A stretch of DNA of 64,000 nucleotides. Origin: Thermomonospora catenispora (GTDB lineage: Bacteria > Actinomycetota > Actinomycetes > Streptosporangiales > Streptosporangiaceae). This document shows positions 1-64,000 of the stretch, piece by piece (the stretch's first letter is position 1; every line of letters begins with the position of its first letter). The notes beneath the pieces are model-generated. The model ran no database searches, was not told where the DNA came from, and saw nothing but the letters and a program-made list of their open reading frames with translations. The position numbers and the translations under genes were made by a program. Where the stretch lies: contig NZ_RRYT01000001.1 in NCBI RefSeq assembly GCF_006363815.1, forward strand, positions 1 through 64,000. The letters are read 5' to 3'.

Positions 1-543
1 CGGCAGCGCCGCAGGGCCGCCCGGGCCCGCCGGCGGCATCGCGGGGGCGCCGGGCGGCGTCCAGGCTGGCGGCCGCGGGGCGCCGGCCGGGTGGGGCATC
101 GTCGCCGAACGCCAGCGCGACGGCGCCAGGGAGCCGACGATCAGCACGCCGCCGACCAGGCCCAGAATCCCCAGGGAACCGAGGGTGTCGACCGATCCCC
201 GGTACTCGCGCGGGAGCAGGTCCCACACGTGCCTGAGCAGGGTGCGGTTCATCAGCAGCCACGGCAGGTTCACCGCGCACAGGGTCAGCCCGCACAGCAG
301 GGAGGCCAGCGGCGACACCCGTGACCCGACCAGGAGGCCGATCACCAGCGCCGCCAGGAACAGGCATCCCGCCCCGATCCAGCGTTCGGTGCCCCCTGCT
401 CCCAGGAGCAGCCGATAGGCCCGAATCAGCCGTTCGACGCCGAACACCATCAGCGCCATGATCACCGGCGCCGCCGCCAGCCCCGCCACGGCGCCCAGGG
501 CGTGCCGGGCGCCGTTGGACATCCCTGATCTTCCTGTGGACAT
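1..543 (-). CDS. Multi-pass membrane protein, C-terminus outside window
   Basis: Partial gene running off the left edge; 181 codons are visible. The start at 543 has a GGAGGAG ribosome site about 7 nt upstream; an alternative ATG lies at 522. After a short N-terminus there are about four hydrophobic segments (roughly residues 12-34, 55-73, 76-94 and 122-142), followed by a Pro/Gly/Ala-rich tail still open at the window edge. I recognise no family. It lies downstream of, and on the same strand as, the glycosyltransferase gene, 74 bp away, so the two may be co-transcribed. A role in the envelope is inference from membrane topology only. Confidence 0.7.
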   Translation of the reverse strand, partial: MSTGRSGMSNGARHALGAVAGLAAAPVIMALMVFGVERLIRAYRLLLGAGGTERWIGAGCLFLAALVIGLLVGSRVSPLASLLCGLTLCAVNLPWLLMNRTLLRHVWDLLPREYRGSVDTLGSLGILGLVGGVLIVGSLAPSRWRSATMPHPAGAPRPPAWTPPGAPAMPPAGPGGPAALP

Positions 544-617
544 GAGCCCGCTCCTCCCGTGTCCGGTCCGAGCAGGCTAACGGGACTCATCCCCCCATGT
601 CCCGCTTGTCCGGAGAT

Positions 618-1655
618 TCAGCGTTTCGGCGGAGAGGGCTGCCCCAGCCCGCGCGGGCTGGTCAGGAAGCCGACCCCCCAGGAGATGTGCATGGTCGCGT
701 ACACCAGCGGCAGCCAGATCCACGACGACGGCGGCAGGCCGCGCCCGGTGACCAGGCTCCCGCCGATCATGACCACCGCGACATAGCCGCCGGGGATCAG
801 CCAGCCGGGCCAAAAACCCAGCAGCCCGGCCACCGTGCCGATCAGCATCGCCACCACCGCCATCGGCGGCGCCAGATAGCGCAGGCTGAGGGTGCCGGCG
901 TGCTCACGGCCCACCACGCGGCGCCAGCGGCCGGTGTGGAAGTACTGCTTGGCCAGCGACCGCAGATCCGGGCGCGGCCGGTAGGTGACGCGCATCCGGG
1001 GGGTGAACCAGATCTTGCCGCCGGTCTGGCGGATCCGATGGTTCATCTCCCAGTCCTGGGCGCGCACGAAGGTCTCGTCGTAGCCGCCGACCCGCTCCAG
1101 GGCGCTGCGCCGGAACGTTCCCAGGTAGACGGTCTCCACCTCGCCGGGCTCGCCGCCGGTGTGGAAGCGGGCGGAGCCGACGCCGATCTTGGAGGTCATG
1201 GCGCGGGCGACGGCCTTCTCGAACGGGGTGACCCCCTCGGCGGCCATCACCCCGCCGACGTTGTCGGCCCCGGTCTCCTCCATGGTCTCCACCGCGGTCC
1301 GGATGTAGTCCGGCGGCAGCAGCGAGTGCCCGTCGACCCGGACGACGATGGAGTACTGCGAGGCCTTGATGGCGATGTTGAGGCCCTGAGGGGTGCGGCC
1401 GGTGGGGTTGGGCACCACGATGATCCGGGGATCCTCGGCGGCCAGCTTCTCGGCGATCTCCTGGGTGCGGTCCCGGGACGGGCCGACGGCGAGCACCAGT
1501 TCCATCTCGCCGGGATAGTCCTGGGTGAGGATCGCGCGGACAGCGTCGGCCAGGTGCCGCTCCTCGTTCAGCACCGGCATCACCACCGAGACGGCCGGCC
1601 AGGTGCGTTCCTCGGTGGCGGTTTCAGCGCTGCGTGCGTGGGGTGACGGATTCAT
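618..1655 (-). CDS. Family 2 glycosyltransferase, ExoA-like, membrane-anchored
   Basis: About 345 aa. The N-terminal GT-A domain begins with VSVVMPVLNEERHL, the nucleotide-sugar-binding start of GT2 enzymes. It continues with the acidic VRVDGHS segment and an AQDWEMNHRIR segment in the position of the ED/QxxRW-type acceptor motif. Three hydrophobic segments near the C-terminus (about residues 260-335) anchor it in the membrane. The pattern resembles succinoglycan-type ExoA transferases that extend envelope polysaccharide on a lipid carrier; the real donor is unknown. The start at 1655 is chosen because the domain begins 33 residues later. The frame is open further upstream (starts at 1721 and TTG 1874), but that extension is Arg/Pro-rich and looks non-coding. 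Confidence 0.85.
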   Translation of the reverse strand: MNPSPHARSAETATEERTWPAVSVVMPVLNEERHLADAVRAILTQDYPGEMELVLAVGPSRDRTQEIAEKLAAEDPRIIVVPNPTGRTPQGLNIAIKASQYSIVVRVDGHSLLPPDYIRTAVETMEETGADNVGGVMAAEGVTPFEKAVARAMTSKIGVGSARFHTGGEPGEVETVYLGTFRRSALERVGGYDETFVRAQDWEMNHRIRQTGGKIWFTPRMRVTYRPRPDLRSLAKQYFHTGRWRRVVGREHAGTLSLRYLAPPMAVVAMLIGTVAGLLGFWPGWLIPGGYVAVVMIGGSLVTGRGLPPSSWIWLPLVYATMHISWGVGFLTSPRGLGQPSPPKR

Positions 1656-1989
1656 CTGGTCTCTCGGGGACGAGCCCGGTGCCGATGACCGGGGCAAGCC
1701 GCTACCTCTGTGCTCAGACATGCGCCGGGGGCGAGGCCGCCCGGGGAGGGACGGCCGCCGTATCGGGATCGGGATGCGATGCCTCGATCGGTGCCTCCTG
1801 CGCGAGGTGCCCGGCGGTCGCGGCGACCGGGCCGGACCGCCCGGATCGCCCCGTCCCACGCCGGGAGAGGTCAACTCGGCGCCACGTTACTCCAACGACA
1901 CGGAACGCAGGTAGCGAACGCAGCGGTGTCGACCACTTTAGGGTGGGGACATCCGCGGCAGGAAACGCACCGACGAGGGGGCAGCAGCC
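1656..1989. promoter_or_regulatory. Divergent intergenic region between glycosyltransferase and LCP genes
   Basis: No gene is seen in these 334 bp. A TAGGGT hexamer at 1939-1944 fits the TAnnnT -10 form and would start the LCP transcript about 40 nt before its ATG. On the minus strand a TAACGT hexamer at 1884-1889 could serve the glycosyltransferase. No convincing -35 element is visible for either. Confidence 0.35.
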
Positions 1990-3633
1990 ATGCCGGACGT
2001 GGGTGACTCCGACCCGATCGAGCGGTACTTCCGCCCCCGTCCGCGTCGTCCGGACGGGGCGGAGGAGGCGGTCCCCGAGCAGCCCGGCGAGGGCGTCACC
2101 GTGGCCGGGGTGCCCGCTCCGCGGGTGGCGGTCACCTCCTCCGGACGCGGACCGCGCCGCCCCCGGCCCCAGCTCAGCCCGCGGGTCGCGATCGGCGCCC
2201 GGCGGCAGCGCCGGTTCCTCATGCTCACCGCGGCGATGTCGGCGCTGGTGCTGCTGACCTCGGGCGGCGCCTGGGCGTTCAACAACTACGCCACCGGGCT
2301 GATCGAGCCCCTGCTGGTGGAGGGGCTCGGCGGCGACGACGGCGGCCCCAAGGGCGCGATGACGATCCTGGTGGCGGGCGTGGACCGGCGTGAAGGGCTG
2401 ACCCGCGAGCAGCGGCGGGCCGCCCGGCTGGGCCGGGAGGCCGGGGAGCGCTCGGACACGATGATGCTGGTGCGCGTCTCCCGCGACCACGACCGGATCA
2501 CCGTGGTGAGCCTGCCGCGCGACTCGCTGGTCACCATCCCGGCGCACCGCTCCAACGGCTCCGAGGGCCCCAAGGGCACCCCGGTCCCGGCCCGCCCGGG
2601 CAAGCTCACCTGGGCGTACCAGTTCGGCGGCCCGAGCCTGACGGTGGCGACCGTCAAGCGGGCGACCGGCGTGTCGATCGACCACTACATCGAGGTCAAC
2701 TTCTACGGGTTCGTCAACATCGTGGACGCGCTCGGCGGCGTCGACGTGTGCGTGGAGCATCCGGTCGACGACCGCAAGAGCGGACTGCGGCTGAACGCCG
2801 GCACCACCCACGTCGACGGCCTGCAGGCGCTGGCGTTCACCCGGGCCCGCTACTCCCTCACCGGCGGCAGCGACCTGGGCCGCATCGAACGGCAGCAGCA
2901 GCTGCTCGCCTCGCTGATGAAGCAGGCGATCAGCACCCGGACGCTGAGCGACCCGGTCAAGGCCAAGCGGGTGCTGGACGCCACGCTCAAGTCGCTGCGG
3001 ATGGACGAGGAGCTGGCCGACAACCTGGACAAGCTGGTCGCCCAGATGAGCGACCTGTCCACCGACGACGTCACGTTCGCCAAGGTCCCGCTGCGCAGCG
3101 AGAACCACATGACCCCGATCAACGGGTCGGCGCCGCAGTCCACCGTGCTGTGGGACGAGCAGGGCGCGCGAGAGCTGTTCGGCAAGCTCCGGCGGGACGA
3201 GCCGCTGAAGGCCCCCGAGCCCACGGCCACGCCGACCCGCGACCCGAACGCGCCCACCGTCCAGCCGAGGGACATCACCGTGACGGTCCGCAACGGGGTC
3301 GGCACCCCCGGCCTGGCCGCCCGCGCCGCCGGAGACCTGCGCAAGGTCGGCTTCCGCACCGTCGTGCCGCCGGGCGTGGCGCGCACCGGGCTGAAGGTCA
3401 CCCAGATCCGCTACGGCCCGGCGCACGTCGACGCCGCCAAGACCCTCGCCGCCGCCATCCCCGGCGCCAAGGTCAAAAAGGACGCCTCCGTCGGCGACGG
3501 CATCCAGGTCATCGTCGGCTCCGACTGGAAGGGCGCCGAGAAGGTCGTCGTCGAGGGCCTCCCCGGCGCCGACGAGTCCCGGCTCTCGGACCCGCAGGCC
3601 AGCACCGCCTCTCAGAAGCTCTGCAAGAAGTGA
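1990..3633 (+). CDS. LytR-CpsA-Psr (LCP) family cell-wall polymer ligase with LytR_C domain
   Basis: 547 aa. A basic, Pro-rich cytoplasmic N-terminus of about 75 residues is followed by one transmembrane segment (about 77-98) and an extracellular LCP domain (about 118-330). Family landmarks are SDTMMLVRVSRD, the SLPRDSLV arginine motif and LGRIERQQQ. A C-terminal LytR_C domain (about 425-515) follows a Pro/Thr linker. LCP proteins transfer undecaprenyl-phosphate-linked glycopolymers (arabinogalactan, teichoic acid or capsule) onto peptidoglycan outside the cell. The ATG has a purine-rich GAGGGGG stretch upstream. It is divergent from a polysaccharide glycosyltransferase, consistent with wall-polymer work. 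The polymer attached cannot be told from sequence. Confidence 0.93.
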   Translation: MPDVGDSDPIERYFRPRPRRPDGAEEAVPEQPGEGVTVAGVPAPRVAVTSSGRGPRRPRPQLSPRVAIGARRQRRFLMLTAAMSALVLLTSGGAWAFNNYATGLIEPLLVEGLGGDDGGPKGAMTILVAGVDRREGLTREQRRAARLGREAGERSDTMMLVRVSRDHDRITVVSLPRDSLVTIPAHRSNGSEGPKGTPVPARPGKLTWAYQFGGPSLTVATVKRATGVSIDHYIEVNFYGFVNIVDALGGVDVCVEHPVDDRKSGLRLNAGTTHVDGLQALAFTRARYSLTGGSDLGRIERQQQLLASLMKQAISTRTLSDPVKAKRVLDATLKSLRMDEELADNLDKLVAQMSDLSTDDVTFAKVPLRSENHMTPINGSAPQSTVLWDEQGARELFGKLRRDEPLKAPEPTATPTRDPNAPTVQPRDITVTVRNGVGTPGLAARAAGDLRKVGFRTVVPPGVARTGLKVTQIRYGPAHVDAAKTLAAAIPGAKVKKDASVGDGIQVIVGSDWKGAEKVVVEGLPGADESRLSDPQASTASQKLCKK

Positions 3634-3660
3634 CCCGGCCGCGCGGGCCGGCGGAGGCGG

Positions 3661-3689
3661 CGCCCCGGCTCGACGGCGGAACCGGGGCG
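3661..3689. terminator. Hairpin between convergent genes
   Basis: CGCCCCGG at 3661-3668 is complementary to CCGGGGCG at 3682-3689, giving an 8-bp stem with a 13-nt loop between the convergent LCP and acyl-CoA dehydrogenase genes. There is no T-tract, so it may act as a factor-assisted or bidirectional terminator. Confidence 0.4.
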
Positions 3690-3714
3690 TGCACGGCGGG
3701 TCGTCGGCGGGTCG

Positions 3715-3754
3715 CCCGAGCGGCCGCTTGAGGACCCGAGCGGCTACTTGAGGA
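3715..3754. repeat. Tandem 20-bp duplication over the 3' end of the acyl-CoA dehydrogenase gene
   Basis: Two abutting 20-bp units (3715-3734 and 3735-3754) agree at 18 of 20 positions. The second holds the TAG stop (3744-3746) and last codons of the dehydrogenase. In the first, the stop-equivalent triplet reads CGG, so the unit next to the gene end looks like a duplicated, decayed copy of the gene terminus. Confidence 0.7.
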
Positions 3755-4913
3755 GCTGGCGCGCCATCACCATGCGCTGGATCTGGTTGGTGCCCTCGTA
3801 GATCTGGGTGATCTTGGCGTCGCGCATCATCCGCTCGACCGGGAAGTCACGGGTGTAGCCGTACCCGCCGAGCAGCTGCACCGCGTCGGTGGTGACCTCC
3901 ATCGCCACGTCCGAGGCCAGGCACTTGCAGGCCGAGGACATGAACGTCAGGTCCGGCACCTCCTCGCCGTTCATCACGCGCTCGGACTTGATCGCGGCGT
4001 GGTAGGTGAGCTGACGGGCGGCCTCGATCTTCATCGCCATGTCGGCGACCATGAACTGCACGCCCTGGAAGTCGGCGATGGCCTTGCCGAACTGCTTGCG
4101 CTCCTTGATGTAGCCGATCGCGTAGTCCAGCGCGCCCTGGGCGATCCCCAGCGCCTGCGCGGCGATGGTGATCCGGGTGTGGTCCAGGGTGGCCAGGGCG
4201 GTCTTGAAGCCGGTGCCCTCCTCGCCGATGATCCGGTCGGCGGGAATCCGCACGTTCTCCAGGATGACCTGGCGGGTGGGCGAGCCCTTGATGCCGAGCT
4301 TGCGCTCCTTGGGCCCGAACGAGACGCCCTCGTCGTCCTTGTCCACCACGAACGCGGAGATGCCGCGGGCGCCCTTGTCGGGGTCGGTGACGGCCATCAC
4401 CGTGTAGTACTGCGACACCCCGGCGTTGGTGATCCACATCTTGACGCCGTTGAGCACCCAGTGGTCGCCGTCCCGGACCGCCCGGGTCTTCATCGAGGCG
4501 GCGTCGGAGCCGGCCTCGGGCTCGGAGAGCGCGTAGGAGAACATGGCTTCGCCGCGCGCCACCGGGGTCAGATACTTTTTCTTGAGCTCCTCGGAGCCCG
4601 ACAGCAGCAGCGGCATGGTGCCGAGCTTGTTCACCGCCGGGATCAGCGAGGAGGAGGCGCACACCCGGGCGACCTCCTCGATCACGATCACGGTGGCGAG
4701 GGCGTCGGCGCCGGCGCCGCCGTAGGACTCGGGGATGTGCACGGCGTGCAGCTCGTTCTGCACGAGCGCGTCCAACGCGTCCTGCGGGAACTCGCCGGTC
4801 TCGTCGACCTCCGCGGCATGCGGCGCGATCTTGGTTTCGGCGAGCTCGCGGACCGTCTGGCGCAGCAGCTCGTGCTCCTCGGACGGGGCGTACGCGGGAA
4901 TGTCGGAACTCAT
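3744..4913 (-). CDS. Acyl-CoA dehydrogenase (FadE type)
   Basis: 389 aa, normal length for the short/medium-chain family. FAD-dependent alpha,beta-dehydrogenation of acyl-CoA thioesters in fatty-acid or branched-chain catabolism. N-terminal helical domain (about 8-120), then the FAD-binding beta domain with YALSEPEAGSDAA and WITNAG, then the C-terminal helical domain with QLLGGYGYTRDFPVERMMRD. The predicted catalytic base is the glutamate of IYEGTNQIQRM, as in short-chain enzymes. There is no Shine-Dalgarno; a TAGTCT hexamer lies exactly 7 nt before the ATG, so the mRNA is probably leaderless. It is divergent from UDP-glucose dehydrogenase and isolated from other beta-oxidation genes. Chain-length preference is not inferable. 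Confidence 0.95.
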   Translation of the reverse strand: MSSDIPAYAPSEEHELLRQTVRELAETKIAPHAAEVDETGEFPQDALDALVQNELHAVHIPESYGGAGADALATVIVIEEVARVCASSSLIPAVNKLGTMPLLLSGSEELKKKYLTPVARGEAMFSYALSEPEAGSDAASMKTRAVRDGDHWVLNGVKMWITNAGVSQYYTVMAVTDPDKGARGISAFVVDKDDEGVSFGPKERKLGIKGSPTRQVILENVRIPADRIIGEEGTGFKTALATLDHTRITIAAQALGIAQGALDYAIGYIKERKQFGKAIADFQGVQFMVADMAMKIEAARQLTYHAAIKSERVMNGEEVPDLTFMSSACKCLASDVAMEVTTDAVQLLGGYGYTRDFPVERMMRDAKITQIYEGTNQIQRMVMARQLLK

Positions 4914-4993
4914 ACGGTTGAGACTACCGGCCAGTAGAATGCGCCGGTCAGGCGAGGGGCCGCCGCGCGCGGTCCCCGATGGAGGGAGTTGCC
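4914..4993. promoter_or_regulatory. Divergent promoters for acyl-CoA dehydrogenase and ugd
   Basis: On the minus strand TAGTCT (4921-4926) ends 7 nt before the dehydrogenase ATG, a leaderless arrangement. On the plus strand TAGAAT (4935-4940) would start the ugd mRNA about 45-50 nt before its start, giving a leader with an SD. The two -10 elements lie 8 bp apart, so the promoters must share DNA. Confidence 0.5.
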
Positions 4994-6328
4994 TTGGCCC
5001 ACCGGCTCACCGTCATCGGCACCGGCTACCTGGGCGCCACGCACGCCGCCTGCATGGCGGACCTGGGTTTCGAGGTGCTCGGCCTGGACACCGACAAGGA
5101 CAAGGTCGACCGCCTGCAAGCCGGTGATCTGCCGGTCTACGAGCCGGGCCTGGAGCCGGTGCTGCGGCGCAACCTGGAGAGCGGCCGGTTGCGCTTCACC
5201 ACCTCCTACGACGAGGCGGCCGACTTCGGCGACGTCCACTTCATCTGCGTGGGCACCCCCCAGAAGCAGGGCGAGTACGCCGCCGACCTGAGCTACCTGG
5301 ACGAGGCGATCGGCACGCTGGCGCCCCGCCTGGAGCGGCGCTGCCTGGTGGTCGGCAAGTCCACCGTCCCGGTCGGCACCGCCCGGCGGCTCACCGAGCG
5401 GCTGGTCCGGCTGGCGCCCGCCGACGGGGACGTGGTCCTGGCCTGGAACCCGGAGTTCCTGCGCGAGGGCTTCGCCGTCCAGGACACCCTGCACCCCGAC
5501 CGGATCGTGATCGGCGTGCCCGACGATCCCGACGACGCCGCCTGGGCCGAGCAGGTGCTGCGCGAGGTGTACGCCCCGATGATCGCCGAGGGCTGCCCGT
5601 TCATCGTGGCCGACTACCCCACCGCCGAGCTGGTCAAGGTGGCGGCGAACGCGTTCCTGGCCACCAAGATCTCCTTCATCAACGCGATGGCCGAGGTCTG
5701 CGAGGCCGCCCACGCCGACGTGACCAAGCTCTCGGAGGCGCTGAGCCACGACGACCGGATCGGCGGCAAGTTCCTCGGCCCCGGCCTCGGCTTCGGCGGC
5801 GGCTGCCTGCCCAAGGACATCCGCGCGTTCATGGCCCGCGCCGGCGAGCTGGGGGTCGACCAGGCCCTGTCGTTCCTGCGCGAGGTCGACGCCATCAACC
5901 AGCGCCGCCGCATCCGCATGGTGGACCTGGCCCGCGAGCTGCTGGGCGGCTCGTTCCTGGGCCGCACGGTGGGAGTGCTGGGCGCCGCCTTCAAACCCAA
6001 CTCCGACGACGTGCGCGACTCCCCCGCCCTGGACGTGGCCGCCAACATCCGCTCCCAGGGCGCCCGGGTCACCGTGTACGACCCGCAGGCCCTGGAGAAC
6101 GCCCGCCGCGCCCACCCCGAGCTGGACTACGGCCCCTCCGCCCTGGAGGCGGCCCGCGGCGCCCATGTCGTCCTGCTGCTCACCGAGTGGGCCGAGTTCC
6201 GCGACATGGACCCCGACGCCCTCGGCGCCGTCGTCGCCGAGAAGAACATCGTCGACGGCCGCAACGCCCTCGACCCCGACCGCTGGCGCAACGCCGGCTG
6301 GACCTACCGGGCCCTGGGCCGTCCCTGA
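4994..6328 (+). CDS. ugd: UDP-glucose 6-dehydrogenase
   Basis: 444 aa from TTG 4994. Oxidises UDP-glucose to UDP-glucuronate with two NAD+, supplying envelope polysaccharide. The N-terminal Rossmann fold has VIGTGYLGATHAA; the central helical domain has KVAANAFLATKISFINA; the catalytic cysteine sits in GFGGGCLPKDIRAF (about residue 265); the C-terminal UDP-binding domain has GAAFKPNSDDVRDSPAL. TTG is preferred over the in-frame ATG at 4979 because the only ribosome site, GGAGGGAG at 4981-4988, lies after that ATG and 5 nt before the TTG. Neighbouring LCP and glycosyltransferase genes fit a polysaccharide role. Confidence 0.93.
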   Translation: MAHRLTVIGTGYLGATHAACMADLGFEVLGLDTDKDKVDRLQAGDLPVYEPGLEPVLRRNLESGRLRFTTSYDEAADFGDVHFICVGTPQKQGEYAADLSYLDEAIGTLAPRLERRCLVVGKSTVPVGTARRLTERLVRLAPADGDVVLAWNPEFLREGFAVQDTLHPDRIVIGVPDDPDDAAWAEQVLREVYAPMIAEGCPFIVADYPTAELVKVAANAFLATKISFINAMAEVCEAAHADVTKLSEALSHDDRIGGKFLGPGLGFGGGCLPKDIRAFMARAGELGVDQALSFLREVDAINQRRRIRMVDLARELLGGSFLGRTVGVLGAAFKPNSDDVRDSPALDVAANIRSQGARVTVYDPQALENARRAHPELDYGPSALEAARGAHVVLLLTEWAEFRDMDPDALGAVVAEKNIVDGRNALDPDRWRNAGWTYRALGRP

Positions 6329-6420
6329 CCGCCCTCGGCCGGAGCGCTGTCCGCCGCCGTCCCGCGCGTGTAGAACGATCGTGATCCCGAACGTTCTCGC
6401 ATGCGGAGGTGCGGCGGCCG

Positions 6421-7884
6421 GTGAAGCCCCTGACGGAATCCGACCCCCGGGTCGTCGGCCGGTACCGGCTCCAGGCCCGGCTCGGCGGCGGCGGCATGGG
6501 CCAGGTCTACCTGGGGCGCTCCCCCGGCGGCCGGCCGGTGGCGGTCAAGGTGGTGCGGCCGGAGCTGGCGGCCGATCCGCAGTTCCGGCAGCGGTTCGCC
6601 GCCGAGGTCGAGGCGGCCCGGCGGGTCGGCGGCTTCCACACCACTCCCGTCGTCGACGCCGACCCCGACGGCGACCCGCCCTGGCTGGTCACCGCCTACG
6701 TCCCGGGGCCGTCGCTGGCGACGGTGCTCGCCGAGCAGGGGGCGCTGCCGGAGGACACGCTGCGCGTCCTGGCCGCCGGGCTGGCCGAGGCGCTGGAGTC
6801 CATCCACCGGGCGGGGCTGGTGCACCGCGACCTCAAGCCCTCCAACATCCTGCTGGCCGACGACGGACCGCGCGTCATCGACTTCGGCATCGCCCGGGCG
6901 CTGGAGGGCACCGCGCTCACCCGCACCGGAGCGGTGGTCGGGACGCCGGGTTTCATGGCGCCCGAGCAGGTCACGGGGTCGGGCGAGATCACCTCCGCCG
7001 CCGACGTCTTCGCGTTGGGCGCGGTGCTGTGCCACGCCGCCGGGGTCGCGCCCTTCGGGGACGGCCCCACCCACGCCCTGCTCTATCGGGTCGTCCACCA
7101 GGAGCCGGATCTGGACGGCGTGCCCGCCTCGCTACGCCCCCTCATCGCCGCCTGCCTGGCCAAGGATCCCACCGAACGTCCCACCGCCGCGGCGGTGCTG
7201 TCCCGGCTGACCGAGGGCGCCGACGACGCGACGGCCTGGCTGCCGCCTCCGGTCCAGGACATGGTGACCCAGGCGACGCCGCCCACCCGCCCCTACACCG
7301 TCGCTTCTCAGGAGTCGTCCGATCTGAGCGAGATCCGCCTGCGCGGCCGCAAGAGGTCGCTGGCGTCTCTTTGCTTGGCATCACTGGCGCTACTGGCGAT
7401 AACAGGCTCCCTCCTGGCCTGGGGCATCGCTGAACTGACCGGGTTGTCGAACGAGATGAGCACCGGCTGGGCCATCGTCCTCACGACCGTCTCCGGCCCC
7501 TTCGCAGCCCTGTCCCTCGTGATGGCCTACGCCGGCGTCTTGTCCATCGTCAATCGCTTCGAGTTCGTCCTGAACCAGGCCGAAATCAGGGTCTACTGCG
7601 GGAAGCTCCGCACCATCCCATGGGAGGACATCGAGGAGATCCAGGTCCGGGAGCAACGTCGGGTGGGCTCCGACTCTCAAAAGCAGACCTGGGGCGTCGC
7701 GCTGCTCCTTCGGCCGGACAAGCGGTCGCGCCCTGGGTTCGGTTGGCCGGAGCTGGACGAGAACGGCGCGAAGACCGGCTGGCAGATCCTCGCCCAAGCC
7801 GAACATCTGCACGCCGGGCGCGCCGAGGTCGAGCGGGCGGTGGCCCGCTTCGCCGGGCCGCGCTACACCTCCCCCGGCCGCTAG
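6421..7884 (+). CDS. Ser/Thr protein kinase with two TM segments and a PH-like C-terminal domain
   Basis: 487 aa from GTG 6421 (GGAGG about 11 nt upstream; GTG 6409 is in frame but has no SD). The PASTA-less Hanks-type kinase domain (about 12-275) is complete: LGGGGMGQVYLG P-loop, VAVKVV lysine, HRDLKPSNILL catalytic loop, IDFGIAR (DFG) and GTPGFMAPEQ. Two hydrophobic segments follow (about 312-338 and 349-378). The last 100 residues (FEFVLNQAEIRVYCGKLRTI, then PWEDIEEIQV) resemble bacterial PH domains. The segment after the kinase domain (7300-7760) has visibly lower third-position GC than the kinase half, suggesting a separately acquired module. The ligand, and any link to the neighbours, are unknown. 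Confidence 0.88.
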   Translation: MKPLTESDPRVVGRYRLQARLGGGGMGQVYLGRSPGGRPVAVKVVRPELAADPQFRQRFAAEVEAARRVGGFHTTPVVDADPDGDPPWLVTAYVPGPSLATVLAEQGALPEDTLRVLAAGLAEALESIHRAGLVHRDLKPSNILLADDGPRVIDFGIARALEGTALTRTGAVVGTPGFMAPEQVTGSGEITSAADVFALGAVLCHAAGVAPFGDGPTHALLYRVVHQEPDLDGVPASLRPLIAACLAKDPTERPTAAAVLSRLTEGADDATAWLPPPVQDMVTQATPPTRPYTVASQESSDLSEIRLRGRKRSLASLCLASLALLAITGSLLAWGIAELTGLSNEMSTGWAIVLTTVSGPFAALSLVMAYAGVLSIVNRFEFVLNQAEIRVYCGKLRTIPWEDIEEIQVREQRRVGSDSQKQTWGVALLLRPDKRSRPGFGWPELDENGAKTGWQILAQAEHLHAGRAEVERAVARFAGPRYTSPGR

Positions 7885-7921
7885 CGGGAAGCCGGGAGCG
7901 ATCACGGGTGTTGGCAGGGAC

Positions 7922-8341
7922 ATGGACGAGCGGTACGCCGATCCGGACGTGATCACCCGGTTGCTGGAGAAGTCGAGGACGTGGGCGTTCGTGGGGCTGG
8001 CGAACCGTCCGCACAGGACGGTCTACGACCAGGCGCGACGACTGCAGGCGCGGGGCAAACGGATCATCCCGGTGCATCCGGACCGCGAAGTGGTGCTGGG
8101 CGAGCGGGCGTACGGGTCGCTGGCGGAGATCCCCGAGGACGTGACGATCGACGTGGTCGGGGTCTATCGGCGATCGCAGTTCGCCGGCGGCGTGATCGAC
8201 GAGGCCATCGCGCGCGGGGCCGGGGCGGTGTGGCTGCCGCTGGGCGTGGTCGACGAGGCCGCCGCCGAGCGGGCGCTGGCGGCGGGCCTGGACGTGGTGA
8301 TGGACCGGTGCCCGGCGATCGAGTGGTCGCTGCGGCACTGA
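7922..8341 (+). CDS. CoA-binding (YccU/DUF-type Rossmann) protein
   Basis: 139 aa, typical for single-domain CoA-binding proteins (CoA_binding_2). The Rossmann-like start WAFVGLANRPHRTVYDQARR is followed by GKRIIPVHPDR and AVWLPLGVVDEAAAERALAAG. The domain matches the nucleotide-binding lobe of succinyl-CoA synthetase and acyl-CoA synthetases, but no catalytic partner domain is present, so the protein is predicted to bind CoA or an acyl-CoA without a known reaction. It follows the kinase gene by 37 bp and may share its transcript. Confidence 0.85.
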   Translation: MDERYADPDVITRLLEKSRTWAFVGLANRPHRTVYDQARRLQARGKRIIPVHPDREVVLGERAYGSLAEIPEDVTIDVVGVYRRSQFAGGVIDEAIARGAGAVWLPLGVVDEAAAERALAAGLDVVMDRCPAIEWSLRH

Positions 8342-8343
8342 GT

Positions 8344-8398
8344 CCTCCAAGGATCCCTGGGAACGCCCCCTCAGGACTCTCGGGTCCTCAAGGATCCC
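8344..8398. terminator. Repeated, hairpin-forming spacer between convergent genes
   Basis: Between the CoA-binding gene and purE, the sequence GTCCTC(C)AAGGATCCC occurs twice (starting at 8343 and 8384). A short AGGAC/GTCCT hairpin (8373-8377 with 8384-8388) lies between. It probably terminates one or both convergent transcripts; no T-tract is present. Confidence 0.35.
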
Positions 8399-8414
8399 GA
8401 GTGAGGCCCGGACC

Positions 8415-8921
8415 TCAGGCCTCCTGAGAGAGGTTCTCGCGCAGCCGGGCGCCCTTGGCCTTGGCCTGCTCGTACAGGTCCTGCTGGAAGTCGCTCATCC
8501 TGTCCCGCAGCCCCGGGTCGGAGGCGGCCAGGATGCGCACGGCCAGCAGGCCGGCGTTGCGGGCGGCGCCGACGGCGACGGTGGCGACCGGGACGCCGGC
8601 GGGCATCTGGACGATGGACAGCAGCGAGTCCAGGCCGTCCAGATGCTTGAGCGGCACCGGGACGCCGATGACCGGGAGCGGGGTGACCGAGGCCAGCATG
8701 CCGGGCAGGTGGGCGGCCCCGCCCGCGCCCGCGATGATCACCCTCAGGCCCCGCTCGGCGGCCTGCGAGCCGTAGGCGATCATGTCGTGCGGCATCCGGT
8801 GCGCGGAGACCACGTCGGCCTCGTAGGGGACGCCGAACTCCTCCAGCGCCTCGGCGGCCTGCCTCATGACGGGCCAGTCGGAGTCGCTGCCCATCACGAC
8901 GCCGACCACGGGTGCGGTCAT
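8415..8921 (-). CDS. purE: N5-carboxyaminoimidazole ribonucleotide mutase
   Basis: 168 aa, usual class I PurE length. Converts N5-CAIR to CAIR in de novo purine synthesis. [13 protein letters not shown] at the N-terminus and SAHRMPHDM are the substrate-binding loops; [12 protein letters not shown] and [11 protein letters not shown] complete the active site. The ATG overlaps the purK stop by 4 bp, so translation is coupled to purK and the two are one operon. Confidence 0.97.
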
Positions 8922-10099
8922 GCCTGCTCCTTCCGCTGCGGGCCCCACCGCAGGTACTCGGCGGCGTGCCGGGCGCGTTCCCGCACCTGCTCCAGATCGT
9001 CGCCGAGCGCGGTGACGTGGCCGATCTTGCGGCCCGGGCGGACCTCCTTGCCGTAGAAGTGCACCTTCACGGCCGGGTCGCGGGCCATCACGTGGATGTA
9101 GCGGGGGTAGACGTCGGGGTCGTCGCCGCCCAGCAGGTTCGCCATCACCACATGGCGGGCGGTGGGCTCGGTGGAGCCCAGCGGCAGGTTCAGCACGGCC
9201 CGCAGGTGCTGCTCGAACTGGGAGGTCCGCGCGCCCTCGATCGTCCAGTGCCCGGAGTTGTGCGGGCGCATCGCCAGCTCGTTGACCAGAACGCCGCCGT
9301 CGACCTCGAACAGCTCGACCGCCAGCAGCCCGACCACGCCGAGGCGGTCGGCGATGTCGAGGGCGAGCCGCTGCGCCTCGGCGGCCAGCTCCTCGTCCAG
9401 GTCGGGCGCGGGGGCGATCACCTCGTGGCAGATGCCGTCCCGCTGCACCGTCTCGACCACCGGGTAGGCGGCGCCCTGCCCGTACGGGGAGCGGGCGACC
9501 AGCACCGCCAGCTCCCGCCGGAACGGGACGTGCCGCTCGACCATCAGCCCCACGCCCCGGTCGACCAGCCGCCCGATCAGCTCGGCGGTCCCCGGCCCCG
9601 CGTCCTCGACGATCCACAGGCCCTTGCCGTCGTAGCCGCCGGAGGTCGCCTTGACCACCAGCGGCCATCCGGCGCGCTCGGCGAACGCCTCCAGCGCGGC
9701 CAGCGGCGCGTCCGCGGGGACCTCGGCGTACAGGGGGCAGGGCGCGCCGACCGCGCTGAGCCGTTCCCGCATCACGAACTTGTCCTGGGCGTGCAGCAGC
9801 GCCGCCGAGCCGGGCAGGCAGACCACGCCCTCGGCCTCCAGGGCCCGGATGTGCTCGGGCGGCACATGCTCGTGGTCCCAGGTCACCACGTCGCAGTCCT
9901 CGGCGAACGCCCGCAGGTCCTCCAGCGAGTCGTGCTCGCCGATGCGAACGTCCGCGCAGACCCGGGCCGCCGACTCCTGGGGGGAGCGCGCCAGCACCCG
10001 GACCGTCACGCCGAGCCCGATCGCCGCCTGCTGGAACATCCGGGCCAGCTGCCCGCCCCCCACCATGCCCACGACGGGCATCTCACCTGCTGCCCTCAC
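8918..10099 (-). CDS. purK: N5-carboxyaminoimidazole ribonucleotide synthase
   Basis: 393 aa from GTG 10099, or 387 aa from ATG 10081. ATP-dependent carboxylation of AIR with bicarbonate, producing the substrate of PurE. ATP-grasp enzyme: the N-terminal preATP lobe has [14 protein letters not shown], the central lobe [16 protein letters not shown], and the metal/ATP site [20 protein letters not shown]. The GTG start is favoured because a TAGCCT hexamer ends 8 nt before it, the leaderless spacing seen elsewhere in this window; the ATG has only a poorly placed GAGGG. First gene of purK-purE, beside gtrA as in many actinomycetes. Confidence 0.95.
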
Positions 10100-10107
10100 A
10101 GCGCCAC

Positions 10108-10113
10108 AGGCTA
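10108..10113 (-). promoter_or_regulatory. -10 element of purKE (leaderless type)
   Basis: TAGCCT on the minus strand, 8 nt before the proposed GTG start of purK. No -35 match was seen. Confidence 0.4.
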
Positions 10114-10293
10114 TCGGCAGCCCCGAGCGAACGAAGCGTCCGGTCCGGGCATCTCATGGGCATGGGAGTCTGCGCAATGGGAAGAGCCACCGGGGGGAAC
10201 TTCACACTCGCGACGCTTGTGGAGCAACGTGCCTCTATTCTCGTCTTCGTTGTGCCGTGACAACCCCGCGGTCCGGAAGGACGGTCGTTCTTC

Positions 10294-10857
10294 GTGAGTC
10301 TCCTCGCCACCATGTACCGGCGCTTTGAGCACCTCGTGCATGAGCTCGCGAAGTTCGGCAGCGTGGGCGCCGCGGCCTTCGTGATCACCATCGGCGTCGC
10401 CAACGCCCTGCAGTTCGGGCTGCACGTCGGCCCGCTGAAGTCGTTCATGGTCGCGACCGTGGTCGCCACCACGTTCGCCTACCTGGCCAATCGGTACTGG
10501 ACGTTCCGTCACCGCGACCGCACCGGCCTGGGCCGCGAGTACGTGCTGTTCTTCGCCCTCAACGGCATCGGCCTGGTGATCACCGAGCTGTTCATCGGCT
10601 TCGTCCACTACGGCCTGCACCTGGAGAGCCCGGTCGCCTACAACACCGCCCTGATCGTCGGCACCGGGGCGGCGACCCTCTTCCGCTTCTGGTCGTACAA
10701 GAAGTGGGTCTTCCTCCCGGTCCGGACGCAGCCGGCGGAGGCGGCCTCCGCGCTTCCCGAGCCCGACCCGGCCGGCGACGCCCCCGTCTCCCCCGAGCGT
10801 CCCCGTTCGCACCCCGCCCGGGGCGCCCGGCGCAGGCGCGCCCCCGCGCGTCGCTGA
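10294..10857 (+). CDS. GtrA family membrane protein
   Basis: 187 aa from GTG 10294, with GGAAGGA about 12 nt upstream. Four hydrophobic segments (about 24-44, 50-68, 85-107 and 115-134) cover the GtrA domain, ending in the typical RFWSYKKWVF. GtrA-like proteins are thought to flip polyprenyl-phosphate-linked sugars. The tail of about 50 residues is Pro/Glu- then Arg-rich and cytoplasmic. It is divergent from purK. A TATTCT hexamer at 10236-10241 could be its -10. The substrate is unknown; glycosyltransferase and LCP genes lie within 10 kb. Confidence 0.88.
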   Translation: MSLLATMYRRFEHLVHELAKFGSVGAAAFVITIGVANALQFGLHVGPLKSFMVATVVATTFAYLANRYWTFRHRDRTGLGREYVLFFALNGIGLVITELFIGFVHYGLHLESPVAYNTALIVGTGAATLFRFWSYKKWVFLPVRTQPAEAASALPEPDPAGDAPVSPERPRSHPARGARRRRAPARR

Positions 10858-10869
10858 CCTCCGCGCGGG

Positions 10870-12147
10870 TCAGGCGGGACCGACCACGACGGGCTCCTCG
10901 GCTCGCCGGATGTCGGCGGCCTGGCGGAGGAAGACGGCGAAGACGGCGGGCCGGGCCTGCAGCAGCTCCAGTCGGCCGCCGTCGGCGACGGCCAGGGAGC
11001 GGGCCAGGTAGAGGCCGAGGCCGGTGCCGTCGCCGCCGGTGACGCTGCGTTCGAAGACGCGGCGCTCCAGCTCGGGGGGCACCCCCTCGCCCTCGTCGCC
11101 GACCTCGACCACGACCGAGCCGGCGCTGTTCTTGGTGGTGATGGTGACGGTGCCGGCGCCGTGCACCAGGGAGTTGTCCAGCAGGGTCGCCAGGATCTGC
11201 GCCAGCCCGTGCGGGCTGACCAGGCCGACCAGTCCGCGTTCGCCGGCGAGCCGGATGCCGCGGCCGGCGCGGTGGAAGATCGGGCGCCACTCCTCGACCT
11301 GCTGGGCGATCACGTCGTCGAGCGCGACGGGCTCGGCGGTGCCGGTGCGGTCGTGGCGGGCGCGGGCCAGCAGCTGCTCGACCACGGCGACGAGGCGTTC
11401 GGCCTGGGCGAGGGCGGCGGCGCCCTCCTCACGGACGATGTCGGGATAGTCGGCGGCCTCGACCATCTCCTCCAGCCGCATCGACAGCGCGGTGAGCGGG
11501 GTGCGCAGCTGGTGGCTGGCGTCGGCGGCGAACTCTCGGCTGGCGGCCAGCAGGTCGGCGATCCGCACGGCGCTGCGGTCCAGCACCTCGGCCACCCGGT
11601 CGACCTCGGGGATGCCGTAGCGGCGGCGGCACGGGCGGGCGTCGCCGGAGCCGAGCCGGTCGGCGGTCTCGGCCAGGTCGCTGAGCGGGAGGGTGAACTT
11701 GCGGGCCTGGAAGATGGCCAGCCCGACGGTGACCGCCACGCCCAGCAACGCCAGCGAGCCGATCAGCAGCAGCTGCCGCAGCGCCTCCTCGCGGACCTGG
11801 GCGGCGGGCTGGGAGACCTGGACGCCGATGCCGCCGGCGCTGCGGGAGGCGGTGAGCAGCTCGGCCCCCTTGGGCGGGCGTTCACCGGCGGTCAGCACGG
11901 TCTCATCCGGCAGGGTTATGACGATGTAGCGGCCGGGGTAGCCCTGGGCGATCCGGTCGGCGGTGACCATCCGGCCGGTGCTGAGGCTGAGCTGGACCCC
12001 GCCGAGGATGGTGGAGGTCTCGCGTTCCAGCGACTGCTGCGCCTCCTCGTAGATGAGGCGGTGCGTGGCGTACGCGAGGGGGATGCCCAGTAACAGGATG
12101 GCGACCAGCGCCACTGCGAGCGTCGACAGCAGCAGCCGACGCCTCAT
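10870..12147 (-). CDS. Sensor histidine kinase, partner of the OmpR-type regulator upstream
   Basis: 425 aa. ATG 12147 follows a GGAAGGAG site by 5 nt. TM1 is about 5-27, the extracellular sensor about 28-128, TM2 about 130-152, then HAMP and a HisKA domain with the phospho-acceptor in ASHQLRTPLTAL. The HATPase_c domain has LATLLDNSLVHG (N box), VGDEGEGVP (G1) and GTGLGLYLAR (G2). The extracellular loop carries no recognisable ligand motif, so the signal is unknown. The gene lies 107 bp downstream of the response regulator on the same strand and converges on gtrA with only a 12-bp gap. Confidence 0.93.
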   Translation of the reverse strand: MRRRLLLSTLAVALVAILLLGIPLAYATHRLIYEEAQQSLERETSTILGGVQLSLSTGRMVTADRIAQGYPGRYIVITLPDETVLTAGERPPKGAELLTASRSAGGIGVQVSQPAAQVREEALRQLLLIGSLALLGVAVTVGLAIFQARKFTLPLSDLAETADRLGSGDARPCRRRYGIPEVDRVAEVLDRSAVRIADLLAASREFAADASHQLRTPLTALSMRLEEMVEAADYPDIVREEGAAALAQAERLVAVVEQLLARARHDRTGTAEPVALDDVIAQQVEEWRPIFHRAGRGIRLAGERGLVGLVSPHGLAQILATLLDNSLVHGAGTVTITTKNSAGSVVVEVGDEGEGVPPELERRVFERSVTGGDGTGLGLYLARSLAVADGGRLELLQARPAVFAVFLRQAADIRRAEEPVVVGPA

Positions 12148-12254
12148 CACGTCTCCTTCCGTAGGGGAGCGCGGTCATGCCGCGGCCGGGTCGGTGCTCG
12201 GGACACCGCCCGTGCCTTTCCTGCGGCAGACCTCTCGGTGAACCCGTCGCGGGC

Positions 12255-12926
12255 TCAGTCGCCGCGTTCGAACCGGAAGCCGACGCCGCGGACGGTGGTG
12301 ATGTAGCGGGGGTTGGCGGCGTCGTCCCCCAGCTTGCGGCGCAACCAGGAGATGTGCATGTCGAGCGTCTTGGTCGAGCCCCACCAGTTGGTGTCCCAGA
12401 CCTCGCGCATGATCTGCTCTCTGGTGACCACCTTCCCGGCGTCGCGGACCAGGACCCGCAGCAGGTCGAACTCCTTGGTGGTCAGCTGCAGCTCCTGGTC
12501 GCCCATCCACGCCCGGCGCGACTCGGCGTCGATGCGCACGCCCTGCACGATCGGGGTCTCGGTGGAGCCCCGGCGGAGCAGTGCGCGCACCCGGGCGAGG
12601 AGCTCGGCCAATCGGAAGGGCTTGGTCACATAGTCGTCGGCCCCCGCGTCGAGCCCGACGACGGTGTCGACCTCGTCCGCACGAGCGGTCAGGATCAAGA
12701 TGGGCACCCCGTGCCCCTCGGACCGCACCCGGCGGGCCACTTCGAGCCCGTCGAGTTCGGGCAGTCCGAGATCGAGCACGATGAGATCGACGCCGCCGCC
12801 CAATGCTCGTTCCAGGGCCTGCGGGCCATCGGGGCTGACCTCAACGGTGTACCCCTCGCGCCGCAGCGCACGGGCGAGAGGCTCGGAGATGGACGTGTCG
12901 TCCTCGGCGAGCAGTACAGACGTCAT
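12255..12926 (-). CDS. OmpR/PhoB-family response regulator
   Basis: 223 aa. Receiver domain (1-115) with the acidic pocket AEDD, phospho-accepting Asp52 in LIVLDLGLP, and the conserved Thr and Lys in ILTARA and VTKPFR. The C-terminal winged helix (about 125-222) has TTKEFDLLRVLVRDAGKV and RYITTVRGVGFRFE. It should be phosphorylated by the kinase encoded next. A TACGAT hexamer ends 6 nt before the ATG, suggesting leaderless mRNA. Direct repeats further upstream (13089-13108) have the 11-bp period used by this family, so autoregulation is plausible. Confidence 0.95.
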   Translation of the reverse strand: MTSVLLAEDDTSISEPLARALRREGYTVEVSPDGPQALERALGGGVDLIVLDLGLPELDGLEVARRVRSEGHGVPILILTARADEVDTVVGLDAGADDYVTKPFRLAELLARVRALLRRGSTETPIVQGVRIDAESRRAWMGDQELQLTTKEFDLLRVLVRDAGKVVTREQIMREVWDTNWWGSTKTLDMHISWLRRKLGDDAANPRYITTVRGVGFRFERGD

Positions 12927-13200
12927 GTGGGCATCGTATGACTATTCACGAAGGTTTCCCGGCCAGTGCGAGCGTCTTGACCTGCGGTTTGCCACGTATA
13001 GTACATTCGCGAACACATCCTGGCCGGCGCAAGCGGGAATTCCGCGGAGACCTCGCCGCCGTCGGACATGATCACTTCACCGCGACGCCGTGATACCCCC
13101 GTGATACCTCTCCATGAAAAATATGTGACATCTGCGCTTTATGGGACATCTGGGTTTTTCTTGGTAAAAAGATCATCCGCTCCGAAACACGGCGGCTGAG
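12927..13200. promoter_or_regulatory. AT-richer control region upstream of the two-component operon
   Basis: This stretch is clearly less GC-rich than its surroundings. TACGAT at 12933-12938 (minus) is the likely -10 of the regulator gene. Two copies of CGTGATACC (13089-13097 and 13100-13108) sit at an 11-bp period, typical of OmpR/PhoB dimer sites. ATGTGACATCTG (13123-13134) recurs with one change at 13141-13152. On the plus strand TTGACC (12977-12982) precedes TATAGT (12997-13002) and TACATT (13002-13007), a possible promoter pointing into a region with no plus-strand gene. A 43-codon ORF at 13068-13199 has no SD and is not called. Confidence 0.45.
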
Positions 13201-13376
13201 GCGCCCGAGGAGGGATCCCGCCGCCCCGGCGTCCTCGCATCCGGCCGCCCGGCCGCCTCCGACGCCCGCCCGGCCCCGGGCGGCCCGCGGGACCGGCGAC
13301 CGGTGGACACGAGCGCCCCTCAGGTCGGCCGGGCGGGCCCGGACCCCGGGCGCGGCCGCCGGGTCGGCGAGGGGCC
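13201..13376. other. GC-rich spacer downstream of glgX
   Basis: No gene seen. CCGCCCGG (13266-13273) can pair with CCGGGCGG (13276-13283) across a 2-nt loop, a possible terminator for glgX, which ends at 13377. Nothing else was recognised. Confidence 0.3.
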
Positions 13377-15509
<2,133 letters not shown>

Positions 15510-15616
15510 GTGCCCACCCTCCTCGATGCCACCAGGTGCCTTCCCCGCCGACGAACGGTCACACCGTGACCGCACCGGAGGAGGGGACTGGTCAAACCGG
15601 ACATCTGTGCGCTATG

Positions 15617-15650
15617 TTAGGGAAGCCTTACCTAGCTAAGGCTGTCCTAA
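15617..15650 (+). promoter_or_regulatory. Two overlapping candidate IdeR/DtxR iron boxes
   Basis: TTAGGGAAGCCTTACCTAG (15617-15635) and CTAGCTAAGGCTGTCCTAA (15632-15650) each match the IdeR consensus TTAGGTTAGGCTAACCTAA at 14 of 19 positions by my count. They overlap by 4 bp. A TAAGCT hexamer (15648-15653) at the end of the second box could be the -10 of the downstream ferredoxin gene, so iron-loaded repressor would block it. IdeR binding is inferred, not shown. Confidence 0.7.
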
Positions 15651-15693
15651 GCTCACCCCGCGCCACGACGCCCGCCGGAGAGGTCCCGCCCGG

Positions 15694-15972
15694 ATGTACG
15701 TTTGCATCTGCAACGGAGTCACCGAGGACGACGTGCTGGCCAGCCTGCGCGCAGGCGCCGGGACCACCCGAGAGGTCAAGGCCGCCTGCGGCATGAAGCC
15801 CGGCTGCGGGACCTGCACTCGCCGGCTGTGCGCCATGGTCGCCGAGCACCGCCGCGCCCGGGAGACCGACATGTCCCTCCCGCTGGAGGCGCTGCCCGCC
15901 GCGCCCCGCCCGCGCCCGGACGTCTCGCCCTCCGCCGACGTGGGGAAAATGCGCCGGGAGACCGCCGCCTAG
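15694..15972 (+). CDS. bfd: Bacterioferritin-associated ferredoxin-like [2Fe-2S] protein
   Basis: 92 aa. The Bfd-type cluster site is complete: Cys4 and Cys6 in MYVCICNGV, and Cys38 and Cys41 in GMKPGCGTC. Bfd reduces the ferric core of bacterioferritin so that iron can be released. Residues 58-92 form a Pro/Arg-rich tail longer than in the roughly 64-aa proteobacterial Bfd. It lies 95 bp before bacterioferritin on the same strand, downstream of two iron boxes; a hairpin between the two genes suggests separate transcripts. The assignment rests on the cysteine pattern and the neighbour. Confidence 0.9.
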   Translation: MYVCICNGVTEDDVLASLRAGAGTTREVKAACGMKPGCGTCTRRLCAMVAEHRRARETDMSLPLEALPAAPRPRPDVSPSADVGKMRRETAA

Positions 15973-15986
15973 AAACCCCAAATTCA

Positions 15987-16020
15987 CCCTATTACGCCCT
16001 GAAATACATCCGTGATAGGG
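15987..16020 (+). terminator. Probable intrinsic terminator between bfd and bfr
   Basis: CCCTATTACG (15987-15996) pairs with CGTGATAGGG (16011-16020), ten pairs with one G-U wobble and a 14-nt loop, followed by CTTCTT. It would uncouple bfd from bfr transcription. Confidence 0.6.
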
Positions 16021-16039
16021 CTTCTTACGCTGTCCTAAG
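16020..16039 (+). promoter_or_regulatory. Candidate bfr promoter with iron-box half site
   Basis: TACGCT (16026-16031) fits a -10 hexamer. It runs into CTGTCCTAAG (16030-16039), a 10-mer also present in the second bfd iron box. The full 19-bp window ending at 16038 matches the IdeR consensus at about 11 positions, so this is at best a weak or half site. Confidence 0.4.
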
Positions 16040-16067
16040 TCGCCGATCGCGTGGAAGCATGGCTGCC

Positions 16068-16565
16068 ATGGAAGGCGACAAGGACATCATCGCGCTGCTG
16101 AACGAGCAGCTCACCGCCGAGCTGACGGCCATCAACCAGTACTTCCTGCACGCCAAGATGCAGCAGAACTGGGGCTATGTCAGGCTCGCCCGGCACACCC
16201 GCGAAGAATCCATCGAGGAGATGCGGCACGCCGAGCGGCTGACCGACCGCATCCTCTTCCTCGAAGGCCTCCCCAATTATCAGAAGCTCAATCCCCTGCG
16301 CATCGGCCAGACCGTCACCGAGCAGCTCGAGGCCGACCTGGCCCTGGAGATGGAGGCCGTCACCCGCCTGCGCTCGGGCATCGAGCTGATGCGCTCCCGC
16401 GGCGACGTCACCTCCGCCCGGATCTTCGAGTACATCCTCGAAGACGAGGAGAAGCACATCGACTACCTGGAGACCGAGCTGGAGCTGGCCCGCTCCCTGG
16501 GCGAGCAGAACTACCTCCAGCGGCTCACCGACCACCCCGGCGAGGGCGACGAAGGCCACGCGTGA
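16068..16565 (+). CDS. bfr: Bacterioferritin (haem-binding iron storage)
   Basis: 165 aa from ATG 16068; the ATG 9 nt earlier is too close to the GGAAG site. With this start the ferroxidase ligands fall on the classic numbers Glu18, Glu51 and His54, with Met52 (inter-subunit haem ligand) in SIEEMRHAER. The later pair lies in ILEDEEKHIDYLE. Assembles into a 24-mer that oxidises Fe2+ and stores it. The last 10 residues are an acidic/Gly extension. The neighbouring Bfd-like protein is the probable electron donor for iron release. Confidence 0.97.
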   Translation: MEGDKDIIALLNEQLTAELTAINQYFLHAKMQQNWGYVRLARHTREESIEEMRHAERLTDRILFLEGLPNYQKLNPLRIGQTVTEQLEADLALEMEAVTRLRSGIELMRSRGDVTSARIFEYILEDEEKHIDYLETELELARSLGEQNYLQRLTDHPGEGDEGHA

Positions 16566-16608
16566 CGTCCGTCGCCCGGCGCACGGGCGTGTGGAAGGGG
16601 GGACACGC

Positions 16609-16635
16609 CGAGGCGGAGCGGCGCGCTCCGCCTCG
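16609..16635. terminator. Bidirectional hairpin between bfr and cyclase gene
   Basis: CGAGGCGGAGCG (16609-16620) is perfectly complementary to CGCTCCGCCTCG (16624-16635) with a GCG loop, a 12-bp stem between convergent genes. There is no T-tract. Confidence 0.7.
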
Positions 16636-16657
16636 TCCGCCCCGTCTCGGTCGCCGC

Positions 16658-17710
16658 TCAGCGGCGGTGACGCGGGGTGCGGGCGGTGGCGCGCCGCAGC
16701 ACGTACGGCTGGATGATGCCCAGGCCGCGGGCGGGGCGGCGGACGATGCGGGTGATGGTGTAGTCGTCGTTCCCCTCGAGCTCGGCGGCCAGCTCCGCGT
16801 CGATGAGGACCGACCCCGGACGGGCGATCGAGGTGAGGCGGGCGGCCAGGTTGACGGTGGTGCCGAAGACGTCGCCGCGCATGGGCAGCACGGGACCGTA
16901 GGCGACGCCGACGCGGACGTCGGGCATCTCGGTCTCGTCCTTGATCGCCTCGGCGATCCGCAGGGCGATCTCCCCGCCGGTCTCCGGGGCGTCGGCGGCG
17001 AACAGCACCTCGTCGCCCAGCGTCTTGATCAGCCGTCCTCCGCCGGAGGCGACCACGTCGGCGGCGGTCTCCTCGAAACGCTCCACCACCCGGGCCAGCT
17101 CCGGTTCGTCCAGCTCCCGGCTCATCTGGGTGAACGACACCATGTCGGCGAAGCCGACGGTGATGCGGGTCGGGGCGGCGGTCTGGTCGGTGGCGGCGGC
17201 CAGCGCCATCGCGCGGGTGCCGGCGGCGGCGAGCTGGCGCCGCCAGGCGTGCAGCACCAGCGGCTCGAAGTCCTCGATGTGCCGCTCGGCCAGCTCCGCC
17301 AGCCGCCGCATGGACTCGGGGCTGGGCGGATCGGCCGGGTCGCGCTCCTGGTCGAGCAGGCTGGTCAGCAGGTCTACCTGCCACTCGGCGAGCCGGGTCA
17401 TGGTCTGCCCGAACGCCCGCACCAGCCGGATCACGCCGTCCTCGTCCAGGACGCCGTCGTCCATCAGGCGACGCAGCCGGCACAGCGTCTCGATGTCGCG
17501 TTCGGTGAAGGCCACGGCGTCGTCGCTGAGGTGCGGATACCCGAACGCCCGCCACAGCCGCTGGGAGAACTCCTTGGTCACCCCGCCGAGCCGGACGGCG
17601 TCCACCCGGGTGTACTTCAGCTCCCCGCCGAGCAGCAGCTCCTCGATCTGCCGGGGATCGGGGGCGTCGTCTCCCGCGGGCTCGCCCGGCGGATCAAGCG
17701 AGGGCGTCAT
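16658..17710 (-). CDS. Class III adenylate/guanylate cyclase with N-terminal regulatory domain
   Basis: 350 aa. ATG 17710 is 9 nt from a GAGG site; ATG 17719 is also in frame. The N-terminal half (about 20-170) is a helical domain like the inhibitory, pH-sensing region of Rv1264-type soluble cyclases. The catalytic domain (about 185-345) is complete: metal aspartates in GFADMVSF and TLGDEVLF, substrate lysine in GRLIKTLGD, and transition-state Asn/Arg in TTVNLAARL. Makes cAMP, or possibly cGMP, in the cytoplasm as a homodimer. No membrane segments. It is downstream of birA on the same strand after a 137-bp gap. Confidence 0.92.
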   Translation of the reverse strand: MTPSLDPPGEPAGDDAPDPRQIEELLLGGELKYTRVDAVRLGGVTKEFSQRLWRAFGYPHLSDDAVAFTERDIETLCRLRRLMDDGVLDEDGVIRLVRAFGQTMTRLAEWQVDLLTSLLDQERDPADPPSPESMRRLAELAERHIEDFEPLVLHAWRRQLAAAGTRAMALAAATDQTAAPTRITVGFADMVSFTQMSRELDEPELARVVERFEETAADVVASGGGRLIKTLGDEVLFAADAPETGGEIALRIAEAIKDETEMPDVRVGVAYGPVLPMRGDVFGTTVNLAARLTSIARPGSVLIDAELAAELEGNDDYTITRIVRRPARGLGIIQPYVLRRATARTPRHRR

Positions 17711-17847
17711 GCCGGCCATCCTCGGTCAGCGGGTACGGTCCGTCGTTCACACCAGCAGCCCCCGTTCGCGTTTGGGCAGGCCCACGCAGATATCGTGGCA
17801 GAAACCGGGCCGGATGGGTGCTCGTGCGGGCGAACAACCGGTTTCCG

Positions 17848-18708
17848 TCATCGCACGTGAATCACATCGCCCGCATGGACCACGTGCTCGGCGTCGGCGT
17901 CGTCGCGGACGACCAGGCCGCCCGCCGTCTCCACGTCCGTCGCGACGCCGGTCAGCTCCCGGTCGCCCGGCAGCATCACCCGCACCCGCCTCCCGAGGGT
18001 GGTGCACAGCTCCGCATAGGCCGAGCGCAGGCCGGCGGCCTCCGGGTCGCCGCGGGCGGCGGTCCACTCCCGGTAGCGGCCCTCCAGCTCCCGCAGCACC
18101 GCCCGCAGCAGCGCCTCCCGATCCTGGAACGCGGCGTTCTCGCAGGCCAGCGAGGTCGCGGTGGGCACCGGCAGCTCATCAGGGCGCAGGCTGACGTTCA
18201 CCCCCACCCCGACGACCACGGCGTCGCCGACCCGCTCGGCCAGGATCCCGCCCAGCTTGCGCTCTCCGACCAGCAGGTCGTTGGGCCATTTGAGCCGGAC
18301 GTCCAGCGCCCGGGCGCCGACGGCCTGCCCGAAGTCGCCGCGGGCCGCCCGGCCGGTCATCCGCCGCAGCGCGGCGGCGACCGCCAGCCCGGTCAGCAGC
18401 GGCAGCCAGCCCAGCGTCTGCGCCGGCACGTCCGGCCGCAGCAGCACCGAGAACATCAGCCCCGACCGCGGCGGCGCCGTCCAGGACCGGCCGAGCCGTC
18501 CCCGGCCGGCGGTCTGGGACTCGGCGACCAGCACCCGCCCCTCCTGGGCGCCCGCCGCGGCGGCCTCGGCCAGGTCGGCGTTGGTGGACCCGGTCTCGGG
18601 CACCACCTGGATCCGCCGCCACAGCCCCTCGGGCCGCACCAGCAGCCGCTCCAGCGCCCGCTCGCTGAGCGGAGGGCGGTTCAGGTCGGTGAAAGGCGAT
18701 TCGCTCAA
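17848..18708 (-). CDS. birA: Biotin-[acetyl-CoA-carboxylase] ligase
   Basis: About 286 aa from TTG 18708. Activates biotin to biotinyl-AMP and transfers it to the lysine of carboxyl-carrier domains. Catalytic motifs: ETGSTNADLAE, GRGRLGRSWTAPPRSGL and VRLKWPNDLLVGERKLGGIL, then the C-terminal SH3-like domain ending HVVHAGDVIHVR. There is no N-terminal winged helix, so this is a ligase without repressor function. No ATG or GTG exists before the domain; the TTG 12 nt after the ppc stop is the best start. It follows ppc directly. Its likely client is the AccA-type subunit at 48.2 kb. Confidence 0.9.
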   Translation of the reverse strand: MSESPFTDLNRPPLSERALERLLVRPEGLWRRIQVVPETGSTNADLAEAAAAGAQEGRVLVAESQTAGRGRLGRSWTAPPRSGLMFSVLLRPDVPAQTLGWLPLLTGLAVAAALRRMTGRAARGDFGQAVGARALDVRLKWPNDLLVGERKLGGILAERVGDAVVVGVGVNVSLRPDELPVPTATSLACENAAFQDREALLRAVLRELEGRYREWTAARGDPEAAGLRSAYAELCTTLGRRVRVMLPGDRELTGVATDVETAGGLVVRDDADAEHVVHAGDVIHVR

Positions 18709-18722
18709 CTCGTCCGTCCCGA

Positions 18723-21374
18723 TCAGCCGGTGTTCTGCAACCCGGCGGCGACGCCGTTGACCGACAGCAGCAACAGCTCCTCCAGACGCCTGCGTTCGGC
18801 GTCGTCGGCGACGCCCGCCCGCAGCGCGGTCAGCGCCCGCAGCTGCAGGTGGGACAGGGCGTCCACATACGGGTTGCGCAGCTCGACGGCGCGGGACAGC
18901 ACCCGGCGGTTCTCCAGCAGCCGCCGGTGGCCGGTGACCGCCAGCACCAGGGAGCGGGTCCGGTCGTACTCGGCGAGCACCGTCTCGGTCATCTCCGGAC
19001 GGCCGCCGAGGGCCAGATAGCGCTCGGCGATGGCGCGGTCGGTCTTGGCCAGGCTCATCTCGGCGTTGTCGAGCATGGAGGCGAACAGCGGCCAGGCCGC
19101 GTACGCCTCCTTCAGCTCCTCCAGCCCGTCCTCCCCGACGGCCTCCAGGCCCGAGCCCAGCCCGTACCAGCCGGGGAGGTTGATCCGGGTCTGCGTCCAG
19201 GCGAACACCCACGGGATGGCGCGCAGGTCCTCCAGGCCCTTGGCGGCCCGGCGGCGGGCCGGGCGGGACCCGATCCGCAGCTCGGAGATCTCCTCCAGCG
19301 GGCTGATCCGGGCGAACCACTCGGCGAAGCCCTCGGTCTCCACCAGCGAGCGGAACGCCCGCTCCGCGGCCTCGCTGATCCGGTCGGCCAGCGGGCGGAA
19401 CCGGGCGGCGGCCTGGCGGGCGCGCGCCTCCACGTCGGGGGTGGAGGCCAGCATGATCGCGTTGGTGACCTGCTCGATGTGCCGCTTGGCGATCTGCGGC
19501 TGGCCGTACCGGGCGAAGATCACCTCTCCCTGCTCGGTGACCTTGAACCGGCCCGCCACCGAGCCGGGGGCCTGCGCCAGGATCGCCCGGTTGGCCGGGC
19601 CCCCGCCGCGGCCCAGCGATCCGCCGCGGCCGTGGAACAGCGTCAGCCGCACGCCGTTGCGGGCCGCCCACGCCACCAGCGCCTCCTGCGCGTCGTACAG
19701 CCGCAGCGTGGCGGTGGTGGGGCCGAGCTGCTTGGCCGAGTCGGAGTAGCCGAGCATGACCTCCAGACGGCGGCCGGTGGCCTCCAGACGGCGTCGGACG
19801 GCGGGGATCTCCAGCATGCCGTCCAGCACGGCCGGGGCGCGTTCCAGGTCCTCGCCGGTCTCGAACAGGGGGATCACGTCCAGCACCGGCGGGCGTTCCA
19901 GGGACTCGGCCAGCTCGTGCACGGCGGCGATGTCGTCGGCCGAGCGGGTGAAGGACACGATGTAGCGGCGGCAGGCGCGCTCCCCGAAGCGCTGCTGGAT
20001 CCACGCCACCACCCGCAGCGTGTCCAGCACCTCCTCGGTCGTCTCGCTCAGCGGGCCGCCCGCGCGCACCTCGGCCAGCGCCTGCTCATGGACGCCCGAG
20101 TGCTGGCGGATCTCCAGCTCGGCCAGGTGGAACCCGAACGTCTCCACCTGCCAGATCAGGTCCTGCACCCGGCCGTAGGCCTGCCGCGCCGCGCCCGCCC
20201 GGGCCAGGGACTCCTGGACGACGCGCAGGTCGTCCAGCAGCTCCTCCGGGGAGGCGTAGGCCAGGTCGGCGTCGCGTTCCCGGGTGGCGGCGATGCGGTC
20301 GGCCGCATACAGCAGGAACTGCCGGTGCGGCTCGTCCGGCGACCGCTTGGCGATCTCGGCGAACCGGGCGGGGTGGGCGGTGCGCGCGGCGGCCAGCCGG
20401 TCGCGCAGCGCCGCCGACGGCGGGGTGGTGGAGGCGTGGACGGTCAGCTCCCGGCCGATCCGGGCGCAGGTGTTCTCCAGGGCGCGCAGCACGTGCTCGG
20501 CCTGGATCGCGATCGCGTCCCGGGTGACCTGCGCGGTCACGTACGGGTTGCCGTCGCGGTCGCCGCCGATCCAGCTGCCGAAGCGCAGGTAGGGGCGGGC
20601 CAGCGGCGGGCGGGCGCCGGTGGCGGGGTCGAGCGCGGCGTCCAGGGCCCGGTAGACCCGCGGCACCACCCGGTAGATCGTCTCGTCGAACGCGGCCATC
20701 GCGGTGCGGACCTCGTCCAGCGGGTCCATCTGGGTGCGCCTGCGCAGCGCGGTGCGCCACAGCAGGTCCACCTCCTCGCGCAGCCGGCGCTCCAGCTCCG
20801 TCCGCTCGGCCGCGCCCAGCCGGGCGTCGTTGAGCTCCTCCAGCAGGGAGCCGATCCGCGTGATCGCGGTCACCACGGCGCGTCGGCGGGCCTCGGTGGG
20901 GTGCGCGGTGAACACCGGGCGGAACTCCAGCCCCTCCAGCACCTCGGCCAGCCGGTGCTCGCCCATCTCGCGGATCCGCTGCACGGCCGCCGCCAGGGAG
21001 CCCTTGACCGGGGCGGCCGGATCGGCGTCCCGCTCCCGCAGGGTGCGGATGCGGTGGTGCTCCTCGGCCAGGTTGGTCAGATGGAAGTAGACGGTGAACG
21101 CCCGCGCCACCTGTTCGGCCCGCTCCAACGACCAGCCGTTCACGATGGCGGCGACCTCGTCGATGGACACCAGGCCGCGGCGGGCGTCGATCACCGCCCG
21201 GCGCAGCCGTTCCACGTCCTCCAGCAGTTCCCGGCCGCCGTACTCGACCAGGCTGTCCCCCAGCATGGAGCCGAGCAGCCGAACGTCCCGACGCAACGGC
21301 TCGGGCATCTCCTCGCGCAGCGCCCTGCGGTGCTCGGGCGTGTTCTCGGCGGGTGCGTCCGTTTCAGTGGCCAC
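18723..21374 (-). CDS. ppc: Phosphoenolpyruvate carboxylase
   Basis: 883 aa from GTG 21374. Carboxylates PEP to oxaloacetate, the anaplerotic step. Signature 1 is [14 protein letters not shown] with the catalytic His; signature 2 is [13 protein letters not shown]; the glycine-rich loop is [14 protein letters not shown]. It ends with the conserved [10 protein letters not shown], the C-terminal allosteric tail. A TAGGCT hexamer ends 7 nt before the GTG and there is no spaced SD, so the mRNA is probably leaderless. It is divergent from the acyl-CoA carboxylase beta gene, both spending bicarbonate. birA follows 14 bp after the stop, probably co-transcribed. Confidence 0.97.
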
Positions 21375-21477
21375 GCCCCTCAGCCTAGTCAGCCGCGCTC
21401 CGCGCGATCGGGGGGCGGTGGCCGTCTTCGGGGGCCTGCCCGCCGAGCTCGGCAAGCGTGTAGTTACAGTGCCTCCC
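21375..21477. promoter_or_regulatory. Divergent leaderless promoters of ppc and carboxylase beta gene
   Basis: Minus strand: TAGGCT (21382-21387), then 7 nt, then the ppc GTG. Plus strand: TACAGT (21465-21470), then 7 nt, then the ATG at 21478. Neither start has a usable Shine-Dalgarno. No -35 consensus was found. Confidence 0.6.
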
Positions 21478-23079
21478 ATGGCGATGCATGCTCCCGAGCC
21501 CACGGGCGAGATCGACATCCACACCACCGCCGGCAAGATCGCCGAGCTGGAGCGCCGCAGGCACGAGGCGGTCCACGCGGGCTCGGCCAAGGCGGTCGAG
21601 AAGCAGCATGCCAAGGGCAAGATGACCGCCCGGGAGCGGATCGAGGCCCTGCTGGACCCGGGCTCGTTCGTGGAGTTCGACGAGCTGGCCCGGCACCGCT
21701 CGACCAACTTCGGGATGGAGCGCAACCGTCCCTACGGCGACGGGGTGGTCACCGGCTACGGCACCATCGACGGCCGGCACGTGGCGGTGTTCAGCCAGGA
21801 CTTCACCGTGATGGGCGGATCGCTGGGCGAGGTCTTCGGCGAGAAGATCTGCAAGGTCATGGACCACGCCCTCAAGACCGGCTGCCCGGTGATCGGGATC
21901 AACGACTCCGGCGGCGCCCGCATCCAGGAGGGCGTGGTGGCGCTCGGCCTGTACGCGGAGATCTTCAAGCGGAACGTGCACGCCTCCGGCGTGATCCCGC
22001 AGATCTCGCTGATCATGGGGCCGTGCGCGGGCGGCGCGGTGTACTCGCCGGCGATCACCGACTTCATCGTGATGGTCGACCAGACCTCGCACATGTTCAT
22101 CACCGGCCCGGACGTGATCAAGACGGTGACCGGTGAGACGGTGACCATGGAGGAGCTGGGCGGCGCGCACACCCACAACACCAAGTCGGGCGTGGCGCAC
22201 TACCAGGCCGCGGATGAGAACGACGCGTTCGAGTACGTCAAGGCGCTGCTGTCGTACCTGCCGTCCAACAACCTGTCCGATCCGCCGGCCTTCGAGGCGC
22301 CGGTGGACCTGGACCGGGTCGACGCCGAGTGCGCGGCGCTGGACACCCTGATCCCCGACTCGCCGAACCAGCCCTACGACATGCACACGGTGATCGAGCA
22401 CGTGCTCGACGACGGGGAGTTCCTCGAGGTCCACCCGCTGTTCGCGCCCAACATCATCTGCGGGTTCGGCCGGGTGGAGGGCCACTCGGTCGGGGTGGTG
22501 GCCAACCAGCCGATGCAGCTGGCCGGAACGCTGGACATCGACGCCTCGGAGAAGGCCGCCCGGTTCGTGCGGACCTGCGACGCGTTCAACATCCCGGTGC
22601 TGACCTTCGTGGACGTGCCCGGCTTCCTGCCCGGCACCGACCAGGAGTACGGCGGGATCATCCGGCGCGGCGCCAAGCTGCTGTACGCCTACGCCGAGGC
22701 CACCGTGCCGCTGGTCACCGTGATCACCCGCAAGGCCTACGGCGGGGCCTACGACGTCATGGGCTCCAAGCACCTGGGCGCCGACATCAACCTCGCCTGG
22801 CCGACCGCGCAGATCGCGGTGATGGGCGCGCAGGGCGCGGTGAACATCCTCTACCGGCGGGAGCTGGCCGCCGCCGAGGACCCCGACGCCCGGCGCGCCG
22901 AGCTGATCACCGAGTACGAGGACACGCTGGCCAACCCCTACATCGCGGCCGAGCGCGGCTATGTGGACGCGGTGATCAAGCCGTCGGAGACCCGCGGCCA
23001 GGTGATCCGGGCGCTGCGGGCGCTGCGCGGCAAGCGGGCCTCGCTGCCGCCCAAGAAGCACGGCAACATCCCGCTGTGA
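21478..23079 (+). CDS. Acyl-CoA carboxylase beta subunit (AccD5/PccB-type carboxyltransferase)
   Basis: 533 aa, standard for actinobacterial propionyl/acetyl-CoA carboxylase beta. Transfers carboxyl from biotin to acyl-CoA. N-terminal lobe (about 20-260): [32 protein letters not shown], the oxyanion-type [13 protein letters not shown] and [14 protein letters not shown]-terminal lobe: [19 protein letters not shown] and [17 protein letters not shown]. No SD; leaderless arrangement with TACAGT 7 nt upstream. An epsilon subunit follows 40 bp downstream. The biotinylated alpha subunit is elsewhere (48.2 kb). Substrate (acetyl- or propionyl-CoA) cannot be fixed by eye. Confidence 0.95.
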
Positions 23080-23119
23080 CCCCGTCGAACCCGTCGAGTC
23101 CCGTTCCGAGGAGGTCCCG

Positions 23120-23344
23120 GTGAGCGCTCAGGACAGACCGGTGCTGCGGATCGTCCGGGGAGACGCCACGCCCGAGGAGGTCGCCGCGCTGGTGGCGGCG
23201 CTGAGCGCGCGGGCCGCGGCGGCCGCGGCGGCCGCGGGCGAGGGTTCGCGGCCCAGGTCGCTGTGGGCGGACCGGTCGGCGATGATGCGCCGGTCGCTGC
23301 CGTACGGGCCGGGCGCCTGGCGGGCGTCGACGCTGCCGCGCTGA
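23120..23344 (+). CDS. accE: Acyl-CoA carboxylase epsilon subunit
   Basis: 74 aa from GTG 23120, with GAGGAGG 5 nt upstream. Small actinobacteria-specific subunit that tightens association of alpha and beta subunits. It has the two hallmarks of the family: the N-terminal VLRIVRGDATPEEVAALVA and the C-terminal Trp/Arg region WADRSAMMRRSLPYGPGAWR, separated by an alanine-rich stretch (a run of about 9 Ala with one Arg). Immediately downstream of the beta subunit. Confidence 0.92.
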   Translation: MSAQDRPVLRIVRGDATPEEVAALVAALSARAAAAAAAAGEGSRPRSLWADRSAMMRRSLPYGPGAWRASTLPR

Positions 23345-23354
23345 CGGGCGGGCC

Positions 23355-23377
23355 GGGCGCCGGCGCGGTCGGCGCCC
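23355..23377 (+). terminator. Hairpin after carboxylase beta-epsilon operon
   Basis: GGGCGCC (23355-23361) pairs with GGCGCCC (23371-23377) around a 9-nt loop, 10 bp after the accE stop. No T-tract. Confidence 0.4.
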
Positions 23378-23497
23378 CCGTTCCCGGGCCGATCCGCCGC
23401 CCGGAACGGGGGTGTTCGCCCTTGCTCGTCGGGGATGTCGCCGGGGGAGCCACGCGGTGAGCAGGGCGGTTCCCCACCCTGGGGGCCCGCCCGCGAA

Positions 23498-23503
23498 TAA
23501 GGT
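23498..23503 (+). promoter_or_regulatory. -10 element of the NYN-domain gene
   Basis: TAAGGT, 9 nt before the ATG at 23513. The intervening AGAAGG could also be a very close ribosome site, so leaderless initiation is less certain here than elsewhere in the window. Confidence 0.4.
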
Positions 23504-23512
23504 AGAAGGCCC

Positions 23513-24502
23513 ATGGCTACCTCGGAGCTCGTTCCCCAGCCCGCCCGCTACGCCGTTTTCGTGGACGCGGGATACCTCTACGCTGCCTCGGGGGCGCTGC
23601 TCTTGGATGCCACCTCGCGCCGCGAGTACCGGGTGGCGGCCGAGAAGCTGATCCTGGCGCTGACCAGCCACGCCGCCGAGGGGCTGCGGGGTGAGCTGCT
23701 GCGGGTGTACTGGTTCGACGCCGCGCCGCGCCGCCAGCCGACCGTGGACCAGCGGGTGATCGCCAACCTGCCGCTGGTGAAGCTGCGGCTGGGCAATCTG
23801 AACGCCCAGGGCCAGCAGAAGGGCGTGGACGCCCAGCTGCGCGCCGACCTGGAGTCGCTGGCCCGGCACCGCGCCATCACCGACGCGGTGCTGCTGGCGG
23901 GAGACGAGGACATGCTGCCCGCCGTGGAGGCGGCCCAGTCCTACGGGGTGCGGGTGCACCTGTGGGGGGTGGAGCCCACGCACGGCTCCAACCAGGCCGA
24001 ATGGCTGGTGTGGGAGTCCGACACCGTGGAGGTGCTCACGGCCGACTTCCTGCGCCCCTACTTCACCAAGGCCAAGGCCCTGCCGGTGCCGTCGGCGCCG
24101 GCGCCGCGCGCCCCGTCCTCGGCCAAGCCCTCCCCGGTGCCCTCCCCGTCCCAGGTGTTCGCCGGCCGGGTCCCGGCGACCAGGCCCGTTCCCCAGGCGG
24201 GCGGACGGCCCGCCGGCGGCTCGTCGGGGAGCGCGCACTCCGACGCCAAGCTCGGCCCCGACCGCGCCCAGATGCTGGAGATCGGCGAGCACATCGCGCA
24301 GAAGTGGCTGTTCGAGCGGGGGCGCGACAACATCCGGGACCTGCTGCCCGGCCCGATCCTCCCCCCGGTCATCGACAAGGAGCTGCTGATCGAGGCCGAG
24401 AAGGAGCTGGGCCGCTCGCTGCGCCCCTACCAGGAGGCCCGTACCTGGCTCCGCGACGGCTTCTGGGACCGGGTGTACCGCGAGTTCGGCATCCGCGCCT
24501 GA
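23513..24502 (+). CDS. NYN (PIN-like) domain putative RNA-processing nuclease
   Basis: 329 aa. The N-terminal NYN domain (about 12-175) begins RYAVFVDAGYLYAASGALL, with acidic residues in VFVDAG and LLAGDEDMLPAVEAA, the PIN-like metal-binding pattern of LabA/DUF88 proteins. A Pro/Ala-rich linker (about 188-245) leads to a conserved C-terminal helical module (about 250-329: MLEIGEHIAQKWLFERGRDN to DRVYREFGIRA) that may bind nucleic acid. Metal-dependent RNA cleavage is the family expectation, not shown here. Monocistronic by position. Confidence 0.85.
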   Translation: MATSELVPQPARYAVFVDAGYLYAASGALLLDATSRREYRVAAEKLILALTSHAAEGLRGELLRVYWFDAAPRRQPTVDQRVIANLPLVKLRLGNLNAQGQQKGVDAQLRADLESLARHRAITDAVLLAGDEDMLPAVEAAQSYGVRVHLWGVEPTHGSNQAEWLVWESDTVEVLTADFLRPYFTKAKALPVPSAPAPRAPSSAKPSPVPSPSQVFAGRVPATRPVPQAGGRPAGGSSGSAHSDAKLGPDRAQMLEIGEHIAQKWLFERGRDNIRDLLPGPILPPVIDKELLIEAEKELGRSLRPYQEARTWLRDGFWDRVYREFGIRA

Positions 24503-24510
24503 GGCGGCCC

Positions 24511-24536
24511 CGCACCGATCGCCCGCACCGATCGCC
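24511..24536. repeat. Tandem 13-bp repeat, two units
   Basis: CGCACCGATCGCC occurs twice head to tail just after the NYN gene. The surrounding 209-bp spacer before the repair gene contains no recognisable gene. Confidence 0.6.
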
Positions 24537-24711
24537 CGCGCCGGGCGCGGCCCTCCGGGCGTCCCGGTCCCCCGCCCGCTCCCTCGTCCGCTCTCCCGCC
24601 GGTCCCCGGCGGAGCGCGACCCCGGCCCGTCCCGCCGCGTCCGCCGGCGCGCCCACGAGCGCGTCCGATTTCCGCCGGTGCTCCGGCGGGTCGTGGGGTT
24701 AACTCGAGGGG

Positions 24712-26166
24712 GTGTTGGACTTCGACTCCTGCTATCGAGCGGTCGTGGCCCGGGACGCCCGGTTCGACGGGCGGTTCTTCACCGCGGTGCTCTCGACGGG
24801 GATCTACTGCCGGCCGGTGTGCCCGGCCCGCACGCCGGCGCGGCGGAACGTGCGGTTCTACGCGGACGCCGCGGCGGCGGAGGCGGCCGGGTTCCGGCCG
24901 TGCAAGCGGTGCCGCCCCGAGGCGTGCCCCGGATCGGCGCACTGGGACTTCCGCGGGGACCTGGTGCGGCGGGCGCTGCGGCTGATCGAGGACGGCGTGG
25001 TCGACGACCACGGGGTGCGGGGCCTGGCGGCGCGGCTGGCGGTGACCGAACGGCATCTGCACCGGCTGTTCGTGGCCGAGCTCGGGGCCTCTCCCAAGGC
25101 GGTGGCGCGCAGCCGGCGGCTGCGCCTGGCGCGGCGGCTGCTGCAGGAGACGTCGATGCCGGTGACGGACGTGGCGTTCGCCGCCGGGTTCGGCAGCGTC
25201 CGGCAGTTCAACGCGACGATGCGGCAGGTGTACGGGCAGACGCCCTCCCAGCTGCGCGGACCGCGTCCGGCGCCGGGACCGGGGCTGGAGCTGCGCCTGG
25301 CGGTGCGGCCGCCCTTCGCGGCGGCGGAGCTGCTGGAGTTCCTGGCCGCCCGCGCGATACCGGGGGTGGAGGAGGTCACGGCCGGACGGTACGTCCGGTC
25401 GGGGCCGGGCCCGTACGCGATCGAGCTGCTGCCCCGGGACACGCATGTGCTGCTGCGGGCCGACGCCCCGGACCTGCGGGACGTCGCCCGGCTGGTGACC
25501 CGCTGCCGGCGGCTGCTGGACCTGGACGCCGATCCGCACGCGGTGCGCCAGGTGCTGGGCGGCGACCCGCTGCTGGCCCCACTGGTGGAGCGGCGCCCCG
25601 GGCTGCGGGTGCCGGGCTCCTTCGACGGGTTCGAGACGGCGGTGCGGGCGGTGCTGGGCCAGCAGGTCTCGGTGGCGGCGGCCCGCACGCTGGCGGGCCG
25701 GCTGGTCCGGCGGTGCGGGGAGGCGCTGCCGCAGCCGGTGGGGACGGTGACGCACCGGTTCCCCTCGCCGGCGGCGCTCGCGGAGGCGGACCTGTCGGGG
25801 CTGGGTCTGACCGGCTCACGAGAGCGCGCCCTGCGCGCCCTGGCCGCCGCCGTCGCCTCCGGCGAGCTCGATCTGAGCGGCGGAGCGGACCCGGCCGAGA
25901 CCGCCGACAGGCTGCTGGCCCTGCCGGGCGTCGGCCCGTGGACGGCGGCGTACCTGGCCATGCGGGCGCTCGGCGACCCCGACGCGTTCCCGGCGGGCGA
26001 CCTGGGCCTGCGCACCGCCGTCCGGGCGTTGACGGGCTCCTCGCCGACCCCCCGCGAGCTGACCGAACGAGCCGAGGCGTGGCGCCCGTGGCGCGCGTAC
26101 GCGGTGATGCATCTGTGGGCGTCGCTGTCGGCGCCGTCCACCCCGACACTGGAGAAGGTCTCATGA
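24712..26166 (+). CDS. alkA: Ada/AlkA fusion: zinc-Cys methyl sensor, AraC HTH and 3-methyladenine DNA glycosylase
   Basis: 484 aa from GTG 24712. The N-terminal Ada Zn domain (about 1-75) keeps the four cysteines in YCRPVCPAR and FRPCKRCRPE, where methyl transfer from phosphotriesters switches Ada on. An AraC-type HTH (about 85-185: LAARLAVTERHLHRLF and AFAAGFGSVRQFNATMRQ) follows. Then the AlkA N-terminal domain and an HhH-GPD glycosylase (about 300-470) with LPGVGPWTAAYLAMRAL and the catalytic Asp in FPAGDLGL. It excises alkylated purines and probably activates its own operon. The gene overlaps ogt by 4 bp (ATGA). TTAACT lies 7 nt before the GTG, a near match to the leaderless pattern. Confidence 0.94.
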   Translation: MLDFDSCYRAVVARDARFDGRFFTAVLSTGIYCRPVCPARTPARRNVRFYADAAAAEAAGFRPCKRCRPEACPGSAHWDFRGDLVRRALRLIEDGVVDDHGVRGLAARLAVTERHLHRLFVAELGASPKAVARSRRLRLARRLLQETSMPVTDVAFAAGFGSVRQFNATMRQVYGQTPSQLRGPRPAPGPGLELRLAVRPPFAAAELLEFLAARAIPGVEEVTAGRYVRSGPGPYAIELLPRDTHVLLRADAPDLRDVARLVTRCRRLLDLDADPHAVRQVLGGDPLLAPLVERRPGLRVPGSFDGFETAVRAVLGQQVSVAAARTLAGRLVRRCGEALPQPVGTVTHRFPSPAALAEADLSGLGLTGSRERALRALAAAVASGELDLSGGADPAETADRLLALPGVGPWTAAYLAMRALGDPDAFPAGDLGLRTAVRALTGSSPTPRELTERAEAWRPWRAYAVMHLWASLSAPSTPTLEKVS

Positions 26167-26729
26167 TCAATGCGACGGTCCTGGACACCCCCGTCGGGCC
26201 GCTGGCGCTGCTGGAGCACGACGGGGCGCTCGTCGGCGGCGGGTTCACCGCCGACCCCCGCGAGCTGCACGCCCGCCTGCATCCGACGCTGCGTGCCCAC
26301 CCCCTGGTCGAGGTCGCCGACCTGGGCGACATCGCCAAGGCCCACCTCGCCTACTTCGACGGCGATCCGACCGCCCTGGAGGCGGTCGCCGTCCACCAGC
26401 CCGGCACACCCCGCCGGGAACGCCTGCTGGCCGCCCTCCGCCGGGTCCGTCCCGGCGAGACCGTCACCTACGCGGAGCTGGCGGTCCGCGCCGGACTGGA
26501 GCGCACCGCCGCCCGGGCCGCGGGCCAGGCCTGCGCGCAAAACCTGGTCGCCCCGGCCGTCCCCTGCCACCGCGTGCTCCCGGCGGCCGGCGGCGCCGGT
26601 CTCGCCCGGTACGGCGGCTACTACTACGGCGCCGAGCGCAAGCGGTGGCTCCTGGAGCACGAGTCCGGCCGCCGGCCCGCCCCCCTGGTCGGCGTCAGTG
26701 CGGGGCGGGCTGGCGCCAGTACGGCATGA
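26163..26729 (+). CDS. ogt: Methylated-DNA-[protein]-cysteine S-methyltransferase
   Basis: 188 aa. Suicide repair of O6-methylguanine: the methyl group moves to the cysteine of PCHRVLP. Upstream lie the helix-turn-helix VRPGETVTYAELAVRAGL and the asparagine hinge of ACAQNL. The start overlaps the stop of the Ada/AlkA gene (ATGA), so the two form a coupled alkylation-damage operon, with the adaptive sensor on AlkA and not on this enzyme. The last 35 bp overlap the 3' end of the convergent LysM-BTAD gene; the final 20 or so residues are beyond the conserved core. Confidence 0.93.
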   Translation: MINATVLDTPVGPLALLEHDGALVGGGFTADPRELHARLHPTLRAHPLVEVADLGDIAKAHLAYFDGDPTALEAVAVHQPGTPRRERLLAALRRVRPGETVTYAELAVRAGLERTAARAAGQACAQNLVAPAVPCHRVLPAAGGAGLARYGGYYYGAERKRWLLEHESGRRPAPLVGVSAGRAGASTA

Positions 26730-29700
26730 GCTCCTCGATCAGGGCCTCGGTCTCGGGCTGCAGCTGATCGATCAGGGGGTCGGCGCCGAGCCGGCCGCGC
26801 AGCTCCTCGACGACCGTCCGCACCTGGGTCCGGTCCCCGGTGGCGTGCGCGGCGCGCAGCAGGTCGCGCCACAGGCCCTCGTCGCCGGGGGCCATCCGCA
26901 GGCCGGCGCGGGCGGCGCGGGCGGCGCCGCGGGCGTCGCCCTCCTCCAGGCGCATCACGGCCAGACGGTGGGCCACGTCGACGACCCGGGCGGTGGCCTC
27001 GTACTCCAGCGGGTCGGCGGCCAGCCAGCCGTACCGGCCGCGCGGACGATCGGCCAGCAGGGGGCCGCGGACCAGGTCCAGGGCGCAGGACAGGTAGGCG
27101 GCCTCGGAGGCGGGCTCGGCGGCCGACCGCCAGATCAGCCAGCGGAACACCGCCCAGTCGACGCGGACCTGCGACCCCAGCCTGATCCGGCCGCGGTCGT
27201 CGTAGTACAGGTTCGGGCGGCCGCGCGCGTCCCGGCCCAGCCAGTCGGCGACCCGGGCGATGCAGGCGTCGCGCACGGCGGTGCTGACGCCGCGCGGCCA
27301 GATCGCCCCGCCCAGCACGGTCGGGTGCACCCCGCCGGGGTGGGTGGCCAGATACACCAGGATCTCGGTGCACAGGTCGCGGCGGCTGTCGTCCATCGGG
27401 CCGGGGGCGTCGATCTCGATCGGGCCGAGCAGGCGGATGTCCACCTCGCAGCGGTGCTCGGCGTGCGCGGGCTCCTCCCCGGCGGCCAGGTCGGCCAGCG
27501 GGGCGCCGTCCCGGCGGCTCGCCGTGCGGAACAGGTCGGCCACCGCGGCGTACTGCTCCTCGCCGATGAGCTGCGCCGCCACGTCGAACCCGAGGACTCC
27601 GGCGTGCAGCCGGCCCTCGGCGTCGACGTCCCAGGTCCAGGCCGCGCCCTGCACCTCCCCGGCGACCAGGTAGCCGGCCGCCGTCCGCTGCCCGGTGCGG
27701 GCCAGCGCCAGCAGCCGGTCCGCCTCCTCGGGGGCGGGCGGGTCGGCCATGATCAGGTAATGCGGCATCCAGGCCTCGCCGAACACCCCGCGGCATCGGC
27801 CGGTCAGCACCGAGTCCGCCCCGGAGGCCGCCAGCGCCTGCCGCACCTCCTCGCCGCGGGCCTCCAGCTCGGGCAGCGCGTCGTGCAGGGTGGGCACCGC
27901 CCGGACCCGATCGGGGGCGATCTCGGCCAGGCTGCGGCCCAGCTCGACGCCGAACCCGACCAGCGTGATCCGCATGTGGTCGGACCAGCGGTTGGTGGCC
28001 AGCTCCAGCGCGATGGCGGCGAGCACGGCGCGCCGGACCTCCGCCGGCCCGCGCACCGCGATGAGCCCGTGCGCGGCCTCCAGGTCCACCAGGATGCGGC
28101 CGGTCCGGTTGGTGCCCAGCGACACCAGCCCCGGGTAAGGCGCCAGCACGTCGCCCAGCTCGGCGGGGTCCATCTCCGCCAGCGCGTGCGCGGGCAGCCG
28201 CCACACCTGGCCGTCGTCGAACGACAGCCACGGCTCGGGCGGGTTCGGGTCGGCGGGCGCGATCCACAGGTCCAGGCTCTCGGTCCCCAGGTGGACGCCG
28301 TAGACGGTGGGCAGGGTGCGACCGTCGGCGGCCAGCGAGCGGGACAGCTGCCGCAGCCCCAGGTCCAGCAGCCGCGCCCCTTCCTCGTCCCGGGCCACCC
28401 GCAGCCCCTCCTCGGCGCGCGCCGCCGCCCCCTCCGGACGGGGGATCATGGTCCCGGGGTCGCGGTGCAGCATCTGCTCGCGCCGTCGCCGGCCCAGCGC
28501 CGCGAGCACCCCGGCGGCCAGCAGCGACGCCGCCGCCAGCCCGTGCGGCCAGCTCAGCTCCGGCAGGGCGATCCCGCCGTCGTCGGCCTCGCGCCGCTCG
28601 GCCCCGGCGGTGGGCCGCGGCTCGGGCTCCGGGGAACGCCGCGGGGCGGGGGCCTGCGCCTCGGCCGGGTGCTCCGTCCGGTCCGGGGCGGGGGCCGAAG
28701 TCGCGGGCGGCTGCGGAGCCCGGGTCTGCGGTGGGGCGGGGGACGGCGTGGCCGGCGACGCCTCTCGGGGCGGCGGGGCGGGGGCCGAAGTCACGGGCGG
28801 CTGCGGGGCTCGTTCGCGCGGCGGGGCCGGGGCCTGCGCGTCGGGCGGGGCCTCGCCGCGCGGCGGGGCCTCAGGAAGCGCCTCGGAGCGGTCCGGAGGG
28901 GAGGGCTCCGCAGGGTCGGGGCGGGGTTCGCCGTAGCGGTAGTAATCCCCCAGATCCTCGACCGGGACGACCTCGGCGCCGACCGCGTCCGGGGGCAGCT
29001 CCAGGATCCAGCCGGGGCGGATCAGGCTGGCAATGGTCAGCTTGGAGCCGTCGGGCTGCACGCGCCCCTTGTTGAGCTCGTAGATCTCCCGGTAGCGGCG
29101 GCCGTCCCCCAGGCACTTGTCGGCGATCTCCCACAGGCTCTCGTGGTGGCGTCCCTGCGGAGGCTGCACCCGGTAGATCTTGGTGGTCCGCGTCCTGCGC
29201 ACCGGCTCGGCCGCGGCTCCCCCGTCGACGTCCGGCGCGGCCCGGTTCGTCGTCGCCGCGGCGGGCGGCGGGCCGGGCGGCGCCGGCGCGGTCGCGGCCA
29301 TCGGCTGGAACTGCGCGGCCGCCGCCGGCGGCGGCCCCTGCTGGAGCAGGTCCCGTCCGGAGAACGCGGGCATCACCGCCGTCGTCGCGGTGAACAGCAG
29401 CAGCGCCGCCACCACCAGCCGGTGCACCAGCGACTGCAGCCCGCCCGCCAGCGGCACCCGGGCGGGCACCCCGACCCCGCGGATGCCGGCGTGCACCTCG
29501 ACCGCCACGCAGGCCACCAGTTGCAGCCATGCCAGCCACACGCAGGCGACCAGGACGGAGACGACCGATTCCGGGCCGAGCCGCCGGGTCAGGTCCTCCG
29601 CCGTGGGCAGCCGGTCGGGCAGCGGCGAGCCGAACACCAGCAGCAGCGCCACGGGCACCCCGACGACCAGCGCCGCCAGCGCCAGCAGCGCGCCCAACCC

Positions 29701-29757
29701 CGCCAGCACGTCGCCCGCGCTGCGCGTCCGGATCCTGACTGCTTCCCGTGGGGACAT
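26695..29757 (-). CDS. LysM and BTAD domain membrane protein at the end of the Tad operon
   Basis: 1020 aa. Three N-terminal hydrophobic segments (about 17-40, 65-88 and 110-130), then a LysM-like region (about 190-255: HHESLWEIADKCLGDGRRYR, then EIYELNKG), a long Pro/Ala/Glu-rich linker and another TM segment (about 405-425). A large cytoplasmic part follows, ending in a bacterial transcriptional activator domain (about 830-1015: RLLGPIEIDAPGP, then repeat-like helices). BTAD domains normally sit in SARP-type regulators; here no OmpR-like DNA-binding wing is obvious. Last gene of the pilus operon, 8 bp after the TadG-like gene. A structural or signalling role in pilus assembly is inferred from position. 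Confidence 0.85.
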   Translation of the reverse strand: MSPREAVRIRTRSAGDVLAGLGALLALAALVVGVPVALLLVFGSPLPDRLPTAEDLTRRLGPESVVSVLVACVWLAWLQLVACVAVEVHAGIRGVGVPARVPLAGGLQSLVHRLVVAALLLFTATTAVMPAFSGRDLLQQGPPPAAAAQFQPMAATAPAPPGPPPAAATTNRAAPDVDGGAAAEPVRRTRTTKIYRVQPPQGRHHESLWEIADKCLGDGRRYREIYELNKGRVQPDGSKLTIASLIRPGWILELPPDAVGAEVVPVEDLGDYYRYGEPRPDPAEPSPPDRSEALPEAPPRGEAPPDAQAPAPPRERAPQPPVTSAPAPPPREASPATPSPAPPQTRAPQPPATSAPAPDRTEHPAEAQAPAPRRSPEPEPRPTAGAERREADDGGIALPELSWPHGLAAASLLAAGVLAALGRRRREQMLHRDPGTMIPRPEGAAARAEEGLRVARDEEGARLLDLGLRQLSRSLAADGRTLPTVYGVHLGTESLDLWIAPADPNPPEPWLSFDDGQVWRLPAHALAEMDPAELGDVLAPYPGLVSLGTNRTGRILVDLEAAHGLIAVRGPAEVRRAVLAAIALELATNRWSDHMRITLVGFGVELGRSLAEIAPDRVRAVPTLHDALPELEARGEEVRQALAASGADSVLTGRCRGVFGEAWMPHYLIMADPPAPEEADRLLALARTGQRTAAGYLVAGEVQGAAWTWDVDAEGRLHAGVLGFDVAAQLIGEEQYAAVADLFRTASRRDGAPLADLAAGEEPAHAEHRCEVDIRLLGPIEIDAPGPMDDSRRDLCTEILVYLATHPGGVHPTVLGGAIWPRGVSTAVRDACIARVADWLGRDARGRPNLYYDDRGRIRLGSQVRVDWAVFRWLIWRSAAEPASEAAYLSCALDLVRGPLLADRPRGRYGWLAADPLEYEATARVVDVAHRLAVMRLEEGDARGAARAARAGLRMAPGDEGLWRDLLRAAHATGDRTQVRTVVEELRGRLGADPLIDQLQPETEALIEELMPYWRQPAPH

Positions 29758-29765
29758 CCGTGCCT

Positions 29766-30191
29766 CTAGGGGGTCTCGCCGGTCTCAGGATGAGCGGAGG
29801 CGGTCGAGGTCATCGTAAAGTCCCCCAGTCCGGGCACGATGCCGAGGATGTGAGCCTGTACCCGGATGGTGACGGTGACCCGGACCTCCTCGGTGCCGGG
29901 GACGCAGCCGCGCCCCGCGATGTCCTGCCGGTACGCCTCCAGCAGGTCGTAGGCGGCGCCGCAGGCCCTGGCGGTGTCGATCACCGGTCTCCCGGTGGCG
30001 CGCAGCGCGTCGGCGTCGATCTCGTCGGCCCCCGCCCGGGCGGCCTGCTCGGCCATGTCGGCGGCGCGCTGCCGGGCGTGGATGGCCAGCCCGCCGTCCA
30101 CCAGCAGCCCGGCCAGCAACAGCACCGCCGGGGTGAGCAGCACCGTGTACATGGCGACGGTGCCGCGGTCGTCGCGTCGTCGCCCGGTCAT
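29766..30191 (-). CDS. TadG-like pilus assembly protein, pseudopilin-like N-terminus
   Basis: 141 aa. ATG 30191 overlaps the previous gene by 4 bp. A short basic N-terminus is followed by DRGTVAMYTVLLTPAVLLLA, a single membrane helix (about 13-33), then an extracytoplasmic region with two cysteines (in ACGAAYDL and GRGCVPG). It resembles TadE/TadG minor pilins, but position +5 after the glycine is Tyr, not Glu, so it may not be processed like the other two. Its lumenal domain is short compared with proteobacterial TadG. Confidence 0.82.
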   Translation of the reverse strand: MTGRRRDDRGTVAMYTVLLTPAVLLLAGLLVDGGLAIHARQRAADMAEQAARAGADEIDADALRATGRPVIDTARACGAAYDLLEAYRQDIAGRGCVPGTEEVRVTVTIRVQAHILGIVPGLGDFTMTSTASAHPETGETP

Positions 30192-30646
30192 GGCGCATCC
30201 CCCGGCGGACCGTCGGTGCCGCGGTAGGTGTAGGTGTCGATCGGCGCGACCGCGTCGCCGGTGAACGTGCGGGAGCCCGGCAGCCCCACCAGCGCCAGAT
30301 CGCCGAGATCGACGGTGCAGGTCACGGTGACGGTGACCCGGCCGCCGGGGCCCCACTGGGCGGTGTCGGCGAAGACCCGCGGGCCGCCCCGGCACCAGTG
30401 GTGGTCGGCCAGGCTCCGCGCGGCGGCCCGCGCGGCGTACGCCTCGGCCTCCCCGGCGCTGCGGGCGATGGACGCGGCCCGGGCGGCGTCCCGGGCGGCC
30501 CCCTCGATCTGGCTCCTGGCGTCCACCACCCGTCCGGCCGCGGCCAGCAGCATCAGGAACATCACGAACACCGGGGCGAGCAGCACCAGCTCCAGCGACA
30601 TCCCGCCGCGCTCGTCCCCGCGCCGCCCGAGCAGCCGCGCCCTCAT
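30188..30646 (-). CDS. TadE-family minor pilin
   Basis: 152 aa. N-terminal DERGGMSLELVLLAPVFVMF: a glycine followed by five residues ending in Glu (G/GMSLE), the pseudopilin cleavage pattern, then a hydrophobic helix (about 17-37). The rest is extracytoplasmic with Cys residues in HHWCRGG and VTCTVDL, a possible disulphide. It overlaps both neighbours by 4 bp, so it is translationally coupled within the pilus operon. Confidence 0.85.
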   Translation of the reverse strand: MRARLLGRRGDERGGMSLELVLLAPVFVMFLMLLAAAGRVVDARSQIEGAARDAARAASIARSAGEAEAYAARAAARSLADHHWCRGGPRVFADTAQWGPGGRVTVTVTCTVDLGDLALVGLPGSRTFTGDAVAPIDTYTYRGTDGPPGDAP

Positions 30647-31080
30647 GGCAGCTCGCAGTCGGTGTCGCCGTCGTCGGGCCGGAAGCACTCGATCGGCCCG
30701 CCCGCCCGCTGGGTGACCGTGAACGTCATGAACGGGATCACCCGCACCGCCGTGCCGTGCACCTCCACCCACCGGTTGTCGGCCCCGTCGGTGCTGGTCC
30801 GCGCCTCCAGATCGGTGAGCAGGCCGGAGCCGTACTGCCGGACGGACCGCAGCGCCCGCTCCCGGGCGAGCGCCGCCCAGTCGCCGCCGGGCTCGCTGCG
30901 GGCGACGCGGGCTCCGCTCTGCGCCGCGGCCAACGCCACATGCCGGGCGTGGAAGACCATCGCGAACTGCACCACGCACAGGATGACCAGGATGAGGGCG
31001 GGGGTGAGCAGGGCCAGCTCCATCGAGGAGGCCCCGCGGTCGCCTGCTCCGCGCCACCGGGACGTCCACCGCGCCGCCAT
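30643..31080 (-). CDS. TadE-family minor pilin
   Basis: 145 aa. GDRGASSMELALLTPALILV has the same G/xxxxE pseudopilin motif (G/ASSME) and a following helix (about 20-40). Extracytoplasmic C-terminus with ECFRPDDGDTDCELP, whose two cysteines could pair. The start overlaps the stop of the Flp-like gene by one base (TGATG) and its end overlaps the next tadE by 4 bp. Confidence 0.87.
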   Translation of the reverse strand: MAARWTSRWRGAGDRGASSMELALLTPALILVILCVVQFAMVFHARHVALAAAQSGARVARSEPGGDWAALARERALRSVRQYGSGLLTDLEARTSTDGADNRWVEVHGTAVRVIPFMTFTVTQRAGGPIECFRPDDGDTDCELP

Positions 31081-31292
31081 CAGTAGCCGGTGTTGATCCT
31101 GTTGGCGGCGCTTTGGATGCGGTCCCTGATCACCGCGAAGACCGCGATCGCGATGACCGCCAGCATCCCGGTGATGATCGCCCACTCGATGGCCGAGACG
31201 CCCAGCCCGCGGTCCGCCGTGCGCGCCCGGCGGATCCGCTCGCCCAGCAGCGCGCGCAGATAGATCAAGACGGGGTCGTGCAAGGGGTTCAC
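31080..31292 (-). CDS. Flp-type major pilin
   Basis: 70 aa from GTG 31292, with GAGGAG about 6 nt upstream. The leader of about 30 residues ends in DRGLG, followed by VSAIEWAIITGMLAVIAIAV: Glu at +5 after the cleavable glycine and a long hydrophobic helix, as in Flp pilins. The mature product would be about 40 residues, ending NRINTGY. It should be cleaved by a TadV-type peptidase, which is not encoded in this window. It sits between tadC and the minor pilins. Confidence 0.88.
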   Translation of the reverse strand: MNPLHDPVLIYLRALLGERIRRARTADRGLGVSAIEWAIITGMLAVIAIAVFAVIRDRIQSAANRINTGY

Positions 31293-31331
31293 GGTGACTC
31301 CTCGGGATCTCGGAGACGGGGATTGCTCATG

Positions 31332-32246
31332 TCATGCCGCCAGTATCCGGATCAGGGCCGGGAAGCCCAGGAAGATCAGGAAGCCGAAGCAGAACAGCAG
31401 CTGGGCGACCAGCATCGACTGGGAGCGCTCGCCGGCCTTGCCCTCCAGCTCCGACAGCTCGCGGCTGCGCATCGAGGCGGCCCGGGCGGCCAGCGACTGC
31501 CGGACCTTGGCGCCGTCGTCGGCGACCAGCGTCAGCGCCGCCGACAGGTCGCGCAGCTCGGCGATGTTCACCTCCTCGCCCAACGCGCCCAGCGCCTGCC
31601 AGGGGGTCCGCCCGGTGATCCGCGCGTTGGCCAGCGTCTCCCGGATCCGGACCATCGCCCAGCCCTCGCCGACCTGCGCCGCCGTCATCAGCGCCTCGGG
31701 CAGGCCGCGTCCGCCGGCCAGGTTCATCGCCACCAGGTCCAGGAAGGCGCCCACGGTGTGCCGGAAGTCCCGCCGCCGCTGCGCCGCCTCCTGCCGCAGC
31801 TGCAGGTCCGGCAGGATGAAGAAGAACGCCGCCAGCAGCACGCCCAGCCAGGCCGGAACCGCCGGGGAGTCGCCCACGCCCAGCAGCGCCATGTAGCCGA
31901 CCAGCGCCGGGGTGAGGACCAGCGCCGCCGCCGGCAGCAGGAACTTGGTCGCCAAAAAGCCCTCGTACGACCGTCCGAGCAGCGCCAGGTCGGCCCGCAC
32001 CGACCGTTGCTCCCATCCGCGCGCCTCGTAGAACCGCGCCAGCGAGTGCCCGACCTTGGCGCGCAGCCCGCCGATCCGTTCCGTCCCGGCGGCGGGCCGC
32101 GCCTGCCGCTGCGCCGTGTCCGCCGCCCGGGCCCGGTCGAACGCCGCCAGGGAGGCCGCCAGCCCCGGGCGCGCCGGGAACAGCGCCCGGATCAGCAGGT
32201 ACAGGCCGAGCCCCACGCAGGCCCCGGCCAGCAACGCCCCGGTCAC
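31332..32246 (-). CDS. tadC: Tad pilus inner-membrane platform protein TadC (T2SF family)
   Basis: 304 aa. One N-terminal helix, two central helices (about 100-145) and a C-terminal helix (FCFGFLIFLGFPALIRIL) bracket the T2SF domain (about 165-290, HTVGAFLDLVAMNLAGGRG and ARITGRTPWQALGALGE). With TadB it forms the platform on which the TadA motor works. 64 bp downstream of tadB. Confidence 0.92.
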   Translation of the reverse strand: MTGALLAGACVGLGLYLLIRALFPARPGLAASLAAFDRARAADTAQRQARPAAGTERIGGLRAKVGHSLARFYEARGWEQRSVRADLALLGRSYEGFLATKFLLPAAALVLTPALVGYMALLGVGDSPAVPAWLGVLLAAFFFILPDLQLRQEAAQRRRDFRHTVGAFLDLVAMNLAGGRGLPEALMTAAQVGEGWAMVRIRETLANARITGRTPWQALGALGEEVNIAELRDLSAALTLVADDGAKVRQSLAARAASMRSRELSELEGKAGERSQSMLVAQLLFCFGFLIFLGFPALIRILAA

Positions 32247-32310
32247 GGCCGTTCACCTCCTCCGCTCTTCGCGCTCCTCCGCGGAGACCGTCCGGCGGTC
32301 GGGATCCGGC

Positions 32311-33273
32311 TCATGAGCGGCCGCCTCCCGCGTCCATGGCGTGCCGGCCGCGCAGGGGCGGAGTGGCGCCCTGCCAGCCGGCGACCGTGGCGGGGACCTC
32401 GCCGGGGACGCCGGGGCGGTTCGGCGGGGCGCTCAGCAGGCGCTGGGGCAGGTCGTACCTGGCCAGACGGCGCAGCCACAGGAAGGCGGCGGCGTAGAGG
32501 GCGAGGACGACGCACAGCACGAGCTGGCCGACCAGTCCATCGTAGGGGGCGACGTAGGGGCGGTTGAAGACGGCCAGCAGCAGGGCGGTGCCCACCGAGA
32601 CGCCCACGACGATGTGGACGCTGCGCCGGGTGGCGCGGCGCTCGGCCTCGACGCGGCGGCGCATGTCGAGCTCGGCGCGGGTGGAGGCGGACAGGGCGCC
32701 GAGCATGTCGCGCAGGCCGGGGCCGCGCAGCCGGGCGTTCATGATCAGGGCGGCCACGACCAGGTCGGCCGACGGGTCGTCCAGGTCGTCGGCGAAGCGG
32801 CGCAGCGCCTCGGGCATCGGCATCCGGGTGTGCAGCCGGTCCACCAGGGTGCGCAGGGGCTGCTGCAGGGCGGGGGCGGCGGCGCGCACCGAGGAGGGGA
32901 TGGCCTGCTCCAGGCCGACCGCGCCGGCGATGGTGTCGCGCAGCGACTCGGTCCAGGCGGCCAGCGCCTCCAGCCGGGCCATCGCGCGGCGCTCCTCGGC
33001 GGCGCCCCCGGCGATGCCCTCCCAGCCGAGCACCAGCAGCCCGGCGCCGATCGCGGCGACCGGCCAGCGGGTGACGATCAGCACCAGCGCGCCGACGATC
33101 ACCGACGCGGCGGTCCGGGTGGTCAGGGTGCGGATCAGGTCCTGGCGGCCGCGCCGCCGGGGAGGCCGGCCGGGCCGGACCGGCACGCCGCGGATCGCGA
33201 CGATCAGCAGCACGACCCCTCCGCCGACCAGGCTCCCGGCGAGCAGCGCGGGCAGCATGTCCGGCGCCCACAT
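32311..33273 (-). CDS. tadB: Tad pilus inner-membrane platform protein TadB (T2SF family)
   Basis: 320 aa from ATG 33273, which shares one base with the tadA stop (TGATG); GTG codons at 33276 and 33279 are alternatives. Membrane helices near the N-terminus (about 5-27 and 50-80) and C-terminus (about 228-280) flank a T2SF domain with LEALAAWTESLRDTIAGAVG and LIMNARLRGPGLRDMLGAL. Partner of TadC. Confidence 0.92.
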   Translation of the reverse strand: MWAPDMLPALLAGSLVGGGVVLLIVAIRGVPVRPGRPPRRRGRQDLIRTLTTRTAASVIVGALVLIVTRWPVAAIGAGLLVLGWEGIAGGAAEERRAMARLEALAAWTESLRDTIAGAVGLEQAIPSSVRAAAPALQQPLRTLVDRLHTRMPMPEALRRFADDLDDPSADLVVAALIMNARLRGPGLRDMLGALSASTRAELDMRRRVEAERRATRRSVHIVVGVSVGTALLLAVFNRPYVAPYDGLVGQLVLCVVLALYAAAFLWLRRLARYDLPQRLLSAPPNRPGVPGEVPATVAGWQGATPPLRGRHAMDAGGGRS

Positions 33274-34574
33274 CACCACTGACCCCCCGGCACGGGGTCG
33301 TAGCCGTGCTCGGCCAGCTCGTCGGCGCAGGAGATGGGCGCGGCCGGCACCGCGTACCCCTCCGGGCCCATCGCGAAGACCTCCGAGGAGAGCACCCGCT
33401 GGTCGCATCCGGTGACCTCGCGGACGCTGGAGACGAATCGGCGCAGCCGTCCGCCGCGGGCGTAGTCGTTGCGCTTCTCGATGAAGACCACGAAGTCGAC
33501 GGCCCCGGCGATGAGCATGTGGGTGGCCTCGACCGGCAGCCGCTCCTCGGCCTGGATGGCGTAGGTGGCGATCCGGTTGAACACCTCCATCGAGGAGTTG
33601 GCGTGGATGGTCGACAGCGACCCGTCGTTGCCCTGGGTCATCGCGTTGAGCATGGTGACGATCTCGTCGCCGAGCACCTCGCCGACGATGACGCGGGAGG
33701 GGTTCATCCGCAGCGACCGGCGCACCAGCTCGGCCATCGAGATCGCGCCCTGGCCCTCGGAGTTGGGCAGCCGCTCCTCGAACGCCACCACGTTGGGGTG
33801 CAGGTCGGGGAAGGCGTCCAGGCCCAGCTCCAGCGCCCGCTCCACGGTGATCAGCCGTTCGTGCGGGGGGATCTCGTTGGCCAGCGCGCGCAGCAGGGTG
33901 GTCTTCCCGGCGTTGGTGGCCCCGGCGATCATGATGTTCTTGCGGGCCAGCACCGCGGCCCGCAGGAAGGCGCCCAGCTGCGGGGACAGCGTCCCGTTGC
34001 CCACCAGGTCCGACAGGAACACCTTCTGCAGCCGGGCCCGCCGGATGGACAGCGCGGGCCGCGCCGTCACGTCCATCACCGCCGACAGCCGGGACCCGTC
34101 CGGCAGCCGCAGGTCCAGCTGGGGGTTGGCGGTGTCGAAGGGGCGCGAGGACAGCCCCGAGTAGGCGGCGAGGATCTGGATCAGCTCGATCAGCTCCTCG
34201 TCGGAGTCGGCGACCGGCTCCCCCATCACCTCGCGCCCGTCGGCGTATCCGATGAACACCCGGTCGCACCCGTTGATGTCGATGTTCTCGATCTCGGGGT
34301 CGTCCAGCAGCGGCTGCAGCCGGCCCACGCCGAACAGCGCCGCGTGGATCCCCGCCGCCAGCGCCTCCTCCTCTTCGGCGCTGGGCGGGCGGCGGCCCGC
34401 GGCCAGCTCGGCCCGCGCATGCTCCTCCAGCACCTGGGAGATCAACGCCCGCGCGAACTGCCGCTCGTCCTCGGCCGACATCGGCGGCAGCCCGCTGGCG
34501 GCGTCCAGCCTGCGCTGGGTGGCCAGCCGGTCGCCGACCTCCTGGCGCAGCCGTTTGACCAGCGCGTGGTCCAT
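33273..34574 (-). CDS. tadA: Tad pilus assembly motor ATPase TadA
   Basis: 433 aa, a CpaF/TadA-type secretion ATPase. The N-terminal domain (about 1-190) includes DDPEIENIDINGCDRVFI and LSSRPFDTANPQLDLRLPDG. The Walker A is GATNAGKTTLLRAL (about residue 217), the Asp box ITVERALELGL, and the Walker B and His box region VIVGEVLGDEIVTMLNAM followed by STIHANSS. Powers Flp fibre assembly and possibly retraction. ATG immediately follows the tadZ stop (no gap). Confidence 0.96.
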   Translation of the reverse strand: MDHALVKRLRQEVGDRLATQRRLDAASGLPPMSAEDERQFARALISQVLEEHARAELAAGRRPPSAEEEEALAAGIHAALFGVGRLQPLLDDPEIENIDINGCDRVFIGYADGREVMGEPVADSDEELIELIQILAAYSGLSSRPFDTANPQLDLRLPDGSRLSAVMDVTARPALSIRRARLQKVFLSDLVGNGTLSPQLGAFLRAAVLARKNIMIAGATNAGKTTLLRALANEIPPHERLITVERALELGLDAFPDLHPNVVAFEERLPNSEGQGAISMAELVRRSLRMNPSRVIVGEVLGDEIVTMLNAMTQGNDGSLSTIHANSSMEVFNRIATYAIQAEERLPVEATHMLIAGAVDFVVFIEKRNDYARGGRLRRFVSSVREVTGCDQRVLSSEVFAMGPEGYAVPAAPISCADELAEHGYDPVPGGQW

Positions 34575-35489
34575 TCATCGCCCCCTTTCCCGAGTCGGGG
34601 CGGCCTCGTGCCGCCGGACCGGCGGTTCGCGTTCGTCCGGGCGGGGAACGCCCGGCGGCCACGGGCCCCGGGCGGCCGCGGCGGCGCCGGGGGCGGGGCG
34701 TTCGGCGGGGCGGGGGCCGCGCGGCTGGTCCGCCAGGCGGCTCACCAGCCCGGCGGCGACCTCGCGGGCGGAGCGGATCAGCAGGGAGCGGTCCAGCCGT
34801 CCGCCCCACCGGCCGCGCAGCATCTCCGCGCCCTTGGGGTCGAGCGCGAGTCCGCCGAGCACGGTGGCCGGCAGCTTGGAGGACGCCACGATCCGATCGA
34901 CCTCGGAGATCGATCCGCGGAAGTCGCGGGGATCGGCCAGCACCACGATCCCGATGGGCGGTCCCTCGGGCAGCCGCTTGGCCAGGGCGTTCACGCGTTC
35001 CCGCAGATGGGCGACCTGTTCGAGGGTGGCGCGGCACAGCAGCACCACCATGTCGGCCTCGCGGATCAGGTCCAGCAGCGGGGTCTCGGCGCCCAGCCGC
35101 CCGCAGTCGGCCAGCACGTCCACCGGGGACAGCCCGGCGAACGCCCGGCCCAGCGGCCCCCACAGCCAGGTCATGCCCTGCGCCTGTTCGGCGTTGGTCA
35201 GCCCGACCAGCACGTCCAGCCCGCCGACCAGTCGCTGGCAGTGCTCGGCGATCTGCTCGGGGCGCAGCCCACGGCGGGCGGTGGCGGCCAGGCTGAGCAA
35301 TCCGCGCGAGGGGTTGAGCAGGGTGGAGCCGCCGTCGTCGGCGGCGGCGGGCAGCCGGTAGACCAGGTCGCCGCCGGCCTGGTCGCACTCGGCGACCAGC
35401 ACCGGCCGGGGCCACACGGCGCCGAGGGCCACCGCCGCGGTGGTGACGCCGGGTGCGCCCTTGTCGGCCGCCAGCGCGATCAGTGCCAC
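34575..35489 (-). CDS. tadZ: CpaE/TadZ-like MinD-family protein with degenerate Walker A
   Basis: 304 aa from GTG 35489. It has the MinD/ParA-like start LIALAADKGAPGVTTAAVAL, in which the invariant GK[ST] reads GVT, so the P-loop lysine is missing; the first lysine (DKG) is kept. SPVDVLADCGRLGAE corresponds to the switch II region. The C-terminal 60 residues are Pro/Arg-rich and probably disordered. Expected role: polar localisation of the Tad machine. ATP hydrolysis is doubtful. One base separates it from cpaB. Confidence 0.85.
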   Translation of the reverse strand: MALIALAADKGAPGVTTAAVALGAVWPRPVLVAECDQAGGDLVYRLPAAADDGGSTLLNPSRGLLSLAATARRGLRPEQIAEHCQRLVGGLDVLVGLTNAEQAQGMTWLWGPLGRAFAGLSPVDVLADCGRLGAETPLLDLIREADMVVLLCRATLEQVAHLRERVNALAKRLPEGPPIGIVVLADPRDFRGSISEVDRIVASSKLPATVLGGLALDPKGAEMLRGRWGGRLDRSLLIRSAREVAAGLVSRLADQPRGPRPAERPAPGAAAAARGPWPPGVPRPDEREPPVRRHEAAPTRERGR

Positions 35490-35490
35490 G

Positions 35491-36354
35491 TCAGCTCCCG
35501 CCCGGGGTGCTCGCCGGCCCGGTTCCGGGGACGGGCGACCGGCTCGGCTGGGGGGTCGTCCGGTCGCCGGCGCCGGGAGCGGGGGCGGCGGACGACTGCG
35601 GCGGCGGCGAGGCGCTTTGGGAGGGGGTGATCCGGGTGCCCTCCGGCACGATCACCGCCGCGACCGCTCCGGCGGAGGCGGCCTGGGTGAGCAGCGGGGC
35701 GTCGGCGGGCGGTACGGCCACGTCCACCATGGTCGTCTCGCTGCGCAGCCGGTCCTCGCCGCCGGCCCGCACCTGCTGGACGATCGCATCGGCCGACAGC
35801 AGGGTGCCGGGCCGGGGACCGCCGCCCTGGCCGCCGGCGACCGCGTACAACGCGACCCGGACGCCGGGGCGCATCCCGTCGGCGGGCAGCTGGCCGGGTT
35901 TGAGCGCCAGCCCGACCCTGACCCGGCCGAGGGCGGCGTCGTCGCCGGGCATGGTCATCGCGTTGGTCAGCAACGCGCCCTCCACCAGGGGGACCGCCGC
36001 GTACGCGGTGGTGACCCGGTGGCGCTCGGACCAGCGGATGTACTCGATGCCGGTGTCGCCGATCTGCACCTCGCGCAGCGCGCTGGCGGGAATGCGCTGG
36101 CCGGGGGCGACCGGGTGGGCGATCTGAATGGCCGACACCCGCTGTCCGCTGGCCATCACCAGATAGGCGCTGACCAGCGCTCCGCCGAGGATCAGCAGCA
36201 CGGCCAGGGCGGCCAGGGCGGGTTTGCGCTCGCGGGGCGGGACGGGCAGTCGCTGGCCGGTGGACGCGCCGAGCCCGCCGCGCCCGAGCGTCGCCGCATT
36301 GGCGGCGGCGCCGCTGCCGGAGCCGCCGGCGACCGTCGACTGACTGGCCTTCAT
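35491..36354 (-). CDS. cpaB: CpaB/RcpC-like pilus assembly protein with SAF domain
   Basis: 287 aa from ATG 36354. Cytoplasmic Gly/Ala-rich N-terminus, one TM helix (about 50-72, ALAALAVLLILGGALVSAYL), then an SAF domain (about 78-140: AHPVAPGQRIPASALREVQI) and an RcpC-type domain, ending in a Pro/Ser-rich tail. Probably forms a periplasm-equivalent connector or binds peptidoglycan. First gene of the ten-gene pilus operon. An upstream extension in frame exists but lacks a ribosome site. Confidence 0.88.
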   Translation of the reverse strand: MKASQSTVAGGSGSGAAANAATLGRGGLGASTGQRLPVPPRERKPALAALAVLLILGGALVSAYLVMASGQRVSAIQIAHPVAPGQRIPASALREVQIGDTGIEYIRWSERHRVTTAYAAVPLVEGALLTNAMTMPGDDAALGRVRVGLALKPGQLPADGMRPGVRVALYAVAGGQGGGPRPGTLLSADAIVQQVRAGGEDRLRSETTMVDVAVPPADAPLLTQAASAGAVAAVIVPEGTRITPSQSASPPPQSSAAPAPGAGDRTTPQPSRSPVPGTGPASTPGGS

Positions 36355-36570
36355 CGCTGGTTTTTCTCCGAGATGCGCGTTACCGAGCGATCCATGCTTG
36401 CGGCGTGGGCGAGCCCGCGTCAATGGATTCGCCATGGATATGCGATCCCGTAACCGGCCGTCCCCACATGACCCTATCGTCCCGGTGACCACATAATGGC
36501 TGACCGGTCGTACGAATGACGCTTACTGCGTCACATTGCCGATCCGGTGATCGCTTTCATGGGCGCCCGG
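36355..36570 (-). promoter_or_regulatory. Upstream region of the Tad operon
   Basis: 216 bp between the ybaK-type gene and cpaB, both on the minus strand, with lower GC than the flanks. A TAGGGT hexamer at 36471-36476 (minus) is the best -10 candidate and would leave a leader of about 110 nt. No operator repeat or terminator was recognised. Confidence 0.35.
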
Positions 36571-37110
36571 TCAGCCGGCGGGGCGGGCCAATGCGAGCAC
36601 CTCGGCGCCCGGCAGCCCGGCCAGCGCCTCGCCGGGCACCAGCAGCTTGGAGCGCCGCACTCCGCTGCCGACGACGACCTGCGGGCGCGCGACGACCAGC
36701 TCGTCGATCAGCAGCGGCCAGTCCGCGGGCAGCCCGATCGGCGTGATCCCGCCGTACTCCATCCCGGTCGCCCCGGTGGCCTCCGCCATCGGGGCGAACG
36801 AGGCCTTGCGCGCCTCCAGGCGTCTGCGGACCACGCCGTTGACGTCGGCGCGGTGGGTGGCCGGCACCAGGCAGGCGGCCATCCGGACCAGGCCGCCGCG
36901 CTTGGCGGCCACCACCACGCAGTTGGCGGAGGCCTCCGGCGGCACGGCGTACCGCTCGCAGAACGCGGCGGTGTCGGCGAGCTCGGGATCGATCTCGGCC
37001 ACCAGCGCCTCCGCGACGACGGGGTCCGGTCCCGCGAGCGCGGCGCGGACCGGCTCGGCCAGCAGGTCGGGGCGGTCGGCGGCGGGCGTCCAGTCGAGGT
37101 CACCGATCAT
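36571..37110 (-). CDS. YbaK/EbsC-type aminoacyl-tRNA deacylase
   Basis: 179 aa. YbaK/ProX-like fold: ANCVVVAAKRGGLVRMAACL holds the conserved substrate-pocket region with lysine; ATHRADVNGVVRRRL and GGITPIGLP complete it. These proteins hydrolyse mischarged tRNAs (for example Cys-tRNA-Pro) in trans. The ATG overlaps the TetR stop by 4 bp, so it is expressed with that regulator. The tRNA specificity is not readable from sequence. Confidence 0.88.
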   Translation of the reverse strand: MIGDLDWTPAADRPDLLAEPVRAALAGPDPVVAEALVAEIDPELADTAAFCERYAVPPEASANCVVVAAKRGGLVRMAACLVPATHRADVNGVVRRRLEARKASFAPMAEATGATGMEYGGITPIGLPADWPLLIDELVVARPQVVVGSGVRRSKLLVPGEALAGLPGAEVLALARPAG

Positions 37111-37832
37111 GCCGCCGATTCTCCCACCGGCGCGGGCAGGCCGATGAGCGCCCCCAGCGTCGCCACGCTGTGCCGGAAGAACGCCTCCCGGTCCTCGACG
37201 GCGTTCTGGAACTGGCCGAACAGCTCGAAGCTCACCCAGCCGTACACCCCGGCCACGGCGGTCACCGCCCGCGCCGCCACCTCCTCCGGCACCCCCGGCA
37301 TGACCAGCTCCCGGATCCGGGCCGCGTCCGCCCGCATCCCGCCGGGGAGCGCGTCGGGATCGCCGGACGGGGCGGTCAGGGCGCCGGCCCTGTGGGCGTC
37401 GGCGACGATGCCGCCGAGGACGAGGGTGGCGCGCATGGCCGGGGCGACGGTGTCCTGCGGGGCGCGGTAGCCGGGGACCGGCGAGCCGTACAGCAGCGCG
37501 TACTCGTGGGGGTTGGCGAGCGCCCAGGACCGGATCGCCAGGCAGGCCGCCCGCCAGCGCCCGCCGTGGTCGGCGGGGTCGGAGTCGGCGTCGGCGCGCT
37601 CCACGGCCCGGCCCAGGGAGTCGTAGCCGTCGATGATCAGCGTGGTGAGCAGGTCGTCCTTGCTGGGGAAGTAGCGGTAGACCGCCGAGGAGACCATGCC
37701 CATCTCGCGGGCCACCGCGCGCAGCGACAGCCCGGCGGCGCCGTGGGCGGCCAGATGCCGGCGGGCGATCTCGACGATTTCCCGGGTGATCTCGGCGCGG
37801 ACCCGTTCCCGGACGGTGCGGCTGCGGTTCAT
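37107..37832 (-). CDS. TetR/AcrR-family transcriptional regulator
   Basis: 241 aa. N-terminal TetR HTH (about 12-60) with AGLSLRAVAREMGMVSSAVY followed by RYFPSKDDLLTTLI. The ligand domain has WALANPHEYALLYGSPVPGY, matching the TetR_C (WHG-like) subfamily. GAGGGGAA precedes the ATG. It is divergent from the EssC-like gene (152 bp apart) and coupled to the YbaK-like gene, either of which could be its target; no clear palindrome was found between. Confidence 0.92.
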   Translation of the reverse strand: MNRSRTVRERVRAEITREIVEIARRHLAAHGAAGLSLRAVAREMGMVSSAVYRYFPSKDDLLTTLIIDGYDSLGRAVERADADSDPADHGGRWRAACLAIRSWALANPHEYALLYGSPVPGYRAPQDTVAPAMRATLVLGGIVADAHRAGALTAPSGDPDALPGGMRADAARIRELVMPGVPEEVAARAVTAVAGVYGWVSFELFGQFQNAVEDREAFFRHSVATLGALIGLPAPVGESAA

Positions 37833-37984
37833 CGGATTCCCCTCGCATCGTCATAGAGCGCCGCTCTCGTCGCAATGCGGTGCTCTGCGGAACACCGTAC
37901 ACAGCGCGTCGGATGCCGGCGCGAAGGGCGGTAATTAAGCTGAGCCGGTGCCGGAGCCGCCCCACGGTCGATGCTGGAGGGTTC

Positions 37985-40900
37985 ATGCGGATCTCGCTCA
38001 CCGCGCTGACCGACCGGGGGGCACGCGACCTGATCATCGACGCCGATTCAGAAATGACGGTCGGCGCGATCGCCAATGCCGTTTCCGCAGCAATTGACGA
38101 GAAACCGCCTGCGATTCCGCAGCCGCGCCCGGCCGCCGACGCGCCCTCCTCCGCGTCGTCCTCCACCCTGTGGGCGGACGGGCGGATGCTCGACCCGCAG
38201 GCGCAGGCGGTGCGCGCGCTGCGCGACGGCGCGGTGGTCGCCGTCGACCGCCGGGCCGCCGCCGCCACCGTGCTGTCGGAGCCGACCGGGCTGGTCGAGG
38301 TGCGCGTGGCGGGCGGACCGGCGGCCGGGGCGGTGCACCGGCTGGGCCTGGGCGCGCACACCCTCGGCGGCGGCGAGGAGGCCGACCTGACCGTCGCCGA
38401 CCCCGCCGTCCCGCCCCGCGCGCTGCAGATCACCGTCCACCGCGGCGACCACGGCGACAGCGGCGTCGTGGTGGAGGCGCTCCCCCACGCTCAGGCGTCC
38501 CTGGACGGGCGTCCGCTGGAGGGCGCGACGCCCTGGCCGTTCGGCGGGCTGCTGCGGGTCGGCTCGACGGTGCTGACGCTGGCCCCCAGCACCGCCCCGG
38601 ACGCGCACCTGGAGCCGCTGCCGGGGGGCGGGCTGGCCTTCAACCGGCCCCCGCGGATCGGCCCGACCACCGGGCGCCCGAAGCGCCTGGCGGTCCCCCG
38701 CCGGCCCGAACGCGGTCCGCGCGAGCGGCTGCGGCTGCTGGGCGCCCTGCTGTTCTCGGCGTTCGGCCTGGTCATGGCGTACGCGCTGGGCCAGTGGTGG
38801 TGGGCGCTGCTGGCGCTCAGCTGGCCGGTGATCCAGATCGGCGAGTGGGCGGCCGACCGGATGCACGGCCGGATGTCCCACCGCCGGGCGCTCAAGGAGT
38901 ACCGCAGGCGCAGCGCCGCGTTCGCCGACGAGCTGGAGGCGCTGCGCCGCCGGGACGAGGCCGAGCGCCGGGCGATGCGGCTGGACCCCGCCGAGGCCCT
39001 GCTCACCGCCACCGGCCCGCGGCGACGGCTGTGGGAGCGCCGCATCACCGACGACGACACCCTGCACATGCGGGTGGGGCTGGCCGATCTGCCCGCCCGG
39101 ATCGAACTGGTCGGCGCGCCCGACGACGCCGCGGACGAGGTGCGGATCCCCCTGGCCCGGACGGTCCCGGTGGCGCTGCACCTGACCGAGCTGGGGGTGC
39201 TCGGGCTGACCGGCCCCCGGCCCGCCTCCCGGGCGCTGGCCCGCTGGCTGGTCGCCCAGGCCGCCGTGCTGCACAGCCCGCGCGACCTGGCGATCGTGGT
39301 GCTGTCGACCGAGCCGGACGCCGCCGAGCACTGGAACTGGGTGCGCTGGCTGCCGCACTGCGCCCCGCACGCCGGGGAGGAGTGCGTGGCGCTGGTCGGC
39401 ACCGACCCCGACTCCGTCGCCCACCGGGTCACCGAGCTGGCCATCCGCATCACCGAACGCCGCCGCACCCGCCAGCACGCCCCCGGCCTGCTCGGCGGCG
39501 CGGCCGCCGGGACGACGCCCGAGGTCCCCTACAACATCCTCGTGGTGCTGGACGGGGCGCGGGCCCTGCGGCGGGTGCCGGGGATGCCGCACGTGCTGGC
39601 GCGCGGCCCCGAATACGGCGTCTACGCGATCTGCATCGACGACGAGGAGCGCCTGCTGCCCGAGGAGTGCGCCGCCGTCGCCTCCTGGGTCTCCCCCGAC
39701 ACCCTGCGGCTGCACGGCCACGACCTGGAGGCCATCGGCCCGGTGCTGGCCGACCAGGTCTCACCGGCCTGGGCGGAGCGGGTGGCCCGCGCCCTCGCCC
39801 CGATCCGGGACGTGTCCCGGCAGGACGCCGACGAGACCGTGCCCGCGCAGGTGCGGCTGCTGGACCTGCTGGGCATGCCCGACCCGACGCCGGGCCACGT
39901 CCAGGACGCCTGGGCCGCCACCGGCGGGCGGTCCACCCGGGTGCCGATCGGGATCGCCGCGGACGGCCCGTTCTGCATCGACCTGCGCACCGACGGGCCG
40001 CACGGGCTGGTCGCCGGGACCACCGGGGCGGGCAAGTCGGAGCTGCTGCAGACCCTGATCGCGGCGCTGGCGGCGGCCAACCGGCCGGACGAGCTGACGT
40101 TCGTGCTCATCGACTACAAGGGCGGGGCGGCGTTCGCCGACTGCGCCGCGCTGCCGCACACCGTGGGCATGGTCACCGACCTGGACGGTCATCTGACCGA
40201 ACGGGCGCTGCACTCGCTGGCCGCCGAGCTGCGCCGCCGGGAGGAGATCCTGCTGGCGGCCGGGGCCAAGGACATCGACGACTACGCCGAGCTGCGGGCC
40301 CGGGCCGCGGTCTCGTCCGCCTCCTCCGCCGCCGGCGGGCACGCCCTCCCGCAGCGGGACGCGACGCCGCCGCCGCTGCCCCGGCTGGTGCTGGTGATCG
40401 ACGAGTTCGCGGCGCTGGCCGCCGAACTGCCGGAGTTCATGGCCGGACTGGTGGACATCGGCCGGCGGGGCCGTTCGCTGGGCGTGCACCTGATCCTGGC
40501 CACCCAGCGCCCGGCGGGCGTGGTGACCGCCGACATCCGCGCCAACACCAACCTGCGGATCGCGCTGCGGGTCACCGACCCGGGCGAGTCGGTGGACGTG
40601 ATCGACTCGCCCGAGGCCGCCGACATCCCCCCGTCCGCGCCGGGCCGCTGTTACGTGCGGTCGGGCGCCGCCGTGCCGCAGGCGGTGCAGTCGGCGCGCA
40701 TCGGGGGCCGCCGCCCGGCGTCCCGCGCCGGCGCGTCCCCGTCCGCGGCGGCGCCGTCGGTGCGGGACGTGCCGTGGGACCTGCTCGGCCGTCCCCTGCC
40801 CGAGGCGGCCGAGCCGGCCGAGGAGCCCGAGCCGGTCACCGACCTGACCGTGCTGGTCGACGCGATCGCCCAGGCCGCCGCCCGGGCCGGGATCCCGCCG

Positions 40901-42520
40901 CAGCGCTCCCCCTGGCTGGACCCGCTGCCGGACCGGATCCGGGTGTCGCTGCGGACCGCCGCCGGCGGCTCGGCGGTGGACGTCCCGCCGATCGAGTTCG
41001 GCGTGACCGACCTGCCGGAGACCCAGTCGCGGCGGGCGCTCGCCCTGGACCTGACGCGGGACGGTCACCTGTACGTGGCCGGGGCGGCCCAGTCCGGGCG
41101 GTCCACCGCGCTGCGCACCCTGGCGGGCTCGCTGGCCTCGGCGGTCTCCCCCTACGACGTGCACCTGTACGCGATCGACTGCGGCGGGGGCGCGCTGCTG
41201 CCGCTGGTGACCCTCCCGCACTGCGGCGCGGTCGTCTCCCGGGACCAGGTCGACCGCTGCGAGCGGCTGCTGGAGGCGCTGTCGGCGGAGGTCGCGCGGC
41301 GGCAGCAGCTGCTGGCGGAGGCGGGCTTCGCGACGCTGGCCGAGCAGCGGGCCGCCGTGGCGCCCTCGGACCGGCTGCCGTGGATGGTGCTGCTGGTGGA
41401 CCGGTGGGAGGGCTTCCTGGGGGCGTTCGAGCACTACGACTACGGGCGGCTGGTGGACGTGTTCGTCCGGCTGCTGCGCGAGGGGGCCGCGGTGGGCCTG
41501 CGCGCGGTGGTCACCGGCGACCGGACGGGGCTGGGCGGGCAGGTGTCCACGGTGTTCGACCGGCGGCTGGTGCTGCGGATGGCCGACCCCATGGACTACG
41601 GGTACGCGGGCCTGCAGGAGCGCCAGGTGCCCGCGCACATGCCGCCGGGCCGGGCGCTGGAGCACGTCGGCCCCGGCCGTCCGGTGCGCGAGTCGCAGAT
41701 CGGGCTGCTGGCCGACGACCCGGCCGGGACCGCGCAGGTCGCCGCGCTGCAGAAGATCGCCCGCGCGTGCGGCGAACGGTACGGCCGGCTGCCGCGCCGG
41801 CTGGCCCCGTTGCGGGTGGACGAGCTGCCGGTCCGGGTGACCTTCGCGGAGGCGCTGGCGCTGGATCCGGACTTCGCGGCCCCATCGGCGCTGTGGGCGC
41901 TGGTGGGGGCCGGCGGGGACACCCTCGGCCCGATGGGCGCGGACCTGCTCGCCTGCGGCCCGGGGTTCGTCGTGGCGGGGCCGCCGCGATCGGGGCGCTC
42001 CACGACGCTGCTGACGATCGTGCACTCGCTGCTGGACCCGACGGTGGGCGGCGGGCTCGTCCCGGTGCTGCTGCTGGCGCCGCGCCGCTCGCCGCTGCGG
42101 GATCTGGCCGGACGGCCGGGGGTGCTGGGGGTGCTGGGCGCCGACGCCACCGAGGACGAGCTGCTGGAGGCGATCGGCGACGAGCACCGCTACGCGGTGG
42201 TCGTCGACGACGCCGAGCTGCTGGAGGAGACCGACCTGGACGACGCGCTGCGGGACGTGCTGCGCACCGCCCGGGACGGGGAGCACGCCGTCGTCATCGG
42301 CGGCACCACCGAGGATCTGGGCCGCGGCTACCGGGGCTTTCTGGCCGAGGCCCGCCGCTCCCGCTCCGGGGTGCTGCTGGCGGCCCGCTCTCCCGACGAC
42401 GGGGAGCTGTTCGGCCTCCGCCTGCCGCGCAACGCCGCCCTGTCCGGCCCGACCGGCCGGGGCCTGCTGGTGATCACCGGTACGGCGACGCCGATCCAGG
42501 TGGCCCTTCCGCCCCACTGA
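37985..42520 (+). CDS. essC: EssC/EccC-like FtsK-SpoIIIE ATPase of type VII secretion
   Basis: 1511 aa; ATG 37985 has GGAGGG 4 nt upstream. Order: ubiquitin-like domain (about 1-85, starting MRISLTALTDRGARDLIID), FHA-like domain (about 100-205), two TM helices (about 247-285), and three FtsK/SpoIIIE ATPase domains. Only the first has a canonical Walker A (GTTGAGKSE, about residue 675) with Walker B LVLVIDEFAAL. The second (GAAQSGRST, about 1035) and third (GPPRSGRST, about 1332) replace the P-loop lysine with arginine. Energises export of WXG100-type substrates. The only other type VII component in the window is the WXG100 gene at 46.8 kb. Codon usage matches the host. Confidence 0.92.
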   Translation: MRISLTALTDRGARDLIIDADSEMTVGAIANAVSAAIDEKPPAIPQPRPAADAPSSASSSTLWADGRMLDPQAQAVRALRDGAVVAVDRRAAAATVLSEPTGLVEVRVAGGPAAGAVHRLGLGAHTLGGGEEADLTVADPAVPPRALQITVHRGDHGDSGVVVEALPHAQASLDGRPLEGATPWPFGGLLRVGSTVLTLAPSTAPDAHLEPLPGGGLAFNRPPRIGPTTGRPKRLAVPRRPERGPRERLRLLGALLFSAFGLVMAYALGQWWWALLALSWPVIQIGEWAADRMHGRMSHRRALKEYRRRSAAFADELEALRRRDEAERRAMRLDPAEALLTATGPRRRLWERRITDDDTLHMRVGLADLPARIELVGAPDDAADEVRIPLARTVPVALHLTELGVLGLTGPRPASRALARWLVAQAAVLHSPRDLAIVVLSTEPDAAEHWNWVRWLPHCAPHAGEECVALVGTDPDSVAHRVTELAIRITERRRTRQHAPGLLGGAAAGTTPEVPYNILVVLDGARALRRVPGMPHVLARGPEYGVYAICIDDEERLLPEECAAVASWVSPDTLRLHGHDLEAIGPVLADQVSPAWAERVARALAPIRDVSRQDADETVPAQVRLLDLLGMPDPTPGHVQDAWAATGGRSTRVPIGIAADGPFCIDLRTDGPHGLVAGTTGAGKSELLQTLIAALAAANRPDELTFVLIDYKGGAAFADCAALPHTVGMVTDLDGHLTERALHSLAAELRRREEILLAAGAKDIDDYAELRARAAVSSASSAAGGHALPQRDATPPPLPRLVLVIDEFAALAAELPEFMAGLVDIGRRGRSLGVHLILATQRPAGVVTADIRANTNLRIALRVTDPGESVDVIDSPEAADIPPSAPGRCYVRSGAAVPQAVQSARIGGRRPASRAGASPSAAAPSVRDVPWDLLGRPLPEAAEPAEEPEPVTDLTVLVDAIAQAAARAGIPPQRSPWLDPLPDRIRVSLRTAAGGSAVDVPPIEFGVTDLPETQSRRALALDLTRDGHLYVAGAAQSGRSTALRTLAGSLASAVSPYDVHLYAIDCGGGALLPLVTLPHCGAVVSRDQVDRCERLLEALSAEVARRQQLLAEAGFATLAEQRAAVAPSDRLPWMVLLVDRWEGFLGAFEHYDYGRLVDVFVRLLREGAAVGLRAVVTGDRTGLGGQVSTVFDRRLVLRMADPMDYGYAGLQERQVPAHMPPGRALEHVGPGRPVRESQIGLLADDPAGTAQVAALQKIARACGERYGRLPRRLAPLRVDELPVRVTFAEALALDPDFAAPSALWALVGAGGDTLGPMGADLLACGPGFVVAGPPRSGRSTTLLTIVHSLLDPTVGGGLVPVLLLAPRRSPLRDLAGRPGVLGVLGADATEDELLEAIGDEHRYAVVVDDAELLEETDLDDALRDVLRTARDGEHAVVIGGTTEDLGRGYRGFLAEARRSRSGVLLAARSPDDGELFGLRLPRNAALSGPTGRGLLVITGTATPIQVALPPH

Positions 42521-43008
42521 CCCGGGCGCGAGCGCCCCGCACCGGCCCTGCACCGGCCTCGTACCGGCCTCGATCCGATCCCGCCCGGATTCGGCCTCGG
42601 CTTCATCTCGGCTCCGGCCCGGTCTCGACGAGGACGCGGGGTGCGGTCGCGCGGTGTGGCAGGATCTGAGGCCCGGACTCACGAGCGGGCGTGAGAGCGG
42701 AGGCTCGGCCCCGGATGTCCCCTCCCCACCCGGGGCCGAGCCCGCTGCCGCCCGTCCCGGTCGGGAGGGCCGCGGTCCGGCCCTGGTCCAGGCTCCGCCT
42801 ATCCCGGGCGGCAGACGCCCTGGTCGGTAGTTGAACATTCCACCGAACAGGACGCATAGGACACCGTAGACCATGACCGAACGCCATACGCCCCATGTGC
42901 GAGATCTTGTGACCTCCGTTTTCCGGGCGGCCGGCGACCAGGGGACGAAGGGGTGAGGGACAGGGGCTATACAAGGAGGACGCCCGCACCCGAACCTCAG
43001 GAGAAGCC
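42521..43008. other. 488-bp intergenic region with a strong hairpin
   Basis: No gene supported. Just after essC there are short ACCGGCC(T) reiterations (about 42540-42570). GGCTCGGCCCCGG (42702-42714) is perfectly complementary to CCGGGGCCGAGCC (42730-42742), a 13-bp stem with a 15-nt loop that could terminate essC. TATACA at 42970-42975, just before an AGGAGG, may be the -10 for the next small gene. A minus-strand ORF here lacks good codon usage. Confidence 0.45.
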
Positions 43009-43206
43009 ATGAAGAAGCCGCTCGGTTTCCTCCCCCTGGAGGAACAGCTCGCCCTCCGGCAGGCGGAGCAGCAGGCGCGCAAGGCCGAGGGCGGCAAGTA
43101 CTTCGACCACCCCACGGCCAAGTACATCTTCGTGGCGATGCTCGTGATCACCCTGGTGGTCCACTTCGGGGCGTTCGTCGTGCTGGGGCTGCTGGACCTG
43201 CACTGA
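43009..43206 (+). CDS. Small single-pass membrane protein, unknown function
   Basis: 65 aa; ATG preceded by AGGAG at 5 nt. Charged, helical N-terminus (LPLEEQLALRQAEQQARKAE) followed by one TM helix (about 42-63, YIFVAMLVITLVVHFGAFVV). No family recognised. It is called because of the ribosome site, codon bias and clean topology. Stand-alone between essC and another small membrane gene. Confidence 0.7.
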   Translation: MKKPLGFLPLEEQLALRQAEQQARKAEGGKYFDHPTAKYIFVAMLVITLVVHFGAFVVLGLLDLH

Positions 43207-43471
43207 GCAGCGCGCCCGGCGCGAACGGCGGGACCGGCGGCCCCGGCGCGGACGGCGCGGCCCGGGGGACGGTGCCCCGCCGGCGCCGCCGGGCGCCATC
43301 ACCGACCCTCGTCCACGGGGTCGGTCCCGGCGATGGGACACTGTCTGGCGGCCGGCACCGGTACTCGGCCGGTGTGCCGGCAGCGGCCGTTCCCCGTGCG
43401 ATCCCTCCCCAGCGGACGGGATCTCCGCCCATCGACGGGCACCTCGGCGGTGCCCTCTGACAGGAGGTTCA

Positions 43472-43729
43472 ATGTCCGGAAGTCATGCCGGCCGGCCCAG
43501 CTCCTGGCTGGTCGTCGCGGTGTGCCTGCTCGGTTTCGTCCTCGGCGGCGTGGCGCTGTGCATCGGTCCGAACTGGATGCTGTTCGGCGTGGGCGCCGGC
43601 CTGGTGGTCCTCAGCGGCATCCTCGGCCTGGCGGTCGGCATCATGTCCGACGTCGTCCTCGCCGAGAACCGCGCCGGCCACCCCGTCCCCCAGGCCAAGG
43701 CCGAGCCCGCCGCCGAGAGCGCCAAGTGA
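43472..43729 (+). CDS. Small two-TM membrane protein, HGxxPAAW-like
   Basis: 85 aa, ATG with AGGAGG 4 nt upstream. SHAGRPSSW at the N-terminus is a variant of the HGxxxAAW motif of small actinobacterial membrane proteins, followed by two TM helices (about 11-31 and 36-58) and a short polar tail. Function unknown. The 265 bp before it contain no recognisable gene. Confidence 0.75.
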   Translation: MSGSHAGRPSSWLVVAVCLLGFVLGGVALCIGPNWMLFGVGAGLVVLSGILGLAVGIMSDVVLAENRAGHPVPQAKAEPAAESAK

Positions 43730-43776
43730 CCGTCCCGCCGGCGGGACACCTCCACCGGGCTCCCGACCGGCGGGAC

Positions 43777-43801
43777 GGCCCGCCCCGCGTGCGGGCGGGC
43801 C
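43777..43801. terminator. Hairpin between convergent genes
   Basis: GGCCCGCCC (43777-43785) pairs with GGGCGGGCC (43793-43801). A perfect 16-bp palindrome of two 8-bp halves lies just upstream (43732-43747), 3 bp past the stop of the small membrane gene. Likely termination of the converging transcripts. Confidence 0.5.
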
Positions 43802-43929
43802 GATGAGGATCCGGCGCTTCCCCGCCCGCCGGAACGCGCCGTGGGCGGACCGCCGCCGCGGCCGTCGCAGGCACCGCTCCCGGCGTTCCCGGGGGTCCGC
43901 CTCCGGGGCCGGGTCTCCGTTCCGGGCCG

Positions 43930-44415
43930 TCAGCCGACCGCGGCGGTGTCGCCGCCCTCCAGCAGCCGGCGGGCCTCCGGCGCGTACTGCGCATCGACCC
44001 GCACCTCGTACGAGGCCGCCACGAAGGAGCTCCGGGACACGAAGTCGCGGTGGCCGCCGCTGAGGGCGTGCGAGGCGGCGCCGAACAGGGCGCCGGCGAC
44101 CGCCCCCCAGACCAGGCCGGCCAGGATGACGGCCAGCCACGACAGCCTGCCCGGGGTGAAGATCGCGAAGAACAGCCCGATCAGCAGACCGAACCAGGCC
44201 CCGGAGGCGGCGCCGCCCAGGGCGGCCCGCAGCGCCGTGAGCCGGCCGAGCACCTGCTCGACCATCCGCAGGTCGGCCCCCACGATCACCGCATGCTCGA
44301 CCGGGAACTGCAGGTCCGACAGGCGGTCCACCACCCGCTGCGCGTCGGCGTAGTCGGTGAACGTCGCGATGGACTCGGTTCTCAGCAGGGTCCTGTTCAA
44401 CGGTGCCGTCGTCAC
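43930..44415 (-). CDS. General stress protein 17M-like membrane protein
   Basis: 161 aa from GTG 44415, with GGGGAGGGGAG about 5 nt upstream. The N-terminal domain (about 13-60, IATFTDYADAQRVVDRLSDL) is of the GSP17M type. Two glycine-rich hydrophobic segments follow (about 72-91 and 96-117, with AASGAWFGLLIGLFF and GLVWGAVAGALFGAAS), then a small conserved C-terminal domain ending in the EARRLLEGG helix. Related proteins are induced by stress in Gram-positives; the biochemical role is unknown. Divergent from the GNAT gene. Confidence 0.8.
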   Translation of the reverse strand: MTTAPLNRTLLRTESIATFTDYADAQRVVDRLSDLQFPVEHAVIVGADLRMVEQVLGRLTALRAALGGAASGAWFGLLIGLFFAIFTPGRLSWLAVILAGLVWGAVAGALFGAASHALSGGHRDFVSRSSFVAASYEVRVDAQYAPEARRLLEGGDTAAVG

Positions 44416-44604
44416 CGGACTCCCCTCCCCATGTCGCCTGTGCGACCGACCGCAGCAATGCCCGGAAAACGGCCCCGCACACCCGCCGGGCCGCAGAACG
44501 CCGACGACCGCCCCGGCGTCGTCGCGGCCGGGGAGCGGCGCCCGCTCCGGGAGGGCCCGGAAATTCGGTTCGTTCCGGCGACCGCCGTCGATGACCATGG
44601 GACC

Positions 44605-45081
44605 ATGCTGATCAAAGCGGTGGGATACGACCATCCGGACGCCGTCCGGCTGGTCGAGGCGATCCAACAAGAGGTGGTCGAGCGATACGGCGGCCCGGAC
44701 GAGACCCCGGTGTCGGTGGCCGACTTCGCTCCCCCGCGCGGGCTGTTCCTCGTCGGATACGTGGACGGGACGGCGGTGGCGTGCGCGGGCTGGCGCTCCC
44801 ACGGAGAGCACGGGGAGGACGCCGAGCTCAAGCGGATGTACGTGGTCCCCTCCGCCCGCGGCAACGGATACGCCCGCCGGCTGCTGGCCGAGATCGAGCG
44901 CACCGCCCGCGAGGCCGGTCGTCGCCGCGTCATCCTGGAGACCGGGGACCGGCAGCCCGAGGCCGTGACGCTGTACCGGTCGGCGGGCTACACCGACGTC
45001 GAGCCGTTCGGCCTCTACGCCTGCGCCCCCGAGTCGATCCATCTGGGCAAGGTCCTGAAGGAGCCGGCGCCGGCCGGCTGA
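44605..45081 (+). CDS. GNAT-family N-acetyltransferase
   Basis: 158 aa. Acetyl-CoA-binding motif A is ELKRMYVVPSARGNGYARRL (R/Q-x-x-G-x-G/A as RGNGYA), and the C-terminal motif B is ETGDRQPEAVTLYRSAGY. Acceptor unknown. No clear SD (GGGA just upstream). The gene ends exactly where the convergent kinase gene ends, with no intergenic base. Confidence 0.88.
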   Translation: MLIKAVGYDHPDAVRLVEAIQQEVVERYGGPDETPVSVADFAPPRGLFLVGYVDGTAVACAGWRSHGEHGEDAELKRMYVVPSARGNGYARRLLAEIERTAREAGRRRVILETGDRQPEAVTLYRSAGYTDVEPFGLYACAPESIHLGKVLKEPAPAG

Positions 45082-46632
45082 TCAGCGGCGTTCGACGCTG
45101 AAGACGGTGCAGCCGGTGGTCGACTCGACGGTGCCCTCGATCCGCTGAGGATGCGGCTCGGTGATGTCGGCCCGCAGACCGACCATCAGGTAGCCGTCGG
45201 GCCGGGAGATCCAGTGGTCGCCGTCCAGCCGCAGCCTCCCGTCGGTGAGGTCGCCGCGCATGGCGAACGCGCCGGTCTCCACGTCCGGGTTCGAGGGGTG
45301 GGGACCGAACCGGAAGGTCGCCTCCAGACGGCCGTCTCCGGCCCGGGTGATCTGGAGGTTCAGCGCGGTGAGCCCCTGGGCGCACCGGTAGGTCCCCTCC
45401 CAGGTGCCGACCAGCGCCGAGGCCTCCACCGTCGAGGGCCGTGGCCGGACGGTGGTGGGTCCGGCCGTCGGTCCGCCCTCCGGGTCGCCGCGGGTGAGCA
45501 GGAAGACCCCCGTGACCCCGGCCGCGAGCAGCAGCGCCACGGCCGCGACCACGGCGAGGAGGGCGACGCCGCCGGACCGTCGGGGGGCGCCGGTCCCCGT
45601 GGGGACCGCCGGCGGCACGGCAGCGGAGGGCGCCGAGACCGGCGGGGACGGGGGGACGGTCGGCGGGCCGGGCGAGGGGGCGGGCGGCGTGAAGGCCGGC
45701 CCCGGCTGCGGCGGGACGGGGGCGGGCGCGGGCGCCGGCCGCGGGACGGCCGCGGGGGCGTGCCGCGCGGCCGCCTCCCGTTCGGCGATCATCGCGGCGA
45801 CGGGGGGCGGCGGCCACTCCTCCGATGCGCCGTCCGCGGACAGGGCGCTCCTGATCCGGGGGAGCTCCGGCCGTGCCGCCGGATCCTTCTCCAGACACGC
45901 CTCCAGCAGGTCCCGCAGGTCCGGGGGGACGCCGTCCAGGTCGGGGTCCTCGCGGGTGATCCGGTAGACCATCGAGGCGATGGAGCCGGCGTGGAAGGGT
46001 CCGCGTCCGCAGGCCGCATACGCCAGCACCGCGCCCAGCGCGAACACATCCCCCGGCGGCCCCACCTCACGGGAGCCGTCCACCTGCTCGGGCGCCATGA
46101 ACCCGGCGGTGCCCAGCATCGCCCCGGCCGCGGTCAGCGCGGTGAAGTCGGCGGCGCGCGCGATGCCGAAGTCGATGATCCGGGGACCGTCGGCGGCGAG
46201 CAGGACGTTCCCGGGCTTGAGGTCGCGGTGCACCAGCCCGGCGGAGTGGATCGCCGCCAGCCCGTCCACCAGGCCCACGCCCAGCGTGCGCACCGCCCCC
46301 GGCGACAGCGGCCCGTGCGCCTCGACCGCCTCCTGCAGCGACGGCCCGGCGACGTAGACGGTGGCCAGCCACGGCGGGTCGGCGAACGGGTCGGCGTCCA
46401 CGAGCTCGGCGGTGCGGGGGCCGCCGACCCGGCGGGCCGCCTCCACCTCCTGGGCGAACCGGCGGCGGAACTCCCGGTCGGCGGTCAGCTCGGGCAGCAC
46501 CCGCTTGACCGCGACCGTCCGCCCGTCCGGCGAGCGGCCAAGATACACCTGTCCCATGCCGCCGCCGCCCAACCGGCCGAGCAACCGATGTCCGCCGATC
46601 TCCGCCGGATCCTCGGGCCGCAATGGTCGCAC
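45082..46632 (-). CDS. Membrane Ser/Thr protein kinase with extracytoplasmic domain
   Basis: 516 aa from GTG 46632; an adjacent GTG at 46635 is too close to the GGGAGAG site. Complete kinase domain (about 14-265): LGGGGMGQVYLG, VAVKRV, HRDLKPGNVLL, IDFGIAR and GTAGFMAPEQ. A Pro/Ala-rich juxtamembrane linker (about 290-355) leads to one TM helix (about 358-382) and an extracytoplasmic beta-rich domain of about 110 residues (SALVGTWEGTYRCAQGLTAL onward), with Cys in YRCAQG and TTGCTVF. The outer domain is not a PASTA repeat. Upstream of it on the same strand lies the WXG100 gene. Confidence 0.92.
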   Translation of the reverse strand: MRPLRPEDPAEIGGHRLLGRLGGGGMGQVYLGRSPDGRTVAVKRVLPELTADREFRRRFAQEVEAARRVGGPRTAELVDADPFADPPWLATVYVAGPSLQEAVEAHGPLSPGAVRTLGVGLVDGLAAIHSAGLVHRDLKPGNVLLAADGPRIIDFGIARAADFTALTAAGAMLGTAGFMAPEQVDGSREVGPPGDVFALGAVLAYAACGRGPFHAGSIASMVYRITREDPDLDGVPPDLRDLLEACLEKDPAARPELPRIRSALSADGASEEWPPPPVAAMIAEREAAARHAPAAVPRPAPAPAPVPPQPGPAFTPPAPSPGPPTVPPSPPVSAPSAAVPPAVPTGTGAPRRSGGVALLAVVAAVALLLAAGVTGVFLLTRGDPEGGPTAGPTTVRPRPSTVEASALVGTWEGTYRCAQGLTALNLQITRAGDGRLEATFRFGPHPSNPDVETGAFAMRGDLTDGRLRLDGDHWISRPDGYLMVGLRADITEPHPQRIEGTVESTTGCTVFSVERR

Positions 46633-46795
46633 CACCGCTCTCCCGTTCGCTCGACGACGGTTCCCCGTCTGATCATGACAGCCGGGTCGACCGCTCGGGC
46701 ACGCTTCAGCGCCGCGCGGGAGGCGGCGGGGCGTCCGCGGGCCCCAGGGGCGGAATCGAGGCGCCGCCGGGGGCCGTGTCCGCCGGCGCGCGCCG

Positions 46796-47065
46796 TCAGC
46801 GGGTCGCGGCCTCGATGTTCTCGCGGGAGCGGCGGATGTCCTGGCCGCCCTCCTCCAGGGCCAGCGCCATGCGGTCGAAGGCGGCCTTGGCCTCCTGCCA
46901 GGCGGCGCGGAAACGGTCGGCGCCCGGGCCCCACCAGATCTCGGTGCTGCTCACGGTACGGCTGTTCAGGTCCTTGATCAGGGCGTCCAGGTTCCTGGAG
47001 TGCTTGGCGAACATCCGGGCGAGCTCTTCCAGGGCCGCGATGTTGGCACCCCGCCTGTCGCTCAT
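46796..47065 (-). CDS. WXG100-family protein (ESAT-6-like)
   Basis: 89 aa from ATG 47065, with AAAGGAA 7 nt upstream. Two predicted helices hinge at EIWWGPGADRFRAAW, which contains the W-x-G turn (WWG, about residue 47). The length matches type VII substrates or chaperones. There is no partner WXG100 gene beside it and no clear C-terminal YxxxD/E. With the EssC-like ATPase 4.3 kb away it is the only other sign of type VII secretion here; the physical link is inference. Confidence 0.88.
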   Translation of the reverse strand: MSDRRGANIAALEELARMFAKHSRNLDALIKDLNSRTVSSTEIWWGPGADRFRAAWQEAKAAFDRMALALEEGGQDIRRSRENIEAATR

Positions 47066-47206
47066 CGACCCGTTCCTTTCGGTGCGACACCGGTGACACA
47101 CCTATTTACGCGCACGATCGCGCCCTGTGGAAGGCGTTCGGCGGACCCGGCACGGGCCGGCAGGGGCCGACGGGGGCGGCGCCGGGGGTCGCCGCGGGGC
47201 CGGGCC

Positions 47207-47905
47207 TCATCGATTCGGCTCGGCCGCCGAGGGGGTCGGGCCCGCCGTGGGGCCCGCCGCAGGGACCGCCCGGTCCGTCGGGTCCGCCGCAGGGGTCGCC
47301 GGGCCCGTCGACTCCACCGAGATCGTCGAGTGGGTCGAGTGGGACGAGACCACCGGCATCGGCCGGTCCGGGTCGTTGATCGGGGTGGCGTCCGGGTCGA
47401 TCAACCGCTCCCCGACCAGGGTGATCCGATCGGGCCCGACGGTGAACTCGAACCGGCGCCGGACCCGCTGGGTCACCGCCCGACGGCCTTGCGGGGTGAG
47501 GTAGTGGATCTTGGTGTACTCGGTGGCGTCCAGGGTGATCCGGTCGCCGCGGCGCACCACCGAGGCGTCCGTCAGGCGGGTCTCGGCGTCGGTGAACGGA
47601 GGCCCGCCCGGCACCGGCGCGCGGTTGCGGGTCTCCAGCCTGCGCAGCGCCTCCTGCTGCGCGCGGACGACCTGGGGGGCGATCCGCACCCCCAGCACCT
47701 CAGAGGGCAGCGAACGGGCCCGCACCCGCTGCACCAGCGCCTCGGTGCGGTGCTCCAGCATGGTGCGGGCGGCCACGGTGAGCTGCCGCTCGGTCTCCTG
47801 ATCCACCCTGGCCGGGCCGTCGTGACGGACGGTCGAGGAGGGAAGGATGACGCAGCCGGCCAGGAGAACGGCCAGGGCGGCGCGGTGGCCCCGGTGGCGA
47901 ACCAT
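47207..47905 (-). CDS. Putative lipoprotein, unknown function
   Basis: 232 aa from ATG 47905 (GGGGAGG just upstream). Signal peptide HRAALAVLLAGC with a lipobox (LLAGC), so probably lipid-anchored outside the membrane. The mature part holds helices (about 35-100) and a beta-rich region (TDASVVRRGDRITLDATEY, RRFEFTVGPDRITLVGERL), then a Pro/Thr/Ala tail. No family recognised. Lies upstream of the WXG100 gene on the same strand. Confidence 0.8.
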   Translation of the reverse strand: MVRHRGHRAALAVLLAGCVILPSSTVRHDGPARVDQETERQLTVAARTMLEHRTEALVQRVRARSLPSEVLGVRIAPQVVRAQQEALRRLETRNRAPVPGGPPFTDAETRLTDASVVRRGDRITLDATEYTKIHYLTPQGRRAVTQRVRRRFEFTVGPDRITLVGERLIDPDATPINDPDRPMPVVSSHSTHSTISVESTGPATPAADPTDRAVPAAGPTAGPTPSAAEPNR

Positions 47906-48209
47906 CGACCTCCCCACGAACGCGCCCCCGCGGACGCGACGACGAACGGTCGGCTGTCGGTCGAGACGGACGATACACGCCGTGCCCGCCGGTGTCAGGG
48001 TCGGCTCTCGTCCCGCCGGACTCCTCCGCCCCCGGGCGGACGGACCTCGGGTCCGCCTTGCGCAAAGCCCCAGAAAGCGGGGGCTTACGAAAGTCCGCCG
48101 AACGCGGTTATCTAGACTGCCCAGCAGGTTCGCTCAAGTCGCCGGTGCGGTGCGGGCACGCTGGTCAGCGCGGTTCCGCGCCAGGGCGGCACCTCGGGAG
48201 GAGACGTAG
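47906..48209. promoter_or_regulatory. Divergent region between lipoprotein gene and carboxylase alpha gene
   Basis: 304 bp without a gene. AAGCCCC (48065-48071) pairs with GGGGCTT (48080-48086). TAGACT at 48113-48118 is a likely -10 for the alpha-subunit gene, giving a leader of about 85 nt that carries a GGAGGAG ribosome site. No repressor site recognised. Confidence 0.4.
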
Positions 48210-49964
48210 GTGCGCAAGGTCCTGATCGCCAATCGCGGTGAGATCGCCGTACGTATCGCCCGTGCCTGCAGAGATGAGGGCCTGGCGAGCGTGGCGGTGT
48301 ACGCCGAGCCGGATCTGGACGCGTTGCACGTGCGGGTCGCCGACGAGGCGTACGCACTGGGCGGGCGCACCGCGGCCGAGAGCTACCTCGACATCGACAA
48401 GATCCTCAAGATCGCGACGGAGTCGGGGGCGGACGCGGTGCATCCCGGATACGGCTTCCTGGCCGAGAACGCCGACTTCGCCGCCGCGGTGCACAACGCC
48501 GGGCTGACCTGGATCGGCCCGCCGCCGGAGGCGATCCGGGCGCTGGGCGACAAGGTGCGGGCCCGGCACATCGCGCAGAAGGTCGGCGCGCCGCTGGTGG
48601 CCGGGACCAAGGACCCGGTGTCGGGCGTGGAGGAGGTGCTGGAGTTCGCCCGCGAGCACGGCCTGCCGATCGCGATCAAGGCCGCCTACGGCGGCGGCGG
48701 ACGCGGGCTGAAGGTGGCCCGCACCCCGGAGGAGATCCCCGACCTGTACGAGTCGGCGGTGCGCGAGGCGGTCGGGGCGTTCGGCCGCGGCGAGTGCTTC
48801 GTGGAGCGTTACCTGGACCGTCCCCGGCACGTGGAGACCCAGTGCCTGGCCGACGCGCACGGCAACGTGGTGGTGGTCTCCACCCGGGACTGCTCGCTGC
48901 AGCGCAGGCACCAGAAGCTGGTGGAGGAGGCCCCGGCGCCGTTCCTGACCGAGGAGCAGGTCGAGCTGCTGTACTCCTCCTCCAAGGCGATCCTGAAGGA
49001 GGCCGGGTACGTCGGCGCCGGCACGTGCGAGTTCCTGGTCGGGCGGGACGGGACGATCTCGTTCCTGGAGGTCAACACCCGGCTGCAGGTCGAGCACCCG
49101 GTCACCGAGGAGGTCACCGGCATCGACCTGGTGCGGGAGATGTTCCGCATCGCCGCCGGCGAGCCGCTGGGCTATGACGACCCGCCGGTGCGCGGCCACT
49201 CCATCGAGTTCCGCATCAACGCCGAGGACGCCGGCCGCAACTTCCTGCCCGCCGTGGGCACCCTGTCCACCTGGCGTCCGCCGTCCGGCCCCGGGGTCCG
49301 GCTGGACGCCGGGTACGAGGAGGGGGCGTCCGTCCCGCAGGAGTACGACTCCCTGATCGCCAAGCTGATCGTCACCGGCGCCACCCGGCGGCAGGCCATC
49401 GAGCGCTCCCGGCGCGCGCTGGCCGAGATGCAGGTCGACGGGATGCCGACGGTGCTGCCGTTCCACCGGGCGGTGCTGGAGGACCCGGCGTTCGTCTCCG
49501 AGCCGTTCTCCGTCCACACCCGGTGGATCGAGACCGAGTTCGACAACACCATCGAGCCCTACCCCGCCGTGCCCGCCGAGGAGGCCGAGGAGGCCGAGCG
49601 CGAGCGCATCACCGTCGAGGTGGGCGGCAAGCGCCTGGAGGTCGTGCTGCCCGCCGGTCTGGGGGCGCTGGGCGGTCAGCCCGGCGGGGGCAAGGCCGCC
49701 CCGGCCCGGCGCCGGCGCGGCAAGAAGACCGGCGTCGCCGCCGGCGGCGACGCCCTGGTCAGCCCCATGCAGGGCACCATCGTCAAGGTCGACGTGGAGG
49801 AGGGCGCCACCGTCGAGGCCGGCGACACCATCGTGGTGTTGGAGGCGATGAAGATGGAGCAGCCCTTGACCGCGCACAAGCCCGGCGTGGTCACCGGCCT
49901 GTCCGCCGAGGTCGGCGCCACCGTCAGCAGCGGCGCCGTGATCTGCGAGATCAAGGACGCCTGA
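48210..49964 (+). CDS. accA: Acyl-CoA carboxylase alpha subunit (biotin carboxylase plus BCCP)
   Basis: 584 aa from GTG 48210, with GGAGGAG 6 nt upstream. Biotin carboxylase domain (about 1-445): [20 protein letters not shown], the ATP-grasp glycine loop [27 protein letters not shown] and [15 protein letters not shown] basic linker (about 505-515, [10 protein letters not shown]) leads to a C-terminal biotinyl domain with EAMKMEQ, lysine being the site modified by BirA. Carboxylates biotin with ATP and bicarbonate, handing it to the AccD5/PccB-type beta subunit at 21.5 kb. Which acyl-CoA is used depends on the beta subunit. Confidence 0.96.
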
Positions 49965-49987
49965 GCCCGCCCCTCGTCGCGGCTCCC

Positions 49988-50024
49988 GCGCGGCTCCCGG
50001 CCGTTCCGCGGCCGGGAGCCGCGC
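49988..50024. terminator. Very strong bidirectional hairpin
   Basis: GCGCGGCTCCCGGCCG (49988-50003) is perfectly complementary to CGGCCGGGAGCCGCGC (50009-50024) with a TTCCG loop: a 16-bp stem between the convergent carboxylase alpha and amidohydrolase genes. No T-tract. Confidence 0.75.
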
Positions 50025-50070
50025 GCCGTCTTCGGCGTCGTCGCGGGAGGCGGAGGGGATCTCTCCGGGG

Positions 50071-50570
50071 TCAGCGCAGGCGGGCGGCGACGGTGGGCAG
50101 GAGCCGAAGGGCGTTGGCGCGGTCGATGGCGGCGCGCGCCGACGGGCTGATCGCCGGGTCGCGGTCGAAGGCGCGGCGGGCGTGGGCGACCTCGTGCGCC
50201 TCCACCTGAGGCCAGTCGGTGCCGTACAGGACGCGTTCGGCGCCGACGGCGCCGAGCAGCGTCGGCGAGGCGTAGGGCGACACCGGCATGGCCGTGTCGT
50301 AGTAGAAGCGCTTGAGCGCCCGGCGGAAGGCGTCGGGATCGGGCCCCTCGCCCCGGCGGCCGGCCCGTTCGACGCGGGCCGCGATGTAGGGGAGGAACCC
50401 GCCGCCGTGGGAGAGGATGACCGAGATCCGGGGGTAGCGGTCCAGCGTTCCCGAGGCGATGAGGCTGAGGGCGCAGCGGGTGGTGTCGTACATGAAGTCG
50501 GCGATGTAGTTCTCGACGCCGGGGATCGGCTCGGGATCCTCGGGAAGGGCGTCGGGGTTGGTCACTGGTG
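50071..50570 (-). pseudogene. Amidohydrolase, 3' half separated by IS110 insertion
   Basis: About 166 codons encoding the C-terminal half of an amidohydrolase_2 (TIM-barrel, decarboxylase-type) protein, from PVTNPDALP to the stop at 50071. It contains the metal/active-site regions ISVILSHGGGFLPYIAARV (His) and VLYGTDWPQVE (Asp). The frame runs on into the IS but has no native start. It joins the 5' half at 52061 with the codons intact once the 1490-bp element is removed: MT then PVTNPD. Not functional as it stands. Confidence 0.9.
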
Positions 50571-50620
50571 CACCCTCCTTGGTGCGGGCACTGGAAGAGT
50601 GCTCGTGGTTGGATGCCGGT

Positions 50621-50763
50621 GAGAGCCGGGGTGACGGCCTGGGTGGGTCGCTGTGCGACAGCCCGCATGACACTGCCGCCCCCGGCTCTCCCGGGACTGT
50701 GGACCGGCAACAGAGGGATGCGCCGCAGAGCGCCAGTCAGTGACCGCCCGGAGAGCAGTCCCG
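50621..50763 (+). ncRNA. Predicted IS110 bridge RNA (two guide-loop hairpins)
   Basis: First hairpin: GAGAGCCGGGG (50621-50631) pairs perfectly with CCCCGGCTCTC (50680-50690); inside, CGGC/GCCG and an apical GCTGT-GCG-ACAGC leave a two-sided internal loop. The left side GGGTGGGTC (50641-50649) agrees at 8 of 9 positions with the plus strand left of the insertion (50555-50563). The right side CATGACACT (50666-50674) can pair with the plus strand GGTGTCATG across the core and right flank, one pair being U-G. Second hairpin: CGGGACTG (50692-50699) with CAGTCCCG (50756-50763). Its left loop ACAGAGGG matches ACACAGGG at the element's right end (52049-52056) at 7 of 8. The right donor guide is unclear. 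RNA ends are not known. Confidence 0.7.
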
Positions 50764-50798
50764 TCACCGGTTTGTCGCCGATGAGCTGAAGGAGCCCT

Positions 50799-52043
50799 GT
50801 GGCACTGCCGGACTGCGTTTACTACGTCGGGATCGACTGGGGATCGTCCGAGCACGCGGTATGCGTGATCGACGAGGCCGGGAAGATCAGAACCCGGTTC
50901 ACCGTCGCCCACAGCGCCGCCGGGTTCACCGAGCTGGCCCGCCGTCTGGGCAGGCTGGGCGAGGCCGAGCAGGTGCCGATCGGGATCGAGCGCCCCGACG
51001 GCCGGCTGGTGGACGTCCTGCTGGAGGCAGGACACCCGGTGGTGCCGGTGAAGTCGAACGCGATCAAGGCATGGCGGGACGCCGAGGTGCTGTCGGGAGC
51101 CAAGTCCGACGCCGGCGACGCTCACGTCATCGCCGAGTACCTGCGGCTGCGCCAGCACCGGCTGACCCCGGCACGGCCGTATTCGGACCAGACCAAGGCG
51201 CTGCGCACGGTGGTGCGCACACGCGACGACATCGTCAAGCTGCGGGTGATGGCGACCAACATGCTCTCCTCGCTGCTGGATGCCTTCTGGCCCGGCGCCA
51301 AGGAGATCTTCAAAGACGTCGAGTCGCCGATCGGGCTGGCGTTCCTGACCGACTATCCGACCCCGGCCTCGGCGGCCCACCTGGGCGAGAAGCGGATCGC
51401 GGCGTTCTGCGCCCGGCACGGCTACTCCGGCAAGCGCCCCGCAGCGGTGCTGCTGGCCCGGCTGCGGTCGGCCCCGCCCGGGGTGATGGGCCAGGCCGAG
51501 ACCGCCGCAGGCCGCGACGCCGTGCTGGCCCTGGTCGCGGTCCTGAAGACCCTCGGCACGGTGCGCAAGGACCTGGACCGCTCGGTCCGGGCACGGCTGG
51601 CCGAACATCCCGATGCCGCCGTGTTCACCTCGCTGCCCAGGGCCGGGCAGATCCGGGCCGCACAGGTCCTGGCCGAATGGGGAGACGCCCGCTCCGCCTA
51701 CGACGGCCCCGACGCGGTCGCGGCGTTCGCCGGAGTCGCTCCGGTCACCAAGGCGTCCGGACGTCACCACGCGGTCACCTACCGGTGGGCCTGCAACAAA
51801 CGCTTCCGCCAGGCCATCACCGGCTTCGCCGACAACAGCCGGCACGCCAATCCCTGGGCCGCCGGCATCTACCAGCGCGCCCGCGCCCGCGGCATGGACC
51901 ACCCCCACGCCGTCCGTGTCCTGGCCCGCGCCTGGATACGGGTGATCTACCGCTGCTGGCTCGACGGCATCCCCTACGACCCCGCCAAACACGGGACCGC
52001 AGCCGCACAAACCAAGCAAGCGACCACTCCATCTGCTGCTTGA
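50799..52043 (+). CDS. IS110-family transposase (DEDD and Tnp_20 domains)
   Basis: 414 aa from GTG 50799, with AAGGAG about 6 nt upstream. The N-terminal RuvC-like DEDD domain starts YYVGIDWGSSEHAVCVID (first Asp about residue 13) and includes GIERPDGRLVDVLLEAG and GAKSDAGDAHVIAEYL. The C-terminal Transposase_20 domain has TSLPRAGQIRAAQVLAEWG and the catalytic serine in VTKASGRHH. Full length, no frameshift, so probably active. Catalyses RNA-guided site-specific recombination in characterised relatives. Codon usage is like the host, suggesting a related actinomycete source. Confidence 0.95.
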   Translation: MALPDCVYYVGIDWGSSEHAVCVIDEAGKIRTRFTVAHSAAGFTELARRLGRLGEAEQVPIGIERPDGRLVDVLLEAGHPVVPVKSNAIKAWRDAEVLSGAKSDAGDAHVIAEYLRLRQHRLTPARPYSDQTKALRTVVRTRDDIVKLRVMATNMLSSLLDAFWPGAKEIFKDVESPIGLAFLTDYPTPASAAHLGEKRIAAFCARHGYSGKRPAAVLLARLRSAPPGVMGQAETAAGRDAVLALVAVLKTLGTVRKDLDRSVRARLAEHPDAAVFTSLPRAGQIRAAQVLAEWGDARSAYDGPDAVAAFAGVAPVTKASGRHHAVTYRWACNKRFRQAITGFADNSRHANPWAAGIYQRARARGMDHPHAVRVLARAWIRVIYRCWLDGIPYDPAKHGTAAAQTKQATTPSAA

Positions 52044-52060
52044 GGTTGACACAGGGGGTG

Positions 52061-52658
52061 TCATGATGACGGCGCGGCGCCGGTTCAGCTCCTCGAACAG
52101 CGGGTCGAAGACCTTGTCCCCCAGGTAGCGGCCGCCGGCGGTGTTCATCATCAGCACTCCGTCGGCGCCGAGCTCGTCCAGCGCGTACTCCGCCTCCCGC
52201 AGCGCCACGTCCACGTGCAGCAGCGGCAGGTAGGCGAAGAAGCCGAAGCGGGTGGGGCGATCCCGGACCAGGTCGGCCAGGGACTCGTTGAAGACCCGCG
52301 CGCCGGCGGCGGCGACGGACTTGTCGTGGAAGACCTCCGAGGGGGCGGGGGCGGAGGCGACGCCGAGGGCGATCCGGTTGGCGTCCATGGTCTCCAGGGT
52401 CTTGTTCAGGTCCCACTGTCCCCAACGGGGGCCGCCCCGTGGGGGCAGCAGACCGTGTTCGACCGCCCAGGCGCGCATGGCGGGGGGCACCGCGTGATGG
52501 TGGGTGTCGATGCGTCCGGCCGCGGAACGCCCGGTGGGGGACCCGGCGGCGGGTCCGGTGACGTGGGCGGCGCCGGCCGCGGCCCCGGCGCCGAGGGCGA
52601 CCGCGGCCAGCGCGCCCGCGCGCAGTGCGGTGCGTCGGTTGACGGATGAGTTCTGCAT
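52061..52658 (-). pseudogene. Amidohydrolase, 5' half with Tat-type signal, broken by IS110
   Basis: About 199 codons from ATG 52658 (ATG 52670 and 52685 are also in frame; the latter lies inside the operator). NRRTALRAGALAAVALGAGA is a twin-arginine-like signal, so the product was exported. RIDTHHHAVPP carries the metal-binding HxH. It ends at RRRAVIMT where the element begins; translation then runs into IS sequence. Reconstructed with the 3' half, the protein would be about 365 aa. Divergent from a MarR gene, its probable regulator. Confidence 0.9.
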
Positions 52659-52673
52659 AGCCAGAAGCATCCG

Positions 52674-52697
52674 AGACAATCTCATCTGAGACTATCT
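52674..52697. promoter_or_regulatory. Palindromic operator between amidohydrolase and marR
   Basis: A 24-bp imperfect palindrome, 18 of 24 positions symmetric, centred on TCTCATCTGAGA (perfect 5-bp arms). It covers TAGTCT (52689-52694, minus), the likely -10 of the amidohydrolase, and is 12 bp from the marR -10. Size and position suit a MarR dimer controlling both genes. Confidence 0.65.
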
Positions 52698-52708
52698 GGC
52701 TAGCCCCC

Positions 52709-52714
52709 TATCAT
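52709..52714 (+). promoter_or_regulatory. -10 element of marR (leaderless type)
   Basis: TATCAT, 6 nt before GTG 52721. Confidence 0.45.
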
Positions 52715-52720
52715 GGGCTG

Positions 52721-53209
52721 GTGCCGACCCCACCCATGACCGCCATCGGCGACCCGAACGGCGACGACGTGGCCCTGGGAATGCTCCTGGCGACGGCGCA
52801 TCAGCACGCCCGGCGCGTCCTCGACCGGGCCCTCGGGCACCTGGGCATCCAGACCCGTCACTTCGGCGTGCTGGCGGCCCTCGACAGGCACGGCCCCGTC
52901 AGCCAACGCGAGCTCAGCTCCCTGCTCGACCTCGACAAATCGACGATGGTCCGGATCATGGACGAGCTGGAGCGCCACGGCCTGGCCGTCCGCAACCGCG
53001 ACGCCCGCGACCGGCGCGCCTACGCGATCGAGCTGACCCCCCGCGGGCGCGCCACGGTCCGGGCGAGCGGCGAGGCCGCCGCCCGGGCGGCCGCCCGGCT
53101 CTTCGGCGGCCTCGCCCCGACGGACCGCGAACGCCTGGTCGCGATGCTCGGCGAGATCATCGCGCGCGCCGCCGACCCGCCGCCGGCGGACCCCGCTCCC
53201 CCGCGCTGA
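52721..53209 (+). CDS. MarR-family transcriptional regulator
   Basis: 162 aa from GTG 52721; ATG 52736 is an alternative. Winged helix (about 40-130): IQTRHFGVLAALDRHGPVSQ, recognition helix region LDLDKSTMVRIMDELERHGL, and wing RDARDRRAYAIELTPRG. Flanking helices form the dimer. No SD; TATCAT lies 6 nt upstream. Divergent from the disrupted amidohydrolase, with a palindrome in between that it probably binds. With that target gene broken, its remaining role may be autoregulation. Confidence 0.93.
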   Translation: MPTPPMTAIGDPNGDDVALGMLLATAHQHARRVLDRALGHLGIQTRHFGVLAALDRHGPVSQRELSSLLDLDKSTMVRIMDELERHGLAVRNRDARDRRAYAIELTPRGRATVRASGEAAARAAARLFGGLAPTDRERLVAMLGEIIARAADPPPADPAPPR

Positions 53210-53378
53210 GCCTCGCCCCGTCCCTCCCCGCCCCCTCTCCCCCGCCCGGACCGACGATCGCCGGATGCGCGCATCGCCCACGGCACGGCGGTCGCCACGC
53301 CGCGGGCCTCCGGGTCTCGGCGCCGGGCAGGCATGGATCCCGCCTGCTGGGTACGGGCGGACGCGAAGGAGGGATCTC

Positions 53379-54461
53379 GTGAAACTGGCCTATCTACGTC
53401 CCCTGTACGAGCACTCCGGTCCGTTCACCTCGGTCTACCTGGCCACCGAACGGCACACCGCGGACGCCGCCAAGGCCCTCGCCCTGCGCTGGCGGCACGC
53501 GCGGACCGAGCTGAGCAGGCTCGGTGTCGACGAGGCGACCCTCCGTGCGCTGGAGGAGATCATCACCGACCGGGACAACGCCGCCCCGGGGCGTGCGCTG
53601 TTCGCCGCCGACGGCCGGGTGGTGCACCACGAGGTGCTGCCCGAACCCCCGCCGCAGATGCTGCTCAAGGTGGGCGAGCTGCCGTATGTCATGCCGCTGC
53701 TGGCGAGCCGGCGCGAACCGGTCCCGCATGTGTGCGTCAAGGCCGACCGCACGGGCGCGGAGATCATCAGCGTGACCGACAAACGGCAGGTCACCACCGT
53801 GGACGGGATGGACTGGCCGATTCGCAAGGTCCGGGCGGGCGGCTGGTCGGAGTCGCACTTCCAGCGCAACGCCGAGGAGACCTGGGAGGCCAACGCCCGA
53901 GAGGTGGCCGCGGCGGTCGTCCGGGAGGCCGAGGCGGTGGACGCCGCGGTGATCATCGTGGCCGGCGACGTCCGCGCCCGCGAGCTGATCGCGCACGACC
54001 TGGGAGAGCGGTGGGCCTCCCGGACGGTGATCACCGATCGGGGCGCCCGCAACGCCGGGGCCGATGAGGAGCTGCTGGAGAAGGAGGTCGGCCGGATCCT
54101 GCGCGAGGTGCAGGACCGGCGCCTGGCCGAGGTGATGGCGCGGTTCCGCGAAGGGCACGGGCGCGGCGACGCGGTCGCCGGGCTGGAGGCCGTCACGGAG
54201 GCGCTGCGCAACGGGCAGGTGGAGACCCTGCTGGCGGCCGGCGGCCGGATCCGCGGCGAACTGTGGTTCGGTCCGCAGGCCCACGAACTGGCCACCACCA
54301 AGAAGGCCCTGCAGGAGATGGGCGTGTCCGATCCGCGTCCCGCGCCGGCCGGATCGGTGCTGGCCCGCGCGGCGACGGCCACGGACGCTGAGATCCTGTT
54401 CCCGCGGGAGTTGGACGCACCCGGCGGACTGGGCGCCGTGCTGCGCTACACCCAACCCTGA
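53379..54461 (+). CDS. Rv2629/Balon-like ribosome hibernation factor (bacterial eRF1-fold)
   Basis: 360 aa from GTG 53379, with AAGGAGGG 5 nt upstream. It matches the Rv2629-type bacterial aeRF1 family in layout: N-terminal domain (about 1-130, YLRPLYEHSGPFTSVYLATE), central domain (about 135-260, VCVKADRTGAEIISVTDKRQ to AVIIVAGDVRARELIAHDL), and C-terminal domain (about 270-360). The GGQ of true release factors is absent, so peptide release is not expected. Relatives such as Balon bind the ribosomal A site during stress. Two membrane-protein genes follow at 44 and 27 bp. The assignment is by overall sequence pattern. Confidence 0.85.
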   Translation: MKLAYLRPLYEHSGPFTSVYLATERHTADAAKALALRWRHARTELSRLGVDEATLRALEEIITDRDNAAPGRALFAADGRVVHHEVLPEPPPQMLLKVGELPYVMPLLASRREPVPHVCVKADRTGAEIISVTDKRQVTTVDGMDWPIRKVRAGGWSESHFQRNAEETWEANAREVAAAVVREAEAVDAAVIIVAGDVRARELIAHDLGERWASRTVITDRGARNAGADEELLEKEVGRILREVQDRRLAEVMARFREGHGRGDAVAGLEAVTEALRNGQVETLLAAGGRIRGELWFGPQAHELATTKKALQEMGVSDPRPAPAGSVLARAATATDAEILFPRELDAPGGLGAVLRYTQP

Positions 54462-54505
54462 CCGGGAAGCCCGCCGAGGCGACCCGAGGCAGAAGGCGGA
54501 AGACC

Positions 54506-55810
54506 ATGACCACCCTCATCGCCCGGCTCACCGCCGCATCGGCGGCGGCCGGGCTGTTGCTGTGCACCCTCATGACGGCGCCCGCGGGCGCGGACACCGT
54601 CAGCCAGATCGCCGACGGGCTGAGCCGCTCCCGGCTGTATGTGACCACCGAGGCGCGCGGCGCCTTGGACCCGGCCGGCCAGGAGCGGGTGCGGCGGGCG
54701 CTGGAGGCCGCCGAGCAGGCCGACATCCGGGCGGTGGTCACCAAGCCGGACGTCACCCAGCAGTCGCTGATCCGGATGCTGGACGCGGTGCGCGCACGGG
54801 TCGGCCGCGGCGACACCTATCTGGCCGTCACCGCCGACAACCGGATGCTGGGGATCTCCGACGAGCTGTCCGGCCGGGAGATCAACCGGCTGATCTCGCA
54901 GACCAGCGGCGGCGACATCGACGACCGGCTGGTGGAGTTCGCCGCCCTGGCCGAACGCGAGGCCGCCCGCGACGCCCGATCCGGCGCGATCACCACGTTC
55001 ACGCTGCTGGGGCTGCTGGTCCTGGTGACCGCGGGACTGGTCGTGATCGGGCTGGTGTCCGGCAACCGGCGCCGCCGCCGCGCCGAGCTGCAGATGGCGG
55101 AGCTGAAGGAGGGCGTCCAGGAGGACATCACCCGGCTCGGCGAGGACATCGTGGCCCTGGACCTGAACGTCACCGACCCGTCCCTCGACCCGGCGATCCG
55201 CGAGGAGTACGAGCAGGCGCTGAACTCCTACGACGCGGCCAAGGCGGCGGTGGAGGCGGCGCGGCGCCCAGAGGACATGCGCAACGTCACCGCGGCGCTG
55301 GAGGACGGCCGCTACCACATGACGGCGGTCCGCGCCCGGCTGGCCGGCGAACCCGTCCCCGAACGCCGGCCGCCGTGCTTCTTCAACCCCCAGCACGGGC
55401 CGTCCGTCCGGGACGTGCTGTGGGCGCCGCCGGGCGGTGCGCCCAGGGACGTGCCCGCCTGTGCGGCGGACGCGGACGCCGTGGAGAATGGGGCCGACCC
55501 GGACGCCCGGCTGGTGCCGGTGGACGGCGTCCGGCGCCCGTACTGGGAGGCCGGTCCCGCCTATGCACCGTACGCCGGGGGCTACTACCGGGGGTACGGC
55601 GGCGTCGACCTGCTGAGCGGCCTGCTGATCGGGACGGCCCTGGGCTCGATGTTCTCCGGTCCCTACGGGGGCTGGGGCTTCGGCGGCGGCCACATGGGCG
55701 GATACGGCGGCGAAGGCGGCTTCGGCGGCGACAGCGGCGGCATCGGCGGAGGCTGGGACTTCGGCAGTGGCGATTTCGGCGGCGGCGACTTCGGCGGCGG
55801 CGACTTTTGA
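54506..55810 (+). CDS. Exported, membrane-anchored protein with Gly-rich tail
   Basis: 434 aa. Signal peptide (about 1-29, ending APAGA), an extracytoplasmic domain (about 30-165) reminiscent of TPM-type folds, and one TM helix (about 168-190) followed by RRRRR. A cytoplasmic coiled region (about 195-280) comes next, then a conserved CFFNPQHGPSVRDVLW segment, and a low-complexity tail of about 60 residues rich in Gly, Tyr and Phe with GGGDF repeats. Similar proteins are common in actinobacteria but uncharacterised. Confidence 0.78.
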   Translation: MTTLIARLTAASAAAGLLLCTLMTAPAGADTVSQIADGLSRSRLYVTTEARGALDPAGQERVRRALEAAEQADIRAVVTKPDVTQQSLIRMLDAVRARVGRGDTYLAVTADNRMLGISDELSGREINRLISQTSGGDIDDRLVEFAALAEREAARDARSGAITTFTLLGLLVLVTAGLVVIGLVSGNRRRRRAELQMAELKEGVQEDITRLGEDIVALDLNVTDPSLDPAIREEYEQALNSYDAAKAAVEAARRPEDMRNVTAALEDGRYHMTAVRARLAGEPVPERRPPCFFNPQHGPSVRDVLWAPPGGAPRDVPACAADADAVENGADPDARLVPVDGVRRPYWEAGPAYAPYAGGYYRGYGGVDLLSGLLIGTALGSMFSGPYGGWGFGGGHMGGYGGEGGFGGDSGGIGGGWDFGSGDFGGGDFGGGDF

Positions 55811-55837
55811 CCCGATCCCGCGGCGGGGGCACGGCCG

Positions 55838-56173
55838 GTGAACCGCCTGCCCGGAGACCCCACCGTCTGGCAGTGGATCCGCTACACGCTGGGTTTCCGG
55901 CTGCCGCCGGCCAACCGCGACTGGGTGCGGCACGACCTGACCGACGCCGGGTGGCGGGGTCGCATCATGGCCCGCCACCTGGCGCTGATGCTCCCCATCT
56001 GCCTGCTGCTCGCGCTGCTGCCCGGCCCATGGTGGCTGCACCTCGCCGTCCCCCTGCTGGCCTTCGCGGCCAGCACGCTGACCGTGGCGATCAGCGCCGA
56101 CGAACTCCGCGACGCCCGCCTGCGCCAGCACGGCCTGCCGCCCGCCGGCCAGTCGCACCGGGCCCGCCGCTGA
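55838..56173 (+). CDS. DUF5313-like membrane protein
   Basis: 111 aa from GTG 55838. PTVWQWIRYTLGFRLPPANR is the conserved opening of the family. Two hydrophobic stretches (about 49-65 and 67-84) form a hairpin in the membrane; the tail is basic. No known function. It follows the Gly-rich protein gene by 27 bp and probably shares its transcript. Confidence 0.78.
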   Translation: MNRLPGDPTVWQWIRYTLGFRLPPANRDWVRHDLTDAGWRGRIMARHLALMLPICLLLALLPGPWWLHLAVPLLAFAASTLTVAISADELRDARLRQHGLPPAGQSHRARR

Positions 56174-56188
56174 CCGGCCCCGCCGCAC

Positions 56189-56260
56189 GGGCGCATCGCC
56201 GGGCACATCGCCGGGCACATCACCGGGCACATCGTCAAGTACATCGCCGAGTACATCGCC
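56189..56260. repeat. Six tandem 12-bp units
   Basis: Six head-to-tail units of the form GGGCACATCGCC (56189-56200, 56201-56212 and so on to 56260). Units 1, 3, 4, 5 and 6 differ by one or two bases from the second. They lie between convergent genes, just after the DUF5313 stop, and are outside any supported gene. The flanking 56261-56345 has looser GAACGGATGC-like reiterations. Confidence 0.75.
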
Positions 56261-56346
56261 GACCGGTCGTCGAACACGTCGAACGGATGCATCGAACGGA
56301 ATGCACCGCACGGATGCGCCGCCGACCCGTCGCCGTGGACGTGCCG

Positions 56347-56371
56347 AAGGGGCCCGCGCAGGGCCCCCTTT
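56347..56371. terminator. Intrinsic terminator between convergent genes
   Basis: GGGGCCC (56349-56355) pairs with GGGCCCC (56361-56367) around GCGCA, flanked by AA on the left and CTTT on the right, giving a bidirectional Rho-independent layout. Confidence 0.7.
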
Positions 56372-56423
56372 CCGCTTGCCGCTCGTCCCTCCCCGCCCCT
56401 CCTCGGCACAGAGGGGCGAGCTG

Positions 56424-56708
56424 TCACTGGTGCGGTCGCGTGCCCGTGCCACGGCGCCGGAACCCGGCGACCAGGGCCACGCCGATGGCGGCCAACCCGA
56501 TCTGGAAGATCAGTTCGATCCAGTCGATGCCCTTGGTGTCGGCCACGCCGACGGCCTGGGCCAGGGCGGTGCCCACCAGGGCGGCGACGATGCCCACGCC
56601 GATGGTCAGCAGCAGCCCGATGGGCTGCTTGCCCGGCAGCACCAGCCGGCCCAACGCTCCGATGATCGCGCCGATGATGATGGCGGTGATGATTCCTGTG
56701 GCGGTCAC
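56424..56708 (-). CDS. GlsB/YeaQ/YmgE-family stress response membrane protein
   Basis: 94 aa from GTG 56708, with GGGAGG 9 nt upstream. Three hydrophobic helices (about 3-22, 30-51 and 62-83) with ATGIITAIIIGAIIGALGRL and the conserved PGKQPIGLLLTIGVGIVAA loop of the transglycosylase-associated protein family. Members are small stress-induced membrane proteins; no enzymatic function is established despite the name. Confidence 0.88.
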   Translation of the reverse strand: MTATGIITAIIIGAIIGALGRLVLPGKQPIGLLLTIGVGIVAALVGTALAQAVGVADTKGIDWIELIFQIGLAAIGVALVAGFRRRGTGTRPHQ

Positions 56709-56877
56709 TGGCTTGACCTCCCGTTGAGGATGCCTTCGCGCCACGTGTGCCCGTTCAGCGGCGTTTCTCACATCGCGAGGCGTCCGGCGGCCCTGCGCCC
56801 GTCCTCGACGGGCCCCTTCCCGCCCTGCTCGGCGAGCGGTCGGGAGGGCCGGAAACCCGGCGGGCCGGGCGGGCCGG

Positions 56878-58266
56878 TCAGTAGGCCGAGTCGTGCATCA
56901 GCCGGCGGGCGGCCTCGGTGATGCTGCCCGACAGCGAGGGATAGACGGCGAAGGTGTGCGCGACCTGGTCCACCGTCAGATGCTGCTGCACGGCGACGGA
57001 CAGGGCGAGGATCAGCTCGCTGGCCCGGGGGGCGACGATCACGCCGCCGAGGACGATGCCGGTGGAGGGACGGCAGAACAGCTTGACGAAGCCGTCCTCA
57101 AAGCCCTGCATCTTGGCCCGCGGGTTGCTGAACAGCGGCAGCATCACGCTGCGGGCGTTGACCTCGCCGGAGTCGATCATCTTCTGGGTGACGCCGACGG
57201 TGGCGACCTCGGGGTCGGTGAAGATGTTGGCGGCCACCCAGCCCAGCTTGAGCGGCTGGACGGCCTCGCCCAGGGCGTGCCACATGGCGATCCGGCCCTG
57301 CATGGCGGCCACCGAGGCCAGCATCATCACGCCGGTGCAGTCGCCGGCGGCGTAGATGTGGCCCACCGAGGTGCGCGAGACCTTGTCGACCTCGACGAAG
57401 CCGCGCCGGTTGAGCTTGACCCCGGCCTTCTCCAGGCCGATGCCGCGGGTGTTGGGCTCCATCCCGACCGTCAGCAGGCAGTGCGAGCCCTCGATCTTGC
57501 GACCGTCCTCCAGGGTGACCACCACCGAGTCCCCGTGGCGCTGCACGGCCGCCGCCCGGGAGCGCGGCAGCACCCGCATGCCGCGGCGCAGGAACACCTC
57601 CTGCAGCACGCTGGCGGCGTCGGCGTCCTCGGTGGGCAGGATCCGGTCCCGCGAGGACACCAGGGTGACCTTCGAGCCCAGCGACGTGTACGCCCCGGCC
57701 AGCTCCGCGCCGGTGACGCCGGAGCCGACCACGATCAGCTCCTCCGGCAGCTCGGGCAGGTCGTACAGATGCCGCCAGGACAGGATCCGCTCCCCGTCGG
57801 GCTCCGAGCCCGGCAGCACCCGCGGGGTCGCGCCGGTGGCGATCAGCACCACGTCGGCGGGCAGGTCGGTGGTGCCGTCCACCGTGACGGTGTGCGGGTC
57901 GGTCAGCCGTCCCTCCCCGCGCACGATCCGCACGTCCTCATAGGCCAGCCGCTCGGCCACGTCGAACGACTGCGCCCGGGCCAGCTCCTTGACCCGCTTG
58001 TTGACCAGCCCGAGGTCCACCTGCAGGCCGCCGACGATGCCGTCCGGGCCGCCGTCGAACTTCAATCCCAGCGACGCCGACTCGTTCATCACCGCCATCC
58101 GGGTCGAGGTGGCGATGAGGGTCTTGGACGGCACGCAGTCGGTCAGCACGCACGCTCCGCCGAGGCCGTCACGTTCCACGATGGTCACATCGGCGCCGAG
58201 CTGAGCGGCGACGAGCGCGGCCTCGTAGCCGCCGGGGCCTCCTCCAATGATCACGATGCGGGTCAC
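56878..58266 (-). CDS. lpdA: LpdA-like NAD(P)H dehydrogenase (flavoprotein disulphide-reductase family)
   Basis: 462 aa from GTG 58266; ATG 58275 also possible. FAD-binding [18 protein letters not shown], redox-cysteine region [13 protein letters not shown] (CxxxxC kept), NAD-binding [15 protein letters not shown], and the second FAD motif [13 protein letters not shown]. In the C-terminal dimer domain the HxxPTxxE active-site motif of true disulphide reductases reads [12 protein letters not shown], lacking the catalytic His and Glu, as in mycobacterial LpdA (Rv3303c), a quinone-reducing enzyme. True dihydrolipoamide dehydrogenase activity is therefore unlikely. Confidence 0.92.
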
Positions 58267-58349
58267 GCATCCCATTGTTTCGCATCAACACCAGTGCACG
58301 GTCCGGGCGTGATATGGCATGCGTTCACCGCGAACGGCCCCGAAAGCCC

Positions 58350-58355
58350 TACGCT
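58350..58355 (+). promoter_or_regulatory. -10 element, leaderless type
   Basis: TACGCT, 8 nt before GTG 58364 of the cyclotransferase-like gene; no SD present. Confidence 0.5.
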
Positions 58356-58363
58356 TGGCGTCC

Positions 58364-58825
58364 GTGGCTCTGTACGCGGCGTACGCCTCCAACATGGATC
58401 CCGAGCAGATGGCTCGGCGCGCACCCCACTCCCCCATGCACGGCACCGGCTGGCTGCAGGGGTGGCGGCTCACGTTCGGCGGGCAGGACGTCGGCTGGGA
58501 CGGGGCGCTGGCCACCATCGTCGAGGAAGCCGGCGAGCAGGTCTTCGTCGTGCTGTACGACGTGCCGGAGTGGGACGAGAAGGAGCTCGACGCCTGGGAG
58601 GGCGCGGCCCTCGGCGTCTACCGCAAGATCCGGGTCCGGGTGCACACCCTCGACGGGGACGTGCTGGCCTGGACGTACGTGCTGGACGACTATGAGGGCG
58701 GCCTGCCGTCGGCCCGCTACCTGGGCATCCTCGCCGACGCCGCGGAGGCCGCGGGGGCGCCCGACGACTACGTCAAGGAGCTGCGCAACCGCCCCTGCAA
58801 GTCCATCGGCGAGCCGCCGATCTGA
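58364..58825 (+). CDS. Gamma-glutamylcyclotransferase-like protein
   Basis: 153 aa from GTG 58364. The GGCT fold opens with [20 protein letters not shown], the Y-x-S/A-N-M substrate loop, followed by [20 protein letters not shown] containing the acidic catalytic-type Glu/Asp positions. The family turns gamma-glutamyl amines or peptides into 5-oxoproline; the real substrate is unknown. The frame extends upstream but the promoter-like TACGCT sits inside that extension, favouring the GTG. Confidence 0.87.
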
Positions 58826-58912
58826 CCCGCAGCCTCCGCTGATCCGGACCGCCCGGGCACGGTCCCGCGCCCCTCGCCGGGCGGCCGGGGCGAGGGGCGG
58901 CGGAGGCGGCGG

Positions 58913-58918
58913 TAATGT
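58913..58918 (+). promoter_or_regulatory. -10 element of pnp, leaderless type
   Basis: TAATGT, then 7 nt, then GTG 58926; no spaced SD. Confidence 0.5.
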
Positions 58919-58925
58919 CTGGCGG

Positions 58926-59723
58926 GTGAGCAACGACGCTTTCGACCTGGCCAAGGCCGCCGCCGACGAGCTGCGGTCCCGTACTTTCGACGCGTTCGAC
59001 GTCGCCCTGGTGATGGGCTCGGGCTGGGTGCCCGCGGCCGATGCGCTCGGCGACCCGGCCGCCGAGCTGCCGGTGACCGAGCTGCCCGGGTTCGCCCCGC
59101 CCGCCGTGGAGGGCCATGCCGGCCGCGTCCGCGCCGTGGAGGTGGGCGGACGGCGGGCGCTGGTGTTCCTGGGCCGCACTCATCTGTACGAGGGCCGCGG
59201 GGTGGAGCCGGTGGTGCACGGGGTGCGCACCGCCCTGGCCGCCGGGGTCCGCACGGTGGTGCTCACCAACGCCGCCGGAGGCCTGCGGCCGGAGGGCCAG
59301 CGGGTCGGCGATCCGGTGCTCATCAGCGACCACCTCAACCTGACCGGCGCCAACCCGGTCGCCGGGGCGCGCTTCCTCGACCTGAGCGACGCCTACAGCC
59401 GACGGCTGCGCGCCCTCGCCCGCGAGATCGACCCCTCCCTGACCGAGGGCGTGTACGCGGCGCTGCGCGGCCCGACGTACGAGACCCCGGCCGAGGTGCG
59501 GATGCTGCGGACGCTGGGCGCGGACCTGGTGGGCATGTCGACCGTGCCGGAGGCGATCGCCGCGCGGGAGGGCGGCGCCGAGGTGCTGGGGATCTCCCTG
59601 GTCACCAACATCGCCGCCGGCCTGACCGACCGCCCCCTGGACCATGAGGAGGTCCTGGAGGCCGGCCGCGCCTCCGCCGCCCGCATGGGCGCCCTGCTGG
59701 CCACCCTGCTGCCCAGGCTCTGA
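58926..59723 (+). CDS. punA: Purine nucleoside phosphorylase
   Basis: 265 aa. Trimeric (class II) PNP: phosphate loop [48 protein letters not shown], and the purine-binding region [20 protein letters not shown] with [15 protein letters not shown]. Phosphorolysis of inosine/guanosine gives ribose-1-phosphate, which the next gene's product can convert to the 5-phosphate. GTG start with TAATGT 7 nt upstream (leaderless). pmm begins 5 bp after the stop. Confidence 0.95.
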
Positions 59724-59728
59724 CCGCC

Positions 59729-61417
59729 ATGTCCGGATCGACGTCACGTTCGATGAGCGAGCTGCGCGACGCCGCCGCCCGGTGGCTGTCCCAGGACCCC
59801 GACCCCGACACCCGCGCCGAGCTGCAGGCCCTGTTGGACGCCGGGGACGAGGCCGCGCTGGCCGACCGGTTCGCCTCCGCTCTGCGGTTCGGCACCGCCG
59901 GGCTGCGCGGGGAGCTCGGCGCCGGCCCCAACCGGATGAACCGCGTCACCGTCATGCGGGCCGCCGCCGGCCTGGCCGCCCGGCTGCGGGAGGCCGGCGC
60001 GGCGGAGCGGCCCGGGGTGGTGATCGGGTACGACGCCCGGCACGGGTCGGAGCGGTTCGCGCTGGACACCGCGGCCGTGGTGACGGGGGCGGGGCTGCGG
60101 GCCTGGCTGCTGCCCCGGCCGCTGCCCACTCCGGTGCTGGCCTTCGCCGTCCGGCATCTGGGGGCCGCCGCCGGGGTGATGGTGACCGCCAGCCACAACC
60201 CGCCCCGGGACAACGGCTACAAGGTGTACTGGGGGGACGGGGCGCAGATCCTGCCCCCGCTGGACGCCGAGATCGCCGCGGCGATCGACGCGGTGGGCCG
60301 GGTGGACGAGCTGCCGCTGGGCGGGCCCGGGGACTGGACCGTGCTGGGCGAGGAGATCGTCGAGGCGTATCTGGCGGCGCTGGACGGGCTGCCGCTGGCC
60401 GACTCCCCCCGGGACGTCTCGGTCGCCTACACCCCCTTGCACGGGGTGGGGCTGGAGGTGCTGCGGCGGGCGTTCGCGCGGGCGGGGTTCCCCGAGCCCG
60501 TGGTCGTCGCCGAGCAGGCGGAGCCGGATCCGGACTTCCCGACCGTGGCGTTCCCCAACCCCGAGGAGCCGGGCGCGATGGACCTGGTGACGGCGCTCGC
60601 CGAACGGACGGGCGCCGATCTGGCCATCGCCAACGACCCCGACGCCGACCGGTGCGCGGTGGCCGTTCCCGGCCCGGACGGGTGGCGGACGCTGACCGGC
60701 GACGAGGTGGGCGGGCTGCTGGCCGAGTACGTGCTGCGGCATACCCGCGGCGACGACCGGCTGGTGACGACCACGATCGTGTCCTCCTCGCTGCTGGGCC
60801 GGATCGCCGAGCGGCACGGCGTCCGCTTCGCCGAGTCGCTCACCGGCTTCAAGTGGATCATGAAGGCGCGCACCGCCCCCGACGACCGGCAGGTCTTCGG
60901 CTATGAGGAGGCCCTGGGCTACAGCGTGGGCGGCGACGGCGGCGTCCCGGTCCGCGACAAGGACGGCATCGGCGCCGCCCTGGCGATCGCCGCCCTGGCC
61001 GCCGAGGCCAAGCGGGACGGCCGCACCCTGCTGGATCTGCTGGACGATCAGGCCCGCCGGTACGGGCTGCATCTGACCGCGCCGCTGTCGATCCGGGTGG
61101 AGGACCGGTCGCTGATCGCCGACGCGATAGCGCGGCTGCGCCAGTCCCCGCCGACCGTCCTCGGCGGCCTGGAGGTCGCCCGCGTCGACGATCTGTCGAC
61201 CGGCCCCGACGGTCTCCCGCCGACCGAGGGCCTGCGGCTGCGCATGTCCGGCGCCCGCGTCGTGGTGCGCCCCTCCGGCACCGAGCCCAAGCTCAAGTGC
61301 TATCTGGAGGTGGTCCGCCCGCCCGGCGAGACCGACCGGGCCGCCGCCGCCCGCACGCTGGAGGCCGTCCGCGCCGATCTGGCCGCGGCCCTCGGTCTCC
61401 CCCGGCCCGGGGCCTGA
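59729..61417 (+). CDS. Phosphopentomutase/phosphomannomutase-family alpha-D-phosphohexomutase
   Basis: 562 aa, the long form usual beside pnp. Four-domain fold: phosphoserine loop MVTASHNPPRDNGYKVY, metal site NDPDADRCAV, sugar-binding FGYEEALGYSVGGDGG, and phosphate-binding VVRPSGTEPKLKCYLEV. Conversion of (deoxy)ribose-1-phosphate to the 5-phosphate is inferred from tight linkage to pnp and nearby deoA; phosphomannomutase or phosphoglucomutase activity is also possible. Start ATG 59729 (5 bp after pnp) or 59753. Confidence 0.93.
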   Translation: MSGSTSRSMSELRDAAARWLSQDPDPDTRAELQALLDAGDEAALADRFASALRFGTAGLRGELGAGPNRMNRVTVMRAAAGLAARLREAGAAERPGVVIGYDARHGSERFALDTAAVVTGAGLRAWLLPRPLPTPVLAFAVRHLGAAAGVMVTASHNPPRDNGYKVYWGDGAQILPPLDAEIAAAIDAVGRVDELPLGGPGDWTVLGEEIVEAYLAALDGLPLADSPRDVSVAYTPLHGVGLEVLRRAFARAGFPEPVVVAEQAEPDPDFPTVAFPNPEEPGAMDLVTALAERTGADLAIANDPDADRCAVAVPGPDGWRTLTGDEVGGLLAEYVLRHTRGDDRLVTTTIVSSSLLGRIAERHGVRFAESLTGFKWIMKARTAPDDRQVFGYEEALGYSVGGDGGVPVRDKDGIGAALAIAALAAEAKRDGRTLLDLLDDQARRYGLHLTAPLSIRVEDRSLIADAIARLRQSPPTVLGGLEVARVDDLSTGPDGLPPTEGLRLRMSGARVVVRPSGTEPKLKCYLEVVRPPGETDRAAAARTLEAVRADLAAALGLPRPGA

Positions 61418-61443
61418 GCCGGGCGCCTCGGCGACGCGGCCCC

Positions 61444-62052
61444 TCAGCGCAGCACGGCGAGGACGATGGCCGCCGCCATCGCGACCCCGGGGATCACCAG
61501 GGCCGCCAGGGCGGGGCGGGACCAGGCGACGACCCCGGGGGCCTCGCCGGATCGGCGGCGGTGCCTTCCGGCCAGCTCCTGGAGCCGCTCGACGGCGTGG
61601 CCGAGGGCGGTGCGGCCGGCGAGCCCGGCGGCCACGCCCGGGGGCAGTTCGCGGGCGCGCTGCCGCAGGCGGCGCTCCTCGCGGGCGCGGGCGCGCGGGG
61701 AGGTCTGCAGGATCCAGGCGCGGGCGAGGCGTTCCACGCCCTCCGGGTCGGTGAAGCGGACCTGGAGGGCGTGGGTGGCCTCGATCGCGCGGACGGCGGA
61801 CCAGGGCACGCGGATGTCGCGGAGCGGGTTGCGGATCTCCACGGCCTCCTCGTCGGCGGTGACGCGGGGGCGCAGGCCCAGCACGTACGCCAGCCCGCAG
61901 CCGAACACCAGCACCGCGGCGGCGACCACGGCGGCCATGTCGTCCCCGCGCAGCGCGGTGTCGACCAGCATGAGCGCCGAGAACGCCAGCCACGCCCAGG
62001 CGGCGATCCGGCTCGCCGCGGAGCGCAGGACCAGCGGCTTGCCGTCGCTCAT
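61444..62052 (-). CDS. PH-domain-like membrane protein
   Basis: 202 aa. Two N-terminal helices (about 14-32 and 38-57), then a bacterial PH-like domain (about 58-130: [20 protein letters not shown] and [11 protein letters not shown]), a basic helical region and a C-terminal TM helix (about 180-200). Its start overlaps the add stop by 4 bp, so it is co-translated with adenosine deaminase. Function unknown. Confidence 0.82.
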
Positions 62053-63143
62053 GCCAGGGGGCGCCTCCCGGTCCACTTCAGCTGGGCGAACCCGGGCTTG
62101 ATCACCCCGTTGATCAGCTCCAGCCGCTCGTCGAACCCGATGAACGCCGACTTCATGGCGTTGACGGTGAACCACTGCAGGTCGTCCCAGCCGTACCCGA
62201 AGGCCTCCACCAGCTTGGCGAACTCCTCCGAGAGGCTGACCCCGCTCATCAGCCGGTTGTCGGTGTTGACGGTGACCCGGAAGTGCAGTTTGCGCAGCAG
62301 CCCGATCGGGTGCTCGGCGATGGAGGGGGCCGCGCCGGTCTGCACGTTGGAGGTGGGGCACATCTCCAGCGGGATGCGCTTGTCGCGCACGTAGGCGGCC
62401 AGCCGGCCCAGCTTGGGATGCGGGGTGTCGCGGTCGGTGATGTCGTCGACGATGCGGACCCCGTGGCCGAGCCGGTCGGCCCCGCACCACTGGATGGCCT
62501 GCCAGATCGACGGCAGCCCGAACGCCTCCCCGGCGTGGATGGTGAAGTGGGCGTTCTCCCGCTGCAGGTACTCGAACGCGTCCAGGTGGCGGGTGGGCGG
62601 GTGGCCGGCCTCGGCCCCGGCGATGTCGAAGCCCACCACGCCCGCGTCCCGGTACCGCACGGCCAGTTCGGCGATCTCCATGCTGCGGGCCTGGTGCCGC
62701 ATCGCGGTGACCAGCGCGCCGACCCGGATCCCGTGGTCGCGGCCGCCGTCGCGGAACCCCTCCAGCACCGCCTCGACCACCTGGTCGAGCGACAGCCCGG
62801 CCTGGGTGTGCAGTTCGGGCGCGTACCTGACCTCGGCGTACACCACGCCGTCCCGCGCCAGGTCCTCGGCGCATTCGTACGCCACCCGCCGCAGCGCCTC
62901 CTGCGACTGCATCACCGCGACCGTGTGCCGGAACGTCTCCAGGTAGCGTTCCAGCGATCCCGAGTCCGACGCCTCGGTGAACCAGGTGCGCAGATTGCCG
63001 GGATCCATGGTGGGGAGCCCGGTGTAGCCGGCGTCGCGGGCCAGGTCGACGATCGTCTCCGGCCGCAGTCCCCCGTCCAGGTGGTCGTGCAACAGCACCT
63101 TCGGGGCACGCCGTATCGCTTCGAGCGTGGGTTGGTCGGTCAT
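62049..63143 (-). CDS. add: Adenosine deaminase
   Basis: 364 aa from ATG 63143. Deaminates (deoxy)adenosine to inosine, feeding PNP. Zinc ligands HDHLDGG near the N-terminus, HAGEAFG (His), and the Asp pair in [10 protein letters not shown]; the substrate-binding [10 protein letters not shown] and the catalytic-His motif [12 protein letters not shown] are all present. No spaced SD; TACTGT on the minus strand ends 7 nt before the ATG (leaderless). Downstream of deoA on the same strand after a 112-bp gap. Confidence 0.96.
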
Positions 63144-63150
63144 CTCCCGC

Positions 63151-63156
63151 ACAGTA
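63151..63156 (-). promoter_or_regulatory. -10 element of add, leaderless type
   Basis: TACTGT on the minus strand, then 7 nt, then ATG 63143. The GGGAG directly abutting the ATG is too close to serve as an SD. Confidence 0.5.
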
Positions 63157-63255
63157 CCCCAGCCCGCCCCGCCTCATCGGAGGTCAGGGCGGGGACGGGC
63201 CGCGACGCCCGCACGGGCCGGGGCCGGCCGGGCCCCGGCCTCGTCGGGCGGCCGC

Positions 63256-64000
63256 TCAGGCGATCCGGTCGATCACCAGCGGCAGCAGGTCCGGGGCGCC
63301 GTCGGGGACGATCGAGATCGCCTCCTCCAGGGCCTCCAGGGCGCGGGGGAAGCGGGCCTCTTCGTCGGTGTAGAGGGTCAGCAGCGGCTGTCCGGCGGTC
63401 ACCCGCTCACCGGGGACGCGGTGCAGGAGCACCCCGGCCCCGGCCGAGACCGGGTCCTCCTTGCGGGCCCGCCCCGCTCCCAGCCGCCAGGCCGCGACCC
63501 CCACCGCGTAGGCGTCCAGCCCGGCCAGCACGCCGGTCGCGGGCGCGGTGACGACATGGGACTCGCGGGCGGCGGGCAGCTCGGCGTCGGGGTCGCCGCC
63601 CTGGGCGGAGATCATCCGCCGCCACACGTCCATGGCGGAGCCGTCGGCGAGGGCGTCGGCGGGGTCCTTGCCGTCCACGCCGGCGGCGGCCAGCATCTCG
63701 CGGGCCAGGGTGAGGGTGAGCTCCACCACGTCCGGGGGGCCTCCCCCGGCGAGCACCTGCACGGCCTCGGCGACCTCCAGGGCGTTGCCGACCGCGCGGC
63801 CCAGCGGCCGGTCCATGGCGGTGAGCAGCGCCACCGTCCGCACCCCGTGGTCGGCGCCGATGGCGACCATGGTCTCGGCCAGCTCGCGGGCCCTGTCGAC
63901 GGTCTTCATGAACGCCCCGGAGCCGACCTTGACGTCCAGCACCAGCGCCCCGGTCCCCTCGGCGATCTTCTTGGACATGATCGAGGAGGCGATCAGCGGG
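63256..64000 (-). CDS. deoA: Thymidine/pyrimidine-nucleoside phosphorylase, 5' part outside window
   Basis: 248 C-terminal codons of a gene entering from the right edge. SSIMSKKIAEGTGALVLDVK followed by VGSGAFMKT is the phosphate-binding signature of the family. The rest is the alpha/beta C-terminal domain (LTAMDRPLGRAVGNALEVAE, then HRVPGERVTAGQPLLTLY). Phosphorolysis of thymidine/deoxyuridine yields deoxyribose-1-phosphate. Joins pnp, mutase and add in a nucleoside-salvage group. N-terminus not visible. Confidence 0.95.
   Translation of the reverse strand, partial: PLIASSIMSKKIAEGTGALVLDVKVGSGAFMKTVDRARELAETMVAIGADHGVRTVALLTAMDRPLGRAVGNALEVAEAVQVLAGGGPPDVVELTLTLAREMLAAAGVDGKDPADALADGSAMDVWRRMISAQGGDPDAELPAARESHVVTAPATGVLAGLDAYAVGVAAWRLGAGRARKEDPVSAGAGVLLHRVPGERVTAGQPLLTLYTDEEARFPRALEALEEAISIVPDGAPDLLPLVIDRIA

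Follow-up and report, generated by a model that had tools for sequence, protein, structure and literature searches.

Genomic organization of the locus

The window (the whole 64-kb stretch of DNA that was analyzed) contains an amidohydrolase gene split by an insertion sequence and, judged from its sequence, the segment from 50561 to 52061 is an element of the IS110 group. The features of the locus are given below, with the observations that define them in parentheses.

50071-52685, minus strand: interrupted Amidohydro_2 gene (N-terminal part to the right of the element, C-terminal part to the left)
50555-50560, plus strand: left target (LT) GGGTTG, host DNA (positions -6 to -1; 5 of 6 match the guide)
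50561-50562, plus strand: GT core, left copy (ends of relatives; the 2-bp width comes from a relative's unoccupied site)
50562-52064, minus strand: predicted antisense frame, 500 codons long (opens at the ATG of the target, closes at a TGA overlapping the start codon in the left end)
50563-50565, minus strand: putative start codon GTG within the left end, facing outward (Shine-Dalgarno-like AAGGAGG at 50574-50580)
50563-50798, plus strand: left end (LE), non-coding on this strand (CACTGGTGCACC follows the core and is similar in relatives)
50580-50774, plus strand: predicted bridge RNA (205 bits against our model R1, which has the window among its 15 sequences)
50584-50606, plus strand: 5' stem-loop of the bridge RNA (8 of 9 pairs with changes on both sides)
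50641-50648, plus strand: left target guide (LTG), GGGTGG + GT (tabulated flanks and guides, covariation)
50665-50671, plus strand: right target guide (RTG), GCATGAC (pairs with top-strand GTCATG, mismatch at +5)
50693-50762, plus strand: predicted donor-binding hairpin (consensus helices 5-7)
50710-50717, plus strand: left donor guide (LDG), ACAGAGGG (7 of 8 against ACAGGGGG in the right end)
50738-50744, plus strand: right donor guide (RDG), CAGTGAC (7 of 7 against GT-CACTG at the left end)
50799-52043, plus strand: IS110 recombinase, 414 aa, GTG start (D13, E64, D104, D107 and S320 at the catalytic places)
52044-52059, plus strand: right end (RE), GGTTGACACAGGGGGT, 16 nt (contains TTGACA at 52046-52051)
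52060-52061, plus strand: GT core, right copy (ends of relatives)
52062-52066, plus strand: right target (RT) CATGA, host DNA (opposite strand to an internal ATG that is in frame in the interrupted gene)

The recombinase matches the Pfam families DEDD_Tnp_IS110 (9.8e-37) and Transposase_20 (7.3e-13) and scores 177.9 bits against the NCBIfam model NF033542, 'IS110 family RNA-guided transposase', which has a cut-off of 140. A sequence search of the PDB with this protein returned ISCro4 (6.2e-8) and IS621 (1.2e-6), and its residues D13, E64, D104, D107 and S320 align with D11, E60, D102, D105 and S241 of IS621, the catalytic roles of which are given in passages of PMC11208158. A DEDD/Tnp_20 recombinase with a predicted D-E-D-D and catalytic serine set places the element in the IS110 group. 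Two narrower classes were considered and rejected: the IS621-like class with a CT core, the core here being GT, and the IS1111 group, the right end here being only 16 nt long and the RNA lying in the left end.

The initial annotation had placed the insertion point at a GGTG overlap, a boundary that was dropped when the ends were compared with those of the relatives, whose cores are 2 bp wide (GT, AT or CT). This comparison gives a GT core at 50561-50562 and 52060-52061, and the element's own edge bases are CACTGG... at its left and ...GGGGGT at its right. Scarless insertion with a short repeated core can be seen directly in a relative: when the flanks of L062 are compared with the unoccupied plasmid L068, the left flank ends at base 1061 and the right flank begins at base 1060, their overlap is the 2-bp CT core, and the right half-site is already host DNA in L068. 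For the window the evidence is the reading frame: excision in silico with one GT retained (done by eye) yields AVIMTNPD in frame, where an uninterrupted homologue has AVVFTHPF. The 5.35-Mb draft genome (G000, 109 contigs, with the window on contig C109) contains one full copy of the element. Locus L022, from a genome of the same family, has the same flanks as a locus of Nonomuraea gerenzanensis (L061), which indicates that the window's genome is from an actinomycete, probably of the Streptosporangiaceae.

The TTGACA in the right end is a perfect hexamer that is kept in many relatives. It is a candidate -35 box for a circle-junction promoter and overlaps the donor-guide match; inspection by eye found no consensus -10 hexamer in the left end, and a scan of the linear region 50400-52200 found no consensus promoter.

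Collection of relatives

The relatives used in this work comprise seven loci in genome contigs, matches at E <= 1e-60 in 24 of 345 genomes of the same order (own genome included), and 17 plasmid records at the same threshold. When the best four candidates per genome were considered, a class-level search returned only the element's own genome (1 of 394) at 1e-140, and a search of the family of the L003 genome returned 3 of 394 at 1e-120, all already known. Viral contigs gave 20 pattern matches and no relative, and phages gave no relative at 1e-40.

Several loci were left out of the covariation analysis. Those left out as repeats of an insertion or site already counted were L061 (Nonomuraea gerenzanensis), equivalent to L022; L062 and L066, equivalent to L063; L043, L044 and L047-L051, which repeat L038, L039 and L003-L007; and further rows of the window itself (L001, L010, L040 and L053). 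Ends that could not be matched or were truncated removed L008, L009, L014, L023, L027, L029, L030, L031, L033, L035, L036, L052, L056 and L059, and L067 was omitted as lacking a match to the RNA model. The remaining data consist of 31 RNAs and 35 insertions, divided into set 1 (16 RNAs, 20 insertions) and set 2 (15 RNAs, 15 insertions).

Predicted bridge RNA in the left end

In the leader of the recombinase gene, two hairpins of high stability, each with a two-sided loop, had been described, and the folding, the shuffled controls and a 15-sequence consensus all confirm them. The segment 50583-50772 folds with -98.6 kcal/mol (z -2.87), and none of 200 shuffled sequences was equally stable. The consensus of the 15 aligned sequences, the window among them, has the same shape, with a stem-loop at the 5' end followed by two internal-loop hairpins, and 25 of its 48 pairs show compensatory (double) changes. 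This 48-pair structure pairs in 96.8% of 718 cells, a value that none of 500 shuffles reached; six versions of the structure that were slid along the alignment gave at most 51.9% paired cells and 11 pairs with double changes, a comparison that favors the real structure because it was derived from the same alignment. Near relatives outside its training set, which have 38-51% protein identity, model R1 finds the RNA at all 11 genome loci and at 12 of 13 plasmid loci, the latter with E values from 1.6e-22 to 3.7e-8; in the plasmid scan L067 had no match and L059 a partial one. The region 49000-54000 gave no match in Rfam. The left end is predicted to encode a bridge RNA made of a 5' stem-loop and two internal-loop hairpins.

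Donor guides

The left side of the second loop had been reported to match the right end of the element at 7 of 8 positions, and the same agreement was obtained here (ACAGAGGG with ACAGGGGG). The right donor guide, which the initial annotation had left open, could now be placed at 50738-50744, where CAGTGAC agrees with the left end at all seven positions. Both guides follow the element ends across 27 elements: the LDG agrees at 193 of 216 positions (146.2 under permutation), the core base of the RDG in 26 of 27 (12.1) and its remaining bases at 157 of 162 positions (128.9), each value being reached in none of 20,000 permutations, with the reservation that related elements share both sides and that descent inflates all three figures. 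The three positions past the eighth base of the LDG match in 2, 1 and 0 of the 27 elements. The match therefore stops before the core, whereas in IS621 the pairing of the LDG includes it.

Target guides and target length

The bases of the first loop vary together with the host DNA that flanks each element. For the six left positions the observed agreement in the pooled sets was 125.3 against 83.7 (sd 5.3) under permutation, and for the five right positions 143.7 against 92.4 (sd 4.7); neither was reached in 20,000 permutations, whether the sets were pooled or taken separately, in a test that disregards relatedness among the elements. The core base gave 31.0 against 14.6 for the LTG and 28.0 against 13.5 for the RTG in the pooled data (0 of 20,000 each). 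Within set 1 the core-base score was reached in 1,257 of 20,000 permutations for either guide, and within set 2 in 1,325 (LTG) and 2,603 (RTG). The core-base signal is significant only on pooling and is therefore a difference between clades that rests on few evolutionary changes. In 28 of 35 rows both target guides fit the core; of the other seven, all with a CT core, six have CG in the LTG and one has a GT-type RTG.

The extent of the guides can be read from set 1, in which agreement exceeds expectation from L-2 through L-6 and from R+3 through R+5 and is lost at L-7 (1 of 20) and R+6 (4 of 18). Position L-1 is nearly invariant (19 of 20, 19.0 expected) and hence uninformative; R+1 and R+2 are likewise uninformative and R+3 can only be T or C, the right flank of set 1 having been found by the pattern CA[TC] after [GA]T, which also restricts the core. 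In this set alone the left score over seven positions was reached in one permutation of 20,000 and the right score over eight positions in none. For set 2 the right flank was taken at a fixed distance from the right end and the RNA anchors were hand-picked from alignments. On these alignments we put the target at 6+2+5 bases, with guides of 6+2 on the left and 2+5 on the right.

The two sides differ in stringency. L019 and L032 were counted on the left side only, which leaves 33 right sides among the 35 insertions, and in 31 of these the target matches the RNA's own right-guide 5-mer at all five positions, with ten different 5-mers represented; the two exceptions are the window (guide CATGC, target CATGA) and L037. 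The left guide matches its target at six of six positions in 6 insertions, five in 7, four in 9, three in 5, two in 6 and one in 2. When all 31 RNAs were compared at each site, the element's own RNA ranked first, ties allowed, at 23 of 33.

Two multi-copy replicons allow a closer look, since it had been proposed that copies with identical loops in unrelated targets would contradict RNA guidance. Genome G074 carries three identical copies with identical RNA, an AT core and AT-type guide bases (L011, L034 and L037), and a Mycobacterium avium plasmid (W01) carries three copies with identical RNA and a GT core. The outcome is mixed: within each trio the right halves are identical or differ little (CAC[AG]G in G074, CATGA in W01), but the left halves are mostly unrelated, with 2, 4 and 2 of 7 positions on guide in G074 and 5, 1 and 2 of 7 in W01. 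For two of the three M. avium copies, a search of the plasmid collection turned up no unoccupied site. As far as these alignments go, the right guide specifies and the left guide tolerates.

The target of the window's element

The guides of the window's RNA specify GGGTGG-GT-CATGC and the occupied site reads GGGTTG-GT-CATGA, an agreement of 11 of 13 with one mismatch in the left half and one on the right at +5. When this 13-mer (6+2+5) was compared with both strands of the 64-kb window, 11 matches occurred at three positions, and at none of the 6,410 positions that have GT at the place of the core. The agreement of 8 of 9 bases between GGGTGGGTC (50641-50649) and 50555-50563 that had been reported first is correct, and a 9-mer match as good as this is found at 22 of 127,984 positions of the window when both strands are counted. 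Taken alone the left flank proves little, as the element's own guide, with 5 of 7, ties for the best score with three of the other 15 RNAs of set 1.

Other details of the earlier reading had to be changed. Its extension of the left match through an opened apical stem (11 of 13 plus a wobble) fails, because the added pairs fall on bases of the element and the stem is conserved (helix 4). On the right the guide role of CATGACACT (50666-50674) holds and its register does not, three of the nine pairs lying on the element bases 52057-52059; the corrected guide, GCATGAC at 50665-50671, comprises the core and five bases and matches at 6 of 7. With these corrections, the central proposal, that the IS110 leader contains a bridge RNA whose target loop specified the occupied site, is supported by the conserved and covarying structure, by the covariation of guides with targets and with donor ends, and by the unoccupied site of a relative.

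Interpretation and alternatives

The most probable explanation, to which we assign a probability of about 0.94, is that the window holds an IS110-group element whose left end encodes a bridge RNA that guides insertion, here into GGGTTG-GT-CATGA. The left end would serve as the template for an RNA of about 190 nt that, once expressed, would be bound by the recombinase; its second loop (LDG and RDG) would recognize the joined ends of the element around the GT core in a circular intermediate, and its first loop (LTG and RTG) would recognize NNNNNN-GT-NNNNN by pairing with opposite strands of the two target halves. The recombinase would then exchange strands at GT, in this instance within the amidohydrolase gene. 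What can be read from the sequences themselves, namely the recombinase family, the RNA structure, the guide lengths, the donor guides and the 2-bp core of a relative, carries this explanation, and we infer that the window's insertion was RNA-guided, probably by this same RNA, with its mismatches either tolerated or due to later drift.

An alternative is that the bridge RNA is real but this particular insertion is due to the RNA of another element acting in trans, or dates from before a drift of the guide. An 11 of 13 match with a mismatch at +5, where 31 of 33 insertions have no right-side mismatch, would fit such an origin, and one other of the 31 RNAs ties with the window's own at this site. 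We nevertheless consider it unlikely, since the element is the sole full copy in the draft genome and its RNA the sole strong match of R1 there (the next match has E 0.79), and since sites as good as this one with a GT core are locally rare, none occurring at the 6,410 GT-core positions mentioned above. Very improbable is that the leader is a cis-regulatory structure of the transposase mRNA, an attenuator or translation control, with the protein choosing the target. Its place directly upstream of the recombinase gene and its great stability would suit a regulatory role, but its loop bases change in step both with the flanking host sequence and with the ends of the element, and ten different right-guide 5-mers go with full matches in 31 of 33 insertions; target choice by the protein alone was dropped in view of this covariation. 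Less probable still is that the agreement of guides and flanks is internal to the element, the conserved motifs GGTCACT and GTGTCAT being its ends and nothing being targeted: the motifs do recur in most copies and CACT... and ...GGGGGT truly belong to the element, but the unoccupied L068 holds GTG-CT-CATG as host DNA, a CAT or CAC start codon stands to the right of the L007 core position in 8 of 11 uninterrupted SDR homologues, and the bases around the core differ among the identical G074 copies.

The element is a well-supported case of a real bridge RNA, from a clade in which GT cores occur naturally and targets measure 6+2+5. The clade is high in GC and mostly actinomycete, and it offers naturally recorded targets together with a measured target length. 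Its natural changes among CT, GT and AT cores, carried through the guides in most rows, could serve as a test set for core reprogramming.

Comparison with known IS110 systems

The element resembles IS621, as described in passages of PMC11208160 and PMC11208158, in a left end that encodes the RNA, in the make-up of this RNA (a 5' stem-loop, a target loop and a donor loop), in left guides that read the bottom strand and right guides that read the top strand, in target guides that include the core, and in a recombinase with DEDD and a catalytic serine. It differs in its core, which is CT in IS621 and here GT (AT in one relative and CT in a more distant set), in a natural right guide of 2+5, in a left guide of 6+2 instead of 7+2, and in a recombinase of 414 aa compared with a chain of 328 residues. 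The landing sites here often seem to be start codons, while the passages of PMC11208160 name REP elements. According to the same sources, the first core base of IS621 is less conserved and GT, AT and TT cores support recombination (PMC11208158), and IS621 given an extended right guide of seven bases also works, longer right guides improving recombination with non-CT cores (PMC11208160). With its non-CT core and seven-base right guide, our clade looks like a natural counterpart of that longer guide.

The seekRNA account of IS110 and IS1111 elements (PMC11187229) is, in the passages considered, a parallel description of the same mechanism. The element agrees with it in having its non-coding region mainly upstream, as in IS110-type elements, and differs from the IS1111 type, in which the RNA is usually downstream, by a right non-coding end of 16 nt.

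Possible start codons at the insertion sites

In 27 of 30 insertions with the right end at a fixed distance, the core is followed on the right by CAT or CAC, which on the antisense strand gives ATG or GTG followed by A. The unoccupied plasmid L068 has an annotated gene that starts exactly at the target CAT and overlaps the end of the upstream gene. For L007, 11 loci were examined among 48 genomes with a match, and ungapped extension of the alignments gave the count of 8 of 11 cited above for CAT or CAC at the corresponding place. For L004, the uninterrupted ispH homologues (11 loci) show no start codon at the insertion site, but they are uninformative, as their N-termini differ there.

In the left end itself, the bases adjoining the core read RTG on the antisense strand in 34 cases of 35, all but L017. 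In 19 of 35 insertions the frame to the left of this codon has no stop for 140 codons or more, a modest excess over 184 of 621 control CAY codons (29.6%); 16 of 35 insertions lack a long downstream frame, and the window's own site is an internal ATG. A Pfam domain begins within 10 residues of the left-end codon in 4 of 10 such proteins searched (LytB/IspH at residue 6, SDR at 3, response regulator at 10 and ABC2 at 5).

An antisense frame running through the whole element from the target's start codon is open, to within two codons of the end, in 26 of 30 insertions. If a stop directly before the terminal TGA is set aside (14 elements, from the printed ends), this frame is interrupted within the left end in 2 of 31 elements, L018 and L032; stops occur in the other two frames in 26 and 23 of 31, and any one frame is open in 26.5% of shuffled left ends. 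Antisense frames that are codon-aligned with GC-rich genes are often open. The openness found here is suggestive only, because the frame is codon-aligned with the recombinase gene.

These observations suggest, tentatively and at somewhat less than even odds, that the bridge RNA has settled on start codons and that the antisense frame and the left-end start codon together re-start the interrupted gene, which would make the insertion nearly harmless. The right guide, by spelling a start codon plus A (RTG-A), would land the element between the start codon and the body of a gene; the host's start codon would then drive an antisense ORF of about 500 codons through the whole element, RNA template included, and this ORF would stop at the TGA that overlaps the left-end start codon with its Shine-Dalgarno-like stretch, from which the interrupted gene would be re-started.

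Such an arrangement recalls IS900 of Mycobacterium avium subsp. paratuberculosis, for which passages of PMC8141618 give the target CATGNNNNNNTCTCCTT, on whose opposite strand a ribosome-binding site and a start codon can be read, and describe hed, a complementary-strand ORF that spans the whole element and has no ribosome-binding site or start codon of its own. The likeness, a possible start-codon target and a predicted whole-element antisense ORF, is one of description, and the passages of PMC8141618 mention neither a guide RNA nor a start codon supplied by the element. The main text of PMC11208160 contains neither 'start codon' nor 'IS900'; PMC11187229 does not contain 'IS900' and its sole 'start codon' is in a curation step of the Methods. 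Among the papers listed, judged by titles, beginnings of abstracts and term counts and including few subscription papers and preprints, none joins bridge RNAs with IS900 or with start-codon targeting. If our tentative reading is correct, it would link bridge RNAs to the reported translation-start preference of IS900, provide a molecular cause for the puzzle of IS900 and hed, and suggest that gene-sparing insertion has been selected.

Additional observations on the relatives

In L057 (558) and L062-L066 (458), six plasmid relatives of which three share the same site, the neighboring gene is annotated from the start codon borne by the element; in L038, L055 and L058 the annotation of the neighboring gene does not start there. 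The L004 insertion (G699) lies near the front of ispH/lytB, and that genome has a second ispH match of 86% identity. L018 and L032 have a different right guide (GTATG) and nearly the same bases to the left of the core. In L016 (1399-1537), a deletion removes most of the donor hairpin and the start of the recombinase, with both ends of the element present. Close to L007, on the minus strand near 3955 (reverse-complement coordinates), are repeats like GGGAACATCCCCGCAGGTGCGGGGGCGAC that resemble a type I-E CRISPR array. Finally, L055 has the left tip of the element twice in tandem at about 450-540, with an alpha/beta hydrolase gene annotated from about the outer tip, and this tandem suggests repeated insertion.
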